Shown piece after piece: positions 1 through 64,000 of a DNA stretch of 64,000 nt. This stretch comes from Salinimonas marina. GTDB taxonomy: Bacteria; Pseudomonadota; Gammaproteobacteria; Enterobacterales; Alteromonadaceae. The DNA lies in NCBI RefSeq assembly GCF_015644725.1, contig NZ_CP064795.1, positions 149,501 through 213,500 of the forward strand, written 5' to 3'. A program made the position numbers and the translations under genes. Numbering within the stretch: position 1 is the first letter of the stretch; every line of letters begins with the position of its first letter. Under the pieces are notes generated by a model. It searched no databases. It was not told the origin of the DNA and worked only from the letters and a program-made list of their open reading frames with translations.

Positions 1-62
1 ATTCCTCCATGCGCTTATCGGGCGCGGATGAAACGCTGCACAGAAAGCGCATCTAAGCTATG

Positions 63-81
63 AATGATAATTATTCTTATT
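63..81 (+). promoter_or_regulatory. Fur box 1 upstream of siderophore receptor
   Basis: The 19 bases aatgataattattcttatt match most of the Fur consensus GATAATGATAATCATTATC. The site lies about 100 bases before the receptor start and is one of a pair. Inferred role: iron-responsive repression by Fur. The match is by eye; no matrix score was computed. Confidence 0.6.
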
Positions 82-135
82 TAATTTGGGGTGAAGCCTT
101 TTCAATGCGAAAGAATGTGTTTATCATCCATCGCG

Positions 136-154
136 AATAATAATTCTTATCATT
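136..154 (+). promoter_or_regulatory. Fur box 2 upstream of siderophore receptor
   Basis: The 19 bases aataataattcttatcatt fit the Fur consensus, and similar hexamers (tcattctcat) extend to the right. The site lies 27 bases before the receptor start codon, where bound Fur would block transcription or early elongation. Two boxes in front of a TonB-dependent siderophore receptor make iron regulation very likely. Confidence 0.7.
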
Positions 155-181
155 CTCATATAAAAATTTTAGAGGACACCA

Positions 182-2290
182 GTGAAAAAGCACACATTAT
201 CCATTGCGGTTGGTATGGCTCTGACATTGAGCAGCGCCTATGCGCAAGCTGACTCTGCCCCCAAAGAATCTGATCTTGAGCGTATCACGGTACGTGGCGC
301 CTTTTTTGGCCAGCAAGTTGCTGACTCTGTAAAAACACCAACATTACTGATTAATGTACCTCAATCGGTATCGGTAATCAGTGAAGAGCAGATTAACGAA
401 CAAGCCCTGTTCAGCGTGGCTGACGTGATGCAGTACACCCCTGGGGTAAGCATTGGCCTTGGTGAAGACCACCGGGACCAGATTACTATTCGTGGGCAAA
501 ACACCACGGCAGACTTTTTTGTGGATGGGTTACGAGATGATGTGCAGTATTTTCGCCCCCTCTATAACTTAGAGCGTGTTGAAGTATTACGCGGCGCCAA
601 TGCATTGCTATTTGGCCGCGGTGGCGGCGGTGGCGTGGTTAACCGCGTGACCAAGGTTGCAGAGATTGATAAAGACTTCACTGAACTAAGCGCGGGCATC
701 GACACGTTTTCAGCAGGCTCGGTAAGTGTGGACACCAATATGGTGACTGGTAACGGTCAGGCATTTCGGTTTAATGGTGTATTCGACGCTATCGACAATC
801 ACCGTGACTTTAAAGATGGCGAACGCTTTGCCCTGAATCCCACCTATAGCTGGCAGCTTGATAACAATACAATGTTGCGTGCCTCTTATGAGTATGTGGA
901 TGATGACCGGGTGGTAGACCGGGGTGTGCCTTCGTTAAATGGCGAGCCATTAATGAATGCCCAGGACACTTACTTTGGTAAGCCTGGCTTCAACAATACT
1001 ACATTGGAAGCGCATATCGCCAAGTTACGTGTTGAGCATCGAATCAACAGCACCTGGACCAGCAATGCTACGCTGCAATATGCGGATTACGATAAGCTGT
1101 ATCAAAACCTGTACCCGGTCAACTTTGATGACACTGCAGGCACCGTGACACTGGATGGCTATAAAGATACCACTTCACGTCAGAATACTCTGTTCCAGGT
1201 TAACCTGGTGGGTCAGCTGGAAGGCTTTGGGGTAGCCCACACTTTGCTGATGGGCGCTGAGTATGGCGACCAGGACACTGAAAATGCACGCCGTGATGTC
1301 TTCTTTGCACAAACGCAGGATGACCAGGTCACCTTTATGTTCAGCAACCCGCTGGATATTCCGGCCATGACCCTTACTGATCCGGTCCGTGATCGTGCCT
1401 CTGAGGTTATGTTTACCTCATTGTTTGTGCAGGATGAGATTGAACTGACAGAACAGTGGATGGTGGTAGCCGGGCTGCGCTATGACAATTTTGATATTGA
1501 TGTGGCAGACAAAATTGAAGCCGCCAATGGCAGCCAGGACGGTAACAATGGTTTGCTGAGCAGCTCCGATACCGAAGTTTCCCCGCGTCTAGGGGTGATT
1601 TACAAGCCAATGGATAACATTTCATTGTACGCCAGCTACAGTAAATCTTTCCTGCCGCGCTCGGGCGATCAGTTCCTGTCATTATCACTGACGTCCCAGG
1701 CGCTGGATGCTGAAGAGTTTGAAAACCGCGAAGTAGGGGTTAAGTGGAACATCAACGATGCCCTGAGCATCAATGCGGCAGTGTTCGAGGTAGAGCGTGA
1801 AAATGGCGCGACTCAGGATCCAAACAATCCGGAACGTTCTATTCTGACAGGTACTGAGACCACCGGTTTTGAAGTTCAGATGGTGGGACAGCTTACCAGG
1901 CAATGGGAAATTAATGCAGGCTACAGCAACTTAGATGGCGAAGAGCTGGGCCGGGTAGTGGATGGTGACATCGCGAACCGCGATTTAGCGCAACTGCCAG
2001 AGCATAAGTTTACCTTGTGGAACCAGTACTCACTGACCAATGACTGGCGTGTAGGCCTGGGTGTGTTGTATCAATCTGAACAATACGCCACACTGAACAA
2101 TGACGTGGAACTGCCTGATTTCTGGCGGGTAGATGCCGCGGTTTATTATGACTACAGTGAGAACATGCAGGTTCAGCTGAATGTTGAGAATGTGTTTGAC
2201 GAAGAATATTTCCCGTCAGCCCATAACGCTAACAATATAGGCACCGGCGAGCCGGTAAATGCCCGTCTGAGCGTTCAATACCAGTTCTGA
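182..2290 (+). CDS. TonB-dependent siderophore receptor
   Basis: Outer-membrane gated channel that takes up a ferric siderophore with energy from TonB-ExbBD. The 702-residue protein starts with a signal peptide (residues 1 to about 23, ending AYAQA). A TonB-box-like stretch ERITVRG follows at about 33-39. The plug domain includes SVSVISEEQI, FVDGLRDD and the glycine-rich GRGGGGGVVNRVT segment typical of siderophore receptors. A long beta-barrel ends in the aromatic terminus VQYQF. The start is GTG at 182, with agagga at 171-176 as ribosome binding site. Two Fur boxes precede it. The protein is full length for TIGR01783-type receptors. The siderophore is unknown; the plug resembles catecholate/hydroxamate receptors generally. 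No transport or biosynthesis gene lies beside it. Confidence 0.9.
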   Translation: MKKHTLSIAVGMALTLSSAYAQADSAPKESDLERITVRGAFFGQQVADSVKTPTLLINVPQSVSVISEEQINEQALFSVADVMQYTPGVSIGLGEDHRDQITIRGQNTTADFFVDGLRDDVQYFRPLYNLERVEVLRGANALLFGRGGGGGVVNRVTKVAEIDKDFTELSAGIDTFSAGSVSVDTNMVTGNGQAFRFNGVFDAIDNHRDFKDGERFALNPTYSWQLDNNTMLRASYEYVDDDRVVDRGVPSLNGEPLMNAQDTYFGKPGFNNTTLEAHIAKLRVEHRINSTWTSNATLQYADYDKLYQNLYPVNFDDTAGTVTLDGYKDTTSRQNTLFQVNLVGQLEGFGVAHTLLMGAEYGDQDTENARRDVFFAQTQDDQVTFMFSNPLDIPAMTLTDPVRDRASEVMFTSLFVQDEIELTEQWMVVAGLRYDNFDIDVADKIEAANGSQDGNNGLLSSSDTEVSPRLGVIYKPMDNISLYASYSKSFLPRSGDQFLSLSLTSQALDAEEFENREVGVKWNINDALSINAAVFEVERENGATQDPNNPERSILTGTETTGFEVQMVGQLTRQWEINAGYSNLDGEELGRVVDGDIANRDLAQLPEHKFTLWNQYSLTNDWRVGLGVLYQSEQYATLNNDVELPDFWRVDAAVYYDYSENMQVQLNVENVFDEEYFPSAHNANNIGTGEPVNARLSVQYQF

Positions 2291-2308
2291 TAGCAAACCT
2301 GACAATAC

Positions 2309-2348
2309 GCTGGTTGCCCCGCGCGGGGTGGGCAGCGTGTTGTTTTTC
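2309..2348 (+). terminator. possible Rho-independent terminator after the siderophore receptor
   Basis: A GC-rich hairpin pairs gctg...cccc (2309-2320) with cgggg...cagc (2324-2336). It has internal mismatches and is followed by gtgttgttttt. The position just after the receptor stop supports termination. The rest of the 2291-2633 gap shows no gene and presumably holds the ssb promoter. Confidence 0.4.
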
Positions 2349-2633
2349 ATCGTGGTTTTTAAGTCTCTTTTCAAAACGTTGTACGGTCAGTTATTGTCTG
2401 AGCTGTTTTCTGATCTATAGCCCAGCAGTTTTATTCCCTTCTTTTTATTAAGCTTGAAAATCAGTAAGCTGACACTCAGCGCAACAATTTTCATCTACAG
2501 CGCGTAATTTTTCGTTATAATGGTTGGCTTTAAAAAATCGAATACAGCCGAATTGTCCGTGTAAAAACTGAGTTTGCCACGGGCCATCAGCAAAACACGC
2601 TTGCAGCACAAAAGACATTAACAGGAGATATCG

Positions 2634-3212
2634 ATGGCAAGTAGAGGCGTAAACAAGGTGATCCTGGTTGGAAACCTTGGTACAGACCCCGAAGTTAGAT
2701 ACATGCCTAACGGTAATGCCGTAGCCAACCTTAGTCTGGCCACCAGCGAAAGCTGGAAAGATCAGCAAGGCCAGGTGCAGGAACGCACGGAATGGCATCG
2801 TTTGACTATGTATCGCCGGCTTGCCGAAGTTGCCGGTGAATACCTGAAAAAAGGTTCGCAAATTTACGTGGAAGGCAAACTGCAGACCCGTAAATGGCAG
2901 GACCAGCAAGGTCAGGACCGTTACACGACTGAAATCATTGTCGATCAAATGCAAATGCTGGGCGGACGTAACGAAGGTGGTAATGCCGGCGGTGGCGGTT
3001 ACCAGCAGCGCCCTCAAAATAATCAGGGCAATCAGGGCGGCTACCAACAGCAGCCTCAGCAAAACCAGGGTTATAGCAACCAGGGCGGCCAACAGGGTGG
3101 CGGTCAAAATCGTCCCCAAAATGCGCCAGCGCAGGGCAATCAGGGCGGCGGTCAGCCTAAGCCTCCGATGGCAGAGCCTGATTTTGACTTTGATGATGAT
3201 ATCCCGTTCTAG
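2634..3212 (+). CDS. ssb: single-stranded DNA-binding protein SSB
   Basis: Binds single-stranded DNA during replication, recombination and repair, and recruits partner proteins through its C-terminal tip. The 192-residue protein begins with the SSB OB-fold (residues about 4-110: [41 protein letters not shown]). A long Gly/Gln/Asn-rich linker (about 115-175) follows. The conserved acidic tip is [10 protein letters not shown]. Length and layout match E. coli SSB. The ATG start has caggag at 2621-2626 as ribosome binding site. The gene stands alone here, without the uvrA neighbour common in enterobacteria. It is closed by a strong terminator at 3251-3278. Confidence 0.97.
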
Positions 3213-3250
3213 ATCCTGGTTAATAAATTAGTGATATAGAAAAATCGATA

Positions 3251-3278
3251 AGAGCCTGTTTTTACAGGCTCTTTTTTT
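3251..3278 (+). terminator. Rho-independent terminator of ssb
   Basis: A perfect 9-bp stem (agagcctgt / acaggctct) with a tttt loop is followed directly by seven T. It lies 38 bases after the ssb stop codon. Confidence 0.92.
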
Positions 3279-3421
3279 ATACATAAGAAAATAGGGTATA
3301 AATAGATTTACACAACCTGTGTATATAATAAAGATGCCTGGATAAGCGCGTGATGGTGTACCGCGGTGCCCATACAGCATACATAGGATGGATCTAGGAG
3401 AGTGAGCGAAAGGAGCGGGTT

Positions 3422-4750
3422 TTGAAAACCATTATGGGTGTCTTATTGTTGTATCTGAGCTTTTCAGCAGGAGCGACAAAGGAGTCACTGGTCGATATTT
3501 CTATCGTAAAATCCAATGAAGGAATATGGACAGTGACGTATAAAACCGGCAAACCCGCTTCTCGTTTGAGCTTTAACAGAAACCCTGATGCATCCCGTAT
3601 ACCACGCTGGCGGCCCATCAATCCAGATTTTGAGATAGTACTGCTTGAAAATAAGGAATATCTGGTTAAAAAAGATGGCTCTGAGTTTGAGCAAGTCAGC
3701 TTACAATTAACGCCCACCTATAAGCATCTTGCGAAAGATTATGCGCCCTTTTCACCCTACTCGGATGGCGGCGTGCTTATCTACACCGGGCGGTTGTTTG
3801 CCTGTATTGATGTATGCGACACCAAGGTTAATCAGTGGCTTTTTTCTATGCAGATACCCGAGGGTGAGCATATGCTCGTGCGTGGGGAAGTGCTTACAGG
3901 AACGGCTAGCTGGATAGACGGTGATGACGGTATGAATATCTATGTCGGCACCCAGCAGCCAGTGGAAACGCAAAATGTGGTAGCGATCATTGACCGTGGT
4001 CTGCCGGAAAAAATACAGAGCTCATTAAATTCTGATATCCCTAAACTGATGAATTACTTTGAGCAGAGATTAGGAAAGCTTGAAGGCGTCAAACCCACGC
4101 TTTTTGCTTCTTATGCCAATATTGATGGACACTCCTCCCAAGGCGGTACCCTGTCTGACCAAATCTTTATGCACTGGAATTTAGCTAAGCTGGATAAAAA
4201 GGTAAAAGATAATACCTTCCTCAACAATACGCTTTGGTTTTTCGCCCATGAAGTTGCGCACTTATATCAAAGAGGCAGCAAAGAAAATAGTTATGGAAAA
4301 AGCCATGAAGCCTGGCTACATGAAGGTCATGCAGAGTGGCTGGCTGCGTTAGTTTTGCTGGAACTGTATCCTGATAAACAGGCCTATGTAACTACTAAGG
4401 TAGATAGGTTTAAAGCCGAATGCGGTAAAGGGTTGATTGATTTTCCGCTCGCGCAGGCGGCTGCTAAGGGGCGCTTTGACTTATACTATAGCTGTGGTTT
4501 TCTTATTCATCAGGCGATTGACCAACAGTTACGGGAAAAGGGCGAAAAGAACATTTATTCTTTGTGGCTGGAGTTTCGTAATCAAGCTGAAAAAGGCAAT
4601 AAAAAAGACGGTCAGAAAGGAAGTGAATTATTTTTGTTCCTTACTAAAAAATGGACTTCGTCAGAGTTTGCAAGCCGAATCAAACAGGTTGTTGAAAGTA
4701 AGCTTCGCCGCCCAGAGCACACCCTAAACCAGCTTTTAACGGTTCAGTGA
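3422..4750 (+). CDS. exported HExxH metallopeptidase-like protein
   Basis: A 442-residue protein of no named family that I recognise. An N-terminal hydrophobic stretch (MKTIMGVLLLYLSFSAGA) looks like a signal peptide. Residues about 25-180 form a beta-rich region of unknown role. The C-terminal half carries HEVAHLYQ (His276, Glu277, His280), followed by WLHEGHAEW with Glu301. This is the HExxH...E arrangement of gluzincins (M1-like or peptidase-MA-like zinc proteases). The start is TTG at 3422, chosen because aggag (3411-3415) lies six bases upstream; the ATG four codons later is badly spaced. The gene is monocistronic, between the ssb terminator and a convergent transporter. Proteolytic activity is inferred from the motif only; the substrate is unknown. 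Confidence 0.7.
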   Translation: MKTIMGVLLLYLSFSAGATKESLVDISIVKSNEGIWTVTYKTGKPASRLSFNRNPDASRIPRWRPINPDFEIVLLENKEYLVKKDGSEFEQVSLQLTPTYKHLAKDYAPFSPYSDGGVLIYTGRLFACIDVCDTKVNQWLFSMQIPEGEHMLVRGEVLTGTASWIDGDDGMNIYVGTQQPVETQNVVAIIDRGLPEKIQSSLNSDIPKLMNYFEQRLGKLEGVKPTLFASYANIDGHSSQGGTLSDQIFMHWNLAKLDKKVKDNTFLNNTLWFFAHEVAHLYQRGSKENSYGKSHEAWLHEGHAEWLAALVLLELYPDKQAYVTTKVDRFKAECGKGLIDFPLAQAAAKGRFDLYYSCGFLIHQAIDQQLREKGEKNIYSLWLEFRNQAEKGNKKDGQKGSELFLFLTKKWTSSEFASRIKQVVESKLRRPEHTLNQLLTVQ

Positions 4751-4931
4751 TTAGCTTGCACCAGCTTTTTTGCGAGGGCCTAGAAGATGGTTTAATGCTC
4801 GGCTAAGACGGGTGCTGACCGCATATGAAAGAAAGCGGCCTGGCACGCTTAGCTATGGCTCACCTGCATGTATCTGACAGCTATCGGCAATAATGACATC
4901 AAGCAGCATATTCCCCATTTCGCAGGCAATA

Positions 4932-4958
4932 AAAAGCCCCGACAGTGTCAGGGCTTTT
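4932..4958 (-). terminator. terminator between convergent peptidase and betT genes
   Basis: The inverted repeat aaaagccccgaca / tgtcagggctttt forms a stem with one mismatch and a minimal loop. It is flanked by T-runs on both strands and is best placed to end the minus-strand betT transcript 24 bases after its stop codon. It can also serve the plus-strand peptidase gene. The remaining gap, 4751-4931, holds no gene I can support. Confidence 0.75.
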
Positions 4959-4981
4959 GAATAGCAGGGTTAAATAACCGC

Positions 4982-6951
4982 TTATCTTAGTGAATGTAAG
5001 AAGTGCAGATGTTTTTGATAATGCTCTACAATATCATTGATGACCGCTTCTTCCGGCCAGCCCATAATATCGTAGTCCTGCCCACCTTCACGCAGATGTA
5101 CTTCGGCACGATAATATTGCTCATCAGCTTCGTCATTATCGTCGTCTTCGGCAACATGGTCGGGAAGATCATACGAATAACGGCGTACTTCATAATGGAA
5201 GTCGAACTGGTCCTCAAAGTCGATGGTAAACACCACCCGGCCATTTTGAACTTCTTCAAATCGTGCTTCTACATTATGCTCTTTAAGCTGAGCCACGACC
5301 CGTTCCATCGCGCTTTTTACCACCGAGTTGATGAAGTTATTCACATTCTTCTTATTGGGGTAGTCCAGTATGCTGGCCAGGCGGTTTTCCCACGTGGCTT
5401 TATCATTGTGGCCTATGACCACCGGGCTCACATTCAAATGCAGACTTTCACGCTTCACAATGTCTACCCGTAATGCTTTTAACAGCCCGTAGGTGGCAAT
5501 CAGCAATACGATTGCAAAAGGCAGAGCACTGGCGATGGCCATAGTTTGCAGCGCGCCTAAACCACCCGCCATAAGTAATACTGCAGCTACCACACCTTCG
5601 GTGCTGGCCCAGAAAATACGCTGCCATAATGGTGTGTTGTCATTACCATTTGAACACAGCATATCCACGACCATGGAACCAGAGTCTGATGACGTTACAA
5701 AGAATACGATAACCATCAGGGTCGCAATACCCGATAAAAATGTGGACAGCGGGAAGTTTTCCAAAAAGGCGAACAATGAAATCGCTACATCATTGGAGAC
5801 GGCCTCTGCCAGTGCGGCTTTACCCTGATTCATAATCAAATCAATGGCGGAATTTCCAAACACCGTCATCCATAGCAGTGTGAAGCCACTGGGAATGAAC
5901 AGTACACCCATGGCAAATTCACGCAATGTCCGGCCTCTTGATACCCGTGCAATAAACAGCCCTACAAACGGTGCCCAGGACATCCACCAACCCCAGTAGA
6001 AGATGGTCCAGCCACCCAGCCAGTCAGTTTTCTCGTAGGCAAACAGATTAAAGGTGATGTTTACGATATCAGCAACATACGCGCCGGTATTCTGCACAAA
6101 TGCCTGCAGTAAATACACGGTTGGGCCACCGATGAGGACCACTAACAGCAATATAACCGCCAGCCCCATGTTTAGCTCTGATAAGCGCCGAATGCCTTTA
6201 TCAAGACCCGTGGTCACTGACACAATGGCCAGCATGGTGACAATGCCAATCAGGACAACCTGGCTTAAGGTGCCCACGGGAACCTCAAACAAATAATTAA
6301 GACCGGAATTTACCTGCTTAACGCCAAAGCCCAGCGAAGTGGCAACCCCGAAAACCGTACCAATGACGGCAAAAACATCGACAACGTGGCCGATTGGGCC
6401 GTAAATTTTGTCGCCAATTAAAGGATATAAAGCCGATCGTAAGGTGAGCGGTAGGCCGTGGCGGTAACTGAAAAAGGCCAGAATCAGTGCCACGATAGCG
6501 TAGATTGCCCAGGCGTGCAGACCCCAGTGGAAAAAGGTGATTTTCATGGCCTCGCGGGCCGCACTGATTGTTTCCGGATCCCCTAGCGGGGGTTCATAAA
6601 GTGCATCACCGGTTCGGCCACGCCAAAGAACATCAGTCCTATGCCCATCCCGGCCGAAAATAGCATGGCAATCCAGCTTACATAGCTATAATCAGGCGTA
6701 GAGTGGTCGGGCCCTAGCTTGAGCTCTCCGTAGCGGGAAAGACCCAGGTAAATTACCGTGATAAGTATGATGCCAACGGTGAGTACATAGAACCAGCTAC
6801 CATTGGTAACAATCGTATCCTGCACCAGCTGAAACGTACTTTCGGCCTGCTTAGAAAATAATGTCGAAAAGGCCACCAGCACGGCAATAAACGCGGTGGC
6901 GGCGTAAAACACCGGTGGGTTGAGTTTTCCTCGCGGATTTTCTTCCTGCAT
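4982..6951 (-). CDS. betT: BCCT-family choline/betaine transporter, BetT-like (one frameshift)
   Basis: Ion-coupled inner-membrane importer of choline or a related quaternary amine for osmoprotection. As sequenced it is two pieces: 6951 to 6583 (122 residues, ending ...VMHFMNPR-stop) and a downstream piece entered at about 6590 in another frame (PLGDPETISAAREAMKITFFHWG). Adding one base to the G5 run at 6588-6592 restores 656 residues, close to the 677 of E. coli BetT. Visible features are the transmembrane helices, GMGIGLMFFGVAEP, the BCCT signature around WGWWMSWAPFVG, and a long acidic cytoplasmic C-terminal domain (last ~150 residues) typical of osmosensing BetT. No bet genes are nearby. 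The frameshift is probably a sequencing error. Confidence 0.85.
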
Positions 6952-7187
6952 GCGAACCCCATGATTTGTTATTAAAATTAATGCGCCTAGAATGTCTATT
7001 TAAGTGTTTTGCGGTACTGGGTGTTGATCCGGTTGCTAATGCAGCAGTCCCAATCGCACAAAACCTATCGATTCGAGGGCAGACTGGAGTACCTACGGAG
7101 CAAGGTCGAAAAGGGAGCGCTTTTATATAAGATTTTCTTGCGCCACCTAAAACCAGGCGCAAGAAAGCTTAAGGACAAAAGGGGGAA

Positions 7188-8189
7188 TCAGATTGAGCGG
7201 GTGGTGCCCCGGGTAATGAGTTTTGGGGTAAGCACGGGGGTTAATGACTGGGCTCCATCACCATAGGCCTGGTTCAGGATCCAGTTGGCGGCCATCTGGC
7301 CAATATCTCTCACGGGATAGTCAATGGTGGTCAGTTTGGGCGTAAGGTAACTGGCATAGTCAATATTGTCGTAACCCACCACGGAAATATCCTCAGGCAC
7401 CCGTAAACCATGGCTGCGCAGGACATTGATGGCGCCGGTGGCCATTTCATCATTGCCACAGACTACTCCGGTGAACGGAATCTGGCGCGCCAGAATGGTT
7501 TCCATACAGGTTTCCCCGGTATGGGCCTGAAAACTGCCTTCTTCAATTAAACGTTCATCAACCTTAATGCCGGCCTTTGTTAATGCCTGTTTATGGCCGG
7601 CCAGACGATTTACCCCATCAGCTTTAAACAGCGCGCCGGTAATACAGGCAATATGACGATGACCCAGGTCCAGCAGGTGTTGGGTTGCCAGATAACCGCC
7701 CAAATGGTTGTTCAGACTGATGCACTTATCGCCAATAGCTTCGATATAACGGTTCACCACGACAATGGGCACATTTTGCTTCGCCAGACCAATAAGATAT
7801 TCATCGCTGACGGCCTCCACATGTAAAATCAGCGCATCGCAGCGCCGGCTTAGCAGCGCGTCTATCTCCTGACGTTCCATGGTATCGTCACTGTGTCCGG
7901 CGACCACAAACATATGTTTGCTGGCTTTTCTGAGCACCTGCTCTGAGCCACTCATCATCGCCCCGAAAAAAGAACCGTGTAGTTCCGGCACCACCATGCC
8001 CACGGTATTGGTTTTATTCGACGCCAGGGAAGCGGCGATAGTATTGTGGCGATAGCCCAGCTCGGCCATGGCATTGAGCACCAGCTTTCGGGTTTTTTCT
8101 TTTACGGTATCGGCGTTATTGATAACCCGGGAGACCGTTGCTGATGACACTCCGGCCAGCTCACTTACCTGTTTGATTGTTACCATCAT
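7188..8189 (-). CDS. LacI/GalR-family transcriptional regulator
   Basis: A DNA-binding repressor, usually released by a sugar. The 333-residue protein has the classic LacI helix-turn-helix and hinge at its N-terminus (TIKQVSELAGVSSATVSRVI, then the hinge near ASNKTNTVGMVVP). A periplasmic-binding-protein-like ligand domain extends to the end (GVVCGNDEMATGAINVLR, ISVVGYDNIDYASYLTPKLTTI). The start may be either of two adjacent ATGs. It is transcribed in the same direction as the receptor-halogenase operon and lies 121 bases after it. The two AAGCGCTT palindromes in the divergent region at 16397-16695 are of the form LacI-family proteins bind. I therefore infer that it controls the sugar locus. 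The effector is not visible from sequence. Confidence 0.9.
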   Translation of the reverse strand: MMVTIKQVSELAGVSSATVSRVINNADTVKEKTRKLVLNAMAELGYRHNTIAASLASNKTNTVGMVVPELHGSFFGAMMSGSEQVLRKASKHMFVVAGHSDDTMERQEIDALLSRRCDALILHVEAVSDEYLIGLAKQNVPIVVVNRYIEAIGDKCISLNNHLGGYLATQHLLDLGHRHIACITGALFKADGVNRLAGHKQALTKAGIKVDERLIEEGSFQAHTGETCMETILARQIPFTGVVCGNDEMATGAINVLRSHGLRVPEDISVVGYDNIDYASYLTPKLTTIDYPVRDIGQMAANWILNQAYGDGAQSLTPVLTPKLITRGTTRSI

Positions 8190-8272
8190 AGTGCGGATGT
8201 CAGTAACAGGTCTGGCGTGAAGGTTAGCCTGATACTGACAACATATTCCTTGTTATGCTGCTAGCTGAGTCA

Positions 8273-8293
8273 TAGCCGCCCGCAAGGCGGCTA
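8273..8293 (-). other. hairpin at the end of the receptor-halogenase operon
   Basis: A perfect 8-bp stem, tagccgcc / ggcggcta, with a five-base loop lies 18 bases beyond the stop of the last halogenase-like gene and before lacI. No T-run follows on the minus strand. It may stabilise the 3' end or attenuate rather than be a full terminator. Confidence 0.4.
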
Positions 8294-8310
8294 CACCCCA
8301 GTCTGTAGAG

Positions 8311-9792
8311 TTAATTACAAAAACGGTTTAAATACTGCTGATGCCCGGGAAGCTTATCGACCGTGCGGGTGATCTGCTGTTTTATCTGATTCAGCAGGGT
8401 TTCCAGTTCGGCTTTACTCATGGTGTCTACCAGCGGGTGATACCGTTTGGGCATAAGGCCCTGACCAATCATCACCTGCTGCCATGAGTCATCGAACAGC
8501 TCACTGCCTTCCCGAAACACTCTGCCCGTTTCGGTAAACAAATCAATACGGTGTCTTAAACTGTCGGGCACATCCATTTGGCGGCAATGGCGCCAGAACG
8601 GAGTATCGGTTCGTTCGGTGACATGATAATGCAAAATGATAAAGTCGCGAATATGTTCTATATCAAAATCAGCCTGCCGATTGTACTCGACCACATCCTG
8701 CTCGATAATGTCACCATCCACCGGAAACATTCGTAAGAAACGCACAATTCCTTGCTGAATAAGATGAATGCTGGTGGACTCCAGCGGCTCCAGAAAACCA
8801 CTGGCCAGCCCCAGGGCCAGACAATTCCGGTTCCACTGCTTACGGCGTCGGCCAGTGCGAAAATGAATGACTTTGGGATCGTTCAGCACCTTCCCTTCAA
8901 CATTATTGAGCAAGGTCTGCTTCATAGCGTCATCGCTGGTATATTGGCTGCAAAATACCATGCCATTACCGACCCGGTGCTGCAACGGGATACGCCATTG
9001 CCAGCCTGCGTCGTGAGCAATGCAGCGGGTATACGGTAGCGGTTCCTGGGTGGCTTCAGTTTGTACCGCTACCGCGCTGTCGCACGGCAGCCAGTGTGAC
9101 CAGTCTTCATAACCGGTATGCATCGCCTTTTCAATCAGCAAGCCCTGAAAGCCGGTACAGTCGATGAACATGTCTCCTTCGATGTGCTGACCATCATCCA
9201 GGATCAACTGTTCAATATGACCATCGCCGGGCCGCAATTTGACGTCCTCAATTTTTGCATCAATTCGCCGCAGACCTTCCTTTTCCGCCAGCTCGCGCAA
9301 AAACCTGGCATAACTGGCAGCATCGATGTGATACGCATAATTTAGCCCATTATTGGGCAGGTGCGCAAAACGATGCGCCTCAGCAGCCTGGCGTTCCAAA
9401 CAATAATCACCAAAGTCGGTGCTCAGACCTTCTTGTAACCCACGCAGCCAAAAATGCTGAAACCCAGCGGCCCAACAATCTTTGCCGGTCACGCCAAAGG
9501 CATGCAGATAACTATGCTCCCGCTGTTTCCAATTTTCAAAATTAATCCCCAGCTTGAAGGTGGCGTTGGTGGCGCGCATAAATTCCTGTTCGCTGATCTT
9601 TAGCAGCTTATGGAAAAACACCAGGGTGGGGATGGTGGCTTCTCCCACGCCGACAGTGCCAATCTGGGAACTTTCAATTAACGTAACATCAACCTTTTTG
9701 CCCAGAACCCGGGTGAAGGCGGCGGCCGCCATCCAGCCTGCCGTGCCACCTCCGGCAATCACAATACGCGGAATCTTGTCTGTTTTAGCCAT
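8311..9792 (-). CDS. tryptophan halogenase-family flavoprotein (copy 1)
   Basis: A flavin-dependent halogenase fold of the PrnA/RebH family, 493 residues. Visible features: the FAD-binding GGGTAGW at 14-20, the GVGEATIP motif near 49-55, Lys80 in ATFKLGINFENW (equivalent to the catalytic lysine of PrnA), WQWRIP at 264-269 (the WxWxIP signature) and Glu338 in LEPLESTS (equivalent to the active-site glutamate). All hallmark residues of an active halogenase are therefore present. It is the last gene of an operon with cupin-8, SapC, a second halogenase-like protein and a TonB receptor. Similar enzymes beside TonB receptors, such as BrvH and Xcc4156, halogenate indole in vitro, but their natural substrates are unknown. 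No flavin reductase gene is nearby. Confidence 0.88.
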   Translation of the reverse strand: MAKTDKIPRIVIAGGGTAGWMAAAAFTRVLGKKVDVTLIESSQIGTVGVGEATIPTLVFFHKLLKISEQEFMRATNATFKLGINFENWKQREHSYLHAFGVTGKDCWAAGFQHFWLRGLQEGLSTDFGDYCLERQAAEAHRFAHLPNNGLNYAYHIDAASYARFLRELAEKEGLRRIDAKIEDVKLRPGDGHIEQLILDDGQHIEGDMFIDCTGFQGLLIEKAMHTGYEDWSHWLPCDSAVAVQTEATQEPLPYTRCIAHDAGWQWRIPLQHRVGNGMVFCSQYTSDDAMKQTLLNNVEGKVLNDPKVIHFRTGRRRKQWNRNCLALGLASGFLEPLESTSIHLIQQGIVRFLRMFPVDGDIIEQDVVEYNRQADFDIEHIRDFIILHYHVTERTDTPFWRHCRQMDVPDSLRHRIDLFTETGRVFREGSELFDDSWQQVMIGQGLMPKRYHPLVDTMSKAELETLLNQIKQQITRTVDKLPGHQQYLNRFCN

Positions 9793-9811
9793 AATAAGTG
9801 TCTCTGGAATG

Positions 9812-10816
9812 TTAGTGCTTTAAATGATTGACCAGCCAGGCTTTGAATTGCCGGATGGTGGCTTCGTCAAGCGTACCTAAAGGCCCCCGGGCGTGCTCTT
9901 CAATGTAGTGATATTGGTCAGGCTCGTGATTGAACACATAATGATCAAACAGCGCCTGCCAAGCCTTGCGCTCGTGAGCGGGTAACTGGGCCAGGGTGAG
10001 TAGCGCATGATATAGCGTATTTTCGCTGCGACCGATAAAGGCCGGGACATCGCGCCACCAGAAATTAACCAGCATATTCACCGCTTCCGTACCTTCAATA
10101 TGATGCCACCACATTGACGGAATATATAACGCATCGCCGGGGTGCAGCTCAACCGTATAGGCATTGTTCAGCGCTTGCGCAAAGCGTGGAAACCGCTGAA
10201 AATCAGGTGCGGCAAAGTCCACCATACTGATGGCCTGCCCGGCGGGGGTCAGATGCAGCGGCCCGATATACAGATTCTTCACCTGCTCGGGCGCAAACAG
10301 GGTGACTTTACGCTTGCCTGCGGTCACACAAATAATGTTGTCAGGAACATCGTAATGGGCGGCAATACGACTTTTGTTGCCTATCCACAAGGTTGCCAGG
10401 GGATCGGCTTCGGCCAGTGCCAGGTTATTGTCTTGCAAAAAACCGGGCAGGCAGGTGTCAACGCTGGTGGAACCAATATACAACGAGTCGGGATGGATGT
10501 GCTCAGCCCGCTGTAACAGTTCATCCAGCACCTGGCTAAACGGCGCCCGATGGCGGGAAAAATTAAAGCCGGTCATGGTGCGGTTGTAAAACATTCTGCC
10601 GTCTTCGGCAAAAGGCAGGTGCATACAATCCACCTGCTTGCTGGCGTCAAATTGTTTTAAATAGGTGACCAATGCCTGATTACTGGTATGCGCGGCCTGA
10701 ACCACCGGCCAGTGGCTCACCAACCCCGGTAACACTCTTGGGCTATCCCAGGCCCGCAGTGCCGGTAATAAATCCTTGGCGGCGGGGCAGACTTCACGCA
10801 CAACCGGCTGGCTCAT
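9812..10816 (-). CDS. cupin-8/JmjC-domain protein
   Basis: A probable Fe(II)/2-oxoglutarate-type oxygenase fold of 334 residues. The JmjC/cupin-8 core shows the metal triad His154 and Asp156 (AAHYDVPDN) and His238/239 (PSMWWHHIEG), with HPGDALYIPSMWW typical of the family. Both ends of the domain are complete. The start ATG at 10816 lies immediately after the SapC stop codon, so the two genes are probably translationally coupled. The halogenase-like gene follows after 19 bases. Family members hydroxylate proteins or small molecules, and the substrate cannot be read from sequence. Co-occurrence with SapC, halogenase-like proteins and TonB receptors recurs in marine and Caulobacter/Xanthomonas-type bacteria (general knowledge). 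Confidence 0.82.
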   Translation of the reverse strand: MSQPVVREVCPAAKDLLPALRAWDSPRVLPGLVSHWPVVQAAHTSNQALVTYLKQFDASKQVDCMHLPFAEDGRMFYNRTMTGFNFSRHRAPFSQVLDELLQRAEHIHPDSLYIGSTSVDTCLPGFLQDNNLALAEADPLATLWIGNKSRIAAHYDVPDNIICVTAGKRKVTLFAPEQVKNLYIGPLHLTPAGQAISMVDFAAPDFQRFPRFAQALNNAYTVELHPGDALYIPSMWWHHIEGTEAVNMLVNFWWRDVPAFIGRSENTLYHALLTLAQLPAHERKAWQALFDHYVFNHEPDQYHYIEEHARGPLGTLDEATIRQFKAWLVNHLKH

Positions 10817-10817
10817 A

Positions 10818-11528
10818 TCAGGTTTCCCGACGGTCGGCGCGGCGTTGCATCAGGGTGTTAATTTGTGCCTGAGATGCCAGCAACATATACACAATTTCCA
10901 GCAGCCCCTGTTCGTGCAGTAAATTAAGCTGTTCGCCCCCTAAGGCCGCCAGGGCTTCTTCATTAATCGTGAAAAAGCCCGATAAGCGGTGGGGACTCTG
11001 CCCCGGCTGCTCAATATCCAGCACCATGGATTCAATCAGTTGCAGCTCGTCACACAGGTCCACCAGCAGCTGATGCTTGGGCTGATTTTCATGCAACGTG
11101 CTCAAAATATTACCGATATGATCGATATAGTCGGTATTACCCCCATGGGATAAAAATACCGGTTCGCCACTTTCTTCGCTGACGCTAGGATGATCCAGGT
11201 CGACATGAATCGACAGTTGTTCGCTGTCTGGGGTATTACGGCCAATCAAAAAGGGTCCCTTTTCTACCACCAGAGGTCGGTAAGGGGCATCCCACTGCCC
11301 GTCCTTAACATACACATTTTCACCGTTTTCCACGCCGGTAAGGGCCACCAGTTGGTAGGCACCCTGTTCGTTACGGGCAAACAGTAAAGGGTAGTGGGCC
11401 TGGGCCAGCCGGGCTTCGGCAGGATACACCGGAATACACATGGCCTGCTGATAGGGTTGGGCTACCAGCTCAGGCTTAATTTTAAGATTCTTGTGCTCAA
11501 CATTGTTCAGCAATACATGATTTGCCAT
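10818..11528 (-). CDS. SapC-family protein
   Basis: A 236-residue protein matching the SapC family (named from a Campylobacter S-layer locus; biochemical function unknown). It has no signal peptide or membrane segment. Recognisable stretches are YPLLFARNEQGAYQLVALTG, WDAPYRPLVVEKGPFLIG and the late RLSGFFTINEEALAAL segment. Two consecutive ATGs exist. The second is preferred because ggag lies five bases before it, against two for the first. The gene sits between halogenase-like copy 2, 30 bases upstream, and cupin-8 immediately downstream. In this context SapC proteins accompany TonB receptors for carbohydrate uptake. Any direct role in transport or surface modification is inference. Confidence 0.85.
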   Translation of the reverse strand: MANHVLLNNVEHKNLKIKPELVAQPYQQAMCIPVYPAEARLAQAHYPLLFARNEQGAYQLVALTGVENGENVYVKDGQWDAPYRPLVVEKGPFLIGRNTPDSEQLSIHVDLDHPSVSEESGEPVFLSHGGNTDYIDHIGNILSTLHENQPKHQLLVDLCDELQLIESMVLDIEQPGQSPHRLSGFFTINEEALAALGGEQLNLLHEQGLLEIVYMLLASQAQINTLMQRRADRRET

Positions 11529-11558
11529 CATTACTCCTTAGTGCTGCCGGCCTTTGCC

Positions 11559-13093
11559 TCAGCGCTGTTTAATATGGTCGATAAGCTGCCGGTTATCAGG
11601 CAGACCTGACAATAACTGGCGGCTTCGCTGGCGATTTTTCTGCACCCAGGCCTGAGCCTGGGAGTCCGCCGCCGGTGGATTTTTCGGGGTAAATCCCATA
11701 CCACACAAAATAAACCAATAACTGGCCAGCGGAAAAATTTCATCCTGATAACAAAAGTCATGCAGGGTGGGGCTACGATGTTGCCATAAACACAGCCAGT
11801 CATTGAGCTGCTCAGACGCGCTGCTATATTGGCTAACCGCACGCCAGTAGGCGCTATCACGCCGTTCGCTTAACACATAATGCAGTTTCAGAAAGTCGAT
11901 GACCCGCTGCCATTTTGCCACCATCGACTGGTTAAACTGACGTGCCAGTGGCGCCAGATCGTTATGACAGGCCGGCAGTTGGCTCGCCAGCTTGGCGGCA
12001 GCCAACTCTATCATGACCAGCGCGGATGCTTCCAAAGGTTCCAGAAAACCGGCCGAGCCGCCAATGGCGACACAGTTTTTAACCCAGGGCGTGAGTCGAT
12101 AGCCTGGCGTAAATGATAATTTTCGAATGCTGCTTTCTTCTACCGGGGCGGTCGTGGGATCGCGCTCAAGATAATCCAGCAAGGTGGCTCTGGCGGTGGC
12201 CTCATCACAATACTGGCTACTATAAACACAGCCGACGCCTTTGCGATGGGCAGGGCAATATCCCACAACCAGCCATTGGCATGGGCGGTAGAGTGGGTGT
12301 TGGAGGCAATGGCGGTGTGAGGCTCAGCATAACAAGCCTGCACCGCCAGGGCGCTGTCGTTGGGCAATACACCGGACTGGTTGTGCAATTCCACCTGATA
12401 ATGCTGGCCAATCAACTGGGCCGAAAAGCCACTGCAATCAATAAACAGGTCGCCGGCGATGGCCTGGGTATTGTCGGCCAGTGCCTCAATCTGCCCTGAG
12501 TTATTCGTCACAATCTGGCCAACATGCATGGTGACGAGTTTTACGCCGAGGTGCTGCTGACAATGTTGCTTTAGCACATCGGCAAATTTATGTGCATCCA
12601 GATGATAGCCATAATTGGCCACTGCCGCATAATCAGGGGTTTGGGGTTGTTTAGGCGCTTTACCCGCCTCACTGAGTACCGGATGAGCGGTAAACATCTC
12701 AGCAAATGAGCCTTGTTCGCGATGGTTCGCCCACCAGGCCATAGGGTCGGTGTCGAACATACCGGCGGGAAGATCGAATGGATGATAGTAGGTGTCGTTG
12801 CCGTTGGTATGCCGCCACTGTTTAAAGCAGGTACCTTGCTTAAAGGATGCATCGCACTGACGAATCACCGTGGCTTCATCAAGACCAATTTTTCGCAAGG
12901 TGTCGCGCATGGTCGGCCAGGTGCCTTCACCCACGCCTAAAATACCCACATTCGGCGATTCAACCAAAGTGATGCGCACGTTGCGCGATTTGACCGCGGC
13001 AGAAGCGGCGAGGATAGCGGCGGTCAACCAGCCGGCCGCGCCGCCGCCCATAATGACTACAGACTGTATTGCCGGGGAGTTTTGGTGCACCAC
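11559..13093 (-). CDS. tryptophan halogenase-family flavoprotein (copy 2, one frameshift)
   Basis: A second, divergent member of the PrnA-like family. The reading frame breaks at the G3 run 12248-12250, where frame one leaves GWLWDIALP and the next frame continues HRKGVGCVYSSQYCDE. One added base restores about 511 residues. Counted from the proposed start, it shows GGGAAGW (16-22), GVGEGTWP (53-60) and Lys85 in CDASFKQGT. WLWDIA is a WxWxI motif in which the usual Pro is Ala. Glu in GFLEPLEASA is also present. The start is uncertain: GTG at 13093 with aggg five bases upstream is preferred over a TTG at 13141. It is the first gene after the TonB receptor, separated by a strong hairpin. The break is probably a sequencing error. 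Confidence 0.8.
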
Positions 13094-13200
13094 ATTTGCC
13101 CTGTCAACGCTCTCGGCAAGCGCCAAGAAAAGAAAAAACAATTTTAAAGAAACCGCCGCGACTATGCAGCCGTTTGTTTAAAATGATTTTTTTCAGGATA

Positions 13201-13234
13201 AATACCGCGCGGCCAGCGATGGCCCCGCGGTATT
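13201..13234 (-). other. intercistronic hairpin after the TonB receptor gene
   Basis: The inverted repeat aataccgcg-c-ggcc / ggcc-c-cgcggtatt has one mismatched pair and a six-base loop. It lies 26 bases after the receptor stop codon and before the halogenase-like gene. On the minus strand tatcctgaaaaaaat follows, not a T-run. A partial stop or RNA-stabilising element that makes more receptor than downstream enzyme is the likeliest reading (inference). Confidence 0.65.
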
Positions 13235-13259
13235 GAAGGAAATAAATCCGTTTAACAGC

Positions 13260-16220
13260 CTACCAGAAATTGTAACGCAAGCCGATATTATAACGGGGTT
13301 CCTGGTCGGTAATATTGACCACCATGTTAGGGTGACGGGCGTGTGCACGCTGGTATTCGCCGGTGACATTAATGCCTTCCACAAATACCTCTAGCTGATC
13401 ATTCACCTGATAACGCACATTCACATCCAGCTGATCGTAGGCTTCCACGTAGGTCGGGTTCTGGTTACCGTTACCATCTACCGTGGCTGATAAGAACTTA
13501 TCACGCCAGTTCCAGGCAGCACGGACTTCCCAGCCGTCCATTTCATAGAACAACACCGCATTGGCCGTGTCGCTTAGCCCCAGCAATACAAACTGGGTTT
13601 CGGTGCTGTAGTTGTCATATTCAACATCACCATCCACCATGGTGTAGTTGATCACGGTACCAAAGCCGCTGTCGCCAAATAAATGCTGTACCGCAAACTC
13701 CATGCCGTCTACCGAGCGACTGGTATCGGAATTAACAGACTGATTGATGGTGATCGGTAGCACGGGATCTTCGCCATCGATGCCCACAATTTCGCCGGCT
13801 TCGTTGGTATAGCCCTGGTCGAAGAAGTACTGGCGAATTGCTGCGGCCTCGTCACCTACCTCGGCGATGGCTTCATTATAACGCGGCCCACCAACCGGAG
13901 TGGATACATCAAATGGAGTATCAACAAACGTCTTTACACCGATAAAGTTGTCTACTTTCTTATCAAAGTAACCAACTGAGACATAGCTGCCTTCGCCATA
14001 ATAATACTCGGTTGAAATATCGATATTGGTCGACTCGAAGGGTTGCAGGTTAGGGTTTCCAAGTTGAGCAAAACCACCATCAAATCTAGCGCCCAGGTTT
14101 AAGGTCAAACCACCCTGAAGATCGGCATAGCCAGGTCGTGTAATGGTTTCACTATAAGACGCACGCACAAACCAGTCTTCAACCAATTCCAACTTGAAAT
14201 CCACGGACGGAAGAAAATGATCGTAGCCACCTTTCATTGAGGTGAAGTCAGACGCGCCCTGAACTTCCACAATTGAAAATTCGTTTTCCCCTGACCAGCG
14301 TAAGTAATCTACTACTGGGATTCTTGCTTCAGAATCCACCTCTGTGTCTTCGTAGCGAGCACCCACCGATAACCAGGCCGGCATATCACCAATATCAAAC
14401 TGCATATTTGCCTGAGCGTACGCAGCCCACTGGGTCTCAACGATTTCACGGTCAGTGGTAAAATTAGGATCCATACACAATTCAGTGCCACAAGGACTGA
14501 TGGTTTCGTCATTGGCTGCCGCAATCGATGATATCGCACTGATCAAATCACCCATGCTGGACGCATAATAAAATGGTTCCATTTCGGCGGCATTGCTGCC
14601 TAAGGTGTCATCAAAGCGACCAGGAAGATCCTGTTGCAGGAAAATATCATCCGGATAATCTTCCGCTGTGCCATAACCACCCCAGGTATCACGTTGCGCT
14701 ACCGAGTAAGCAGAGCGGTTTTTCACTTCGATGCCCGATAAACCAAAATCGATGCTGGTGATGATACCTTCATCTAAATAATAGTTACCGCGAAATTGTA
14801 GCTGGTCAATCTCAGACTTCATAAAGCTGTTTCGGAATGAGCTACCTGAGGTACTCATCAGCGCCGGATCCAGGCCATTTACGCCCTCGGCGAAACGAAT
14901 GTCCATCACTGGGAAGTCTTGGGTATAATCCACTTCGGTTTGAGCACGTTCAAACTGGACCGCACTGACCACGTTGTTGCTGCCCAGGTCATTTTCAGGA
15001 CCGGCTTCGGCAGTTGAGGTGTGGAAATCCAGCTCTAAAGTCAGATTATCAGAGGCCAGCCATTCAATGTTGGCACCCAGTGATTTGTTTTCATTAACGG
15101 TGGTGTAATCGCTGGTACCCAGGCCCACATCACAACAGGTATTATCAGCATAAATCAATGGTCCGATAACTGAGCCCGGTTCATTGGTACCTTCGGTATA
15201 GGCGCCATAAGCCGGAACGCCGTTAAACCAGGTCGACAATTGCTGACGCATGGTTTGGGTTTCCAGCTCTGAATAGGTGTAATCCAGGGTGGCGGTTACA
15301 TCATCCACTGGACGATATTGTAAGGTCAGCTGACCATTGGTGCGGGTCCGGCGAACTTCGTTAAAGTTATAGGCCAAGTTACGAGGTACTGCGTACAGGT
15401 CATTTTCACCCGGCAGGCCGGTAAAGCTGCCATCACGAGGCAGGGAACCCCAGTCGCCACCATCACCTCTGATGGTGTACCAGCCATTGCCGGTTTCAGC
15501 CTGAGCAGAACCACTGTCACGCTCCTGATAGGAACCGATAATCTGCACACCAAACTTATCGTCATTAAATGTCTGGCTGTAAATACCTGAAACTTCCGGG
15601 GTAATGCTATCACCGGTTTCCGTGGAGTTGTCGATGACGCCTTTTAAGCCAACACTGGCTTTTTTACCGGGATTACTTAGTGGCTTTGCGGTTACCAGGT
15701 TCACTGTAGAACCGATACCGCCGGTCGGCTGATTAGCCAGACTGGTTTTGTACACTTCAACCGCAGCTACGCCTTCTGAAGCCAGGTTGCCAAAATCATA
15801 AGAGCGTGAGGATGAAGCACTGGTGGCTTCAATATTCGCCGCCGGCATCTGACGACCATTCAACGTCACCAGGTTGTAATCAGGACCAAAACCACGGACG
15901 GTAATGCGGCTACCTTCGCCATTGCTACGGTCGATGGCAACACCGGTGATACGTTGTAGCGACTCCGCCAGGTTGGTATCCGGAAATTTACCTATATCTT
16001 CAGCAGAGATAGCATCAACCACGCCTGATGCGGCTTTTTTGGTCAGCATCGATTTGGTCAGACTTTCGCGAATCCCGCTTACTTCGATAACTTCGAAGTT
16101 ACCAGCCTGAATATCTTTTTCTTCAGTTTCTTGGGCCAGTGCAGGGTAAGAGGCGACCGCGCCCATCACTAACGACAGACACGATGCAATTCGTGTTTTT
16201 GAGAATGTGTGTGTTTTCAT
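13260..16220 (-). CDS. TonB-dependent receptor, carbohydrate type (TIGR01782-like)
   Basis: A large outer-membrane receptor of 986 residues. The signal peptide MKTHTFSKTRIASCL... ends near PALAQ (about residue 30). A segment EVIEVSGIRESL resembles the TonB box and entry to the plug. SAEDIGKFPDTNLAESLQ and RITVRGFGPDYNLVTLNG are signatures of the Xanthomonas/Caulobacter receptor class. The barrel ends in RYNIGLRYNFW. An upstream in-frame ATG would add 11 residues; the start at 16220 is chosen because the signal peptide then begins cleanly after ggggaaacc. It heads the operon with halogenase-like, SapC and cupin-8 genes, divergent from a sugar permease and GH3 glucosidase. Uptake of a beta-gluco-oligosaccharide is the likely role (inference). 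Confidence 0.9.
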   Translation of the reverse strand: MKTHTFSKTRIASCLSLVMGAVASYPALAQETEEKDIQAGNFEVIEVSGIRESLTKSMLTKKAASGVVDAISAEDIGKFPDTNLAESLQRITGVAIDRSNGEGSRITVRGFGPDYNLVTLNGRQMPAANIEATSASSSRSYDFGNLASEGVAAVEVYKTSLANQPTGGIGSTVNLVTAKPLSNPGKKASVGLKGVIDNSTETGDSITPEVSGIYSQTFNDDKFGVQIIGSYQERDSGSAQAETGNGWYTIRGDGGDWGSLPRDGSFTGLPGENDLYAVPRNLAYNFNEVRRTRTNGQLTLQYRPVDDVTATLDYTYSELETQTMRQQLSTWFNGVPAYGAYTEGTNEPGSVIGPLIYADNTCCDVGLGTSDYTTVNENKSLGANIEWLASDNLTLELDFHTSTAEAGPENDLGSNNVVSAVQFERAQTEVDYTQDFPVMDIRFAEGVNGLDPALMSTSGSSFRNSFMKSEIDQLQFRGNYYLDEGIITSIDFGLSGIEVKNRSAYSVAQRDTWGGYGTAEDYPDDIFLQQDLPGRFDDTLGSNAAEMEPFYYASSMGDLISAISSIAAANDETISPCGTELCMDPNFTTDREIVETQWAAYAQANMQFDIGDMPAWLSVGARYEDTEVDSEARIPVVDYLRWSGENEFSIVEVQGASDFTSMKGGYDHFLPSVDFKLELVEDWFVRASYSETITRPGYADLQGGLTLNLGARFDGGFAQLGNPNLQPFESTNIDISTEYYYGEGSYVSVGYFDKKVDNFIGVKTFVDTPFDVSTPVGGPRYNEAIAEVGDEAAAIRQYFFDQGYTNEAGEIVGIDGEDPVLPITINQSVNSDTSRSVDGMEFAVQHLFGDSGFGTVINYTMVDGDVEYDNYSTETQFVLLGLSDTANAVLFYEMDGWEVRAAWNWRDKFLSATVDGNGNQNPTYVEAYDQLDVNVRYQVNDQLEVFVEGINVTGEYQRAHARHPNMVVNITDQEPRYNIGLRYNFW

Positions 16221-16396
16221 TGGTTTCCCCAGCCTTATGAATAACATCGCCAACTATGAAGCGCCTTCATAAGCGGTTGAATCAATTCAACCAAGCCAGA
16301 CTTACTGCTGTTTTTAAAGCCCGACTCTTATTATTGAAGGTTTCATGTTCGCGACGCAGATATAAAAAAACGCTTACGAGCCTGATGAAATAATTC

Positions 16397-16410
16397 TGTA
16401 AGCGCTTTCA
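16397..16410. promoter_or_regulatory. LacI-family operator-like palindrome, receptor side
   Basis: TGTAAGCGCTTTCA is a 14-base palindrome with one mismatched pair and the AAGCGCTT core typical of LacI-family operators. It lies about 180 bases upstream of the TonB receptor start. A partial related sequence, aaaacgcttacg, occurs at 16366-16377. The LacI regulator at 7188-8189 is the candidate binder. Confidence 0.55.
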
Positions 16411-16673
16411 TAATACTTTACGAAGATGTTATATGTAATGCAAGTGTTTTTAATTTGTTAACCCTTAAGTGGTAAGGAATTGAGCAGCTATTATATAGTT
16501 CACAAAGTGAGATTTCGCCACTTCTTGCTGTTTAATTAATGTTCACTCATGTCAGGGCTGACGCCGCTTTCAACTGATTGTTATGTATACAACAGCCCAC
16601 CGAAACGACTTTGAGCGAGGTTGTTACTTAATTTTTTTAAGGTTGGTTCAAATAACCAAAAAATTAACACTGC

Positions 16674-16695
16674 AAAATGTAAGCGCTTGCATTTT
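16674..16695. promoter_or_regulatory. LacI-family operator-like palindrome, permease side
   Basis: A 22-base palindrome centred on AAGCGCTT, with arms AAAATG and CATTTT and one mismatched pair (10 of 11 pairs match). It lies about 120 bases upstream of the sugar permease start. It shares its core with the site at 16397. The 16221-16813 gap contains no gene and is the shared control region of the two divergent transcription units. Confidence 0.65.
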
Positions 16696-16813
16696 GGACG
16701 AGTCACACTATACTGCCTACACGCCATTAACACCCATAATCAGAATGTACATAAGCCTGTGACAATATTGTTTCTGGGTCGGTTACATTATTCATTACAG
16801 AGGCAGCAACTAT

Positions 16814-18058
16814 ATGAGCATTCAGGCCCAGACCGCCGCGCCTGCGCAGCCGTCGACTACGCGATTTGCCTTGTGGGCATTAACCTCACTGTTTTTTATG
16901 TGGGGCTTCATTACCGCCATGAACGATGTGCTTATTCCGCACCTCAAGTCGTTATTTGCCTTAAGCTACACCCAGGCTATGCTGGTTCAGTTCTGCTTTT
17001 TTGGTGCTTACTTTCTGGTGTCGATACCGGCCGGTAAGCTGGTCAGTAAAATTGGCTATCAAAAAGGCATCGCCGTGGGGTTGACCACGGCGGCCATTGG
17101 CTGTGTGATGTTTATTCCTTCGGCACTGTTTGCGCAGTACAGTATGTTCCTGGCCTCCTTATTTGTATTAGCCAGCGGGGTGACCGTACTGCAGGTAGCG
17201 GCCAACCCGCTGGTGACTGTTATGGGCGATCCGGATACCGCCTCTAGCCGGTTGACCATGACCCAGGCATTCAACTCCTTAGGAACCACTGTAGCGCCGA
17301 TTATTGGTGGCATGTTGTTGTTTTCCTCTCACGGCGAGGTCGTAGAGACCCGGGCCGACTCGGTTATTCTGCCGTATCTGGCCCTGGCAGCAACATTATT
17401 GGTTATCGCCGTAGTGATGCTGAAAATCGCCATGCCGACCCCACCCAAAGACGACTCAGCATTGCCCACCAGCACCGACAGTTCGGTGCTTAAACATCGC
17501 CATCTGGCCTTGGGCGTTATCGGTCTGTTTACTTATGTGGGCGCCGAAGTCGCCATCGGCAGCTTTCTGGTAAATTATCTGGGCCTGGAAAATGTCATGG
17601 GCATGGGCGAGAGCCAGGCCGCAAAATATATTGCCTATTACTGGGGCGGGGCGATGGTAGGCCGGTTTATCGGCGCTGTCGTCATGCAAAAAGTTTCACC
17701 AGGAAAACTATTGGCGTTTAACAGCGCAGTATCCTGCGGTTTGATCATCCTGTCAGTGTCCAGCGATGGGTTACTGGCCATGTGGAGCATCCTGGCAGTA
17801 GGTTTATGCAACTCCATTATGTTCCCCACCATCTTCAGTCTGGCCCTGAAGGGGCTTGGACCGCAGACCGCGCAGGGTTCAGGTATGCTGTGCCTGGCTA
17901 TTGTCGGCGGTGCTATTGTACCCCTGGCGCAAGGCGCACTGGCCGATACCCTGGGTTTACAACTATCCTTTTTATTGCCCGTAATTTGTTACCTTTATAT
18001 TGCCTACTACGGTCTGGTAGGCTCCAAACCGGTTGTCACCAAGGAGAACCACTCATGA
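16814..18058 (+). CDS. sugar MFS transporter, FucP/GluP type
   Basis: An inner-membrane proton-coupled sugar permease of 414 residues with about 12 hydrophobic helices. Family features: [19 protein letters not shown] in helix 1 (the FucP/GluP signature), [19 protein letters not shown], the [10 protein letters not shown] region and the half-repeat [15 protein letters not shown]. This family imports glucose, galactose or fucose. Its stop overlaps the GH3 start by ATGA, so the two are translationally coupled. The permease probably imports the monosaccharide released by the enzyme. An AAGCGCTT operator-like palindrome lies upstream, and the divergent neighbour is the TonB receptor. Confidence 0.9.
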
Positions 18059-20583
18059 AAAAAGCGTTTACGCGTTCATTAGGCTTTGTTGCGGTAGCCT
18101 TAGCATTAAGCGGCTGTCAGCAAAGCACCAGCCAGCAACAACCTGAGCCAGCAGAAACCGCCGACAAGACGGTTTCCGTGCCTGACTACTGGCCGGAAAT
18201 TCGCTTCGATACCGCCAACAGCGCCGAAGTTGAGCAGCGGGTGGATGAGATCATGAGTGCCATGACGCTGGAACAGAAAGTGGCCCAGCTGATGCAACCG
18301 GAAATCCGCGATATCACGGTTGAAGACATGCGTCGTTATGGGTTCGGCTCTTATCTGAATGGGGGCGGTTCCTTCCCCAATGGTGACAAACAAGCTTCCA
18401 TGGAAGACTGGGTGACACTGGCCGAAGATATGTACCAGGCCTCGGTAGATGACTCACTTGATGGCTCGGTCATTCCCACGATGTGGGGAACCGACGCGGT
18501 GCATGGTCACAACAATGTGATTGGGGCCACGTTATTCCCGCACAATATCGGTTTAGGGGCGATGCGCGATGCCAGTCTGGTTGAAAAGATTGCTGAGGTC
18601 ACCGCCAAAGAAGTGCGTGCAACCGGCATCGACTGGATTTTTGCGCCAACGGTGGCGACCGCTCGTGATGACCGCTGGGGGCGCACCTACGAGTCTTATT
18701 CTGAAGATCCGCAAGTGGTGGGCGAATACGCCCGGGCGATTGTCACCGGCTTACAAGGTGATATCAGCGACGGCAACATTGACGATGCCCATGTTATCTC
18801 TACCGTAAAGCACTTTATCGGTGATGGCGGCACCCAGGAGGGGGATGATCAGGGTAACAATATTGCAGATGAAAAAACGCTGTTTGAAATTCATGGTCAG
18901 GGCTATGTTGAAGGGTTAAATGCCGGTTCACAATCGGTTATGGCGTCTTTTAATAGCTGGAAGGGCGACAAAATTCACGGCAGTAAGTATTTACTTACCG
19001 ACGTTTTAAAAGAAAAGATGGGCTTTGATGGCTTTGTGGTAGGCGACTGGAATGGTCACGGCCAGATTGAAGGCTGTACCAATGAAAGCTGCCCACAGGC
19101 TATTAATGCCGGTTTGGATGTGTATATGGTGCCCACCGACGCCTGGAAGCCATTGATGGAAAACACCATCGCCCAGGTCAAAAGCGGAGAAATATCCAAA
19201 GAACGTCTGAATGATGCGGTGCGCCGCGTGCTACGGGTAAAAGTGCGGGTAGGGCTGTTTGACCTGCCCTCACCAGCCAACCGTTCATTATCGGCCAAAT
19301 CGGAACTGATTGGCGCCCCGGAACACCGCGCCATTGCCCGTGAAGCCGTTCGCAAATCATTGGTGATGCTGAAAAACCAGGAAAACCTGTTACCGCTGGA
19401 TGCTGACCAGCACATTCTGGTGGCTGGCGATGCCGCTGATAATATCGGCAAACAAGCCGGTGGCTGGAGCATAACCTGGCAGGGAACCGGCAACCAGAAC
19501 AGTGATTTTCCTGGTGCCACTTCAATTTACCAGGGTATTGAACAGACTGTAAGCGAGCAAGGCGGCAGCACCGAGTTGTCTGTAGACGGCAGCTTTGAAA
19601 CCCGCCCTGATGTGGCCGTGGTGGTATTCGGGGAAAACCCGTATGCCGAAGGTAATGGGGACTTGTCGAACCTGGAATATCAGCGTGGTGATAAACAAGA
19701 TTTGGAATTATTGAAGTCATTGCAGGAACAAAACATTCCGGTGGTGTCGGTGTTTATTACCGGCCGGCCGTTGTGGGTTAATCCTGAACTGAACGCCAGT
19801 GATGCCTTTGTTGTCGCCTGGCTGCCAGGCACCGAGGGTCATGGTGTGGCGGATGTGTTGTTCACCGATGCCCAGGGAGAGGCCCGTTACCCAATGCAGG
19901 GGGAACTGTCTTTCTCGTGGCCTGCCACCCCCACTCAAACCGTTAACAAGGGCGATGGTCAGACCCCGCTGTTCCCGTATGGCTATGGTCTGGCTTATGG
20001 TGAGCAGGATCCGCTGACCCAGCCACTTTCGGAGCAGGCCAGTGCCGGTGATGAATTGGTGATGACTCATCCTGTTTTTGTTCGCAGTATTCAAAAACCC
20101 TGGCAGCTAACGGTTGAAGGTTCGGAAGGTCAGCAGGTGATGAACAGTAATACTCTGTCCACACCAAGTGTTGAGATTCGTACCACGGATCGTAATGTCC
20201 AGGAAGATGCGCTGGCCATCGACTGGAAGCAGGCCGCCACCGTAAGCTTTGGTGCACAATTTCCTGAAGATCTTCGTGACTATACCAGCAAGCAGTCAGC
20301 CCTGGTGCTGGATGTTCAAAAACAAAGCGCGGCATCTGAGGTTGCGGTGTCAATGCAATGTGGTGATAGCTGTAAAGGTGAAGTCGCCTTATCCGATTAC
20401 AGCCAGGCGACCACTGAATGGCAAACGGTCACTATTCCTACCCAGTGTCTGACAGACGCCGGTATGAAGTTTGATGAAGTTTTCAAAGTCCTGTCATTAT
20501 CAGCAGATGCTGATACCAGGCTGACTATTTCGGATGTGCGGATAGAGCCTGAGGCTGACAATTTATCGGATTGTAAAAAGTAA
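18055..20583 (+). CDS. GH3 beta-glucosidase/exo-beta-glucanase lipoprotein
   Basis: A retaining beta-glucosidase of family GH3, 842 residues. The N-terminus is a lipoprotein signal with lipobox LSGC (Cys21), so it is anchored in the outer membrane or periplasm. The (beta/alpha)8 domain shows [28 protein letters not shown] at 252-259 and the nucleophile Asp331 in [10 protein letters not shown]. The alpha/beta-sandwich domain covers roughly 380-610 ([15 protein letters not shown], then [11 protein letters not shown]). A C-terminal extra domain of about 180 residues resembles that of marine exo-1,3/1,4-beta-glucanases such as ExoP. The start at 18055 overlaps the permease stop and has aaggag at 18041-18046. 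Substrate by inference: laminarin- or cellulose-type oligosaccharides. Confidence 0.93.
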
Positions 20584-20590
20584 CCTTCAA

Positions 20591-20617
20591 AACCCCGGCG
20601 CAGTCCGGGGTTTTTTA
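20591..20617 (+). terminator. Rho-independent terminator after the GH3 gene
   Basis: The stem aaccccgg / ccggggtt with a cgcagt loop runs into six T, eight bases after the GH3 stop codon. It closes the permease-glucosidase transcription unit. Confidence 0.92.
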
Positions 20618-20808
20618 TTGGTACAGCGTTGCGGGTGGGTGTCCAGTTCTCATCCTACTGGAACCCAGGTCCTGAGTGGCGGTTCACTGCGTCCACTAGT
20701 GACTGTCCTGTCGAGTTGACTGAAGGTCCGGTCGACAAAAAGATGCAGCTTTGATGTAAACCAGTACAATACGCGCCTTGCTATGTTCTGGTGTGATAAA
20801 ACAATTCT

Positions 20809-22008
20809 ATGAGTGCGCGTTCGTCTTTTTCCACTGCTTTTCCATTTATGCTGTTTGCCGGGGTCATGCTGATTGCGGCCAATTTACGTGCGCCTTTTAC
20901 CGGTGTGGCGCCATTGATGGTGGCCATTCAGGAGGCCCTGAGCTTGAGTGCCTCCACCGTGGGTATGTTAATCACCTTGCCTCTGTTAGTGTTCATGTTG
21001 GTATCGCCATTGGTCCCTGCCTTATCCCGACGCTTTGGCATTGAACGTACCTTGTTTCTGGCTCTGATTGCCATCGCCGTGGGGGTATTGGTGCGCTCTA
21101 TTGGCGGACTTTATGGCTTATTTGGCGGTACCATCCTGATTGGCGCCGGTATTGCGGCTGGCAATGTGCTGTTGCCCGGGGTGGTCAAACTGCGCTTTCC
21201 CAATCATATTGCCCTGCTAACCTCTTCCTATGTGCTGGCGATGGGCATTATGGCGGCCGCCTGGTCGGCGGCGGTGATCCCCCTAGCACAGGGTGGCCCA
21301 GACTGGGAGTTTGCCTTGCTGGCCATGGTCAGCCTGCCGGTTGTCTCGGCATTGTTATGGTTAAACCAGTTAAAAGGCACCAGGCGCCGCGGGGCCGATG
21401 AAGGACCGCACCAGGGGGCGGGCAAAGCAATTTTCAGGCATCGCTTAACCTGGCAGCTTTGTGGTTTTTTTGGCTGCAATGCCTTTTTGTACTATTCAGT
21501 GGTTAGCTGGCTGCCCGCTATTGTCAGCGAAGCTGGCTTCTCAGAAGCCGAGGCTGGCAATATTCATGGTATCTTCCAGTTTGCCAGTGCCTTGCCGGGA
21601 TTTGTCATCGTCCCGGCCATGAAACGCTTGCATGATCAGCGAGGATTATCGGTTTTTATGACCGCTCTGAATCTGGCCGGCTTTGCCGGGGTTATGCTGC
21701 TGCCTGATCTGGCTTATCTGTGGGCCGCGGTATTAGGCTTTGCCATTGGGGCAAACTTTATTCTGGCATTATCATTTATCGGTTTGCGTACCCGCACCAG
21801 CCAACAAGCCTCCTCATTATCCAGCGCCGCACAGACCACCGGTTACTGTGTCGCGGCCACGGGGCCATTTGCACTAGGCGCGGTATACGACTGGGTAGGC
21901 GCCTGGCAGCTGGCTTTGTTTATCTGCGTGGCGTTTAGTATTACCCAGGCGCTGTTAGGCCTGAAAGTCGGACGCAATATTCAGTTACCTGTAGCCGATC
22001 ACCAATAA
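20809..22008 (+). CDS. MFS transporter, CynX/NimT type
   Basis: A 399-residue inner-membrane transporter with about 12 helices. The N-terminus ANLRAPFTGVAPLM and the loop PALSRRFGIERTL fit the CynX/NimT (cyanate / 2-nitroimidazole) branch of the major facilitator superfamily. GLRTRTSQQASSLSSAAQT is typical of the second half. Substrates in this branch are poorly predictable, and no cyanase gene is present. The ATG start has no strong ribosome binding site in front. It stands alone between the GH3 terminator and an acyltransferase gene. The 20618-20808 gap shows no gene. Confidence 0.8.
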   Translation: MSARSSFSTAFPFMLFAGVMLIAANLRAPFTGVAPLMVAIQEALSLSASTVGMLITLPLLVFMLVSPLVPALSRRFGIERTLFLALIAIAVGVLVRSIGGLYGLFGGTILIGAGIAAGNVLLPGVVKLRFPNHIALLTSSYVLAMGIMAAAWSAAVIPLAQGGPDWEFALLAMVSLPVVSALLWLNQLKGTRRRGADEGPHQGAGKAIFRHRLTWQLCGFFGCNAFLYYSVVSWLPAIVSEAGFSEAEAGNIHGIFQFASALPGFVIVPAMKRLHDQRGLSVFMTALNLAGFAGVMLLPDLAYLWAAVLGFAIGANFILALSFIGLRTRTSQQASSLSSAAQTTGYCVAATGPFALGAVYDWVGAWQLALFICVAFSITQALLGLKVGRNIQLPVADHQ

Positions 22009-22137
22009 GCCCGAGGCGGCGTTTCACGCCCGGACTAATCCCGCCCGGGCCAACGGCTGTATCATACCATTATGAACAAAAAGTAATGTTAGGTAGTCAC
22101 AGACCAATATGTCTGACAAATTACAGCGTGAAGCACT

Positions 22138-24030
22138 TTGAATTTTCGATACGATATTAACGGCTTACGGGCCATTGCAGTCATCGCAGTGGTGCTGTTT
22201 CACTTTAATCCACAGTGGCTGCCCGGAGGCTTTGCCGGGGTCGATGTCTTTTTTGTGATATCGGGCTTTTTGATGACCAGTATTGTGGTCCGGGCCATTG
22301 ATGATAACCGGTTTGGGTTGCTGAAGTTTTATCTGGCGCGGGCCAACCGTATTGTACCGGCCCTGGCGGTGTTGTGTCTGGTCTTACTGGTAGTGGGCTG
22401 GCTTATTCTGTTGCCAGAAGAGTATACGGCACTGGGCAAACATGCTTGGGGCAGTGTCACCTTTATCTCTAATTTTATGTACTGGCAGGAAGCCGGTTAC
22501 TTTGATGCCGCGTCCCACCAGAAATGGTTATTGCATACCTGGTCGCTGGCGGTGGAATGGCAATTCTATTTGCTGTATCCGCTGGTGTTGCTGGCGCTAG
22601 GCAAGCTGGGTGGGCTCAACGCAATCCGCCGTGGCATAGTACTGCTAACCGTTGGCCTGTTTGTTTACAGTGCGCTTACCTCCGTAATTTGGCCCAGCGC
22701 CTCGTATTACCTGCTGGCGGCTCGTGCCTGGGAGCTGTTATTTGGCGGGCTCGCATTTTTATACCCGCTACCCCAAAATCAAAAATACAGCCGCTTGTTT
22801 AATCTGGTGGGAATTGGGCTGATTGTGGTGGCTTATGCGCTGGTGGATGAGACGGTCAGCTGGCCGGGCTACATTGCGCTCATCCCGGTAGCCGGCACCT
22901 ATCTGGTATTAATCGCGGCGCGCCAGGATAGCCGTTTGACTAATAATGCGGTATTCCAGGCCCTGGGCCGCTGGTCATATTCGATTTATTTGTGGCACTG
23001 GCCGGTGGTAGTGTTGGGCTATCGCTATGACATTGCTTATTGGTGGATCCCGGGCATGGCACTTTGTGTGCTACTGGGATTTGTCAGTTATCGGTATATT
23101 GAAAATATTAAGTGGCAGCGCTACCAGCAGCTGTCTGAGGTATGGCGGGCTAAGCCGTTATGGCTGGGTGCACTGGTGGTAGTGATGGGCCTCACCATAG
23201 TCAGTTATCAGGGGCTGAGCGGCCGCTTTTCGGCGCCGATGCAACAGGCACTAAATTCAGTGGCGGCCAGCCCTAAACGGGATCTGTGTCATATTGATGA
23301 ATATCAGAACCCGGCTAAGGCGTGTGAGTATTTTGGGAAAGACATCCGTTGGGCGGTGTTTGGAGACAGTCACACTGTGGAGCTGGCCTATGCGCTGGGT
23401 CGGCAGCTAGAGCCAGGCGATAAAGGGTTAAAACATTTCAGCTTTTCCGGTTGTTCCCCCTCGTTATTACAGCCGGCCGGTAGCAGCCGTTGTACCCGCT
23501 GGTATAAAGAGGCGGTGAAGGCGATTGTCGATGATAACCGGATTCAGCATGTACTGATTAATCACCGCTACTCATGGGCCCTGGCGGGCGACCATGCCCC
23601 CACTTACCCTAAGGTACCGGCGATTGAGAACAAGCCCCGGGCGCAGCGAATTTTGCGTTCACTGGATGCCACCATCAACACCCTGGCCAAGGCCAAACAA
23701 ACCGTATTTGTAATGTTGCCGGTGCCAGAGATAAAAAAACCGGTGTCAGGCTTACTGGCCCGCGCCCATATCAGCGGCGCCAGCCCTCAGCGCATTATCG
23801 GTACCACCCGGGACTACTACGAGCAGCGTAATGCCTTTATTCTGGCGCATTTTAACCAGGCCCAATACCCCGACAATGTAAAGTTCTTACGCCCCGCACA
23901 GGCCTGGTGTGATGAAGACTCGTGTTATGCAGTAAAAGAGCAGGAGGCATTGTACTTTGATGATAACCACCCCTCACTGGCCGGCGCCGCGCAACTGATC
24001 GAGCTGATACCGGCGGCACTGAGACAATAG
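22138..24030 (+). CDS. acyltransferase-3 with C-terminal SGNH domain (OafA-like)
   Basis: A membrane-bound O-acyltransferase of 630 residues, probably acetylating a surface polysaccharide or LPS O-antigen. Residues 1 to about 370 are the acyltransferase-3 domain with some ten helices: RYDINGLRAIAVIAVVLFHF, GVDVFFVISGFLM, HTWSLAVEWQFYLLYP. Residues from about 390 form a periplasmic SGNH-type domain with FGDSHTVELAYALG (Ser in block I) and a late DDNHPSLAG block (Asp/His pair). Two-domain proteins of this kind transfer acetyl groups across the membrane. The start TTG at 22138 is set by alignment to the family N-terminus; the ribosome binding site is weak. A separate acetyltransferase gene converges on it. 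Confidence 0.88.
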   Translation: MNFRYDINGLRAIAVIAVVLFHFNPQWLPGGFAGVDVFFVISGFLMTSIVVRAIDDNRFGLLKFYLARANRIVPALAVLCLVLLVVGWLILLPEEYTALGKHAWGSVTFISNFMYWQEAGYFDAASHQKWLLHTWSLAVEWQFYLLYPLVLLALGKLGGLNAIRRGIVLLTVGLFVYSALTSVIWPSASYYLLAARAWELLFGGLAFLYPLPQNQKYSRLFNLVGIGLIVVAYALVDETVSWPGYIALIPVAGTYLVLIAARQDSRLTNNAVFQALGRWSYSIYLWHWPVVVLGYRYDIAYWWIPGMALCVLLGFVSYRYIENIKWQRYQQLSEVWRAKPLWLGALVVVMGLTIVSYQGLSGRFSAPMQQALNSVAASPKRDLCHIDEYQNPAKACEYFGKDIRWAVFGDSHTVELAYALGRQLEPGDKGLKHFSFSGCSPSLLQPAGSSRCTRWYKEAVKAIVDDNRIQHVLINHRYSWALAGDHAPTYPKVPAIENKPRAQRILRSLDATINTLAKAKQTVFVMLPVPEIKKPVSGLLARAHISGASPQRIIGTTRDYYEQRNAFILAHFNQAQYPDNVKFLRPAQAWCDEDSCYAVKEQEALYFDDNHPSLAGAAQLIELIPAALRQ

Positions 24031-24036
24031 AGTGGA

Positions 24037-24555
24037 TTAGCGGCCCGCAACTTCAGCGTTATAAAAGGTGGTACCAGCGGCCACCGGGCCGCTCACCACA
24101 CTGCCTGCCCCGATAATGGCTTGCTGGCCGATGTCACTGCCCGGTAAAATCAGCACATTGGCGCCAATCCAAACGTCCGGGCCAATCTTAACCGGTGCCT
24201 CGGAGACAGGATGGCCGGCCAGTGGAGCCCCTGTAATGATACAATTGGGCCCAATCAGGACGCCGTCCCCAATTTCCAGCCTCTGCTCGCCCAGCAACAC
24301 CGTATTGTGATTAATAAATACCGCCTGCCCCAGGCGGACATTATGAGGAGTCTGGCAAAAAAAAGCAGGCTCAATAAAAACCGCCGAGGAGAGGCTGAAT
24401 GCCTGCTGCAACAAGGCCGGACGCTGGTCAGGCTCAGCATGATTAAAGCGGTGCCACAGCTGTATATTATGTTGTTGAGCGCCCGATCCCGGTTGAGAAT
24501 AGTTCAGGTAATACGGTACATCACCATGATTTCGAAGCGGCAAAGTGGTTTGCAT
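24037..24555 (-). CDS. hexapeptide-repeat O-acetyltransferase (LacA/NodL/WcaF type)
   Basis: A soluble left-handed beta-helix acetyltransferase of 172 residues using acetyl-CoA. Hexapeptide repeats run through the second half (VLIGPNCIITGAP, VKIGPDVWIGANVLILPG, AIIGAGSVVSGPVAAG). His in APLAGHPVS sits where LacA-type enzymes have the catalytic histidine. It is short at the N-terminus compared with maltose acetyltransferases, closer to WcaF or colanic-acid enzymes. It ends seven bases after the convergent membrane acyltransferase. The acceptor is unknown; a sugar of a surface glycan is an inference from the neighbour. Confidence 0.82.
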   Translation of the reverse strand: MQTTLPLRNHGDVPYYLNYSQPGSGAQQHNIQLWHRFNHAEPDQRPALLQQAFSLSSAVFIEPAFFCQTPHNVRLGQAVFINHNTVLLGEQRLEIGDGVLIGPNCIITGAPLAGHPVSEAPVKIGPDVWIGANVLILPGSDIGQQAIIGAGSVVSGPVAAGTTFYNAEVAGR

Positions 24556-24610
24556 GTGACCTGGGGTAAGGTAAGTTTGCCGTCAGTATAAACTACCTAT
24601 ACGGGCCCCG

Positions 24611-25165
24611 ATGCAGCAAAAAAAGGAAATTCTACTGATTCGGCATGGCCGGCCAGCATCTGAACATAACGGCCGGGTATCCAGTGCAGGCTTTTCGCGG
24701 TGGGTGCGTAATTACAACCGGGCGCCCTTGCACGACCAAAGCTGGCCCTGGTGTCAGCGCGATCTTAGTCAGTATTATATTATGACCAGCAGTCTGCGCC
24801 GGGCAAAGCTATCGGCCGCCCGTTACAGCGAACGCCCCGTGAAGGAGCATCACCGGCTGCTGGACGAGATGCAAATCCCCCGCTATCGGCTACCGTTAAC
24901 GCTTAAAGCCTGGAGCTGGGTGTATCTTAACCGGCTGCTGTGGTGTTTAGGCCGCCCCGGTCCGTTTGAGTCATTTGCGCAGGCCCGCGAGCGTATCCGG
25001 CAGGCCGCCGACATGCTGGACGCCCGGGCGGCCAGTGAATCCAAAATCTGTATTTTTGCGCACGCCCTCACCAACCGCTTTCTGGTGCGTTATTTACAGC
25101 GCAAGGGGTGGCAGGTGACAGAAAAAGATCATCGGTATTGGGGAGTTATCCGTCTGCAAAAATAA
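24611..25165 (+). CDS. histidine phosphatase family protein
   Basis: A 184-residue protein of the phosphoglycerate-mutase-like superfamily. It has the phosphate-binding block LIRHGRPASEHNGRV near the N-terminus, SSLRRAKLSAARY (conserved Arg) and the second catalytic His in CIFAHALTNRFLVRYL. The length suits a small SixA/CobC-like enzyme. It is divergent from the acetyltransferase, with 55 bases between the starts. The ATG start is preceded only by gggcccc, so initiation is uncertain. The substrate cannot be assigned. Confidence 0.78.
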   Translation: MQQKKEILLIRHGRPASEHNGRVSSAGFSRWVRNYNRAPLHDQSWPWCQRDLSQYYIMTSSLRRAKLSAARYSERPVKEHHRLLDEMQIPRYRLPLTLKAWSWVYLNRLLWCLGRPGPFESFAQARERIRQAADMLDARAASESKICIFAHALTNRFLVRYLQRKGWQVTEKDHRYWGVIRLQK

Positions 25166-25285
25166 CCCTTATTTGCTTTTATAAAAGAAATGGTCACTAA
25201 TATAGAAACAGACTCTGGTGTATACAGCCCGTGTGCGCCCGATTTACTCGATAACTTATTAGGTTCACCATAAGAGTGTGTGAAA

Positions 25286-25783
25286 ATGAAAAGCACCCAA
25301 CCTGAGCGCCGGCGTTTCTGGCTTAATATTGTGTTCGTGGTTACCTTTGTTGGTATGTTGCTGGTGATGATGACGTATCTGAACACCACCGAGCCGAATC
25401 TCAGGCAACAAAAATTAAAAGCACTGTCACAAAAGATGCAAACCAGCGCTACCCGTACCCGCTACCAGTGGCAGGTCGAAGGCAAGCCGGCGGCGATTAT
25501 GCTGATTCATTATAACGCCAACGGTCAGGAAGTCGGGCGCAAGCCGGTGCAGGTCGGGGCCAGCGGGCTGCCGCGAGTTACCGATAAGCAATCTTATTGT
25601 GAGCGTTTGTGGCGGGTGTTAACCAATACCGAATTGCAGGTCGAAGGCTTTAAAATTCGGGCCGAATACCAGACAGCCGGCAATGACGCCTCCCAGACCA
25701 GTGCCGTGTGTCGTTTTGGGTATAGTCGCGGCAGTGCGTTTTATTATGTTATCGATACCGGTAAGGTCAGCTTTGAAAGCTGA
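25286..25783 (+). CDS. hypothetical single-pass membrane protein
   Basis: Not recognised. The 165-residue protein has a basic N-terminus (PERRRF) and one hydrophobic helix at about 12-33 (LNIVFVVTFVGMLLVMM). A hydrophilic domain with two cysteines (SYCERLWR and SAVCRFGYS) follows, which would be periplasmic and could form a disulfide. There is no prepilin motif. The start may be ATG 25286 or GTG 25280; the ribosome binding site aagag fits either poorly. It stands alone before mreB. In relatives, MSHA pilus genes lie at this position, but nothing in this protein shows that it belongs to them. Confidence 0.6.
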   Translation: MKSTQPERRRFWLNIVFVVTFVGMLLVMMTYLNTTEPNLRQQKLKALSQKMQTSATRTRYQWQVEGKPAAIMLIHYNANGQEVGRKPVQVGASGLPRVTDKQSYCERLWRVLTNTELQVEGFKIRAEYQTAGNDASQTSAVCRFGYSRGSAFYYVIDTGKVSFES

Positions 25784-25947
25784 GTGGGGGGAGGTGCTGT
25801 ATGTTTTTTGAACATTGTGCTGGCGGTAAATAATCAAAACGACTGAGCAAACAAAAAACACGGGCAAATGCGATGCTTAGCGCAGGTGTTCACTTGCCCA
25901 AACCTGCCCCCGTTGTTAAAGTGTAACAATCGATATCTTCTTCTTAG

Positions 25948-27053
<1,106 letters not shown>

Positions 27054-27093
27054 CCACAGGATGACGCCTTCGGGCGTTAACCTGAACTCCCTC

Positions 27094-27972
27094 ATGGATA
27101 CTATATTTACCCGCGGACCGTCTTTGAACAACCGACTGGCGCTGGCCCTGGCCCTGTCGGTTTTGTTGATCTTTGCCGACCATAAACTTGCGGCTTTTCA
27201 GTCTACCCGGGTCTATCTCAACTCCATCATGAGTCCGCTACAGTACCTGGCGAACTTACCCAGCGTGGTCCTGAACTTCAGCGCCCAGCGCCTGACCTCG
27301 CGCCAGGCGTTGGTGGCTGAAAATAATCGCCTGATTGACCAGAATCTGAAAATGCGTGAGCGCTTGCAGCAATTTGATATCTTGCAGGCGCAAAATGATC
27401 AACTGCGTAAGCTGCTGGATGTGCCCGTGGAGCCTAAGGTGCACAAGATGGTGGTCGAACTGATGGCCGTGGACAACAATCCATTCAGCCAGCAAATTGT
27501 GATTAATAAAGGGGCCATTGACGGGGTGTATCGGTCGCAGTCGGTGCTGGACGATCGGGGGGTGGTAGGCCAGGTCATGGAAGTGGGCAGTACCAATAGC
27601 CGGGTTATGCTGATTTCGGATGTTACCCATGCCATCCCGGTTCGTTCGGTACGCAACAATATTCGGTTTATTGCCAGCGGCAACGGCTCTATGGATGAAT
27701 TGTTTTTAGAACATGTACCCCACAGTGTCGATATTCAGGAAGGCGACATGCTGATGTCTTCAGGCCTGGGCAAGGTCTTTCCTGAAGGCTATCCGGTGGC
27801 GCAGGTTCAAACCGTGGTGCACGATGAAGGCCGGCCTTTTGCTACGGTCAAAGCCCGGCCGCTGGCGCAACTCGACCGCTTAAAATACCTGTTGTTGCTT
27901 TGGCCTGAAGACGCTCCTCGTCAGCCTGAAGGCAGCGCATTGCGGCAGGCCGCCGGGCCACAGGAAGACTAG
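27094..27972 (+). CDS. mreC: rod shape-determining protein MreC
   Basis: Periplasmic scaffold of the elongasome that links MreB to PBP2/RodA. The 292-residue protein has a short cytoplasmic tail and one membrane helix (LALALALSVLLIFADHKL). A coiled coil follows (RQALVAENNRLIDQNLKMRER). The beta-domain has GVVGQVMEVGSTNSRVMLISD and PVRSVRNN, the core of the MreC family. The start is placed at ATG 27094, because upstream in-frame codons overlap the end of mreB and would extend the protein before its membrane helix. It lies 40 bases after mreB and 3 before mreD. Confidence 0.93.
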   Translation: MDTIFTRGPSLNNRLALALALSVLLIFADHKLAAFQSTRVYLNSIMSPLQYLANLPSVVLNFSAQRLTSRQALVAENNRLIDQNLKMRERLQQFDILQAQNDQLRKLLDVPVEPKVHKMVVELMAVDNNPFSQQIVINKGAIDGVYRSQSVLDDRGVVGQVMEVGSTNSRVMLISDVTHAIPVRSVRNNIRFIASGNGSMDELFLEHVPHSVDIQEGDMLMSSGLGKVFPEGYPVAQVQTVVHDEGRPFATVKARPLAQLDRLKYLLLLWPEDAPRQPEGSALRQAAGPQED

Positions 27973-27975
27973 TCT

Positions 27976-28458
27976 ATGCTTATAAAAGCCCGCCACTCTG
28001 CCATTATAATCAGTATCCTGATTGCGTTGGTGTTGCAAATTATGCCGCTGCCGATTCAGGCCGATTTGTATCGTCCTGACTGGGTATTGATTGTACTGGC
28101 TTACTGGTCAATGGCGCTGCCGCACCGGGTCAATGTGGGCGTCGCCTTTTTGACCGGGTTGGCGATGGATATATTATTGGGCACCGCCCTGGGAATCCAC
28201 AGTTTTGCCCTGAGCCTGGCGGTGTATGTGCTGGCGGCCAATTATCAGCGGCTGCGTAATTATTCGGTATGGCAACAGGCTATCGTCATTGGGCTGCTTA
28301 GCTCGTTTTATCATCTGATGCTGTTTTGGCTACAACATCTGCTCACCGATATCCCGTTTCAGTTTGCCTACCTATGGCCGGTGATATCGTCCATGGTATT
28401 GTGGCCCTGGATGTTCTGGTTGCTGCGCAAGGCCCGTCGTCAACTCAGTATTACCTGA
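27976..28458 (+). CDS. mreD: rod shape-determining protein MreD
   Basis: Inner-membrane component of the elongasome. The 160-residue protein is almost entirely hydrophobic, with about five helices. The family features QADLYRPDWVLIVLAYWSMALPHRVNVG and FLTGLAMDILLGTALG are both present. It starts three bases after mreC stops, so it is cotranslated. Length agrees with E. coli MreD (162). Confidence 0.92.
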   Translation: MLIKARHSAIIISILIALVLQIMPLPIQADLYRPDWVLIVLAYWSMALPHRVNVGVAFLTGLAMDILLGTALGIHSFALSLAVYVLAANYQRLRNYSVWQQAIVIGLLSSFYHLMLFWLQHLLTDIPFQFAYLWPVISSMVLWPWMFWLLRKARRQLSIT

Positions 28459-28479
28459 ATAACCCTACAAGGAAATGCC

Positions 28480-29064
28480 ATGGCACCTGCACTAATTCTG
28501 GCGTCAGCCTCGGCCCGACGCACAGCTTTGCTAGACCAGATGGGCATCGCCCATCAGTGTTTGCCCGTGGATATTGATGAGTCGGCCTTACCTGACGAAA
28601 CACCGCAGGCCATGGTCATGCGGCTGGCCAGACAAAAAGCGGCGGAAGCCTGGCGTCGGCTGTCCGCCGCGCAGTCACAACAGTCCGTTATCCTGGCCAG
28701 TGACACCCTAATCGAATTTGAAGGACAAAGCCTGGGCAAACCCATCGATAAAGACGATAGTATAGCTACGCTGAGTCGGTTGTCGGGAAACACCCATCAG
28801 GTGCTGACTGCAGTCTGTGCCTACCGTCATGATCAGCGCGAAACACTGATGGTGACCACTCAGGTCGAATTTGCTCCGCTTACCCGTGCTGATATGGAAC
28901 GTTACTGGGAAACCGGCGAGCCTGCGGATAAAGCGGGCAGTTATGCCATTCAGGGCATCGGCGGGCAGTTTGTTAAAGCGGTACATGGCAGTGTCAGCAG
29001 TGTGATTGGTTTACCCATGTACGAAACCCGGTGTTTATTGCAACAATTTGGAGTGACGGTATGA
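28480..29064 (+). CDS. maf: Maf-family nucleotide pyrophosphatase (YhdE type)
   Basis: Hydrolyses non-canonical or dTTP/UTP nucleotides to monophosphates; the family is linked to septum formation and nucleotide-pool cleaning. The 194-residue protein begins LILASASARRTALLDQMG (the family's S-x-S-x-R-R site). It contains ILASDTLIEF, SLGKPIDKDD, and EPADKAGSYAIQGIGGQFV, the most conserved Maf block. The position between mreD and rng is the same as in many gammaproteobacteria. The stop overlaps the rng start by ATGA. Aaggaaa at 28470 serves as ribosome binding site. Confidence 0.93.
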   Translation: MAPALILASASARRTALLDQMGIAHQCLPVDIDESALPDETPQAMVMRLARQKAAEAWRRLSAAQSQQSVILASDTLIEFEGQSLGKPIDKDDSIATLSRLSGNTHQVLTAVCAYRHDQRETLMVTTQVEFAPLTRADMERYWETGEPADKAGSYAIQGIGGQFVKAVHGSVSSVIGLPMYETRCLLQQFGVTV

Positions 29065-30530
29065 GCGCAGAACTACTGATCAATGTAACCCCGTCGGAGT
29101 CACGGGTGGCATTGATAGAAAATGGTATTTTGCAGGAAATTCATGTCGAACGGCACACCAGAAAAGGACTGGTGGGGAACATGTACCGCGGTAAGGTGAG
29201 TCGTGTGCTGCCGGGTATGCAGGCTGCGTTTGTGGATATCGGCCTGGAAAAAGCCGCCTTCTTACATGCCTCTGATATTGTGGTGCATACCGAACTGATG
29301 GGAGAAGTGTCGGTCTCGCACCTGCAGCAAAAGCAGGACATCCGGGAGCTGGTGCGCGAAGGTCAGGAAATCGTGGTGCAGGTCGTCAAAGACCCCATCG
29401 GTACGAAAGGCGCCCGCCTGACCACAGATATCACCATTCCTTCCCGATACCTGGTGTTTATGCCCAGTGTTACCCATGTAGGGGTGTCGCAACGTATCGA
29501 GGATGAAGCCGAGCGTGAGCGACTCAAAACCCTGATGCAGGAGTTTTGTGATGACGAGGGTGGCTTTATTTTGCGCACTGCGGCCGAAGGGGTAAGCAAA
29601 ACTGAGTTATCTCAGGATGCCGCTTTCCTGCGTCGGCTGTGGAACAAAATTCAGCAGCGTATGAAAAAGAAAAAGCCTAATGTTTTGTACGAAGACTTGC
29701 CGTTGGCCCGGCGGGTATTGCGCGATTTTGTAGGTACCGAGCTTGATCGCATCCGGATTGACTCCAAGCTGTCGTATCAGGAACTTATCGAGTTTACCAA
29801 AGAGTATGTGCCCGAGCTGAATAATAAGCTGGACTACTATCGTGGGGAGCGGCCGATATTTGATCTTTATGATGTGGAAAATGAAGTTCAACGTGCGCTA
29901 GAGCGTCGGGTAGACCTTAAATCAGGCGGCTATCTGATTATCGACCAAACCGAAGCCATGACCACCATCGATATCAATACCGGCGCTTTTGTAGGTCACC
30001 GTAATCTCGAAGAAACCATATTTAACACCAATATCGAAGCCACCCTGGCTATTGCCCGGCAACTGCGACTGCGCAATTTAGGCGGTATGATTCTTATCGA
30101 CTTTATCGATATGGTTGAACCTGATCACAAACGCCGTGTCTTACATAGTCTGGAGACGGCTACCAGTAAAGATCGCGCTAAAATTAATATTCACGGCTTT
30201 ACATCGCTGGGGTTGATTGAAATGACCCGTAAACGCACCCGTGAAAGTCTGGAGCATGTACTGTGTGGTGAGTGTCCGGTATGTAAAGGACGCGGCTCGG
30301 TTAAAACCATCGAAACCATTTGTTTTGAAATAATGCGGGAAATTGTTCGGGTCAACCGGGCTTACGATGCAGACAAATTTGTGGTGTATGCCTCTCCCAG
30401 CGTTGCTGAAGCATTATTAGGCGAAGAGTCTCATATGCTGGCGGAGTTGGAGGTATTTGTGTCAAAGCAAATCAAAGTTCAAACCGAGCCTTTGTATAAT
30501 CAGGATAAGTACGACGTCGTAATGATGTAA
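29061..30530 (+). CDS. rng: ribonuclease G
   Basis: Endoribonuclease maturing the 5' end of 16S rRNA and degrading some mRNAs. The 489-residue protein has an S1-like N-terminal domain (RKGLVGNMYRGKVSRVLPGMQAAF), the RNase H-like and catalytic region with TIDINTGAFVGHRN and MILIDFIDM (metal-binding Asp residues), and the zinc link CGECPVCKGRGSV. The length equals E. coli RNase G (489) and lacks the long C-terminal tail of RNase E. The start ATG at 29061 overlaps the maf stop and has ggag at 29050-29053. Next in the row is yhdP, ten bases later. Confidence 0.96.
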   Translation: MSAELLINVTPSESRVALIENGILQEIHVERHTRKGLVGNMYRGKVSRVLPGMQAAFVDIGLEKAAFLHASDIVVHTELMGEVSVSHLQQKQDIRELVREGQEIVVQVVKDPIGTKGARLTTDITIPSRYLVFMPSVTHVGVSQRIEDEAERERLKTLMQEFCDDEGGFILRTAAEGVSKTELSQDAAFLRRLWNKIQQRMKKKKPNVLYEDLPLARRVLRDFVGTELDRIRIDSKLSYQELIEFTKEYVPELNNKLDYYRGERPIFDLYDVENEVQRALERRVDLKSGGYLIIDQTEAMTTIDINTGAFVGHRNLEETIFNTNIEATLAIARQLRLRNLGGMILIDFIDMVEPDHKRRVLHSLETATSKDRAKINIHGFTSLGLIEMTRKRTRESLEHVLCGECPVCKGRGSVKTIETICFEIMREIVRVNRAYDADKFVVYASPSVAEALLGEESHMLAELEVFVSKQIKVQTEPLYNQDKYDVVMM

Positions 30531-30540
30531 TAGGGCGGGT

Positions 30541-33500
30541 GTGAAAAAGCTTTCCAACTATCTAGCCCTGGGCCTCAAAGCCTTGTGGTTGGTACTGGCG
30601 GTGATGCTGGTGCTGTTTGCGGTGCTGCTTAGTGGCTTGCGCGTGGCGTTGCCGCATCTGCAACAACAAAAGTCTTATATTGAAGATTATCTGAGTCAGC
30701 GTTACGCGGTAAACCTTACCATTGGGCAGTTAGAAGCTGACTGGCAAAAAACCGGCCCGACCATGGTACTTAAGGATGTCAGTCTTCAGCAAAGTGCCAG
30801 TTCACCTATTGGGCTGGATATTCAAAGTATTGATATTGAACTGGATTTCTGGCGTTCTGTGTGGCAACAACAGCTGGCGTCTAATCAGTTTATCCTGTCG
30901 GGCCTTGAGGTGGAGCTAGATGCCGACCGTCTGGGGCAGGGCGATGGCTCCCAACCGTCTATCCAGAATGCCCTTACCAGCCTGTTCTTAGAACAACTCG
31001 AACATTTTCTGGTAACCGATAGTACCGTCAGAATTACCCGCAACGACACCACCCAGGTGGTGGATGTCACTTCTTTGAAATGGCTCAATCAGGGACAGCA
31101 TCACCAGGGCGCGGGCGCTTTGCAGGTACGCGAGCTGGCCACCAATTCTGCATCATTTCAGATTGATCTGACCGGTCGCAAGGACAGTCTTACCGGGGTG
31201 ATGTATGCCAAAGCCAAAGACATGGATATCTCGCCCTGGGCCGGAGCATTAATTGAAACCCGGCGGCCATTAAAAGAAAGCCGTGCCAATCTGGAAGTGT
31301 GGGCCGAAGTTGATAATAGCCAGTTCAGTGCCTTTTTTGCCCGTTTTGATGACAGCCGGTTAGAGTGGGCGGGCAGGATGAAGTCAGTGTGAGTACCGGC
31401 ATCCGTGGGGGCAGCCTGCAGGCCCTGCCGGTGGGTAAACGCTGGCAGCTGCGGCTGGATGAACTGATCATTGAGTCGAATGAACAGCGCCTGGTCACCG
31501 ACCTGGTGGGTCAGGTGAATGCCGGCGGCGAGGTGATTCTGAACACCATGAAGCCGACCCCGGTGAATCCGTTTTTGGTGTTGCTGCCATTGTTTACCAG
31601 CGACACCGCTGATGATGATGTCCGGGATCTGGATCCTAAAGGTCAGCTGGCCACCTTGCAGCTACAGTTACGTCCCACTGGTCTGGCAATGACCGCCAAG
31701 CTGATTGATGTAAGCTGGCAGCAGCACGGTAATATCCCCGGCGTTGATGCGATTGATGTGGGTATCCACTGGTCGAAGAATCAGGGAGTAGTGAATGTGT
31801 TTGCCCGGGATGGGGTGATACATGCTGATAATCTGCTCCCGGATAATATTACGCTGAATGACCTGCGGGCCAGAATTTATATCTACCGTCCGCCCGGCAG
31901 TCAAAAAGAGACCGCCGGCTGGGTGGTCAGCTATGATGATCTGCAACTGGATACTGATCAGTTTTCCTTGTCTCAGAGTTTGCGCCTGGATACCGCAACC
32001 AGCGATTTGTCGCTCATGACCCAGGTGCAGGGCATGCCCCTTAAGCAAGCGTCAAAATTGTTCCCCGCCCCGTTGATGGGACAAAACACCAGTGCTTATT
32101 TAACCGGCGCGCTGACCGGAGCCGGTGATATAGCACAGGCTAATATTCTGTGGCATGGCCAGCCACGCTATTTCCCGTTCAATGATAACGAAGGCGTGTT
32201 TCAGGCGGCGGTTGAACTGCAACAGGCTGACTTTTTATTTGCCGATACCTGGCCTGCGTTAACTCAGGCCGACATTGCATTGTGGTTTGAAAACGACAGT
32301 CTGACTATGACCAGCCCTGCGGCCCGCCTCAATGGCATCGAAGTGACTAATTTAGAGGCTCGTATCCCCCATCTTGCCAGTGGCGCGCATTTGCTGATAA
32401 AGGCGCAGGGCGCGGGTACCGGCGAACAATTAACCACCCTGATGGTCAACAGCGGTTTACAGAATTCGCTGGGTATGGTGCTGGATAAGCATGTGCAGGT
32501 TAGCGGCCCGGTTCAGGCCAGTCTGGATTTGGATATTCCCTTAGGGGGTGACAAGGTGGTGGCCAGCGGCAGGGCCAGGTTGCAGGGGAATAATGTACAT
32601 ATCGCCAGTGTTGGCCTGACACTGGATGAAGCGCAGGGTGAGGTGCGCTTTATCAACGAAAACATCAATACCGACGGGCTTACCGGACAATTGTTTGGCC
32701 AACCGGTGACGCTGGATGTCACCGGTGGCATGGATGAAACCGCCTATCAGGTCGATATCGGGGTAGCCGGAGACTGGCAGGTGCAGCCCTTGCTGGCTTA
32801 TCTTAATCCGGAGTTTAACGACTATGTCAGCGGCCACAGCCCATGGCAGGGCAATGTCACGCTGCAACTGCCCGATAGCGGTTTTTCCTACAGTGCCAGT
32901 ATTCAGTCTGACCTCACCGGGATTTACTCAAGCTTACCGGCGCCGCTGGCAAAAAGCACAGCAGATATTATGCGTCTGGCGCTTACCAGTCAGGGCGATC
33001 AACAGGCTTCCACCATTCATGCCAAGCTGGGGCAGGAAGTGATTTTTGACGGGATACTGCCCCATGCGCAGATGCAGTTTTCCCGGGCGCACCTGGCCTT
33101 GGGTAACACTGATTTTGACGGTTTGGGTATGGGCTTCAGTATCTCTGCGACCTTGCCCGAAATCTCTGCCAATCAATGGTATGACACGGTGCAGCTATTG
33201 CTCAATTCCGGCGCTGACAAGCCCCCACCACCAGCAGCTGATTCAGGGGGGCTCCCGGTTCGGGGACTGACACAGGCAGATTGCCACTGTTTGGCGTGCC
33301 CGAGCGCCTGTTTATTCAGACGCCATCGCTGCAGCTCGCTGGCCAGCAGTTCGACCGGGTGGACATTACCGCGAAACAGAACAATCTAAACTGGGATATC
33401 AAGGTCGATGCGACACAGTTAAAAGCCCAGGTAGCCCTGTACGAAAACTGGCTGGAGCAGGGAATAAAAATTGAGGCGGATTATATCAATTTGTCGACAT

Positions 33501-34441
33501 GGCAAAGTGCCGCTACCCCCGCTCAGGAAGCGGGTACGCAAGAACAAGCCAGCGCCACCGAAACTGCTTCAGATTTTAACACCGCCAGCTTCCCGCCGGT
33601 GTATTTTCATTGTAAAGAATGCATTGTGCTGAACCGGCCCCTGGGTGAGATAACCCTGAATGTCGATCGCAGCGAGGCGGGTATGCGCATTCAGCAACTC
33701 CAGGTCAACAGCGAGCATGGCTTACTGGAGGCCAGGGGGCAGTGGCATAGCGACAATGACCATACGCAGCTCAGTGGCACATTGGATAGCAACAATATCG
33801 GCGGCTTACTGGCAGATTTAGGCATAGAGTCAGGAATCAAAGACTCCGGCGCGGATATGAAATTTACGCTGGGCTGGCCCCAGTCACCCTTAGATTTTGA
33901 TTTGGCGACCCTGGATGGTGGTATTCAGTGGCGTTTATCGGATGGCTATCTGAGTGAGCTTAGCGACCAGGGCTCGCGTATCTTTACCTTATTCAGTCTG
34001 AATTCCCTGGTGCGAAAACTAAGCCTGGATTTTCGCGATGTCTTTGCCAAAGGGTTTTTCTATGATGACATGCGCGGTACCCTGAGTGTGAACCAGGGAA
34101 AAGCCGCCACCAGCGACACCATCATTGATGGCGGGGCGGGTGAGATTGAAATTAAAGGGTACACCGACCTGTTGGCCCAGGAGCTTAATTACAATGTAGG
34201 GTTTACCCCGAATGTAACCGGGAATCTGCCGGTGCTGGTGTATTTTTTAGCTACGCCGACCACGGCGCTGGCCGCACTGGCCCTGGATCAGATGCTGACC
34301 TCGGCCAAGGTTATCTCAAATGTAAATTACAAAGTGACCGGGACCTGGGATAAGCCAAAATTTGAAGAGGTGGGACGTGACAGCAAAGATATCAAGCTCC
34401 CTACGCCCACGGATGAGACCCCAAAACTCGAAGACTTTTAA
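30541..34441 (+). CDS. yhdP: AsmA-like YhdP family protein (two frameshifts)
   Basis: A bridge-like protein of the AsmA/TamB/YhdP group that helps carry phospholipids from the inner to the outer membrane. As sequenced it is three overlapping frames: 30541-31392, about 31365-33330, and about 33250-34441. The first break lies within 31367-31373 (two G3 runs), joining RLEWAG to GQDEVSVSTGIRGG. The second lies in the G6 run at 33246-33251, joining AADSGG to APGSGTDTGRLPLFG. One added G at each site gives 1300 residues; E. coli YhdP has 1266. Residues about 10-33 are the single membrane anchor, and the C-terminal AsmA-like region (NYNVGFTPNVTGNLPVLVYF) is typical. It sits between rng and nit2/tldD as in other genomes. 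Confidence 0.88.
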
Positions 34442-34480
34442 TGCCCGCCGGCACTTTAATCCTGATACTGGAGGAACTAT

Positions 34481-35302
34481 ATGGTAAATCTGGTCGCCGT
34501 TCAGATGACCTCTGAACCGGATGTTGATGTAAACTTACGTTTTGTTGAACAGCAACTGGCACAGCTAGACACCCAGGAACCCACCCTGGTGGTGTTACCT
34601 GAATGCTTTGCCTGTTTCGGCACCCGCGATCGCAGTCTGCTTGAGATTGCTGAGCCGCGGTATACCGGTAAAATTGGCCAGGCGATGCAACGTATGGCCA
34701 AACAATACGGGGTGTATCTGGTCACCGGCACATTTCCATTACAGGCAGACACCGACGACAAATTTACCGCCTCCTGCCTGCTGGTGGGCCCCGATGGCGA
34801 AATTATTGATGAGTATAAGAAAATTCATCTTTTTGATGTCTCGGTGAAGGACAAGACCGGCAGTTATCAGGAATCCAGGTATACGCAGGCGGGGGACAAA
34901 GTCGTAGTGTGTGACACGCCCATTGGCCGCATTGGGCTGGCAGTATGTTATGATGTACGCTTTACCGGCTTATTCAACGCCATGGGCGATGTCGATATTC
35001 TGGTGCTGCCAGCCGCCTTTACCCGCTATACTGGTAATGCCCACTGGCATACACTGGTGCGGGCCCGGGCCATAGAAAAGCAATGCTTTGTGGTGGCGCC
35101 GAACCAGACCGGCGATCATGCCAACGACCGGGAAACCTTTGGTCACAGTGTGATTTATTCTCCCTGGGGCGATACGCTGGCCGAACGGCCCATTGAGCCG
35201 GGTCTGGTGAGCGCGGTGGTGAATATCAGCGACCGCGAGCAGTTAAAACAGAACATGCCGGTGGCGCAACACAATCAATTCAGGAGCGATTTTGTTAAAT
35301 AA
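34481..35302 (+). CDS. carbon-nitrogen hydrolase, Nit2/YbeM-like amidase
   Basis: A nitrilase-superfamily amidase, probably a deaminated-glutathione amidase or omega-amidase. The 273-residue protein carries the Glu-Lys-Cys triad in [12 protein letters not shown] (Glu), [11 protein letters not shown] (Lys) and [11 protein letters not shown] (Cys). [20 protein letters not shown] is typical of Nit1/Nit2 enzymes. Ggaggaac precedes the ATG. The stop codon overlaps the tldD start by 11 bases, with aggag at 35282-35286 inside this gene serving tldD. The position between yhdP and tldD is conserved in many gammaproteobacteria. Confidence 0.9.
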
Positions 35303-36734
35303 CGTAGCAAGGCACTTATTGACCGATTCGGGTCTGGAAATCTCTTCGCTGGAACAGGCGCTGGGACAGATCCACCGTCATGATACCGATTATGCCGATT
35401 TGTATTTTCAGTCCAGTCAGCATGAAAGCTGGGTGCTGGAAGATGGCATCATCAAAGAAGGTAGCTACAACATTGAACGTGGTGTGGGGGTGCGCGCCAT
35501 CAGTGGCGAAAAGACCGGCTTTGCCTATTCTGATGAAATCAGCCCGGCTGCCCTTGAAAAAGCGTGCAAGGCCGCCCGCACCATCGCCCCGGCCGGCGGT
35601 ACCCATCAGGTAACCGGGTTGCAGCAGCAAAGCTATCCGGCGCGATACAATGAAGATAACCCTATTCTGGGCATGGTTGAAGCCGAAAAAGTGGCATTAC
35701 TCAAAGCGGTGGATGCCTATATTCGTGAACAGGAACAGGGTATCAACCAGGTTGTGGTCAGCCTCAGTGGCGTCTACGAAGAAATTCTGGTGGCGGCTTC
35801 AGATGGCACCTTTGCCACCGATGTCCGGCCGCTGGTACGTCTGAATTGTTCAGTATTGTTAGAAAATGGCGATCGTCGCGAACGCGGTAGTGCTGGCGCT
35901 GGTGGCCGCCATACCTATGACTTTTTTGCCACGCAGAAAGATGGTCGCCCGGTGTATAAAAAACTGGCCGATGATGCGCTGCATATGGCCCGAGTGAATA
36001 TGCAGGCCATCGCCTCTCCTGCTGGCACCATGCCGGTGGTATTAGGGAATGGCTGGCCGGGCGTATTGTTGCATGAAGCGGTAGGCCATGGCTTAGAAGG
36101 TGACTTTAACCGCAAAGGTGCCTCGACATTTAGCGGTAAAATGGGCCAGCAGGTGGCGGCAAAAGGCGTAACCGTGATCGACGATGGTACGATGCAGGAT
36201 CGTCGCGGCTCGTTGTCGGTAGATGATGAAGGCACCCCCACCCAGCGTAATGTGCTGATTGAAGATGGTGTGTTAACCGGTTATATGCAGGATAAGATGA
36301 ATGCCCGGCTGATGGGAGTGAAACCCACCGGAAATGGTCGTCGTGAATCCTATGCGCATTTACCGATGCCACGGATGACCAACACATATATGATGGGCGG
36401 GCAGTACGATCCTCAGGAAATCATCCAGACCATCGATAAAGGTATTTATGCGCCGAATTTTGCCGGCGGCCAGGTGGATATTACTTCAGGAAAATTTGTA
36501 TTTTCCAGTGCCGAGGCGTATCTGATTGAAAATGGTAAAATCACCGCACCGGTAAAAGGGGCGACCCTGATTGGCAATGGTCCTGAGGTTATGCAGCAAA
36601 TATCCATGATTGGTAATGATGCTGAGCTCGACCCCGGCGTTGGCGTATGTGGTAAAGATGGTCAGTCAGTACCGGTAGGGGTAGGTCAGCCCACCCTTAA
36701 AATCGATAAGTTAACAGTAGGTGGTACGGCTTAA
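35292..36734 (+). CDS. tldD: metalloprotease subunit TldD
   Basis: With PmbA/TldE forms a heterodimeric metallopeptidase that trims unfolded peptides (CcdA antitoxin and microcin B17 in E. coli). The 480-residue protein has the zinc site [13 protein letters not shown], where HExxxH binds the metal. It also has [17 protein letters not shown] and the long conserved block [19 protein letters not shown]. The start is TTG at 35292, placed by aggag five bases upstream and by overlap with the amidase gene, which indicates translational coupling. The partner pmbA lies 700 bases downstream, beyond the oppositely oriented yjgA. Length matches E. coli TldD (481). Confidence 0.95.
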
Positions 36735-36753
36735 ATCATTAGCCGCATCTACC

Positions 36754-36792
36754 AAAAACCGCCGTAGCAGGTAACTGCACGGCGGTTTTTTT
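36754..36792. terminator. bidirectional terminator between tldD and yjgA
   Basis: A perfect 12-bp inverted repeat, aaaaaccgccgt / acggcggttttt, encloses a 13-base loop. There are T-runs on both strands. It ends tldD on the plus strand and yjgA on the minus strand. Confidence 0.93.
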
Positions 36793-36811
36793 ATGGTCCG
36801 AAAAGCACGTT

Positions 36812-37363
36812 TCAGCGCTCGCTGATCACCTGCTTCAAATACTGGAACAATTCCCGAGAGGCTTTGGGGACGGCGTTTTTTTCCTGCTCTTTTTTTATTT
36901 GCCGATGGTACTGGCGCAGTTTCTGACGTTCCAGCTCCGGATACTCTTCTACCAAACGCTGAATGGCCTCGTCACCATTTTTAGCAACATCATCCCGGGC
37001 TTTTTCCAGTTCATGAAACGCGGCATTATTCGCCTGATGCTGGTGGGTAAGCATCATCAGCGCCTGCGTGATTGGCGCGACATCGCGTTGGCGCAATAAT
37101 TTACCAATGAACTGAAGCTGGCGTCGGTATCCGTCTTTTTTACGATTTACCGAGCGGGCTATCATCACCGCTTCTTCCAGCTGTTCATCCATAGGAATGG
37201 TGTCCAGGTGAGCCGGAGTCAGTTTCACCAGTTGTTCGCCAAGCTTTTGAAACTGGGCAGACTGGCGTTTTAATTCGGTTTTGCTTAGCGGCTCTTCATC
37301 TTCGTTTATATCTTTAAAGTTTGAAAAAGAATCTTGCGGCGAATGATGCTTGTGGTCGCTCAT
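36812..37363 (-). CDS. yjgA: ribosome biogenesis factor YjgA (DarP)
   Basis: Associates with late 50S ribosomal precursors and helps assembly of the peptidyl-transferase region. The 183-residue, highly charged, helical protein has the DUF615 pattern: ELKRQSAQFQKLGEQLVKL, LEEAVMIARSVNRKKDGYRRQLQFIG and a basic C-terminal end. Length matches E. coli YjgA (183). It is divergent from pmbA, with 71 bases between starts, and shares a bidirectional terminator with tldD. The tldD-yjgA-pmbA order is common in gammaproteobacteria. Confidence 0.94.
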   Translation of the reverse strand: MSDHKHHSPQDSFSNFKDINEDEEPLSKTELKRQSAQFQKLGEQLVKLTPAHLDTIPMDEQLEEAVMIARSVNRKKDGYRRQLQFIGKLLRQRDVAPITQALMMLTHQHQANNAAFHELEKARDDVAKNGDEAIQRLVEEYPELERQKLRQYHRQIKKEQEKNAVPKASRELFQYLKQVISER

Positions 37364-37434
37364 TTGGGTCTCATAAGTGTTACACTGTCAGTACTTCTAA
37401 TTGTGACACACAGACTGGGATAGCGAAACTGACT

Positions 37435-38766
37435 ATGCAAATTGAACAGCAAATCGCAGAAATTCAAAACGTGGTAGACGATGTACTGAAAATGGCAACC
37501 GGCAAGGGCGCGACCCAGGCCGAAGCCAGTATGTCGAAAGTGCAAGGCATTGCTGTGTCATCGCGTATGAAAGAAGTCGAGAATGTGGAGTTCACCAACG
37601 ATGGTGGCCTTGGGATCAGTGTTTATGTAGGTAAACATAAGGGCAGCGCTTCAACCGCCGACTTGAGCAAGCAGGCGCTGGCACTGACCGTCGAAAAGGC
37701 CATTGATATCGCCCGTTACACCAGCGAAGACCCCTGTACCGGCCTGGCTGATGCTGAGCTAATGGCCACCGAATTTCCGGATCTTGACCTGTATCATCCG
37801 CAACAGCTGGATCCGCAGCAGGCGATGCGTCTGGCCATCGAGACCGAAACTGCCGCGCTGGACTATGACCCGCGTATTGTGAATTCAGATGGGGCCAGCT
37901 ACAACGCCAATCATGGGATGCGGGTGTATGGTAACACCCATGGCATCAACGCCGGTTACCCAAGCAGCCGGTACAGCTTAAGTTGTATGATGATTGGGGC
38001 GCAGGACGATGACATGCAGCGCGACTACGCCTATACCGTGTCGCGCCGACCTGATGGCCTGGATAGTCCTGCCAGCGTCGGCCAGGAAGCGTCTAAGGCC
38101 ACGGTAGCCCGTCTGGGCGCCCAAAAAATCAACACCGCCAATGTCCCGGTGATCATGCAAAAAGATGTGGCATCGTCCTTGTTTGGGCATTATGTCAGTG
38201 CCATCAGTGGCGGAAGTTTGTATCGCCGTTCCAGTTTTTTGCTGGACAAACTGGGCGAGCAGATTTTCCCGCAGTGGCTGAATATTCAGGAACAACCGCA
38301 TTTGAAAGGCGGTTTGGCCAGTGCCAATTTTGATGCCGAAGGGGTCGCGACCAAAGAAGCCACCATGGTGGACCAGGGACGGTTAGCGCAATATCTGTTC
38401 ACCACCTATTCTTCACGAAAAATGAATACCCAGTCTACCGGTCATGCGGGCGGTATTCATAACTGGATTGTAGGCGATACCGGCCATACCGATGCCCAGC
38501 TACTAACAGAAATGGATACCGGCTTGCTGGTTACCGAGCTGATGGGACAGGGCGTGAGTACGGTTACCGGTGACTATTCCCGTGGTGCCGCCGGCTTTTG
38601 GGTGGAAAACGGAATTATTCAGTACCCGGTGCATGAAATCACTATAGCCGGAAATCTGAAAGAAATGTTTGCCAATATTCGGGCCATCGGCAGCGAACGC
38701 GATGTGCGCGGCGGGGTACAAACCGGTTCGGTGCTGATCGACAATATGAAAGTGGCGGGTAACTAA
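37435..38766 (+). CDS. pmbA: metalloprotease subunit PmbA (TldE)
   Basis: Partner of TldD in the TldD/E peptidase; it lacks the zinc motif itself. The 443-residue protein shows VENVEFTNDGGLGISVYVGKHKGSA and GQGVSTVTGDYSRGAAGFWVENG. Its C-terminus, GSVLIDNMKVAGN, is typical of the family. The start is ATG 37435; an in-frame extension upstream would run into the divergent yjgA gene and has no family counterpart. It is followed by a strong bidirectional terminator. Confidence 0.95.
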   Translation: MQIEQQIAEIQNVVDDVLKMATGKGATQAEASMSKVQGIAVSSRMKEVENVEFTNDGGLGISVYVGKHKGSASTADLSKQALALTVEKAIDIARYTSEDPCTGLADAELMATEFPDLDLYHPQQLDPQQAMRLAIETETAALDYDPRIVNSDGASYNANHGMRVYGNTHGINAGYPSSRYSLSCMMIGAQDDDMQRDYAYTVSRRPDGLDSPASVGQEASKATVARLGAQKINTANVPVIMQKDVASSLFGHYVSAISGGSLYRRSSFLLDKLGEQIFPQWLNIQEQPHLKGGLASANFDAEGVATKEATMVDQGRLAQYLFTTYSSRKMNTQSTGHAGGIHNWIVGDTGHTDAQLLTEMDTGLLVTELMGQGVSTVTGDYSRGAAGFWVENGIIQYPVHEITIAGNLKEMFANIRAIGSERDVRGGVQTGSVLIDNMKVAGN

Positions 38767-38790
38767 TCATTGTGTGACGCCGCTACCAAC

Positions 38791-38820
38791 AAAAAACGCA
38801 GCCAGAAGGCTGCGTTTTTT
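38791..38820. terminator. bidirectional terminator between pmbA and arcA
   Basis: A perfect 13-bp inverted repeat, aaaaaacgcagcc / ggctgcgtttttt, with an agaa loop and T-runs on both strands. It serves pmbA on plus and arcA on minus. Confidence 0.95.
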
Positions 38821-38863
38821 TATGTTCCGTGACCAGCACCGGTAAGGCCGGCGCCTGCAGAAT

Positions 38864-39570
38864 TTAACTATCTACGGTACCGCAAAAACGATAGCCTTCA
38901 CCGTGAATCGTCACAATCAGCTCTTCATCACTGGGATCCGACTCAAAGTGCTTGCGGATACGACGGATGGTTACATCCACAGTACGGTCGTTAGGACGTA
39001 ATTCACGGCCGGTCATTTCCATAATCAACTGTTCACGGGTCAGAATTTTACCCGGGTTACTTAAAAACAGATGCAGGGCTCTGAATTCACTGCGTGGTAA
39101 ACGGAATTCTTTACCGCTGGGAGAAATCAATGAACGGCTGTCGCCATCTAAGGTCCAACCGTTAAAGCTTACCCGGCTTGGCAGATCATCATCTTCGGCG
39201 GTGTTGGTGGTACGGGTCAGCAGATTACGCGCCCGGATCGTCAGTTCGCGGGGTTGAATGGCTTAGTCAGATAATCATCCGCACCAATTTCCAAGCCCAG
39301 AATACGGTCGACATCGTTATCACGGCCGGTCAGGAAAATCAGACCCACATTTTTACGGTCCCGCACTTCACGGGCCAGAATCAAACCATTTTTACCTGGC
39401 AGATTAATATCCATGATGACCAGATTAATGGCGTGGTTTTCGAAAAAATCATGCATTTGATCACCGTTTTCGGCCTCAAAAACATTATAGCCTTCAGCTT
39501 CAAACAAGCTTTTTAAGGTGGTACGGGTTACCACTTCATCTTCAACAATTAATACATTTGGCGTCTGCAT
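38864..39570 (-). CDS. arcA: response regulator ArcA (one frameshift)
   Basis: Two-component regulator of respiratory and central metabolism under low oxygen. The receiver domain (39570 down to about 39250) shows [11 protein letters not shown], the phospho-acceptor Asp in [13 protein letters not shown], and [21 protein letters not shown] with conserved Thr and Lys (YLTKPFNP). The frame then breaks in the G4 run 39250-39253. One added base joins FNP to [11 protein letters not shown] and the OmpR-type winged-helix domain ([21 protein letters not shown]). The product is 235 residues; E. coli ArcA has 238. The near-identity to ArcA is unmistakable. The break is probably a sequencing error. Confidence 0.95.
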
Positions 39571-39714
39571 GATGTTTCACACTCTTTAACAATCGGTTTA
39601 AGCAATAATCTGGTTAAATTTTATTCTTCGTAGCGCTGTTTGCAAGTCAATAACGAATAAATACTGACCTACGGTATAAGGATTTGTAACTAAATTACAA
39701 GGGCTGACCCTGGG

Positions 39715-41357
39715 TTAATTCAGTGATTTTCCTGATCTCACACTTTGGACAGGAAAAACGATAACAAATTCCACGCCATTTCCGGCGTCGCTGGAAAGCG
39801 TAATTGAACCATTTAATGCCTGGGTTACCAGATTGTATACAAGATGCATGCCCAATCCTGAGCCGCCCTGTCCTAACTTAGTTGTGACAAATGGGTCGAA
39901 TATGCGACTTTGTATGTCTACAGGAATTCCCTGTCCATTGTCCCGGTATACAATCTTTAGTGTCTGGGCTGAATTCATTTCAGCCGTGATATCTATAGTT
40001 CCGGCTTCGATTTGTTCAAAGCCATGGACTACGGAATTGATGATCAGGTTGATCAAAATTTGGTTTATCGGGCCTGCTTTTGATTCAACGATCAGGGTAG
40101 GGTCACATATTACGTTAATAGTATGACGATGTTGCTTCAAACGCGGCCCCAGCGACACTAGTATCTCATTAATTAACTGTGAAACGCAAAAGGTTCGCGG
40201 GGTTTCAATCGATTGATCAACGGCAACCTGCTTAAAACTGGTTACCAATTCAGCCCCGCGTTGTAAATTACGATAAATAAGCTGTAAGTTTTCTTCGCTG
40301 TTGCTTAAAAATTGTCCCAGACTGCTGGCTTTAAGGGTTTTTTGTGAAAAATCCTGCTGCACCTGATGTAGTTCATCAAGCATCATGGTAGAAGCGGTGA
40401 TACCCAGCCCAATGGGGGTGTTCACTTCGTGGGCCACCCCGGCCACCATGTCCCCCAGCGAGGCCATCTTTTCATTCTCAATCACCTGGCGCTGGTACTG
40501 ATGTAATTTCTCTAAGGTTTCAATGAGCTCCTGATTGGCTTTTTTCAGGGCCTGGGTGCGCTGCTCGACAATCTCTTCAAGCTGACTGTTTAATGTCTTG
40601 TGCTGAGCTTCGGTAGCATCCTGTTGATTGACCAGCTCCTGCATGCGGATAAGCAGGGCGTTGATAACATCGGTTAACTGCTGTAACTCGCCGATAGCCG
40701 GTGGGTCAAGCGGGGGGGGTATTGACGCAATCTCAATTTTTGCCATAGCGACTGTGTCAGGCCAGTGATAGGCTGCGCCACCATGGCATAACAGCGCCAC
40801 GCCAATAGCGCACTGAGCAGCAACATACACACCAGCAGTATGGTGAAAAATAGCAGTGTCTGGCCGGCGATGGCAAACAGCGACGGAATTGAAGCCTGAA
40901 CGTAAAGATACCCGACATAATGATTATCATGTTTAATCGGTTGCACAAGATAGATGCGATTGTCTTTAAATGAGGGGGTTTTAAGTTCTCGCAACTGTGG
41001 TGCGGTTAGCGTGGGGCGCGCCTGGCCAGCAGGTTTAAAGCCGCCCAGGTATGACAGACCTGGCGATTGCGCCGTGGCATAGCCGTAAACATGCAACTGT
41101 TCAATTGAAGTTGGGGGGCGGGCCGGCAATAAAGCGCGGTCAACAGCAAGCGGCGCGCCTTCGAGCAATTGTGGGCGCAGCGACTGAGCCAGCAGCTCGG
41201 TCAGGGTGATCAGCGAGTCGCTGAGGGCACTGCGGTAGACATTTTGTTGCTGCCATAGTGCTACCGCGGCGGTGATGACCAGGGTCAGCGTACACAAACC
41301 GATTCCCAGCACCACCAACAGTGAGCGTAATGAAAAGCGCCGCGTAGAAGTTGTCAT
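39715..41357 (-). CDS. membrane sensor histidine kinase (one frameshift)
   Basis: A two-component sensor kinase of about 547 residues after repair. The frame breaks in the G8 run 40712-40719; one added base joins LWQKLRLRQYPP to PLDPPAIGELQQL. Helix 1 (LRSLLVVLGIGLCTLTLVI) and helix 2 (LLFFTILLVCMLLLSALLA) flank a periplasmic sensor of about 120 residues. A coiled coil leads to the H-box GDMVAGVAHEVNTPIGLG. The ATPase domain has an N-box (LIINSVVHGF) and G-boxes DNGQGIP and GGSGLGMHL. It is 144 bases upstream of arcA on the same strand. It is not ArcB: it has no PAS, receiver or Hpt domain. Whether it phosphorylates ArcA is open. Confidence 0.85.
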
Positions 41358-41407
41358 TCGTCAGTGGTCTGGCCGGGCCGTGCGACTGCATAAATGATTA
41401 CGGTAAA

Positions 41408-42838
41408 TCAGACTGGCCATAGCTGTTGATACAACGCCTGATAGTCGTTGGCAGCCGTTTGCCAGGTAAACCGGGTATGCATGGCCCGCTGCTGCATTTG
41501 CCGAAAGCGTTCAGGATGCTCATAGTAAAATAGTAACGCCCGGCGGATACAGGCCAGCAAGCCTTCAGGCGAGGGCAGGGAGAACACAAATCCGGTGGCA
41601 TTAGCAGCATCGTCCTTGGGGTCGATAACGGTGTCTTTAAGCCCCCCTACGGCACGCACAATAGGTAATGTGCCATAAGCCAGGCTGTACATCTGATTCA
41701 ATCCACATGGCTCAAACTGGGATGGCATCAAAAAGAAATCCGCACCAGCTTCGACCAGGTGAGCATACTCGGTGCTAAAGCCATTAATAAAAGCAAACTG
41801 AGTCGGATGATTCTGGGCGTACTCGCCCAAATCCATACACACTTTCGGATCACCGGTACCTACAATCACCAGCTGTACATTGTGGTCCATCAACTCATCT
41901 AACACCGGTAACAAATAACCAAATCCTTTTTGCTCGGTGAGTCGGCAGACCATGCCGATGAGGGGCGTGCCGGATTTTTCGGCCAGGCCGGTTTTGTGCT
42001 GTAACACCTGCTTGCAGTGCTGTTTAGGGCCAACATCATCGGCGCTGTAATTTTTTGGCAAAAAGGGATCGGTAGCCGGATTCCACTGGGTATAGTCGCA
42101 GCCGTTCAGGATGCCAGATAAATCCTGCTGGCGGGTGACCAGACGGTGATGCAGCCCATGACTGCCTAAGTCGGTCAGCAGTTCCTGGGCGTAATTGGGG
42201 CTCACCGTAGTAATTTTATCGGCAAACTCAATACCGGTTTGCAGCATATTGATGTAACCGCCATGAACCTGCGACAGGATCCCACGGTGGTGACGTAAAA
42301 AAGGAATTGTCTCCAGCCGGTGCACACCCTGAAAGGCAGCATTATGGATGGTGAACACACTTTTGGTATTGGCAAATTCACCCGTACCGTCGTGCTTTAA
42401 CAAAAACGGCAACATCGCTGTATGCCAGTCATGACAATGTATAATATCCGGGGCTAACGCCAGGGACTGCATTGCCATTAACGCAGCACCACAAAAAAAG
42501 CTGAAACGCTCACCATTGTCAGAGTAAGCTTCGTAGGTATTGCTGTACAGATCAGCGCGATCGAAATAAGGCGGATAATCGATAAAGTACACATCAATAC
42601 CGTTCCAGTTGAGCTGCCGAATATCAAAATGATACACCGTGCTTTCTGCAAACAGGGTTTGCTGAGGACAGGCGGTCGCTAAATCAAACTGTTGCCGGAT
42701 ACTTTGATAGTAGGGCATGACAATTGCCACGTCGTGGCCCGCTGCCTTTAACGCCAGGGGCAGCGCCTTGCCCACATCAGCCAGTCCGCCGGTTTTAACC
42801 AGCTCTTCTACCTCTGAAATCGTAAAAATTATTTTCAC
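41408..42838 (-). CDS. glgA: glycogen synthase GlgA
   Basis: Transfers glucose from ADP-glucose to the growing alpha-1,4-glucan. A GT5 enzyme of 476 residues (E. coli 477). The N-terminal ADP-glucose site KTGGLADVGKALP is present. In the C-terminal lobe are GMVCRLTEQKGFGYLLPVLDEL and MPSQFEPCGLNQMYSLAYG (catalytic Glu). The start is GTG at 42838 with gagg eight bases upstream. No other glg gene is in the window, so it is separate from the usual glgBCAP operon. The histidine kinase starts 50 bases downstream on the same strand, possibly on one transcript. Confidence 0.95.
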   Translation of the reverse strand: MKIIFTISEVEELVKTGGLADVGKALPLALKAAGHDVAIVMPYYQSIRQQFDLATACPQQTLFAESTVYHFDIRQLNWNGIDVYFIDYPPYFDRADLYSNTYEAYSDNGERFSFFCGAALMAMQSLALAPDIIHCHDWHTAMLPFLLKHDGTGEFANTKSVFTIHNAAFQGVHRLETIPFLRHHRGILSQVHGGYINMLQTGIEFADKITTVSPNYAQELLTDLGSHGLHHRLVTRQQDLSGILNGCDYTQWNPATDPFLPKNYSADDVGPKQHCKQVLQHKTGLAEKSGTPLIGMVCRLTEQKGFGYLLPVLDELMDHNVQLVIVGTGDPKVCMDLGEYAQNHPTQFAFINGFSTEYAHLVEAGADFFLMPSQFEPCGLNQMYSLAYGTLPIVRAVGGLKDTVIDPKDDAANATGFVFSLPSPEGLLACIRRALLFYYEHPERFRQMQQRAMHTRFTWQTAANDYQALYQQLWPV

Positions 42839-42865
42839 AACACAAACCTCAACCAGGAAAGCGAC

Positions 42866-42895
42866 AGTAACCCAACATTACTGAGCCGGGTTACT
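42866..42895 (-). other. inverted repeat in the glgA leader
   Basis: A perfect 8-bp inverted repeat, agtaaccc / gggttact, with a 14-base loop, lies 28 bases upstream of the glgA start. It could be an operator or a leader hairpin; there is no known match. A smaller hairpin, gcagg-aaaa-cctgc, is at 42902-42915. Confidence 0.3.
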
Positions 42896-42969
42896 AAAGG
42901 TGCAGGAAAACCTGCTCACTTTTTCGCTATTCTTCCTTATCTGATTCAGGCTGCGCCGGGAGCAAACTG

Positions 42970-44052
42970 CTAAGCTAACACCAGATAAACCGAAAATCGG
43001 GAGGTCTGGGCTAATGTGCGTACCTGCGAGAATTGCTCAGCCAGTAAACCAGGATAGGGAAGAAAACGATTCGCAACCATATACAGTGAGCCGGATTTTG
43101 CCAGTATTCGGCGCGAGTCACTGATAAAGCGCTTAGTGATACTATAATCTGTTTTTATCCCCGTATGAAAGGGCGGGTTAGTGATTATATGATTAAACTG
43201 GCTATCTACCCCGTGCAAACCATTTGCTGCAATCAGGGTGCCGGTGAGTTGATTGGCTTTCAGGGTGCGCGCCGCGCAATAAAGCGCCAGGGCACTGACA
43301 TCCAGCAGCGTCACATCAAAATGAGGATACTGTTGTTTTAAATGCGCGCCGATTACCCCGGCACCACAGGCAAAGTCCAGTACCTTGTTGCGTAAGGAAG
43401 AGGGCAGTTTGTGCAGCAGCAGTTCGGTACCGTCGTCCAGTTCGTTGTGACTGAACACGCCGGGCATGGAGACGACGTCTAATTCGGTGTCAGCAATGGT
43501 GAAGGTATTGGACTCAATCCAGTCTGTGGGTGCAAACGCCACCGGGTTTTCAAGATGGGTGGTGAGCAGGCTGCAATGACGCGCAGAATCCACTTTTTCG
43601 GTAGTACCATAGCGCTGCGTCAGTTTATCTGCGCTTTTGATACCGCCTTTATTTTCGCCCACCAGATGAATGCGTCCGCCCGGGGTTAACACACTGGCCG
43701 CCATTTGTAGCAGCATCGCCAACTGTGCTTTGGCCTTAGGCAAATAAATAAGCACATCGGTAAAAGATTTTTTCTTGTCCACAAAGGGCGTGAACAAATG
43801 TAAATGCTTACCAACTTGCTGTTGTAAACAAAATCCTACGTCACTTGTGGCTACATCGCGGCTATCAAGTGACTGGGCGGCAATCGAGCCGGCGCTTTCT
43901 GAAAAAACATCAAAATACTGATGCAGGATTGCTAGCGGTCGGTGGGTAAGAAGATCGGTAAAGTACGCATCCGCCGGGTTAATAAGTAACCACTCACCTT
44001 CATCAAACAGCTCGAGGTTTCTTTCCAGTAACTGACTTTGTGCACTTAACAT
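42970..44052 (-). CDS. rsmC: 16S rRNA m2G1207 methyltransferase RsmC
   Basis: Methylates N2 of G1207 of 16S rRNA in the 30S subunit, using SAM. A 360-residue protein with a degenerate N-terminal methyltransferase-like domain and a catalytic C-terminal domain. The latter has the SAM motif VLDFACGAGVIGAHL and the active-site ITNPPFHTGIKTDY (NPPF). E. coli RsmC has 343 residues. The ATG at 44052 overlaps the trmB stop (tgATG form), so the two rRNA/tRNA methylase genes are translationally coupled. Confidence 0.93.
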   Translation of the reverse strand: MLSAQSQLLERNLELFDEGEWLLINPADAYFTDLLTHRPLAILHQYFDVFSESAGSIAAQSLDSRDVATSDVGFCLQQQVGKHLHLFTPFVDKKKSFTDVLIYLPKAKAQLAMLLQMAASVLTPGGRIHLVGENKGGIKSADKLTQRYGTTEKVDSARHCSLLTTHLENPVAFAPTDWIESNTFTIADTELDVVSMPGVFSHNELDDGTELLLHKLPSSLRNKVLDFACGAGVIGAHLKQQYPHFDVTLLDVSALALYCAARTLKANQLTGTLIAANGLHGVDSQFNHIITNPPFHTGIKTDYSITKRFISDSRRILAKSGSLYMVANRFLPYPGLLAEQFSQVRTLAQTSRFSVYLVLA

Positions 44053-44771
44053 CAGGCGTTACGCTCGTAAATCAGATCCCATACGCCGTGGCCAAGCTTT
44101 TGGCCGCGTACTTCGAATTTGGTAATCGGGCGGTATTCAGGGCGAGGCACATAATCGCCGCTTTCAGCGGTATTGGTATAGCCTTCAGCCTGATTCATTA
44201 CTTCGGCCATATGCTGGGCATAGTTTTCCCAGTCAGTGGCCATATGAAAATGGCCGCCCATGGTCAGCCGGGTGCGAACCGTCTCTACAAATTCAGGTTG
44301 CACGATACGCCGTTTGTGGTGACGTTTTTTGTGCCAGGGATCGGGAAAGTACAATTGCAGCCGACTTAAAGACCCAGGCGGTAACATGTGTTTAAGAACT
44401 TCCACCGCGTCGTGCTCCATCACCCGCAGGTTGGTGAGCCCGCGTTCGCCGGCTTCGGCCAGGGCCGCGCCTACGCCAGGTCGATGCACTTCAATTCCGA
44501 TAAAATTTTGTTCAGGAGCGTTGGCGGCCATCTCTACCAGAGACTTACCCATACCAAAACCAATTTCCAGCACCACAGGGGCGTCGCGGCCAAAAACCTC
44601 GGTCAAATCAATCGGCTCACCGGTGTATTCGATGCCCATAGTAGGCCAGTGATCTTCCAGCGCTTTCGCCTGGCCCCGGGTTAAGCGGCCTTCGCGCTTA
44701 ACAAAGCTTCTGACTTTGCTGACATAAACCCCGGCAGCGGCGGCTTCCTGTTCGTTTTTGTATTGACCCAT
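44052..44771 (-). CDS. trmB: tRNA (guanine-N7-)-methyltransferase TrmB
   Basis: Forms m7G46 in the variable loop of tRNAs. 239 residues, equal to E. coli TrmB. Visible motifs: [17 protein letters not shown] (SAM site), [16 protein letters not shown] and [19 protein letters not shown], the signature active-site block. A basic N-terminus and a C-terminal [17 protein letters not shown] complete the family. Upstream gene of the trmB-rsmC pair. Many relatives carry mutY and yggX divergently nearby, as here. Confidence 0.96.
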
Positions 44772-44915
44772 AATGACTGTACGATGGCATAAAAGTGTGA
44801 ATGTAGCGCATTATCCAGCCTGGCCGGGACAATGCAAGAACATTGCAGTTATCCTGCTCTGCGCATGGGGGCAGTGGCGGGCAGTGCCTGAGTAATCTAG
44901 CCGGCGCCACTTAGC

Positions 44916-45614
44916 TTAGGCCAGAATTTGTCCCAGGGCAGAGCTTACTTCATCAGGACGCTCCAGCAGCATCATGTGGGCAGCCTGTTCAATTGAATAT
45001 AAGGTGCAATTATTCAGGTTAGGGGTAATGGCACTGATAAGCTCATACCGGGCAATAAGATCCTGACGAGCCGCAATCAGGTTAATGGGAAAGGCTGCTT
45101 GTCGCAGCTGTGGGGTCAGATCCTGGCGGGGCGTGGTACTTTGGATGTGAGCCAGTAGTGTGCTACTGCCAAGATCCTGCGCCATCTGTTGCATCACGCC
45201 GGCGACCAGTGGCTCCTGCACAAAATCAGGGGCCACAAATTGCGCAGTGTAGGCCGGGGTTTGCGTGACCGGCTGACCTTTTTGTAAGGCTGAAACAAGC
45301 TCCTTGCGGCGTTTCAATTCGTCGGTTCCCAGACCTTCAGGGTTATAGCCTATCAGGGTGAGCGACGCTACCCGCCCCGGGTTTTGCAGGGCCCAGGTAG
45401 CGGCCACATAACCGCCCATAGAAAAGCCAATGACATGGACTTTTTCATCCGGCAGCACCCGGTCTCCGGTAAGCGCCAGCATATCATCGAAACTGCTGGC
45501 CCATTGCAAGGGCACATAGCGGCGTTGCGGTAAGGCTAATTGCCGCCAGACCGGCAGCCAGATTCGCTCATCACATAACATTCCTGGTAAAAATAAAACC
45601 GGTGCGTCTGTCAC
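44916..45614 (-). CDS. alpha/beta-fold hydrolase
   Basis: A 232-residue alpha/beta hydrolase of the MenH/BioH-like size class. It shows LFLPGMLCDERIWLPVW (oxyanion region), the nucleophile elbow GFSMGGYVAATWAL (Ser) and a late AAHMMLLERPDEV (catalytic His). The start is taken at GTG 45614, with ggagg four bases upstream. An ATG 12 codons earlier would add a segment without hydrolase character. It is divergent from mutY with 79 bases between starts. The substrate is unknown. Confidence 0.78.
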   Translation of the reverse strand: MTDAPVLFLPGMLCDERIWLPVWRQLALPQRRYVPLQWASSFDDMLALTGDRVLPDEKVHVIGFSMGGYVAATWALQNPGRVASLTLIGYNPEGLGTDELKRRKELVSALQKGQPVTQTPAYTAQFVAPDFVQEPLVAGVMQQMAQDLGSSTLLAHIQSTTPRQDLTPQLRQAAFPINLIAARQDLIARYELISAITPNLNNCTLYSIEQAAHMMLLERPDEVSSALGQILA

Positions 45615-45693
45615 GCGCCCTCCATATCTCCTGACACAATAGACAGGCATGATATCATAGCCATCAGCGTTTCAGACTCAACGATATGGCTTA

Positions 45694-46736
45694 ATGACAG
45701 ACTCCTTTGCAAACCGAGTACTCAATTGGTACGACCAACACGGGCGGAAACATCTGCCCTGGCAACAGCAGGCCACACCGTATCGCGTGTGGATATCGGA
45801 AATCATGCTCCAGCAAACCCAGGTCACAACGGTTATCCCTTACTATCAGCGCTTTATGGACTCTTTTGCCGATGTACAGGCATTGGCCGGGGCGCCGGTG
45901 GATGAGGTTCTGCATCACTGGACGGGACTGGGGTATTATGCGCGGGCGCGCAATCTGCACAAAGCGGCCAAAGCGATGGTGGAACACCACGATGGTAAAT
46001 TTCCGCAAACCCTGGAGCAGGTAATGGCGTTGCCGGGAATTGGTCGTTCCACCGCCGGCGCGGTGCTGTCGCTGGCCTGTGAACAGCGCCACGCGATTTT
46101 AGATGGCAACGTCAAGCGCGTGCTGGCGCGTTATTACGCCATAGACGGGTGGCCTGGCCAAAAAGCGGTAGAAAACACCTTATGGTCACTAGCCGAACAG
46201 AACCTTCCGCAGCAGCGCTGTAAAAATTATACCCAGGCGATGATGGATTTGGGCGCGATGGTGTGTACCCGCAGCCGACCAAAATGTGATGAGTGTCCGC
46301 TACAGAGCGATTGCCTGGCTTATGCTCAGGGCAAGCAAACAGACTATTCAGGCAAAAAACCAAAAAAAGACAAGCCGGTGAAAACCACAAACCTGGTGGC
46401 GCTACTGACCGATGGCCAGATTTATTTGGTACAGCGACCACTATCGGGCTTATGGGGGGCTTGTATGGCTTTATCGAAACCGAGCAGCCGGTTGAGGTGA
46501 TTGCGCAGCAATACGGGCTTAGCGATTTTAATCAACACACCCTGAACAGCTTCAGACATACATTCAGTCATTTTCATCTGGATATTACCCCGGTGCTGTT
46601 GATAGCACAGCAGACCCACGCCCATCAGGTGAAAGAAGACGGCTCATCGCGCTGGTTCCCCTTACACGAACCGGTTGAAGTAGGATTGGCCGCCCCCACC
46701 AAGAAAATAATCGAACAAATTCAGCGTATGCTGTAA
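45694..46736 (+). CDS. mutY: A/G-specific adenine glycosylase MutY (one frameshift)
   Basis: Removes adenine mispaired with 8-oxoguanine. The catalytic domain shows [19 protein letters not shown] (catalytic Glu), [16 protein letters not shown] (helix-hairpin-helix), [12 protein letters not shown] (Asp) and the [4Fe-4S] cysteines near [17 protein letters not shown]. The frame breaks in the G6 run 46454-46459. One added G joins RPLSGLWGG to [13 protein letters not shown] and restores the MutT-like 8-oxoG recognition domain. The total is 347 residues (E. coli 350). As sequenced, the gene would lose this domain and be a mutator allele; a sequencing error is likelier. yggX follows 33 bases later, the usual pair. 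Confidence 0.94.
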
Positions 46737-46769
46737 ATTCGCACTTTAATCGCCTAAAAGGAATCCGCC

Positions 46770-47042
46770 ATGAGCAGAACCGTACATTGTCAGCGCCTGA
46801 ACAAAGAAGCCGAAGGACTGGATTTTCAGCTTTACCCCGGCGAACTGGGCAAACGTATCTTTGATAATATTTCTAAAGAAGCCTGGGCTGACTGGCAAAA
46901 AAAGCAAACCATGCTGATTAATGAAAATAAACTCAATATGATGGAACCGAATGCCCGTAAATTTTTAGAAGAACAAATGGAAGGGTTTTTGTTTCGGGGT
47001 GAGGAACCGACCATTGAAGGCTATGTTCCGCCTGAAAAATAA
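46770..47042 (+). CDS. yggX: Fe(II)-trafficking protein YggX
   Basis: A small cytoplasmic protein that protects iron-sulfur clusters from oxidation; part of the SoxRS response in enterobacteria. 90 residues (E. coli 91), with the conserved Cys7 in [16 protein letters not shown], then [17 protein letters not shown] and the C-terminal EGYVPPEK. Aaaagga precedes the ATG. It lies 33 bases after mutY, whose own iron-sulfur cluster makes the pairing logical. Confidence 0.96.
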
Positions 47043-47101
47043 GCAAAATAGCCGCTATCGAACAGAATGTGTGCAAACGGTAAAAACTTTTAAAAAAACG
47101 G

Positions 47102-47130
47102 TTGACTTGAAGGCCGGAAATCCGTTTAAT
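47102..47130 (+). promoter_or_regulatory. sigma-70 promoter of tRNA-Phe
   Basis: TTGACT (-35, 47102-47107) and TTTAAT (-10, 47125-47130) are 17 bases apart. A GC-rich discriminator, gcacaccc, follows, as in stringently controlled stable-RNA promoters. It lies about 50 bases upstream of the tRNA. Confidence 0.75.
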
Positions 47131-47179
47131 GCACACCCACAGCGAGAGAGGCAGTGATGCCAAAACGCTAACCAGTTTT

Positions 47180-47255
47180 GCCTCGATAGCTCAGTTGGTA
47201 GAGCAGCGGATTGAAAATCCGCGTGTCCCTGGTTCGATCCCGGGTCGAGGCACCA
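47180..47255 (+). tRNA. tRNA-Phe (GAA)
   Basis: 76 bases including an encoded CCA. The acceptor stem is gcctcga / tcgaggc. The anticodon arm gcgga-ttgaaaa-tccgc gives anticodon GAA. The T arm is ctggttcgatcccgg with the standard ttcgatc loop. A strong promoter lies upstream and a terminator ten bases downstream. Two further copies of its 3' end follow (47331 and 47453). Confidence 0.98.
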
Positions 47256-47265
47256 TTATTCGAAG

Positions 47266-47296
47266 AGCCCTGAACAGAAATGTTCGGGGCTTTTTT
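47266..47296 (+). terminator. Rho-independent terminator of tRNA-Phe
   Basis: An 11-bp stem, agccctgaaca / tgttcggggct (one G-U pair), with a gaaa loop is followed by a run of T, ten bases after the tRNA CCA. Confidence 0.93.
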
Positions 47297-47330
47297 GATC
47301 TTAACGGTTGTAAAAACCCGGGAAGATAAT

Positions 47331-47418
47331 GGCGTGTCCCTGCGGTAGCCCCGCGCGTTGCGAACCCGGGTCGAGGCACCATTCTTAGAAGCCCTTGCAG
47401 CAATGCGAGGGCTTTTTT
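47331..47418 (+). repeat. tRNA-Phe 3'-end plus terminator repeat, copy A
   Basis: An 88-base unit. It begins with gcgtgtccct, as in the tRNA anticodon-stem/variable region. It carries a foreign 22-base insert where the 5' part of the T arm should be. It resumes with cgaacccgggtcgaggcacca (one mismatch to the tRNA 3' end) and ends in the hairpin agcccttgca / tgcgagggct with six T. It cannot fold as a tRNA. It differs from copy B at only two positions. Confidence 0.88.
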
Positions 47419-47452
47419 GTATCTGTTGCTTTATTAGCTTTGGGAACACGCT

Positions 47453-47540
47453 GGCGTGTCCCTGCGGTAGCCCCGCGCGTTGCGATCCCGGGTCGAGGCA
47501 CCATGCTTAGAAGCCCTTGCAGCAATGCGAGGGCTTTTTT
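47453..47540 (+). repeat. tRNA-Phe 3'-end plus terminator repeat, copy B
   Basis: Second 88-base unit, 86 of 88 bases identical to copy A. Its last part before the terminator, 47483-47503, is identical over 21 bases to the 3' end of the real tRNA including CCA. The period between units is 122 bases. Each unit has its own Rho-independent terminator. Confidence 0.88.
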
Positions 47541-47544
47541 GTTT

Positions 47545-48172
47545 CTACTATCCTGTCTCTTTCCCAGAAAAAAAATCACTGCAGCCATCAGCAATGAGTA
47601 AAGTCATAACTTCCGAATTGCCCACGCCCACTGCATCTCTTATTTGAGCGCCCCCGCCTTCAAAGCCAGCGACCGGCTGATTGAGGTAGTAACTGGCACA
47701 GATAGAAATGTCATGAATACCGCCTTGCCGTTCGAAAAAGGCACAAGTTGATGCTAAGGGAGGCCAGCGGTAAAACTCCAGTTTGCGGGCCGTGGTCAGC
47801 AAAATACTGTTATTAAAGGCTGCGCCAAAGCCCCTATTTTTTTAAAGAAACCAAAGTCTTTTTTAGCGTATTGCAAGCACTTTTTTCTAAAAGATATGTA
47901 AGATTATGCATTTATGAACTTAGGTATAAAACCAAAAACCTGCCGGATCATTCTGCAAGAATGGGCGCTCTCACCACCTACCAATGCCCCAGGTGTAGTC
48001 TTTATCTTGTTGTTATTAAGGGATTTTTGCAAATGGTTTGCAAAATATATTGTCTATCCACTTTAAGCCTGAAAATCAGCTTTGACCCCCAAATTATCAA
48101 AAAGGCTAATAGACTATTTTACTGGCTCGCTTATGGTTCGCGCAGTTATTCGCAAAATAAGTAATTGTGTAA
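47545..48172. other. 628-base region without a recognisable gene
   Basis: Between the tRNA-derived repeats and the giant surface-protein gene. It becomes AT-rich from about 47830. A minus-strand reading frame (47548-47802, 84 residues, containing YYLNQPVAGFEGGG) looks somewhat protein-like but has no recognised family and no clear ribosome binding site, so it is not called. It may be a remnant of an integration event at the tRNA, plus the promoter of the next gene. Confidence 0.4.
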
Positions 48173-51100
48173 ATGATTCTAGCCCGTATCGATGTAGCTC
48201 GTATGACTTCGCAATGTATTCGTTCTGCCCCTTTTGTTGCATTAGCACTGGCAGGTTTTTCACTCAATGCCCACGCTAGCCAAAGTGCTCAGCAAGCATC
48301 GCATTCGTTGGTGGTCATAGACAGCACCGCGCCTGATGCGGCCTGGCTTTATGCCACCGCCGTTAAAAATGGCCATCAAGCTGTCATATTAAATTCAGAA
48401 ACTTCAGGTATTGAGCAGTTACAGTCTGCGTTAGCCTCCAACGGCGGTCAAATACGTGATCTTCACCTTATTTCCCACGGGGCTGACGGCCAGGTTTTTC
48501 TGGGGTCAGATATCCTTGAAGCAAACAGCGCTTCCATGGCGAAAATGAGCGCATTGCAGCAATTCTTTGCCCCCGGGGCCGATGTAAAACTGTATGGCTG
48601 TGACATTGCCAGAACAGATTCGGGTGAATATTTTGTCAAGCAGTTAGCCGATGCCATGCAGGTTGACGTGGCGGCGTCTTCTGATACCACGGGTGGTGAC
48701 AAATATGCAGCCAACTGGACTTTAGAGTACACCGTCGGCGACATTGATGAAGGGCTTTTCGCCCAGCAATCACTGTTATCCCAATATAACGGTTATCTTT
48801 CCCATTTTCGGGGCGGTGGCATCAAATGGATCCCGGTAGATGCCGACGGCGATGGTCAGGTAGATGATGTGCGCTTGTATATGACCACCGCCTGGGCTGT
48901 GGGAAAGTCAGAACTTTCTGGAAGAGCAGAGCTTACCAATGCCACCATCACCCCGGTGGAAATAACCAGTCAGGCGGTGTTAAAAACAATCAATGATCCG
49001 GACGCTGATGGTGAATATGACCTGTTGACCCAGGTATTTGAAATGTACGATGTGGATCCTGCGGTGTCGTACCAGGTCCAATACGACGGTGGCAACAGAA
49101 TAGGTGGATTAAACAATAATGCGAATGGCCGATGGGACATCCAGACCCTGGTGTATACCGGCGAGGGTAACAAGCAGGCAGGGTTAGATTTACCTATTGT
49201 TTTTGAAGTCCCTAAGCAAAATGGCGATGGCAGTGTGTTAACTAACTGGACCTACCAAACTAATGTGGTGGACCCCAATGGAGATGAAATTAAGTATCGG
49301 CTGGCGAGTCTTGAAGAGCTAGGCGGCGGTTCATCGGCCAATCCGCCGGGGATTGATATAGACCAGACCACCGGTTTAATCACCTGGACTGGCTCTGGCA
49401 CACGTACTGCCGGCTTGTATTCTGCCGGTTTCGTGGCTGAAGATGTTGACGCATCGGGGTCTGTAAAATCAAAAGCTCACTTTGACATCATTTTATATCT
49501 GATTAATGGCCCGGCTACCGAGAAGTTTGAATTTTCAGAAGATATTCCACAGGAAACAAAAACTGCTATCGTGTCGCCAGATACACCGTTGCTTTTTTCT
49601 ATAGACGAGGTGAGCGGCTCGACGGTAACCAGTACCAATTTGGGTAATGTCCGAAACGAAAATGGGGATCTAGCCCTTTCTACATTGGACTCTGGGCAGT
49701 ATCAGTTCGATGCGAATGGGCTGACCTCTGGTACCTACCCGATTACATTTCAAATTGAAGAAAATGGTAAGGTTAAAGCGTATCAGACCATTAACTTTGT
49801 AGTGCCAGACCCGCTTGGTCCACAGCTGACCTACTACCCTGGTGACGGGGCCTATTCACTCGATGGTGCCAGAACCTTTGTGGATGTGGGGCGTGATGGA
49901 TTTCTTACCGATGCCGACTCCGCCGACCTGCAAGGGGGTAAACTGCGAATCGACACCACCAGAATTGACGGTGCGAATGAAATACTCAGCGTCGACAGCG
50001 CGGGTACTGGTCCAGGAGAAATCCTGGTTAATGATCCTGCAGGAACTATTGCTTATCAGGGCGTTGATTTTGCGACTATCAGTAGCTCTCAAAATGGTGC
50101 GGGAGGGCCGCTGGTTATCGACTTTACCGGTAGTACTTCGTTAGATGCGGCTGAAGCGCTCGTGCGGGCATTGACCTATGAAAATACAGCGGCTACACCT
50201 ACCGATGGCCTTCGCACCTTATCTTTAGTGTTAAGTGATGAAGCTCAAAAAAGTAACCTGTTTAATACCAGTGTGACCCTGGGTTCGCTGGCGAATGATG
50301 CCCCGCAAGCCAATGGCACCTTGTCCAATCAGACCTTTTTGGAAAAAGAACCCTTTTCCTTTGCCATACCGACCAACTTTTTCACCGACAGTGACGGCGA
50401 TACAATAAGTTATTCAGTAAGTGGGCTACCCGCCGGGGTTACCTTTGACGGGGCTTCGCAATCTTTTACCGGCCCCACATCGGTGATTGGTCAGCATACG
50501 GTACTAGTCAGTGCCCAGGATGGTAAAGGGGGGACCGCCACAGCACAATTTACCCTGTACATTAACGCGAATACGGCCCCTACGGTCAACAATACTATCC
50601 CTAACACCCATATTGCTGAAGATCAGCTAATGACCACAATCAATGTGGGGAGCGTTTTTAACGACCCGGAAGGCAAAGCTCTGGATATTGTGGTAACAGA
50701 TTTACCAGATGGAGTAAGCTTTGACAGTCATACGCTGGAAATTTCCGGAACGCCGACGACGCCAGGAGACAATGAGGTAACTATTACCGCTACCGATACT
50801 TCTGGCGAAAGCGCTTCAACAGGATTCAGATTGTCAGTAACCAATACCAATGATGCTCCGACAGCAGGTGCTGCCCTTGTTAATCAGACCACAGACATTA
50901 CCACCAGCCCGGCGACTTATCAGTTCGCGGCCAATTCCTTTTCTGATGAAGATATGAACCAGGGGCAGGCCGATAGTCTGACGTTTACGGCCGAACTGAC
51001 AGATGGTGCTCCCCTACCTGACTTTATCTCATTGAATTCGGCCGACCGGACATTCACCTATGTGCATGACTGGTACGACCGGGGGACCTTTGATATTCGT

Positions 51101-54100
51101 GTTATTGCCAAGGATGATGCCGGTGAAAGTGTCTTTCAGGACTATACCCTGACTATCACCGGCACCAATACCAACCCGATGCGACACCACTTCGAGGGTC
51201 TGGATGTTAACGAAAACAGCAATGCGTTTTTTATGCATAATTCACTGCATTATATGGACCACGAGCAGCTGCCGGTAGACTTGGTTTACACCATTACCCA
51301 GCTTCCTGCAGCAGGCGCCTTATATAAAAATGATGCGCTGTTAAATGTAGGTGACTCCTTCACGCAGCTGGATATTGATGAGATGAATGTGGTTGAATAT
51401 CGTCATGATGGCTCAGAAGATCCTACTGATACATTCTTCTTCACCCTTAGCGATGGCTTTGGTGGCTTTGTTGCCGAAGTTACTGACTTTGCGATTCGGG
51501 TAGCACCGGTCAATGATACCCCTGAAATCAATCAAGGTCTTGAAGATCAAAACGCTATCGAAGGGGTGGCGTTTAGTTACACGGTGCCTGATACGGCCTT
51601 CAGCGACATAGAAGAAGATGTGCTGACCCTGCAGGTTACCTCTGCACTACCGGCCTGGATTAGCTTTGATGGGGCCACACTAACCGGTACCCCGGGGCCA
51701 GGCGATGTGGGTGGGTTCAATGTCACGATAGCAGCGAGCGATCCGGATGGCAGCGCCGTCGACGCCACCTTTGCGCTATTTGTACTCAAAGACTCCGACG
51801 GTGATGGGGAGCCGGATAATACCGACCCGGATACCGACGGTGATGGTTTCCTGAATTCAGAAGATGCATTTCCCCTTGATGCTGCTGAATGGGTGGATAC
51901 CGATCTGGATGGGATTGGCAATAATGCCGACACCAACGATGATAATGATGCTGTGGAAGATAGCCGGGATGCGTTTCCGTTAGACCCTACCGAAACTCTG
52001 GACACTGACAACGACGGTATCGGTAATAATGCAGACACCGATGATGATGGCGATAAAGTGGCCGATAGGGTCGATGTGTTCCCGCTAGATCCCACCGAGT
52101 CTCTTGATACGGATGCCGATGGCATTGGTAATAATGCCGACACGGATGATGACAACGATAATGTTGAAGATCGTCGGGACGCCTTTCCATTAGATCCGAA
52201 AGAAACGCTGGACACAGATAACGACGGTATTGGCAATAATGCAGACACCGATGATGATGGCGATGGGATGCCAGATTCTTATGAAGCGGAGCAAGGATTT
52301 GACTCCTTAGATGCCAGTGATGGTCGTCAGGATTTAGACGGTGATGGCACGATCAACAGCGAAGAGTTTTTGCAAAATAGTGACCCCTTCACTGATGAGC
52401 GTGGACCGGTCTTCGCCCCGGTAGCGCCCTTTATAATCGACGCCACCGGTACCTTTACCCGTATTACTGCGCAAATGATTGAAGAGGCGATTGAGGTGTC
52501 GGTAACCAGTGCTCTGGATGCTGACTGCTGTAAGCCAGAATTAGTTGGACTGGAAGCAGAGGGTACACAATTCAGACCCGGTCGGCATATTCTTACCTGG
52601 AAAGCCGTCGATGCTGAAGGCAATGTGGGCGAGATTGAACAGATTGTCGATATTTACCCGCAAGCTTCATTAAGTCGTGATGTACAGGTGAAAGAAGGTG
52701 CTGTAGCTACGGTAACCCTGATTTTAAATGGCGAATTGCCTGAGTATCCTGCTACTTATAACTTTACCGTGAGCGGAACCGCAGAAGGTGAAGACTACGA
52801 GCTGTCAGCACAATCATTTACTATAACCTCTGGCGCCACCGCAACCATTGATATCGATTTGACTGACGACGGACTTGGCGAAAATGTTGACACGCTAACC
52901 CTGGCTTTAGATAACCGCCATAACGTAGGGGTGAAACCTGACATTACGCTGGATATCGTTGAAACCAATGCAGCCCCACAACTGAGATTATCAACCTTTG
53001 TAGACGGTTCACCTGCGGCGGTCGTCACGCCTGAAGATGGTATTTTGGTGGTTAACCTAGACATTACCGATCCGGGCGATATTCACACTATTCAATGGGA
53101 GGTTCCTGAAGGGATTACTATTGTTGAAGATGAAAATGGTAAAGCGATTGGTATCAGCGCGATTGGCTTACCGTTAGGACCTATCGATTTAACCGTGACG
53201 GTTACTGACAATGGCAGCCCTGCGCTGTCAAGTATTGCCAATATTATTATTCCGGTGATCAGCGAGCGAGTTGCGCTCAATGGCTCAACAGATTCCGACG
53301 GTGATGGCATCAACGATGCGGATGAAGGCTGGACTGATGCTGATAGGGATGGTATCCCGGATTATCTGGATAACAATGATGTCCCTTATTTGCTGCCCGA
53401 GCGTGGCATCGTCAAAGACGCGTATATTGTTGAAGGTGATGTAGGTCTGAAATTAAAACTGGGGCGTTTGTCATCATTTAGTACCTACACCGGCGCGCAG
53501 GTTACAGAGGCCGACTTTGCTAAATTAAACATTGAGCCGGATACGATTGAAAATGTAGGTGGTTATTTCGACTTTATTGCCGAAAGATTGCCCGAAGGTA
53601 CGGTGTCGATAAATGTGGTGTTACCACAGCGAGCGGCGATCCCTGAAGCAGCGGTGTACAGAAAGTATATGCCTGCTTCAGGCTGGCAGACCTATGTAGA
53701 AGATGGCAATAACATGGTTAAATCAGCTTTAGGGGAACCAGGTTATTGCCCGGAACCGGGCTCGTCTGAATACAAGCCTGGGTTAACAGAAGGAGATTGG
53801 TGCGTGCAGTTAACAATAGAAGATGGTGGTCCGAATGATGCGGACGGTGAGGTCAATGGGATTGTTCGTGACCCAAGTGGGGTAGGCAAACCAGAGATCT
53901 TTAATAGCAAAGTTGTGGTTACTTCAAAATCCGGTGGAAGCTTTGGCATGCTGTCTTACCTGGCGCTGGGGCTGGCCGTGATATGGCGTCAAAAGCGCCT
54001 GCTGCTGGCGCTAAGTCTGATGATTACCGCTACGGCGTCGCAGGCTTCTGATAAGCACAGATTGTATTTAAAAGGCGGCCTGGGTAATGCCAAATACAAT

Positions 54101-54643
54101 CTTGATGAAAACAATATCCGTCAAAAGGTGATGAATGTTTCAGATACGGCGGTTTTTGAGAGTATTTCTGAAGACAGCAAGTCTTACTGGCTCGACTTTG
54201 GTTATCGTATTACTCCCAGGTGGGCGCTGGAGATAGGCACGGTGGACCTGGGTGAAAACCAGGTCTCCTTCACCGATCAAATTACCGAGTTTGAAATTGA
54301 TACCTACCTGGGTGAGCTTGATTTTGACCATCCCAGTTCAGCCTCCGGCGAAAGTATTGCCATCTCTTATGGTCAGCAGATTAATGAGGATCTTAGCTGG
54401 AGAATTCGGGTGGGTAAGTTTTGGTACGATGCCGATTACAATTTGCAACTTGATGTTGAAGGGACGCAAATTGATACTGGTCGCGAAACGGTTTCTGATA
54501 GCGAGCTGTTTTTCGGAGGCAATTTACAGTGGCATATTGCTAAGCAGTTTTCTGTCGGTCTGACGGCCAGACGCTATGAAGTAGCAGGCAACTATGTTCG
54601 CCTGGTGGGCGTAAATATTCAGTATCAGTTCTATCAGAGATAA
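48173..54643 (+). CDS. giant DUF4347 / Ig-like / calcium-repeat surface protein with GlyGly-CTERM-like segment and C-terminal beta-barrel
   Basis: A 2156-residue exported protein. Signal peptide (ends LNAHAS, about residue 36; an alternative start is Met11). DUF4347 domain at about 45-200 (DLHLISHGADGQVFLG, KLYGCDIARTDSGEYF). Several cadherin/He-PIG Ig-like domains (about 700-1200). Four 35-residue thrombospondin-type-3 calcium repeats (DNDGIGNNADTDDD). Then a Calx-beta-like region (about 1500-1600) and a choice-of-anchor-like region. Gly1921-Gly1922 begin a GlyGly-CTERM-like tail: helix MLSYLALGLAVIW, then RQKR. Unusually, the frame continues with LLLALSLMITATASQA, which looks like a second signal peptide, and 198 residues of an 8-strand OmpA-like barrel. 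Probable adhesin or biofilm protein (inference). No strong ribosome binding site. Confidence 0.82.
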   Translation: MILARIDVARMTSQCIRSAPFVALALAGFSLNAHASQSAQQASHSLVVIDSTAPDAAWLYATAVKNGHQAVILNSETSGIEQLQSALASNGGQIRDLHLISHGADGQVFLGSDILEANSASMAKMSALQQFFAPGADVKLYGCDIARTDSGEYFVKQLADAMQVDVAASSDTTGGDKYAANWTLEYTVGDIDEGLFAQQSLLSQYNGYLSHFRGGGIKWIPVDADGDGQVDDVRLYMTTAWAVGKSELSGRAELTNATITPVEITSQAVLKTINDPDADGEYDLLTQVFEMYDVDPAVSYQVQYDGGNRIGGLNNNANGRWDIQTLVYTGEGNKQAGLDLPIVFEVPKQNGDGSVLTNWTYQTNVVDPNGDEIKYRLASLEELGGGSSANPPGIDIDQTTGLITWTGSGTRTAGLYSAGFVAEDVDASGSVKSKAHFDIILYLINGPATEKFEFSEDIPQETKTAIVSPDTPLLFSIDEVSGSTVTSTNLGNVRNENGDLALSTLDSGQYQFDANGLTSGTYPITFQIEENGKVKAYQTINFVVPDPLGPQLTYYPGDGAYSLDGARTFVDVGRDGFLTDADSADLQGGKLRIDTTRIDGANEILSVDSAGTGPGEILVNDPAGTIAYQGVDFATISSSQNGAGGPLVIDFTGSTSLDAAEALVRALTYENTAATPTDGLRTLSLVLSDEAQKSNLFNTSVTLGSLANDAPQANGTLSNQTFLEKEPFSFAIPTNFFTDSDGDTISYSVSGLPAGVTFDGASQSFTGPTSVIGQHTVLVSAQDGKGGTATAQFTLYINANTAPTVNNTIPNTHIAEDQLMTTINVGSVFNDPEGKALDIVVTDLPDGVSFDSHTLEISGTPTTPGDNEVTITATDTSGESASTGFRLSVTNTNDAPTAGAALVNQTTDITTSPATYQFAANSFSDEDMNQGQADSLTFTAELTDGAPLPDFISLNSADRTFTYVHDWYDRGTFDIRVIAKDDAGESVFQDYTLTITGTNTNPMRHHFEGLDVNENSNAFFMHNSLHYMDHEQLPVDLVYTITQLPAAGALYKNDALLNVGDSFTQLDIDEMNVVEYRHDGSEDPTDTFFFTLSDGFGGFVAEVTDFAIRVAPVNDTPEINQGLEDQNAIEGVAFSYTVPDTAFSDIEEDVLTLQVTSALPAWISFDGATLTGTPGPGDVGGFNVTIAASDPDGSAVDATFALFVLKDSDGDGEPDNTDPDTDGDGFLNSEDAFPLDAAEWVDTDLDGIGNNADTNDDNDAVEDSRDAFPLDPTETLDTDNDGIGNNADTDDDGDKVADRVDVFPLDPTESLDTDADGIGNNADTDDDNDNVEDRRDAFPLDPKETLDTDNDGIGNNADTDDDGDGMPDSYEAEQGFDSLDASDGRQDLDGDGTINSEEFLQNSDPFTDERGPVFAPVAPFIIDATGTFTRITAQMIEEAIEVSVTSALDADCCKPELVGLEAEGTQFRPGRHILTWKAVDAEGNVGEIEQIVDIYPQASLSRDVQVKEGAVATVTLILNGELPEYPATYNFTVSGTAEGEDYELSAQSFTITSGATATIDIDLTDDGLGENVDTLTLALDNRHNVGVKPDITLDIVETNAAPQLRLSTFVDGSPAAVVTPEDGILVVNLDITDPGDIHTIQWEVPEGITIVEDENGKAIGISAIGLPLGPIDLTVTVTDNGSPALSSIANIIIPVISERVALNGSTDSDGDGINDADEGWTDADRDGIPDYLDNNDVPYLLPERGIVKDAYIVEGDVGLKLKLGRLSSFSTYTGAQVTEADFAKLNIEPDTIENVGGYFDFIAERLPEGTVSINVVLPQRAAIPEAAVYRKYMPASGWQTYVEDGNNMVKSALGEPGYCPEPGSSEYKPGLTEGDWCVQLTIEDGGPNDADGEVNGIVRDPSGVGKPEIFNSKVVVTSKSGGSFGMLSYLALGLAVIWRQKRLLLALSLMITATASQASDKHRLYLKGGLGNAKYNLDENNIRQKVMNVSDTAVFESISEDSKSYWLDFGYRITPRWALEIGTVDLGENQVSFTDQITEFEIDTYLGELDFDHPSSASGESIAISYGQQINEDLSWRIRVGKFWYDADYNLQLDVEGTQIDTGRETVSDSELFFGGNLQWHIAKQFSVGLTARRYEVAGNYVRLVGVNIQYQFYQR
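51896..52315 (+). repeat. four tandem 105-base calcium-binding repeats inside the surface-protein gene
   Basis: Units of 105 bases (35 residues) begin near 51896, 52001, 52106 and 52211. Each has the pattern DTDxDGIGNNADTxDD followed, except in the last, by RDAFPLDPTE. Copies at 52001 and 52211 match at 50 of 54 leading bases. They belong to the thrombospondin-type-3 class and should bind calcium through Asp side chains. Confidence 0.85.
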
Positions 54644-54901
54644 GAGCTGGGAATGAGTGAGAGAAGATTCAGTGCCCGGTGCGCTGGGTCTTCTTTGGCG
54701 TTAACCCCGCTATAAGACATCCCGCCCCCTATGGCGCTGTGATCTGGCCTTTAACCCAAGTAAGGCTAAGCCAAATAAGGCTAACCCAAACCCAAATAAA
54801 ATAAACGCAAATAAGATTAGCCCAAACCCGCTTCGACCCACCAACCGCGTATTATAAAAATAAATAAACCGATGGCCTGTCCATAACGCCAGCTACTAAC
54901 G

Positions 54902-54930
54902 CACCGGTAATAAACCTGCCATTACCGGTG
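54902..54930. other. hairpin in the gap after the surface-protein gene
   Basis: A perfect 10-bp inverted repeat, caccggtaat / attaccggtg, with a nine-base loop and no T-run. The 54644-55046 gap holds no gene. It also contains a degenerate A-rich repeat (aagtaaggctaag, aaataaggctaac, aaataagattagc) at about 54764-54827. Confidence 0.4.
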
Positions 54931-55046
54931 GGGGATATACCTTATTTGACATTACTTTTAAGCCGCGGCCCTTTACAAATTTAAAGGGGCAGCGGCCGGC
55001 ACGGTAACTGTGCAATAGTGTAACCTTGCAGTCTTTATCAGTTTGG

Positions 55047-55781
55047 TTACCGGGCCAGAATTTTGGCCAGCTCTGGTAGGGTGTTCACCTTATAATCGGG
55101 TTTTAACGCTAAGGGATACAGGACCTTGCCTTCACGGGCGATAAACGTTGCCTGTAAGCCTGCAGCCTTAGCTCCGGCGATATCCCAGCCATGGGCCGCC
55201 ACCAGCATTGCCTCTTCTGCGGTTACCCCGGCCTTTTCCAGCGCCCATTGGTAAGTCCGTAAATCAGGCTTATAACGCTGAATGTCTTCCACACTGTAGC
55301 GGGCATCAAAATAAGACAAAAGTCCGGCATTCTCAAATTGGGTCTTCACGCCTTGGTTTGAAGAGTTGGTCAGGCTGATAAGGGTAAAGCCTGCCTCTTT
55401 AAGGGCTTGTAATCCGGCTTTGACATCTGGATGCGGGGGTAAGCTGCGTAAGGGAGTGACGATGGCCTGGCGCGCTTCTGCTTCACTAAGCTCAACCTCA
55501 TTGGATTCTGCCACCATCAGCAATGAGGCCACGCCAATTTCGCCAAAGGTGTGAAACCGGCGGGTGGTGTTGTCCACCAATGAGTGGTGCAACATGGTTG
55601 AAAACCAGAGGCTCATTAAGTCATCCCGGCCCCCTAAGGCTTCGGTCACCGAGCTGCGCATGGAATTCAGATCAAGCAGCGTTTCATTAACATCAAAAAA
55701 GATAACCTCAGGCTGAGGGGTATCTTTTGCCTGTACACCTAAGCTGGCGAATACCAGCATTAAAGCCATGATAAAGCGCAT
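55047..55781 (-). CDS. exported haloacid dehalogenase type II-like protein
   Basis: A HAD-superfamily hydrolase of 244 residues related to (S)-2-haloacid dehalogenases. It has an N-terminal signal peptide (FIMALMLVFASLGVQA), unusual for this family. Motif I is VIFFDVNETLLDL, with Asp as nucleophile. Motif II Ser/Thr lies in LISLTNSSNQGVK, motif III Lys in DIQRYKPDLRTY, and motif IV in MLVAAHGWDIAGAKAAGLQ. A paralogue without signal peptide is at 62559-63242. Substrate unknown; FAD- or phosphatase-type HAD functions cannot be excluded. Confidence 0.82.
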   Translation of the reverse strand: MRFIMALMLVFASLGVQAKDTPQPEVIFFDVNETLLDLNSMRSSVTEALGGRDDLMSLWFSTMLHHSLVDNTTRRFHTFGEIGVASLLMVAESNEVELSEAEARQAIVTPLRSLPPHPDVKAGLQALKEAGFTLISLTNSSNQGVKTQFENAGLLSYFDARYSVEDIQRYKPDLRTYQWALEKAGVTAEEAMLVAAHGWDIAGAKAAGLQATFIAREGKVLYPLALKPDYKVNTLPELAKILAR

Positions 55782-55811
55782 GTGATTCTGCTCCTTTTAA
55801 TAAAATGCTTT

Positions 55812-55827
55812 TTGAACGGATGTTCAA
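55812..55827. promoter_or_regulatory. palindrome upstream of exported HAD gene
   Basis: ttgaac-ggat-gttcaa is a perfect 6-bp inverted repeat 31 bases before the gene start, of the general form bound by TetR-type repressors. No regulator gene is adjacent. The 55782-56133 gap otherwise shows nothing I can support. Confidence 0.3.
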
Positions 55828-56133
55828 GATGATTGTATGTCTTCGCCGGCCAAAGTAAATACGCAGTAAAAGCCAAAACGCTGCGCTGCATAAAAATACG
55901 TTAGGCGACCGGGCCTGGTTACTCGAAAAAAAGACCGCACCATACTAAGTAAGACCTTAACCAGGGAGGCTCCTAGAATAGGTTATGGTAACCTTCTGCC
56001 GGAGATAGGTGCAGGCACCTCATGGGCAACATAAAAAACACCATCATGTTTCTATGCTCTGTGATGGCCAGAATCACCTTACCCAATATCAGCTTACTTA
56101 ATAGAACGATAGAGAAGAGGGTCTGCCCCGGGC

Positions 56134-56448
56134 TTAGGCGACTTTGAGCAAAATTACCCCGCTGATGATAAGCAGCACCCCTAGGTAACGTAAAAATGAG
56201 GTCGGATCCTGATAAAACATCACCCCCACAAAAAAAGTACCCGCCGCGCCGATACCGGTCCACACGGCATAAGCGGTGCCGATGGGAATCTGTTTTTGCG
56301 CCAGCCATAATAAGAAGCCACTGGCCACCATAAATACCACCGCAACGATGATGCCAGAGAACCGGGTCTCCGGGGTCTGGGCCATTTTTAATCCGACGGG
56401 CCAGCCAATTTCAAGACAGCCTGCAATAATGAGATATACCCAGCTCAT
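56134..56448 (-). CDS. sugE: small multidrug resistance protein SugE/Gdx
   Basis: A four-helix SMR transporter of 104 residues, working as an antiparallel dimer. The membrane-embedded Glu lies in AGCLEIGWPVGLKMAQ, and the Trp-x-x-Gly-Leu-Lys pattern that follows is typical of the guanidinium-exporting SugE/Gdx branch rather than EmrE. Helix 3-4 motifs PIGTAYAVWTGIGAAGTF and LGVLLIISGVILLKV are complete. Aaggag precedes the ATG. No guanidine riboswitch was seen upstream. Confidence 0.9.
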   Translation of the reverse strand: MSWVYLIIAGCLEIGWPVGLKMAQTPETRFSGIIVAVVFMVASGFLLWLAQKQIPIGTAYAVWTGIGAAGTFFVGVMFYQDPTSFLRYLGVLLIISGVILLKVA

Positions 56449-56698
56449 AATACTCCTTAATTCCGCCGATGATTATCGGGGTCAGCTGTAAAATCTGAAC
56501 CCGCCTGTATCTGGTAGTGTAACTGGCGCAAAGTCTTTACAACAGCGCAATGCCGATGAGCGTCTTGTTGACAGGCTCAACAACCACCGTGTTTTATCGG
56601 TATTTATACCACCCCGGCCGTGTCTACGTGGTCTTAAGCACTATGCTCTGCGTACTTTTCACAGTACCGATAGCTCACCAACCAATATAGGGGCAATA

Positions 56699-57697
56699 AT
56701 GTCTTCGCGTAGAATGAAAACACGCACACTCGGTAAGTCTGATTTACCGGTAACACCGGTGGGTTTAGGCTGCTGGCAGCTCGGGGGCGATTTTGGCCCG
56801 ATTACCGAGGCGAGCGCTCACGAGGTGATTCACAGCGCTCTTGACGAAGGCATTCGCTTTTTTGACACCGCCGATGTGTATGGGGCGGGGCAGAGTGAAC
56901 ACTTTCTGGGAGAGGTGTTATCCAGCCAGTGGCAAGATGCTGTGGTGGCCACCAAATATGGCCGCTCCAAAGGGGTTTTTCCAGATGGTTACAGTTTTAA
57001 CAGCATGCGGGATTCAGTGCTGCGCTCACAGGATCGGTTGCAGCGTGACCAGATAGATTTATTACAGCTGCACTGTATTCCCCATGCCCAGCTAAAACAA
57101 GGACATGTATTTGACTGGCTTGAAGAATTAAAGCTGGAAGGACAAATAAGATACTATGGCGCCAGCGTGGAAACCCTGGACGAAGCACAAACCTGCTTGC
57201 AATACGACGGGCTGACCTCGCTACAACTGATTTTTAATATGTTTCGCCAAAGCGCGGCTGACTCGTTACTGGATAATGCGTTGCGTAAGCAGGTGGGTGT
57301 CATTGCCAGAGTGCCGCTGGCAAGTGGTTTGTTGTGTGGGAAATTCGATAAAGATACCGAGTTTAACGCCTCTGATCATCGCCAGTTTAACCGTCAGGGC
57401 GAGGCCTTTAATGTTGGCGAAACCTTTGCGGGAATGGAGTACGAAACCGGGCTGAGGCTGGTCAGTGAACTGGCGCGTGACTTTAAACCTAAACATTTGA
57501 AAATGCCGGAGTTTGCACTACGCTGGATATTGGACCATCCGGCCATAAGCTGTGTGATCCCAGGGGCTAGTCGGCCCGAACAGGTGGTTCAGAATGTCAC
57601 CGCCGCCACCCTGCCAAACCTGGACGCAACACTGCATCAGCGTTTAAACGCCTTTTACGAACAAAAGATAAAAGCACATATTCAAGGCCAGATTTAA
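56699..57697 (+). CDS. aldo/keto reductase
   Basis: An NAD(P)H-dependent oxidoreductase with a TIM barrel, 332 residues. The catalytic set is visible as Asp and Tyr in FFDTADVYGAGQSE, Lys in VVATKYGRSKG and His in IDLLQLHCIP. The C-terminal cofactor site ISCVIPGASRPEQVVQNV is intact. It is closest in pattern to the AKR family of YdjG/oxidoreductase type. The start ATG has aggggc upstream. It stands alone; the substrate is unknown. The 56449-56698 gap has no gene. Confidence 0.9.
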   Translation: MSSRRMKTRTLGKSDLPVTPVGLGCWQLGGDFGPITEASAHEVIHSALDEGIRFFDTADVYGAGQSEHFLGEVLSSQWQDAVVATKYGRSKGVFPDGYSFNSMRDSVLRSQDRLQRDQIDLLQLHCIPHAQLKQGHVFDWLEELKLEGQIRYYGASVETLDEAQTCLQYDGLTSLQLIFNMFRQSAADSLLDNALRKQVGVIARVPLASGLLCGKFDKDTEFNASDHRQFNRQGEAFNVGETFAGMEYETGLRLVSELARDFKPKHLKMPEFALRWILDHPAISCVIPGASRPEQVVQNVTAATLPNLDATLHQRLNAFYEQKIKAHIQGQI

Positions 57698-57743
57698 ACG
57701 GCCTGTGGTAGGTTGTTTGCACTAATGGCAATAATCAGAAGAA

Positions 57744-57776
57744 GATCCCGGACGGCAGACCCCGCCGCCCGGGATC
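57744..57776. terminator. hairpin between convergent reductase and binding-protein genes
   Basis: A 13-bp inverted repeat, gatcccggacggc / gccgcccgggatc, with one mismatch and a seven-base loop. It is placed between two converging genes. The T-run is weak (ttcttct on minus), so this is a moderate terminator candidate for both. Confidence 0.55.
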
Positions 57777-57781
57777 AGCGC

Positions 57782-58183
57782 TTACAACGTGAAAAGCACC
57801 TTCACATCGGCATTTACCGCGGCAGCATCCACGACCCCGATCGCTTTCGGGTTACTGGCCACTTCGCTTAATACACTGGCCGCATCGTCGGTTTTTGGCG
57901 GACGCCCGCCTCCGGTGAAGGCCAGCTTGGCCCAATAGGCTTTATACTGGCTTGGTGAACGAGCCAGTACCTTTTCAACAAACTCATCCGCCGGCGCGCC
58001 TTCGGCCAGTACCGGGGTCAGTGATTTATCTTTCCCCAGAAATACCTTAGACACCTCATCCTGCGATAACGGGGCTGGGTTAGCATTATTTACCACCACC
58101 GCAATATCGGCATATACAGGCGCCGCGCACAGACAAGCCAGGGCCATCAAAGATTGTTTCATTGTTTTTTTAAATAAGCTCAT
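57782..58183 (-). CDS. small phosphate-type substrate-binding protein
   Basis: An exported protein of 133 residues. A signal peptide ends at PVYA. The mature part resembles a single-lobe fragment of PstS-type binding proteins: LSQDEVSKVFLGKDKSL, SQYKAYWAKLAFTGGGRPP and NPKAIGVVDAAAV. Full PstS proteins have about 320 residues. Such short versions are a known separate group, so it is probably not a truncation. The start is ATG 58183 with aaggg eight bases before. It lies 11 bases after the porin gene, in one operon. Ligand unknown; phosphate is a guess from the family. Confidence 0.75.
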   Translation of the reverse strand: MSLFKKTMKQSLMALACLCAAPVYADIAVVVNNANPAPLSQDEVSKVFLGKDKSLTPVLAEGAPADEFVEKVLARSPSQYKAYWAKLAFTGGGRPPKTDDAASVLSEVASNPKAIGVVDAAAVNADVKVLFTL

Positions 58184-58194
58184 GTGCAAAACCC

Positions 58195-59319
58195 TTAAAA
58201 GACCGTTACCAAGGCAACCTGGAATAAACCTGCATTGCGACCGTCAGCCTGCTCAGAGTTGGTGTATTCGGCTTTAAACGCGGCCGAATCATGAAAATCC
58301 CAGCGTGCACCAACCGTATAAAACTCGGCATTACGGGTGCGTGAGGCAATTGCCTGCTCAGTGACCGCGGTCAGCTGATCAAGCTGCGCATCGACACCTC
58401 GAGGTACCGCAGATAAATCCACCCCGGTTTCTGCTTTATCACGACCATAAGTACCATGCACTAAGACCGGCCCAAAGCGCTTACCCACCGATACAAACCA
58501 GGGTTCAAAGTCCCCAATCAAGGTATTATCCAGTGAGGCCGGAATGTATTCGGCTACAAACAACCAGTTTTGGTCATCATAAATAACGCCAACTTCAACA
58601 CCGGTCACATCATCGTTTTTAACTTCCAGATCATCGCCTACATAGCCAAACGGTGTTTGTGCCCAGGCCGCAGACAACGGTGCCACGCCCAAATCTGAGG
58701 TCAGCTCAAAGTGTGCATAAGTGGTGCGCAAAGTCCACCAGCCGTAATTGACGCTGGCGACCGCGCTGAACACCTTGTCTACATCAAACTCGATGCCATC
58801 GGCACGGGTGGTATTTTCCTGACCATAGTAAAAACGCAGGTTCAGCATCGCCTCGCCGACGCTAAAGTCATGAATAGAAGAAATGCCGTCGATACTGTCA
58901 AAAAACGACTGGTACGCTTCTGAAGGCGGCGCAATCCAGTGATACGCGTAAGACACATCCAGATAATCAGAATACAGGTAAATAGGAATACGCTGACGGC
59001 CAACCTGTACCCGCCAGTTTTCCTGCACCTCGTAAGACAGATACGCCCAGGTAAATTGCGGATCCCAGTCTTCGATGCCCCGGGCACGAATCTGCGCCGT
59101 GGCGCTTAAGCCCTCATCCAAATCAGCATAAGCCTGCAGCGCAAAAAAAGAACCGGTTTTAAAATCAACTTCGCCGTCGGTGTAATTGCGTACTTCGGTG
59201 TCGCCGTCGGTCGGCAAGCCTGCCGCCAGGGTACCAAAACCGCTTAGCTGAACATCAGCCATAGCGTTTAATGAAAATGCCAGGCCAGCAGCCAGGGCAG
59301 AAAAAGACTTAAATTGCAT
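58195..59319 (-). CDS. outer-membrane porin-like protein
   Basis: A 374-residue beta-barrel protein with signal peptide (MQFKSFSALAAGLAF... ends NAMA) and alternating amphipathic strands (WRVQVGRQRIPIYLYSDYLD, WWTLRTTYAHFELTS, RFGPVLVHGTYGRD). The C-terminal strand FQVALVTVF ends in Phe, as outer-membrane proteins do. I do not recognise a named porin; it resembles the many uncharacterised porins of Alteromonadales. It is cotranscribed with the small binding protein, and a chemoreceptor lies upstream on the same strand. Confidence 0.8.
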   Translation of the reverse strand: MQFKSFSALAAGLAFSLNAMADVQLSGFGTLAAGLPTDGDTEVRNYTDGEVDFKTGSFFALQAYADLDEGLSATAQIRARGIEDWDPQFTWAYLSYEVQENWRVQVGRQRIPIYLYSDYLDVSYAYHWIAPPSEAYQSFFDSIDGISSIHDFSVGEAMLNLRFYYGQENTTRADGIEFDVDKVFSAVASVNYGWWTLRTTYAHFELTSDLGVAPLSAAWAQTPFGYVGDDLEVKNDDVTGVEVGVIYDDQNWLFVAEYIPASLDNTLIGDFEPWFVSVGKRFGPVLVHGTYGRDKAETGVDLSAVPRGVDAQLDQLTAVTEQAIASRTRNAEFYTVGARWDFHDSAAFKAEYTNSEQADGRNAGLFQVALVTVF

Positions 59320-59476
59320 CTGATATCCACAAATAATAGATTTAAATAACCAGGCGCATATTAAGCTATTTGTGGAAAAGCACTATACCTCTAGAGCATG
59401 GATAGCATAGCCATATTGATAAAGGGGTATCAACGTACATACGCAGAATATCCATAATTTAGTAACGTCACTACCA

Positions 59477-59515
59477 AAAAAAAGCGGTACCAGAGGGGAG
59501 CTCCGTTACCGCTTT
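59477..59515 (-). terminator. Rho-independent terminator of the chemoreceptor gene
   Basis: On the minus strand, aaagcggta / taccgcttt forms a 9-bp stem around a 17-base loop that contains a small ggag/ctcc pair. It is followed by a long T-run (ttttttt). It lies 47 bases after the chemoreceptor stop codon. Confidence 0.88.
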
Positions 59516-59561
59516 GGCTGGGATAAAAAACAATGACTGTGCGCGTGGTTAACCGTCGCGG

Positions 59562-61181
59562 CTATACCCTGAACTGCCGGGCAATCGCTTCCAGTTTGGT
59601 GGCCAAATCCGCCAGTTCGGTGCTGGCGGATTCCAGCTGCTGTGAATTTCGGCTGGTTTCTTCGGTTCGCTGAAAAATAGCATCAACACTGCCGACAATG
59701 TTTTTTGAGGTCGCTTGTTGCGAATCAGTAGACTGGGCAATCTGCGCATTCATCTGGCTGATCATATTAATAGTCTGGGTGATAGTATCCAGACTTTGCC
59801 CCGCTTTATTGGCCGCCGCTACACTTTCCCGGGCCCGCTCATTGCCGCTATGCATCACATTTACTGCTGATTGCGCAGCACTTTGCAATCGTTCAATTGT
59901 TTTTTGAATCTCTTCCGTAGATTGCTGAGTCCGCGACGCCAGCGTTCGCACCTCATCCGCCACCACCGCAAAGCCACGGCCTTGTTCGCCCGCCCGGGCC
60001 GCTTCAATGGCGGCATTTAGCGCCAGCAAATTAGTCTGCTCAGCAATGCCTTTGATAACATCCAACACCTCACCAACCTGATTAGAATCATGCTCCAGCT
60101 TCTGAATGACTTCGGCAGTCTGGGCCACATTCTGAGCCAGATTTTCAATACTGGCCACGGTATCGCCGACGACCCGTTTTCCTTCATCGGCCGCTGCCGC
60201 AGCATCATTGGCGGAGGTGGCCGCTTCGGCAGCATTCGACGCCACCTGGTTAACCGAATGATTCATATCTTCCACAGCCGCTTTTGCCTGGGTCGCAGAA
60301 TTTTGCTGGTTAGTGATGGTGCGATTGGTGTCGCCGGTCAGCGCATTCAGGTTCTGGGCTAAATCCGATAAGGGCAGGGTAGTATCGACAATATCTTTTA
60401 CCACATTTTGCAAACGCGCCATAAAGCGGTTGAAATACGTGACCAGTTCGCCAATTTCATCTTTCGACTGAGAATCAATACGCACCGTAAGGTCGCCATT
60501 TTCTTCTGCAATGTTGCGCAGTGAGTGCACCACCTTTTGCAGTGAACCACGAATTTCAGCCACAATGGGCCAGGCGGTGGCAAATAAAATAATGGTGGTA
60601 ACCAGCCCCATAATAATCCCCAGCAACATCAAAAATTGCTGAGCCTCGTTATAATCTGCAAAGGCGGTATCAAAGGCATCGGCCCGTTGCTGTTTGAACC
60701 CATTAAGCTCGCCAGTAACGGTGTCATAGCTGGTGTTCATTTGTTCCAGCTTGTCATTTAACCGGGCAAAATCTGCTGTTCCATCCAGCATTGATTGCGT
60801 AATGCCATAGGCAAGCCGGTAATACGTCTCAAATTCTGCCAAAATGTTGGACACTTCAGTATGCAGAGCCGGATCCATTTGTTGAATTTGTGCGAGGCTT
60901 TGTTCCACGGTAGCGGCCGATGCTGAGGCCTGCTGCAGAGCATCGGCATCGCCGGTGGTCACTGCACTGGCCAGCGTATCGCGCACCTTTTCCATACTTA
61001 CCAAAGCGGTGGTGCTGAGCTGAAGCGCAGGAAAATCAATATTTTTGGCACTTTTAAGCTGGTCAGCATTCTGTGTGGAAATATAGCTGTTAATAAAAAC
61101 GAATAAAATAAAGCTGACCGCACCAATAATCGGAATCAAAAAGATTTTTTTGGCAACAGAAAGATGTAGCAGAAAATTCAT
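59562..61181 (-). CDS. methyl-accepting chemotaxis protein
   Basis: A membrane chemoreceptor of 539 residues. Helix 1 ([20 protein letters not shown]) and helix 2 ([21 protein letters not shown]) bracket a periplasmic four-helix sensor of about 170 residues. A HAMP domain follows (residues about 205-270). The signalling tip is standard: [20 protein letters not shown] and [14 protein letters not shown]. No CheR-binding pentapeptide is present at the C-terminus. The start is ATG 61181, right before the first helix; upstream in-frame codons give no family match. The binding protein and porin genes lie downstream. Confidence 0.92.
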
Positions 61182-61449
61182 AGTAGCGTCCTGTGCAACA
61201 AGCAACCGAAACCAGATACGGTCGTTAAGAACTAATAAAATAGGGGTGAAGTCAAAAGGTTTGCAAAATCTTATCGGGATAGTGAGGCCCATATTACTGA
61301 GGTTATCGCACTATTCACCATGAAACTTTAGAATAATTTCGCCACCCTTGATTAACCTTTTGGCAGTCCTGCCTTAACTGATCAATCCTGCACGCCCCTC
61401 ACGTATAACAACATTCTGCTTCAACACTATCTTTATTGGGAAGTCAGCT

Positions 61450-62537
61450 ATGAGTGATTGGTCCAGACGTCAGTTTATCAGACTTGCCGGTTCGGGCTTA
61501 TTGCTCGCCGCCAGCGCACCGGTTCTGGCAGGTATTGCCGGTAAACGTAAAATTGGTGTCGCTTTGCTGGGCCTGGGCAATTACAGCGAGAATCTGCTGG
61601 CGCCGGCACTTCAAAGCACTCAATATTGTGAGCTGCGCGGCATTGTTACCGGCAGCCCTGAAAAAATCCCCAAATGGCAAAAAAAATACGGTATTACCGA
61701 TAACAATGTATATACCTATGAGACCATGCATAAGCTGGCGGATAATCCGGACATTGATGTGGTGTACGTGGTCACGCCCACCGGCACCCACAAAAATTTC
61801 GCGGTACAGGCGGCCAACGCCGGCAAGCATGTCTGGTGCGAAAAACCTATGGCCATGGATGAGCAGGAATGTCAGGCCATCATCAATGCCTGTAATAAAA
61901 ACAAGGTAAAGCTGGCCATTGGTTACCGTATGCAACATGAGCCTAACACCCGTACCTTTGCCGATTATCAGCACAGTTTGCCCTATGGGCTATTACCGGT
62001 TTAAGCAGTTATGCCGGCTATGCCGGCAGTGCCCGGCCCCCTGGTAACTGGCGTATGCAGGCTGATATGGGCGGTGGGGCGTTATACGATATGGGCGTTT
62101 ATGCCATTAATGGGGCGCGCTTTATCACTGGCAGGGAGCCGGTGGCGGTGACGGGTAAGCATTTAAATAACCACCCCAAAACATTTACTGAAGTGGATGC
62201 TACCACTCTGTTTACACTGGACTTTGGCGAAGGCCTGAGCGCGGATTGCGGTACCAGCGTAGTAAAAGGGTTTAACCATTTAAAAACCCAGTGTGAAAAT
62301 GGCTGGTACCAGCTTAAGCCCATGCAGCAATACAGTGGGGTGACCGGCACTACCAGTGATGGTAAGCGCCTGCCACCCATCGACGGCATGCAGCAAACGC
62401 TGCAAATGGACAATGATGCACTGGCGCTATTAGACGAAGCCCCGGCGCTGGTGACCGGCGAAGAAGGACTGGCCGACATCAGGGTGGTTAATGCTATTTT
62501 TAAAGCGGCCAAAACCGGTAAGCAGGTGACCCTTTAA
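61450..62537 (+). CDS. Tat-exported Gfo/Idh/MocA oxidoreductase (one frameshift)
   Basis: A periplasmic NAD(P)-dependent oxidoreductase related to glucose-fructose oxidoreductase. The Tat signal is SRRQFIRLAGSGLLLAAS. The Rossmann fold begins KIGVALLGLGNYSENLL. WCEKPMAMDEQECQAI contains the conserved EKP. The frame breaks in the G3 run 61987-61989; one added G joins HSLPYG to AITGLSSYAGYAG and the C-terminal domain (DMGVYAINGARFITG, conserved His/Tyr region). The repaired length is 362 residues, normal for the family. Monocistronic, divergent from the chemoreceptor with 268 bases between, where I see no other gene. Substrate unknown. Confidence 0.88.
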
Positions 62538-62558
62538 CCGGCGCCGCGTCGCCCGGCG

Positions 62559-63242
62559 CTAAACCCCCAGCTCATCCGCCAGTTCGCTAAGTGAAGGTAA
62601 CGATAGGTCCGGGGTCAGCCCTAGCGGATACATCATCTTGCCGGGGCGCTCAATAAAAGCAGTCTGCAAGCCGGCGGCCTTGGCACCACTTACATCCCAG
62701 CCGTGGGCCGCCACCATCAGTGACTCATGGGTATCCGCCTGCATCGTCTTAACTGCCCATTGATAGGTCTCCCCGTGGGGCTTATAACGCTTTATTGATG
62801 ACACACTAAGCACGGCATCAAAATACTGGCGTACGCCTGCATTCAATAGTTGACGGTTAAGGCCCGCCTCGGCCGAATTAGAAAACGCCACCAGTGTAAA
62901 CCCGCCTTGTTGAAGCCGGGCCAGCGCCGCTTTCACCTCGTCGTGGGCGGGAAGTTGGGTCATAGGTGTGGTGATGGCGTCTTTAGCCTGCTCCATGGAT
63001 AGCGTTTTACCTTTACTATGGGCCACCATCACCAAGGCTGCCGCGCCAATTTCGGCAAAATCGTGGTATTGGTTGGTGGCACTGTCCACCAATGAGTGGT
63101 GCAGCAACTGGGCAAACCATACCGGTACCAGTGACTCATCGCCATCAAGTACCTCGGCAATGGCGGTTTTGACTGCCTGCATATCCAGCAGGGTTTCATT
63201 CACATCAAAAAATATGACTTTGGGAGAAGAAGCTAAGGCCAT
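62559..63242 (-). CDS. haloacid dehalogenase type II-like protein (cytoplasmic paralogue)
   Basis: A 227-residue HAD hydrolase without signal peptide, otherwise colinear with the exported paralogue at 55047. Motif I is VIFFDVNETLLDM, and LLHHSLVDSATNQYHDFAEIG is shared almost word for word. Motif II is in LVAFSNSAEAG, motif III in SIKRYKPHGETYQW, and motif IV in MVAAHGWDVSGAKAAGLQ. These are hallmarks of the (S)-2-haloacid dehalogenase type II family. Asp in motif I is the nucleophile. It converges on the oxidoreductase, 21 bases apart. Substrate unproven. Confidence 0.87.
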   Translation of the reverse strand: MALASSPKVIFFDVNETLLDMQAVKTAIAEVLDGDESLVPVWFAQLLHHSLVDSATNQYHDFAEIGAAALVMVAHSKGKTLSMEQAKDAITTPMTQLPAHDEVKAALARLQQGGFTLVAFSNSAEAGLNRQLLNAGVRQYFDAVLSVSSIKRYKPHGETYQWAVKTMQADTHESLMVAAHGWDVSGAKAAGLQTAFIERPGKMMYPLGLTPDLSLPSLSELADELGV

Positions 63243-63419
63243 AAAAAAATCCCGGTTTATTGGAGCGTTGAAATATAAGCAAATTCTTAAAAAACAAAAA
63301 TTTTACTTCCTAAACACATTCACTGTTGTATACTCGCCGCCCGATCTGCGTAACGAGCGCACATCCGTGCATAATCTGTACAAGACTAATTAAAAAGCAC
63401 TCACCAGACGGAGAAAATC

Positions 63420-64000
63420 ATGTCAATTCATTCGCCTAGCCTGCGAACATCTACCCCTACACGTGTCTGTGCCCTTACTCTTGCTATTTCTGCCTGTTTG
63501 TACCCTGCACTGTCAGTGGCGCAACAAACCAGCAATGAGCCAGCGGCCGACGAAGCTGTAGAAAAAATCATGGTTACCGCCCGTAAGCGTACCGAAAGCA
63601 TCTATGAAACCCCGACCGCAGTTTCTTCTATTGGCGAAGGATTGATTGAAGATACCAATGTTACCAACCTGGATGATATTGGTAAGTATGTTCCCAACTT
63701 AAACATCAGCCGTTATGGCGCGGGTAACAGTGGCCACGCCTCTGTCTTTATTCGCGGTATCGGCCTGCAGGATCACGTGATCACCACCGATCCTGGTGTG
63801 GGTGTCTATCTGGATGGGGTATATCTGGGTCGGCAGATGGGCGCTAACATGTCGTTGCCTAATGTGCAGCGGGTTGAGGTTCTGCGTGGACCGCAGGGCA
63901 CCCTGTATGGCCGTAACACTCTGGGTGGCGCGGTCAACATCATTACCAAAGCGCCCGGTGCCCAGGATATTGCCACGGTTTCAGCCAAAGTGGGCACTCG
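63420..64000 (+). CDS. TonB-dependent receptor, N-terminal part (runs off the window)
   Basis: The first 193 codons of a large outer-membrane receptor, cut by the window end. The start ATG at 63420 has gacggag at 63408-63414 upstream. A signal peptide (cleavage near LSVAQQ, about residue 36) is followed by a TonB-box-like IMVTARKRTES. The plug domain follows: VFIRGIGLQDH, GVGVYLDGVYLGRQMG, VEVLRGPQGTLYGRNTLGGAVNIITK. The pattern is that of the large general receptor group (often called IPR000531/pesticin-like), not the siderophore type at 182-2290. Substrate unknown. Confidence 0.92.
   Translation, partial: MSIHSPSLRTSTPTRVCALTLAISACLYPALSVAQQTSNEPAADEAVEKIMVTARKRTESIYETPTAVSSIGEGLIEDTNVTNLDDIGKYVPNLNISRYGAGNSGHASVFIRGIGLQDHVITTDPGVGVYLDGVYLGRQMGANMSLPNVQRVEVLRGPQGTLYGRNTLGGAVNIITKAPGAQDIATVSAKVGT

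Follow-up and report, generated by a model that had tools for sequence, protein, structure and literature searches.

We found that one gene in a 64,000-nucleotide stretch of Salinimonas marina DNA (the whole stretch analysed, hereafter the window) encodes a large precursor in which an internal GlyGly-CTERM tail leads, in the same frame, into a second signal-like helix and an outer-membrane barrel. This precursor is probably matured into two proteins, a surface passenger and an outer-membrane barrel, and it looks like a genuine, hitherto undescribed kind of bacterial polyprotein. On balance, we lean towards a conserved envelope-polyprotein class in which rhombosortase and signal peptidase I would cut one inner-membrane hairpin to give a lipid-modified surface adhesin and a dedicated OmpA-type partner in a 1:1 ratio, with lineages swapping the fused form for overlapping gene pairs.

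The gene is an uninterrupted open frame of 2156 codons on the plus strand (48173..54643, all features below being on the same strand). It begins with a segment that reads as a signal peptide (residues 1-35, ending in FSLNAHA; 48173..48277), within which residue 11 is an alternative Met start candidate, followed by a DUF4347 domain (residues 46-209; 48308..48799; Pfam PF14252, 132 bits). The passenger ends in a choice-of-anchor U domain (residues 1790-1905; 53540..53887; NCBIfam NF041766, 47.8 bits against a cut-off of 32). The internal GlyGly-CTERM tail comes next (residues 1920-1941; 53930..53995), with the motif S1920-G1921-G1922-S1923 (GG at 53933-53938) and a hydrophobic helix at 1924-1938. 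A basic RQKR loop, predicted to be cytoplasmic given the K/R-rich loops found across the family (residues 1939-1942; 53987..53998), separates this helix from a second, signal-peptide-like one, LLLALSLMITATASQA (residues 1943-1958; 53999..54046), which ends in SQA. An OmpA-type 8-strand outer-membrane barrel (residues 1959-2156; 54047..54640) and a TAA stop codon (54641..54643) complete the gene, so that the order of parts given in the original prediction, in one stop-free frame, was borne out. The tail matched TIGR03501 at 17.7 bits in a six-frame genome search (cut-off 15.5) and at 17-19 bits in pieces of 31-51 residues, whereas the whole protein scored 11.0, and the match therefore sits close to the cut-off. 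The matched tail is not C-terminal, as 215 residues come after it.

The barrel exceeded the Pfam cut-offs for PF13505 (29.5 versus 28.7 bits in the whole protein, and 34.9 when scanned alone) and PF01389 (26.9 versus 21 bits). A structure prediction had been proposed for this region, and an AlphaFold model of residues 1920-2156 gave an 8-strand barrel preceded by two hairpin helices (5-21 and 24-34 of the model); because pLDDT was only 55-70 there, the model supports these helices weakly. A Pfam scan did not detect PF00691, the peptidoglycan-binding domain of full OmpA, in the window protein; this domain was found in three relatives (L035, L167 and L168).

Since the assembly holds other frame-broken genes, relatives were needed to establish that the fused frame is authentic. 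A mutY-like gene in the window is apparently broken across two frames (the first at 45694-46500, the second ending at 46736), by a true frameshift or an assembly error. Elsewhere, the type II secretin gene gspD lies in two frames (L185/L186, G000:C1:3565573-3567347) and consequently falls below the cut-off of the secretin model; this may reflect an assembly indel or impaired type II export. Such genes favour the reading that two neighbouring genes were merged when an assembly or frameshift error removed a stop codon. However, the junction region of the window aligns gap-free over 201 columns with the assemblies of A. lipotrueiana (L031) and Alteromonas sp. ASW11-130 (L032), showing no sign of the missed stop or indel near residues 1939-1960 that would mark such an error. 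In addition, fused genes are spread over 19 genera from 12 families, counting named taxa (62 fused genes with an origin line, L040 left out). We therefore rejected an assembly error, whose probability we regard as negligible, and because the same layout recurs in many related bacteria the arrangement looks genuine. Substitutions in both hairpin and barrel follow a coding pattern: between the window and L031, dN was 0.058 and dS 0.427 for the hairpin, and 0.104 and 1.049 for the barrel. Against L032, the letters of the hairpin change quickly (dN 0.67, dS saturated), as expected for helices in which overall character may be conserved more than the exact residues.

The fusion is not a one-off, which goes beyond what was originally predicted. 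A first scan of 84,980 named species genomes gave at least 592 pattern matches, 308 of them encoding relatives, of which the best 80 were retained. The query was an alignment of fused genes, and all samples were drawn with fused-gene profiles, which favours fused genes in them. Among these best 80 of 308, 61 are fused in one frame with the same order of parts, as are L015 and L019, confirming that other proteins combine an internal GlyGly-CTERM tail with a barrel and that homologues do not always keep the two as separate genes. The barrel is the next gene, in another frame, in six (L048, L072, L090, L104, L105 and L110); in one (L085) a dissimilar barrel (16 bits) comes after a GG-like tail, one (L107) stops at a contig edge, and 11, five of them from Pseudoalteromonas, have a GG-type tail at the protein's end with no such barrel found adjoining. 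The two-helix hairpin was present in all 64 fused genes (the 61, the window, L015 and L019). Shewanella sp. ANA-3 is one strain with a fused homologue (L068).

Closer samples gave a similar range of layouts. Within the genus, the barrel was found at E<=1e-10 in 10 of 59 genomes, seven times fused and three times split. In 394 genomes of the order, at least 49 places in 40 genomes scored 100 bits or more, counts that are lower bounds as at most seven first-look candidates were scored per genome. Of these 49 strong matches, 36 are fused, 35 with the two-helix hairpin (the stretches of L152-L154 begin within the first helix); nine are split, the barrel start lying -8 to +1 nt from the upstream stop, and one is split with about 200 nt between the genes (L158). 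Barrels L124 and L159 have no neighbouring GG gene, and L145 is cut at a contig edge. One fused GG-tail protein, L156, has a single helix leading directly into an A-x-A site and the barrel, and its genome (G206) lacks a rhombosortase above cut-off. A sample of 370 genomes of the class gave 27 matches at E<=1e-25, window included, and partly repeats the first set (L187 reads like L036, and L188 like L063). Besides the window, 10 are fused with a hairpin, two are split and overlapping (L203 and L205), three are split with gaps of 14, 27 and 195 nt (L210, L200 and L202, respectively), and 11 have no GG tail that we could find or an ambiguous layout. Five further fused hairpin loci (L167-L171), all from one other family, combine different passengers with OmpA-type barrels that fall outside the main family, and TIGR03501 was above cut-off in two of the four scanned. 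Two of these hairpin fusions (L167 and L168) carry the full OmpA C-terminal domain. A class of fusions lacking the hairpin was dropped, as L040 and L207 have it farther upstream, and two more candidates, L192 and L194, gave no GG gene in the stretches examined, where a contig edge intervenes. Read by eye, L040 and L207 carry cadherin/VCBS-like domains between the second signal and the barrel, and L040 also has an OmpA-C-like domain.

In split loci, the barrel gene has a signal-peptide-like start of its own. Of the split loci, 23 have a GG-type gene upstream; two of these loci are tandem copies in one genome, and two are close kin. In 18 of the 23, the barrel start codon lies at -8 to +1 nt from the upstream stop, as called by a script that takes the start nearest -4 and is thus biased towards overlap. 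The overlaps are ATGA or GTGA in 11, TAATG/TGATG in four, and of other types in three; in L016 and L017 the overlapping start is GTG, with an ATG at +11. The remaining five are L020 (+10, or GTG at -14), L210 (+14), L200 (+27), L202 (+195) and L158 (+216). A quick tree covering 89 rows, 72 of them fused and 17 split, shows about 10 changes of state, of which well-supported branches force at least six; the tree does not distinguish gain from loss, and its long branches L157 and L158 join and may be misplaced. Lineages alternate between a single fused gene and a gene pair overlapping at stop and start. In many lineages the barrel functions with a signal of its own, and for this reason the barrel of fused genes is best read as a separate protein too.

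We measured 63 hairpins, 51 of them non-redundant, with loop bounds set by a crude rule. In these 51, the loops are 2-24 residues long and hold 189 K/R against 5 D/E in total, with at least two K/R in 50. An [AVSTGI]-x-A site follows the second helix in 50 of 51, but 61% of random passenger stretches also contain one, so that this count by itself is moderate evidence. TIGR03501 recovered 37 of the 51 internal tails at E<=0.02 and missed 14, and the MYXO-CTERM model matched 16. The charge pattern, and more weakly the AlphaFold helices, fit the topology first suggested for this protein, in which helix 1 would run out-to-in, RQKR would stay cytoplasmic and helix 2 would run in-to-out.

The original prediction depended on a rhombosortase in the genome, and one is present, at 167 bits against a cut-off of 84. 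A rhombosortase above cut-off was found in 58 of 59 genomes holding fused, split or barrel-less loci (56 of 57 after deduplication, L087 not included). In the order sample, it occurs in 39 of 40 strong-match genomes versus 190 of 354 others (Fisher p 3e-9, uncorrected for kinship). On recheck, none above cut-off was found in G206, which also holds the fused hairpin gene L121, or in the MAG of L034; both have GlpG-like rhomboids.

Two other readings of the fused frame need to be weighed against a matured precursor. The barrel could be translated separately from an internal start, the long frame being a passive read-through form. Plausible inner starts do exist, such as an ATG after AGGAGA in L018/L078 or the GTG and ATG of L015, and 16 of 51 genes have a start with a duplex energy <= -5. 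However, in-frame starts of any kind occur in the hairpins of 41 of 51 genes against a chance expectation of 42.4 +- 2.2, and those with a ribosome-binding site number 16 against 11.6 +- 2.3, a value reached in 7 of 100 recodings. Moreover, 10 of 51 genes have no ATG, GTG or TTG in the tested region, and the GTG before the second helix of the window gene is GTA in its nearest relative, L031, which has no start there. With start codons at chance level, we rejected internal initiation as a general mechanism and consider this reading unlikely, although a few genes, for example L018/L078, may well have an inner start. It is more doubtful still that the product remains a single uncut chain, with the barrel holding the passenger at the outer membrane as in an autotransporter and the helices serving as a mere linker. 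One open frame and the single helix of fused L156 would suit such a chain; the conserved basic loop and A-x-A site, the repeated emergence of split barrel genes that begin with a signal-peptide-like segment, and a barrel that is 8-strand and OmpA-like, unlike the 12-strand translocator, argue against it.

For a precursor matured into two proteins, we propose that Sec would export the long passenger until the GG helix acts as a stop-transfer segment, leaving RQKR in the cytoplasm, and that the second helix would restart export and take the barrel to the periplasm. For VesB, cleavage by rhombosortase leaves the second glycine exposed; a glycerophosphoethanolamine-containing group is then attached to this residue, and the type II system takes the protein to the surface (PMC6219818). 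The GlyGly-CTERM tag also functions on unrelated proteins (PMC13393428). By analogy with VesB, rhombosortase would cut the outer arm of the hairpin at the internal GG motif, and the passenger would be lipid-modified and delivered to the surface by the type II system. Signal peptidase I would cut the inner arm after SQA, the BAM machinery would insert the barrel, and a small membrane hairpin would be left over. Because one gene encodes both, passenger and barrel would be made in equal numbers, and the stop/start overlap would do likewise in split lineages. Several observations weigh against the scheme: fused genes in two genomes where no rhombosortase passed the cut-off, the single helix of L156, tails that TIGR03501 missed or MYXO-CTERM matched, the fast sequence change of the hairpin against L032, the two barrels of the order sample that lack a GG neighbour, the broken gspD, the sampling in favour of fused genes, and the terminal position of known GlyGly-CTERM tails. 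Most likely, the barrel serves the passenger as its own partner in the outer membrane, as suggested by the layout and the like mutants of TraA/TraB discussed below. Distances of U domain and barrel are correlated (Mantel r 0.44, a value reached by none of 1000 permutations). We did not count this towards a partnership, since common species descent produces such a correlation as well.

Parts of this scheme have precedents. Bradyrhizobium fbcH, the cytochrome b/c1 precursor, combines two membrane-associated products in one gene, with a cleaved internal signal ahead of the second; it differs in that these are inner-membrane enzyme subunits, and no rhomboid or outer-membrane barrel is known to be involved. 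In viral envelope polyproteins, signal peptidase cuts at stop-transfer/signal hairpins, the same hairpin logic as proposed here, but in the eukaryotic endoplasmic reticulum and with no known sorting tag. Type V autotransporters share with the window protein an N-terminal passenger and a C-terminal barrel in a single frame; their barrel is a 12-strand translocator, whereas the window protein has an 8-strand OmpA-type barrel in the AlphaFold model, and a membrane hairpin and second signal between the parts. The GlyGly-CTERM/rhombosortase system (VesB/RssP of Vibrio cholerae; TIGR03501/TIGR03902) is alike in its SGGS motif, helix, basic cluster, N-terminal signal peptide and genomic rhombosortase. 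Its tails are placed at the extreme C-terminus in the founding paper (PMC3237569), whereas in the protein studied here the tail lies inside the chain, and the frame runs on into a second signal-like helix and the barrel. In Myxococcus xanthus, the sorted surface protein TraA and its OmpA-like partner TraB are encoded by genes overlapping by four bases, and their mutants look alike (PMC3325183). In gene layout, the only level compared, this pair resembles the split loci, with a CTERM-sorted surface protein followed by an overlapping gene for an OmpA-like partner; the tag is MYXO-CTERM rather than GlyGly-CTERM, and we found no fused form of TraA/TraB in the available text of that paper.

In literature searches on polyproteins, signal peptidase, rhomboids, and GlyGly-CTERM with OmpA, in a library with few subscription journals, we found no comparable internal GlyGly-CTERM/barrel polyprotein. 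No mention of a barrel was found in PMC3237569, PMC13393428, PMC6219818, PMC11389362 or PMC5300114, and none of a polyprotein in the first four. If our reading is true, a CTERM sorting tag need not terminate a protein, rhombosortase gains a second role as a polyprotein protease, and the large surface proteins of a widespread group can be assigned a dedicated outer-membrane barrel. Two questions would also become testable: whether a barrel partner is required by sorted surface proteins, as seems to hold for TraA and TraB, and what purpose is served by the transient inner-membrane anchoring of GlyGly-CTERM proteins, a point on which the founding paper offers no answer (PMC3237569).

Two copies of the system lie on one replicon or contig in G192 (L132/L143) and in Psychromonas (L041/L042). 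In L085 and L200, a barrel gene lies close behind Cys-bearing tails that read by eye as MYXO-CTERM-like, and the layout may thus extend beyond GlyGly-CTERM.
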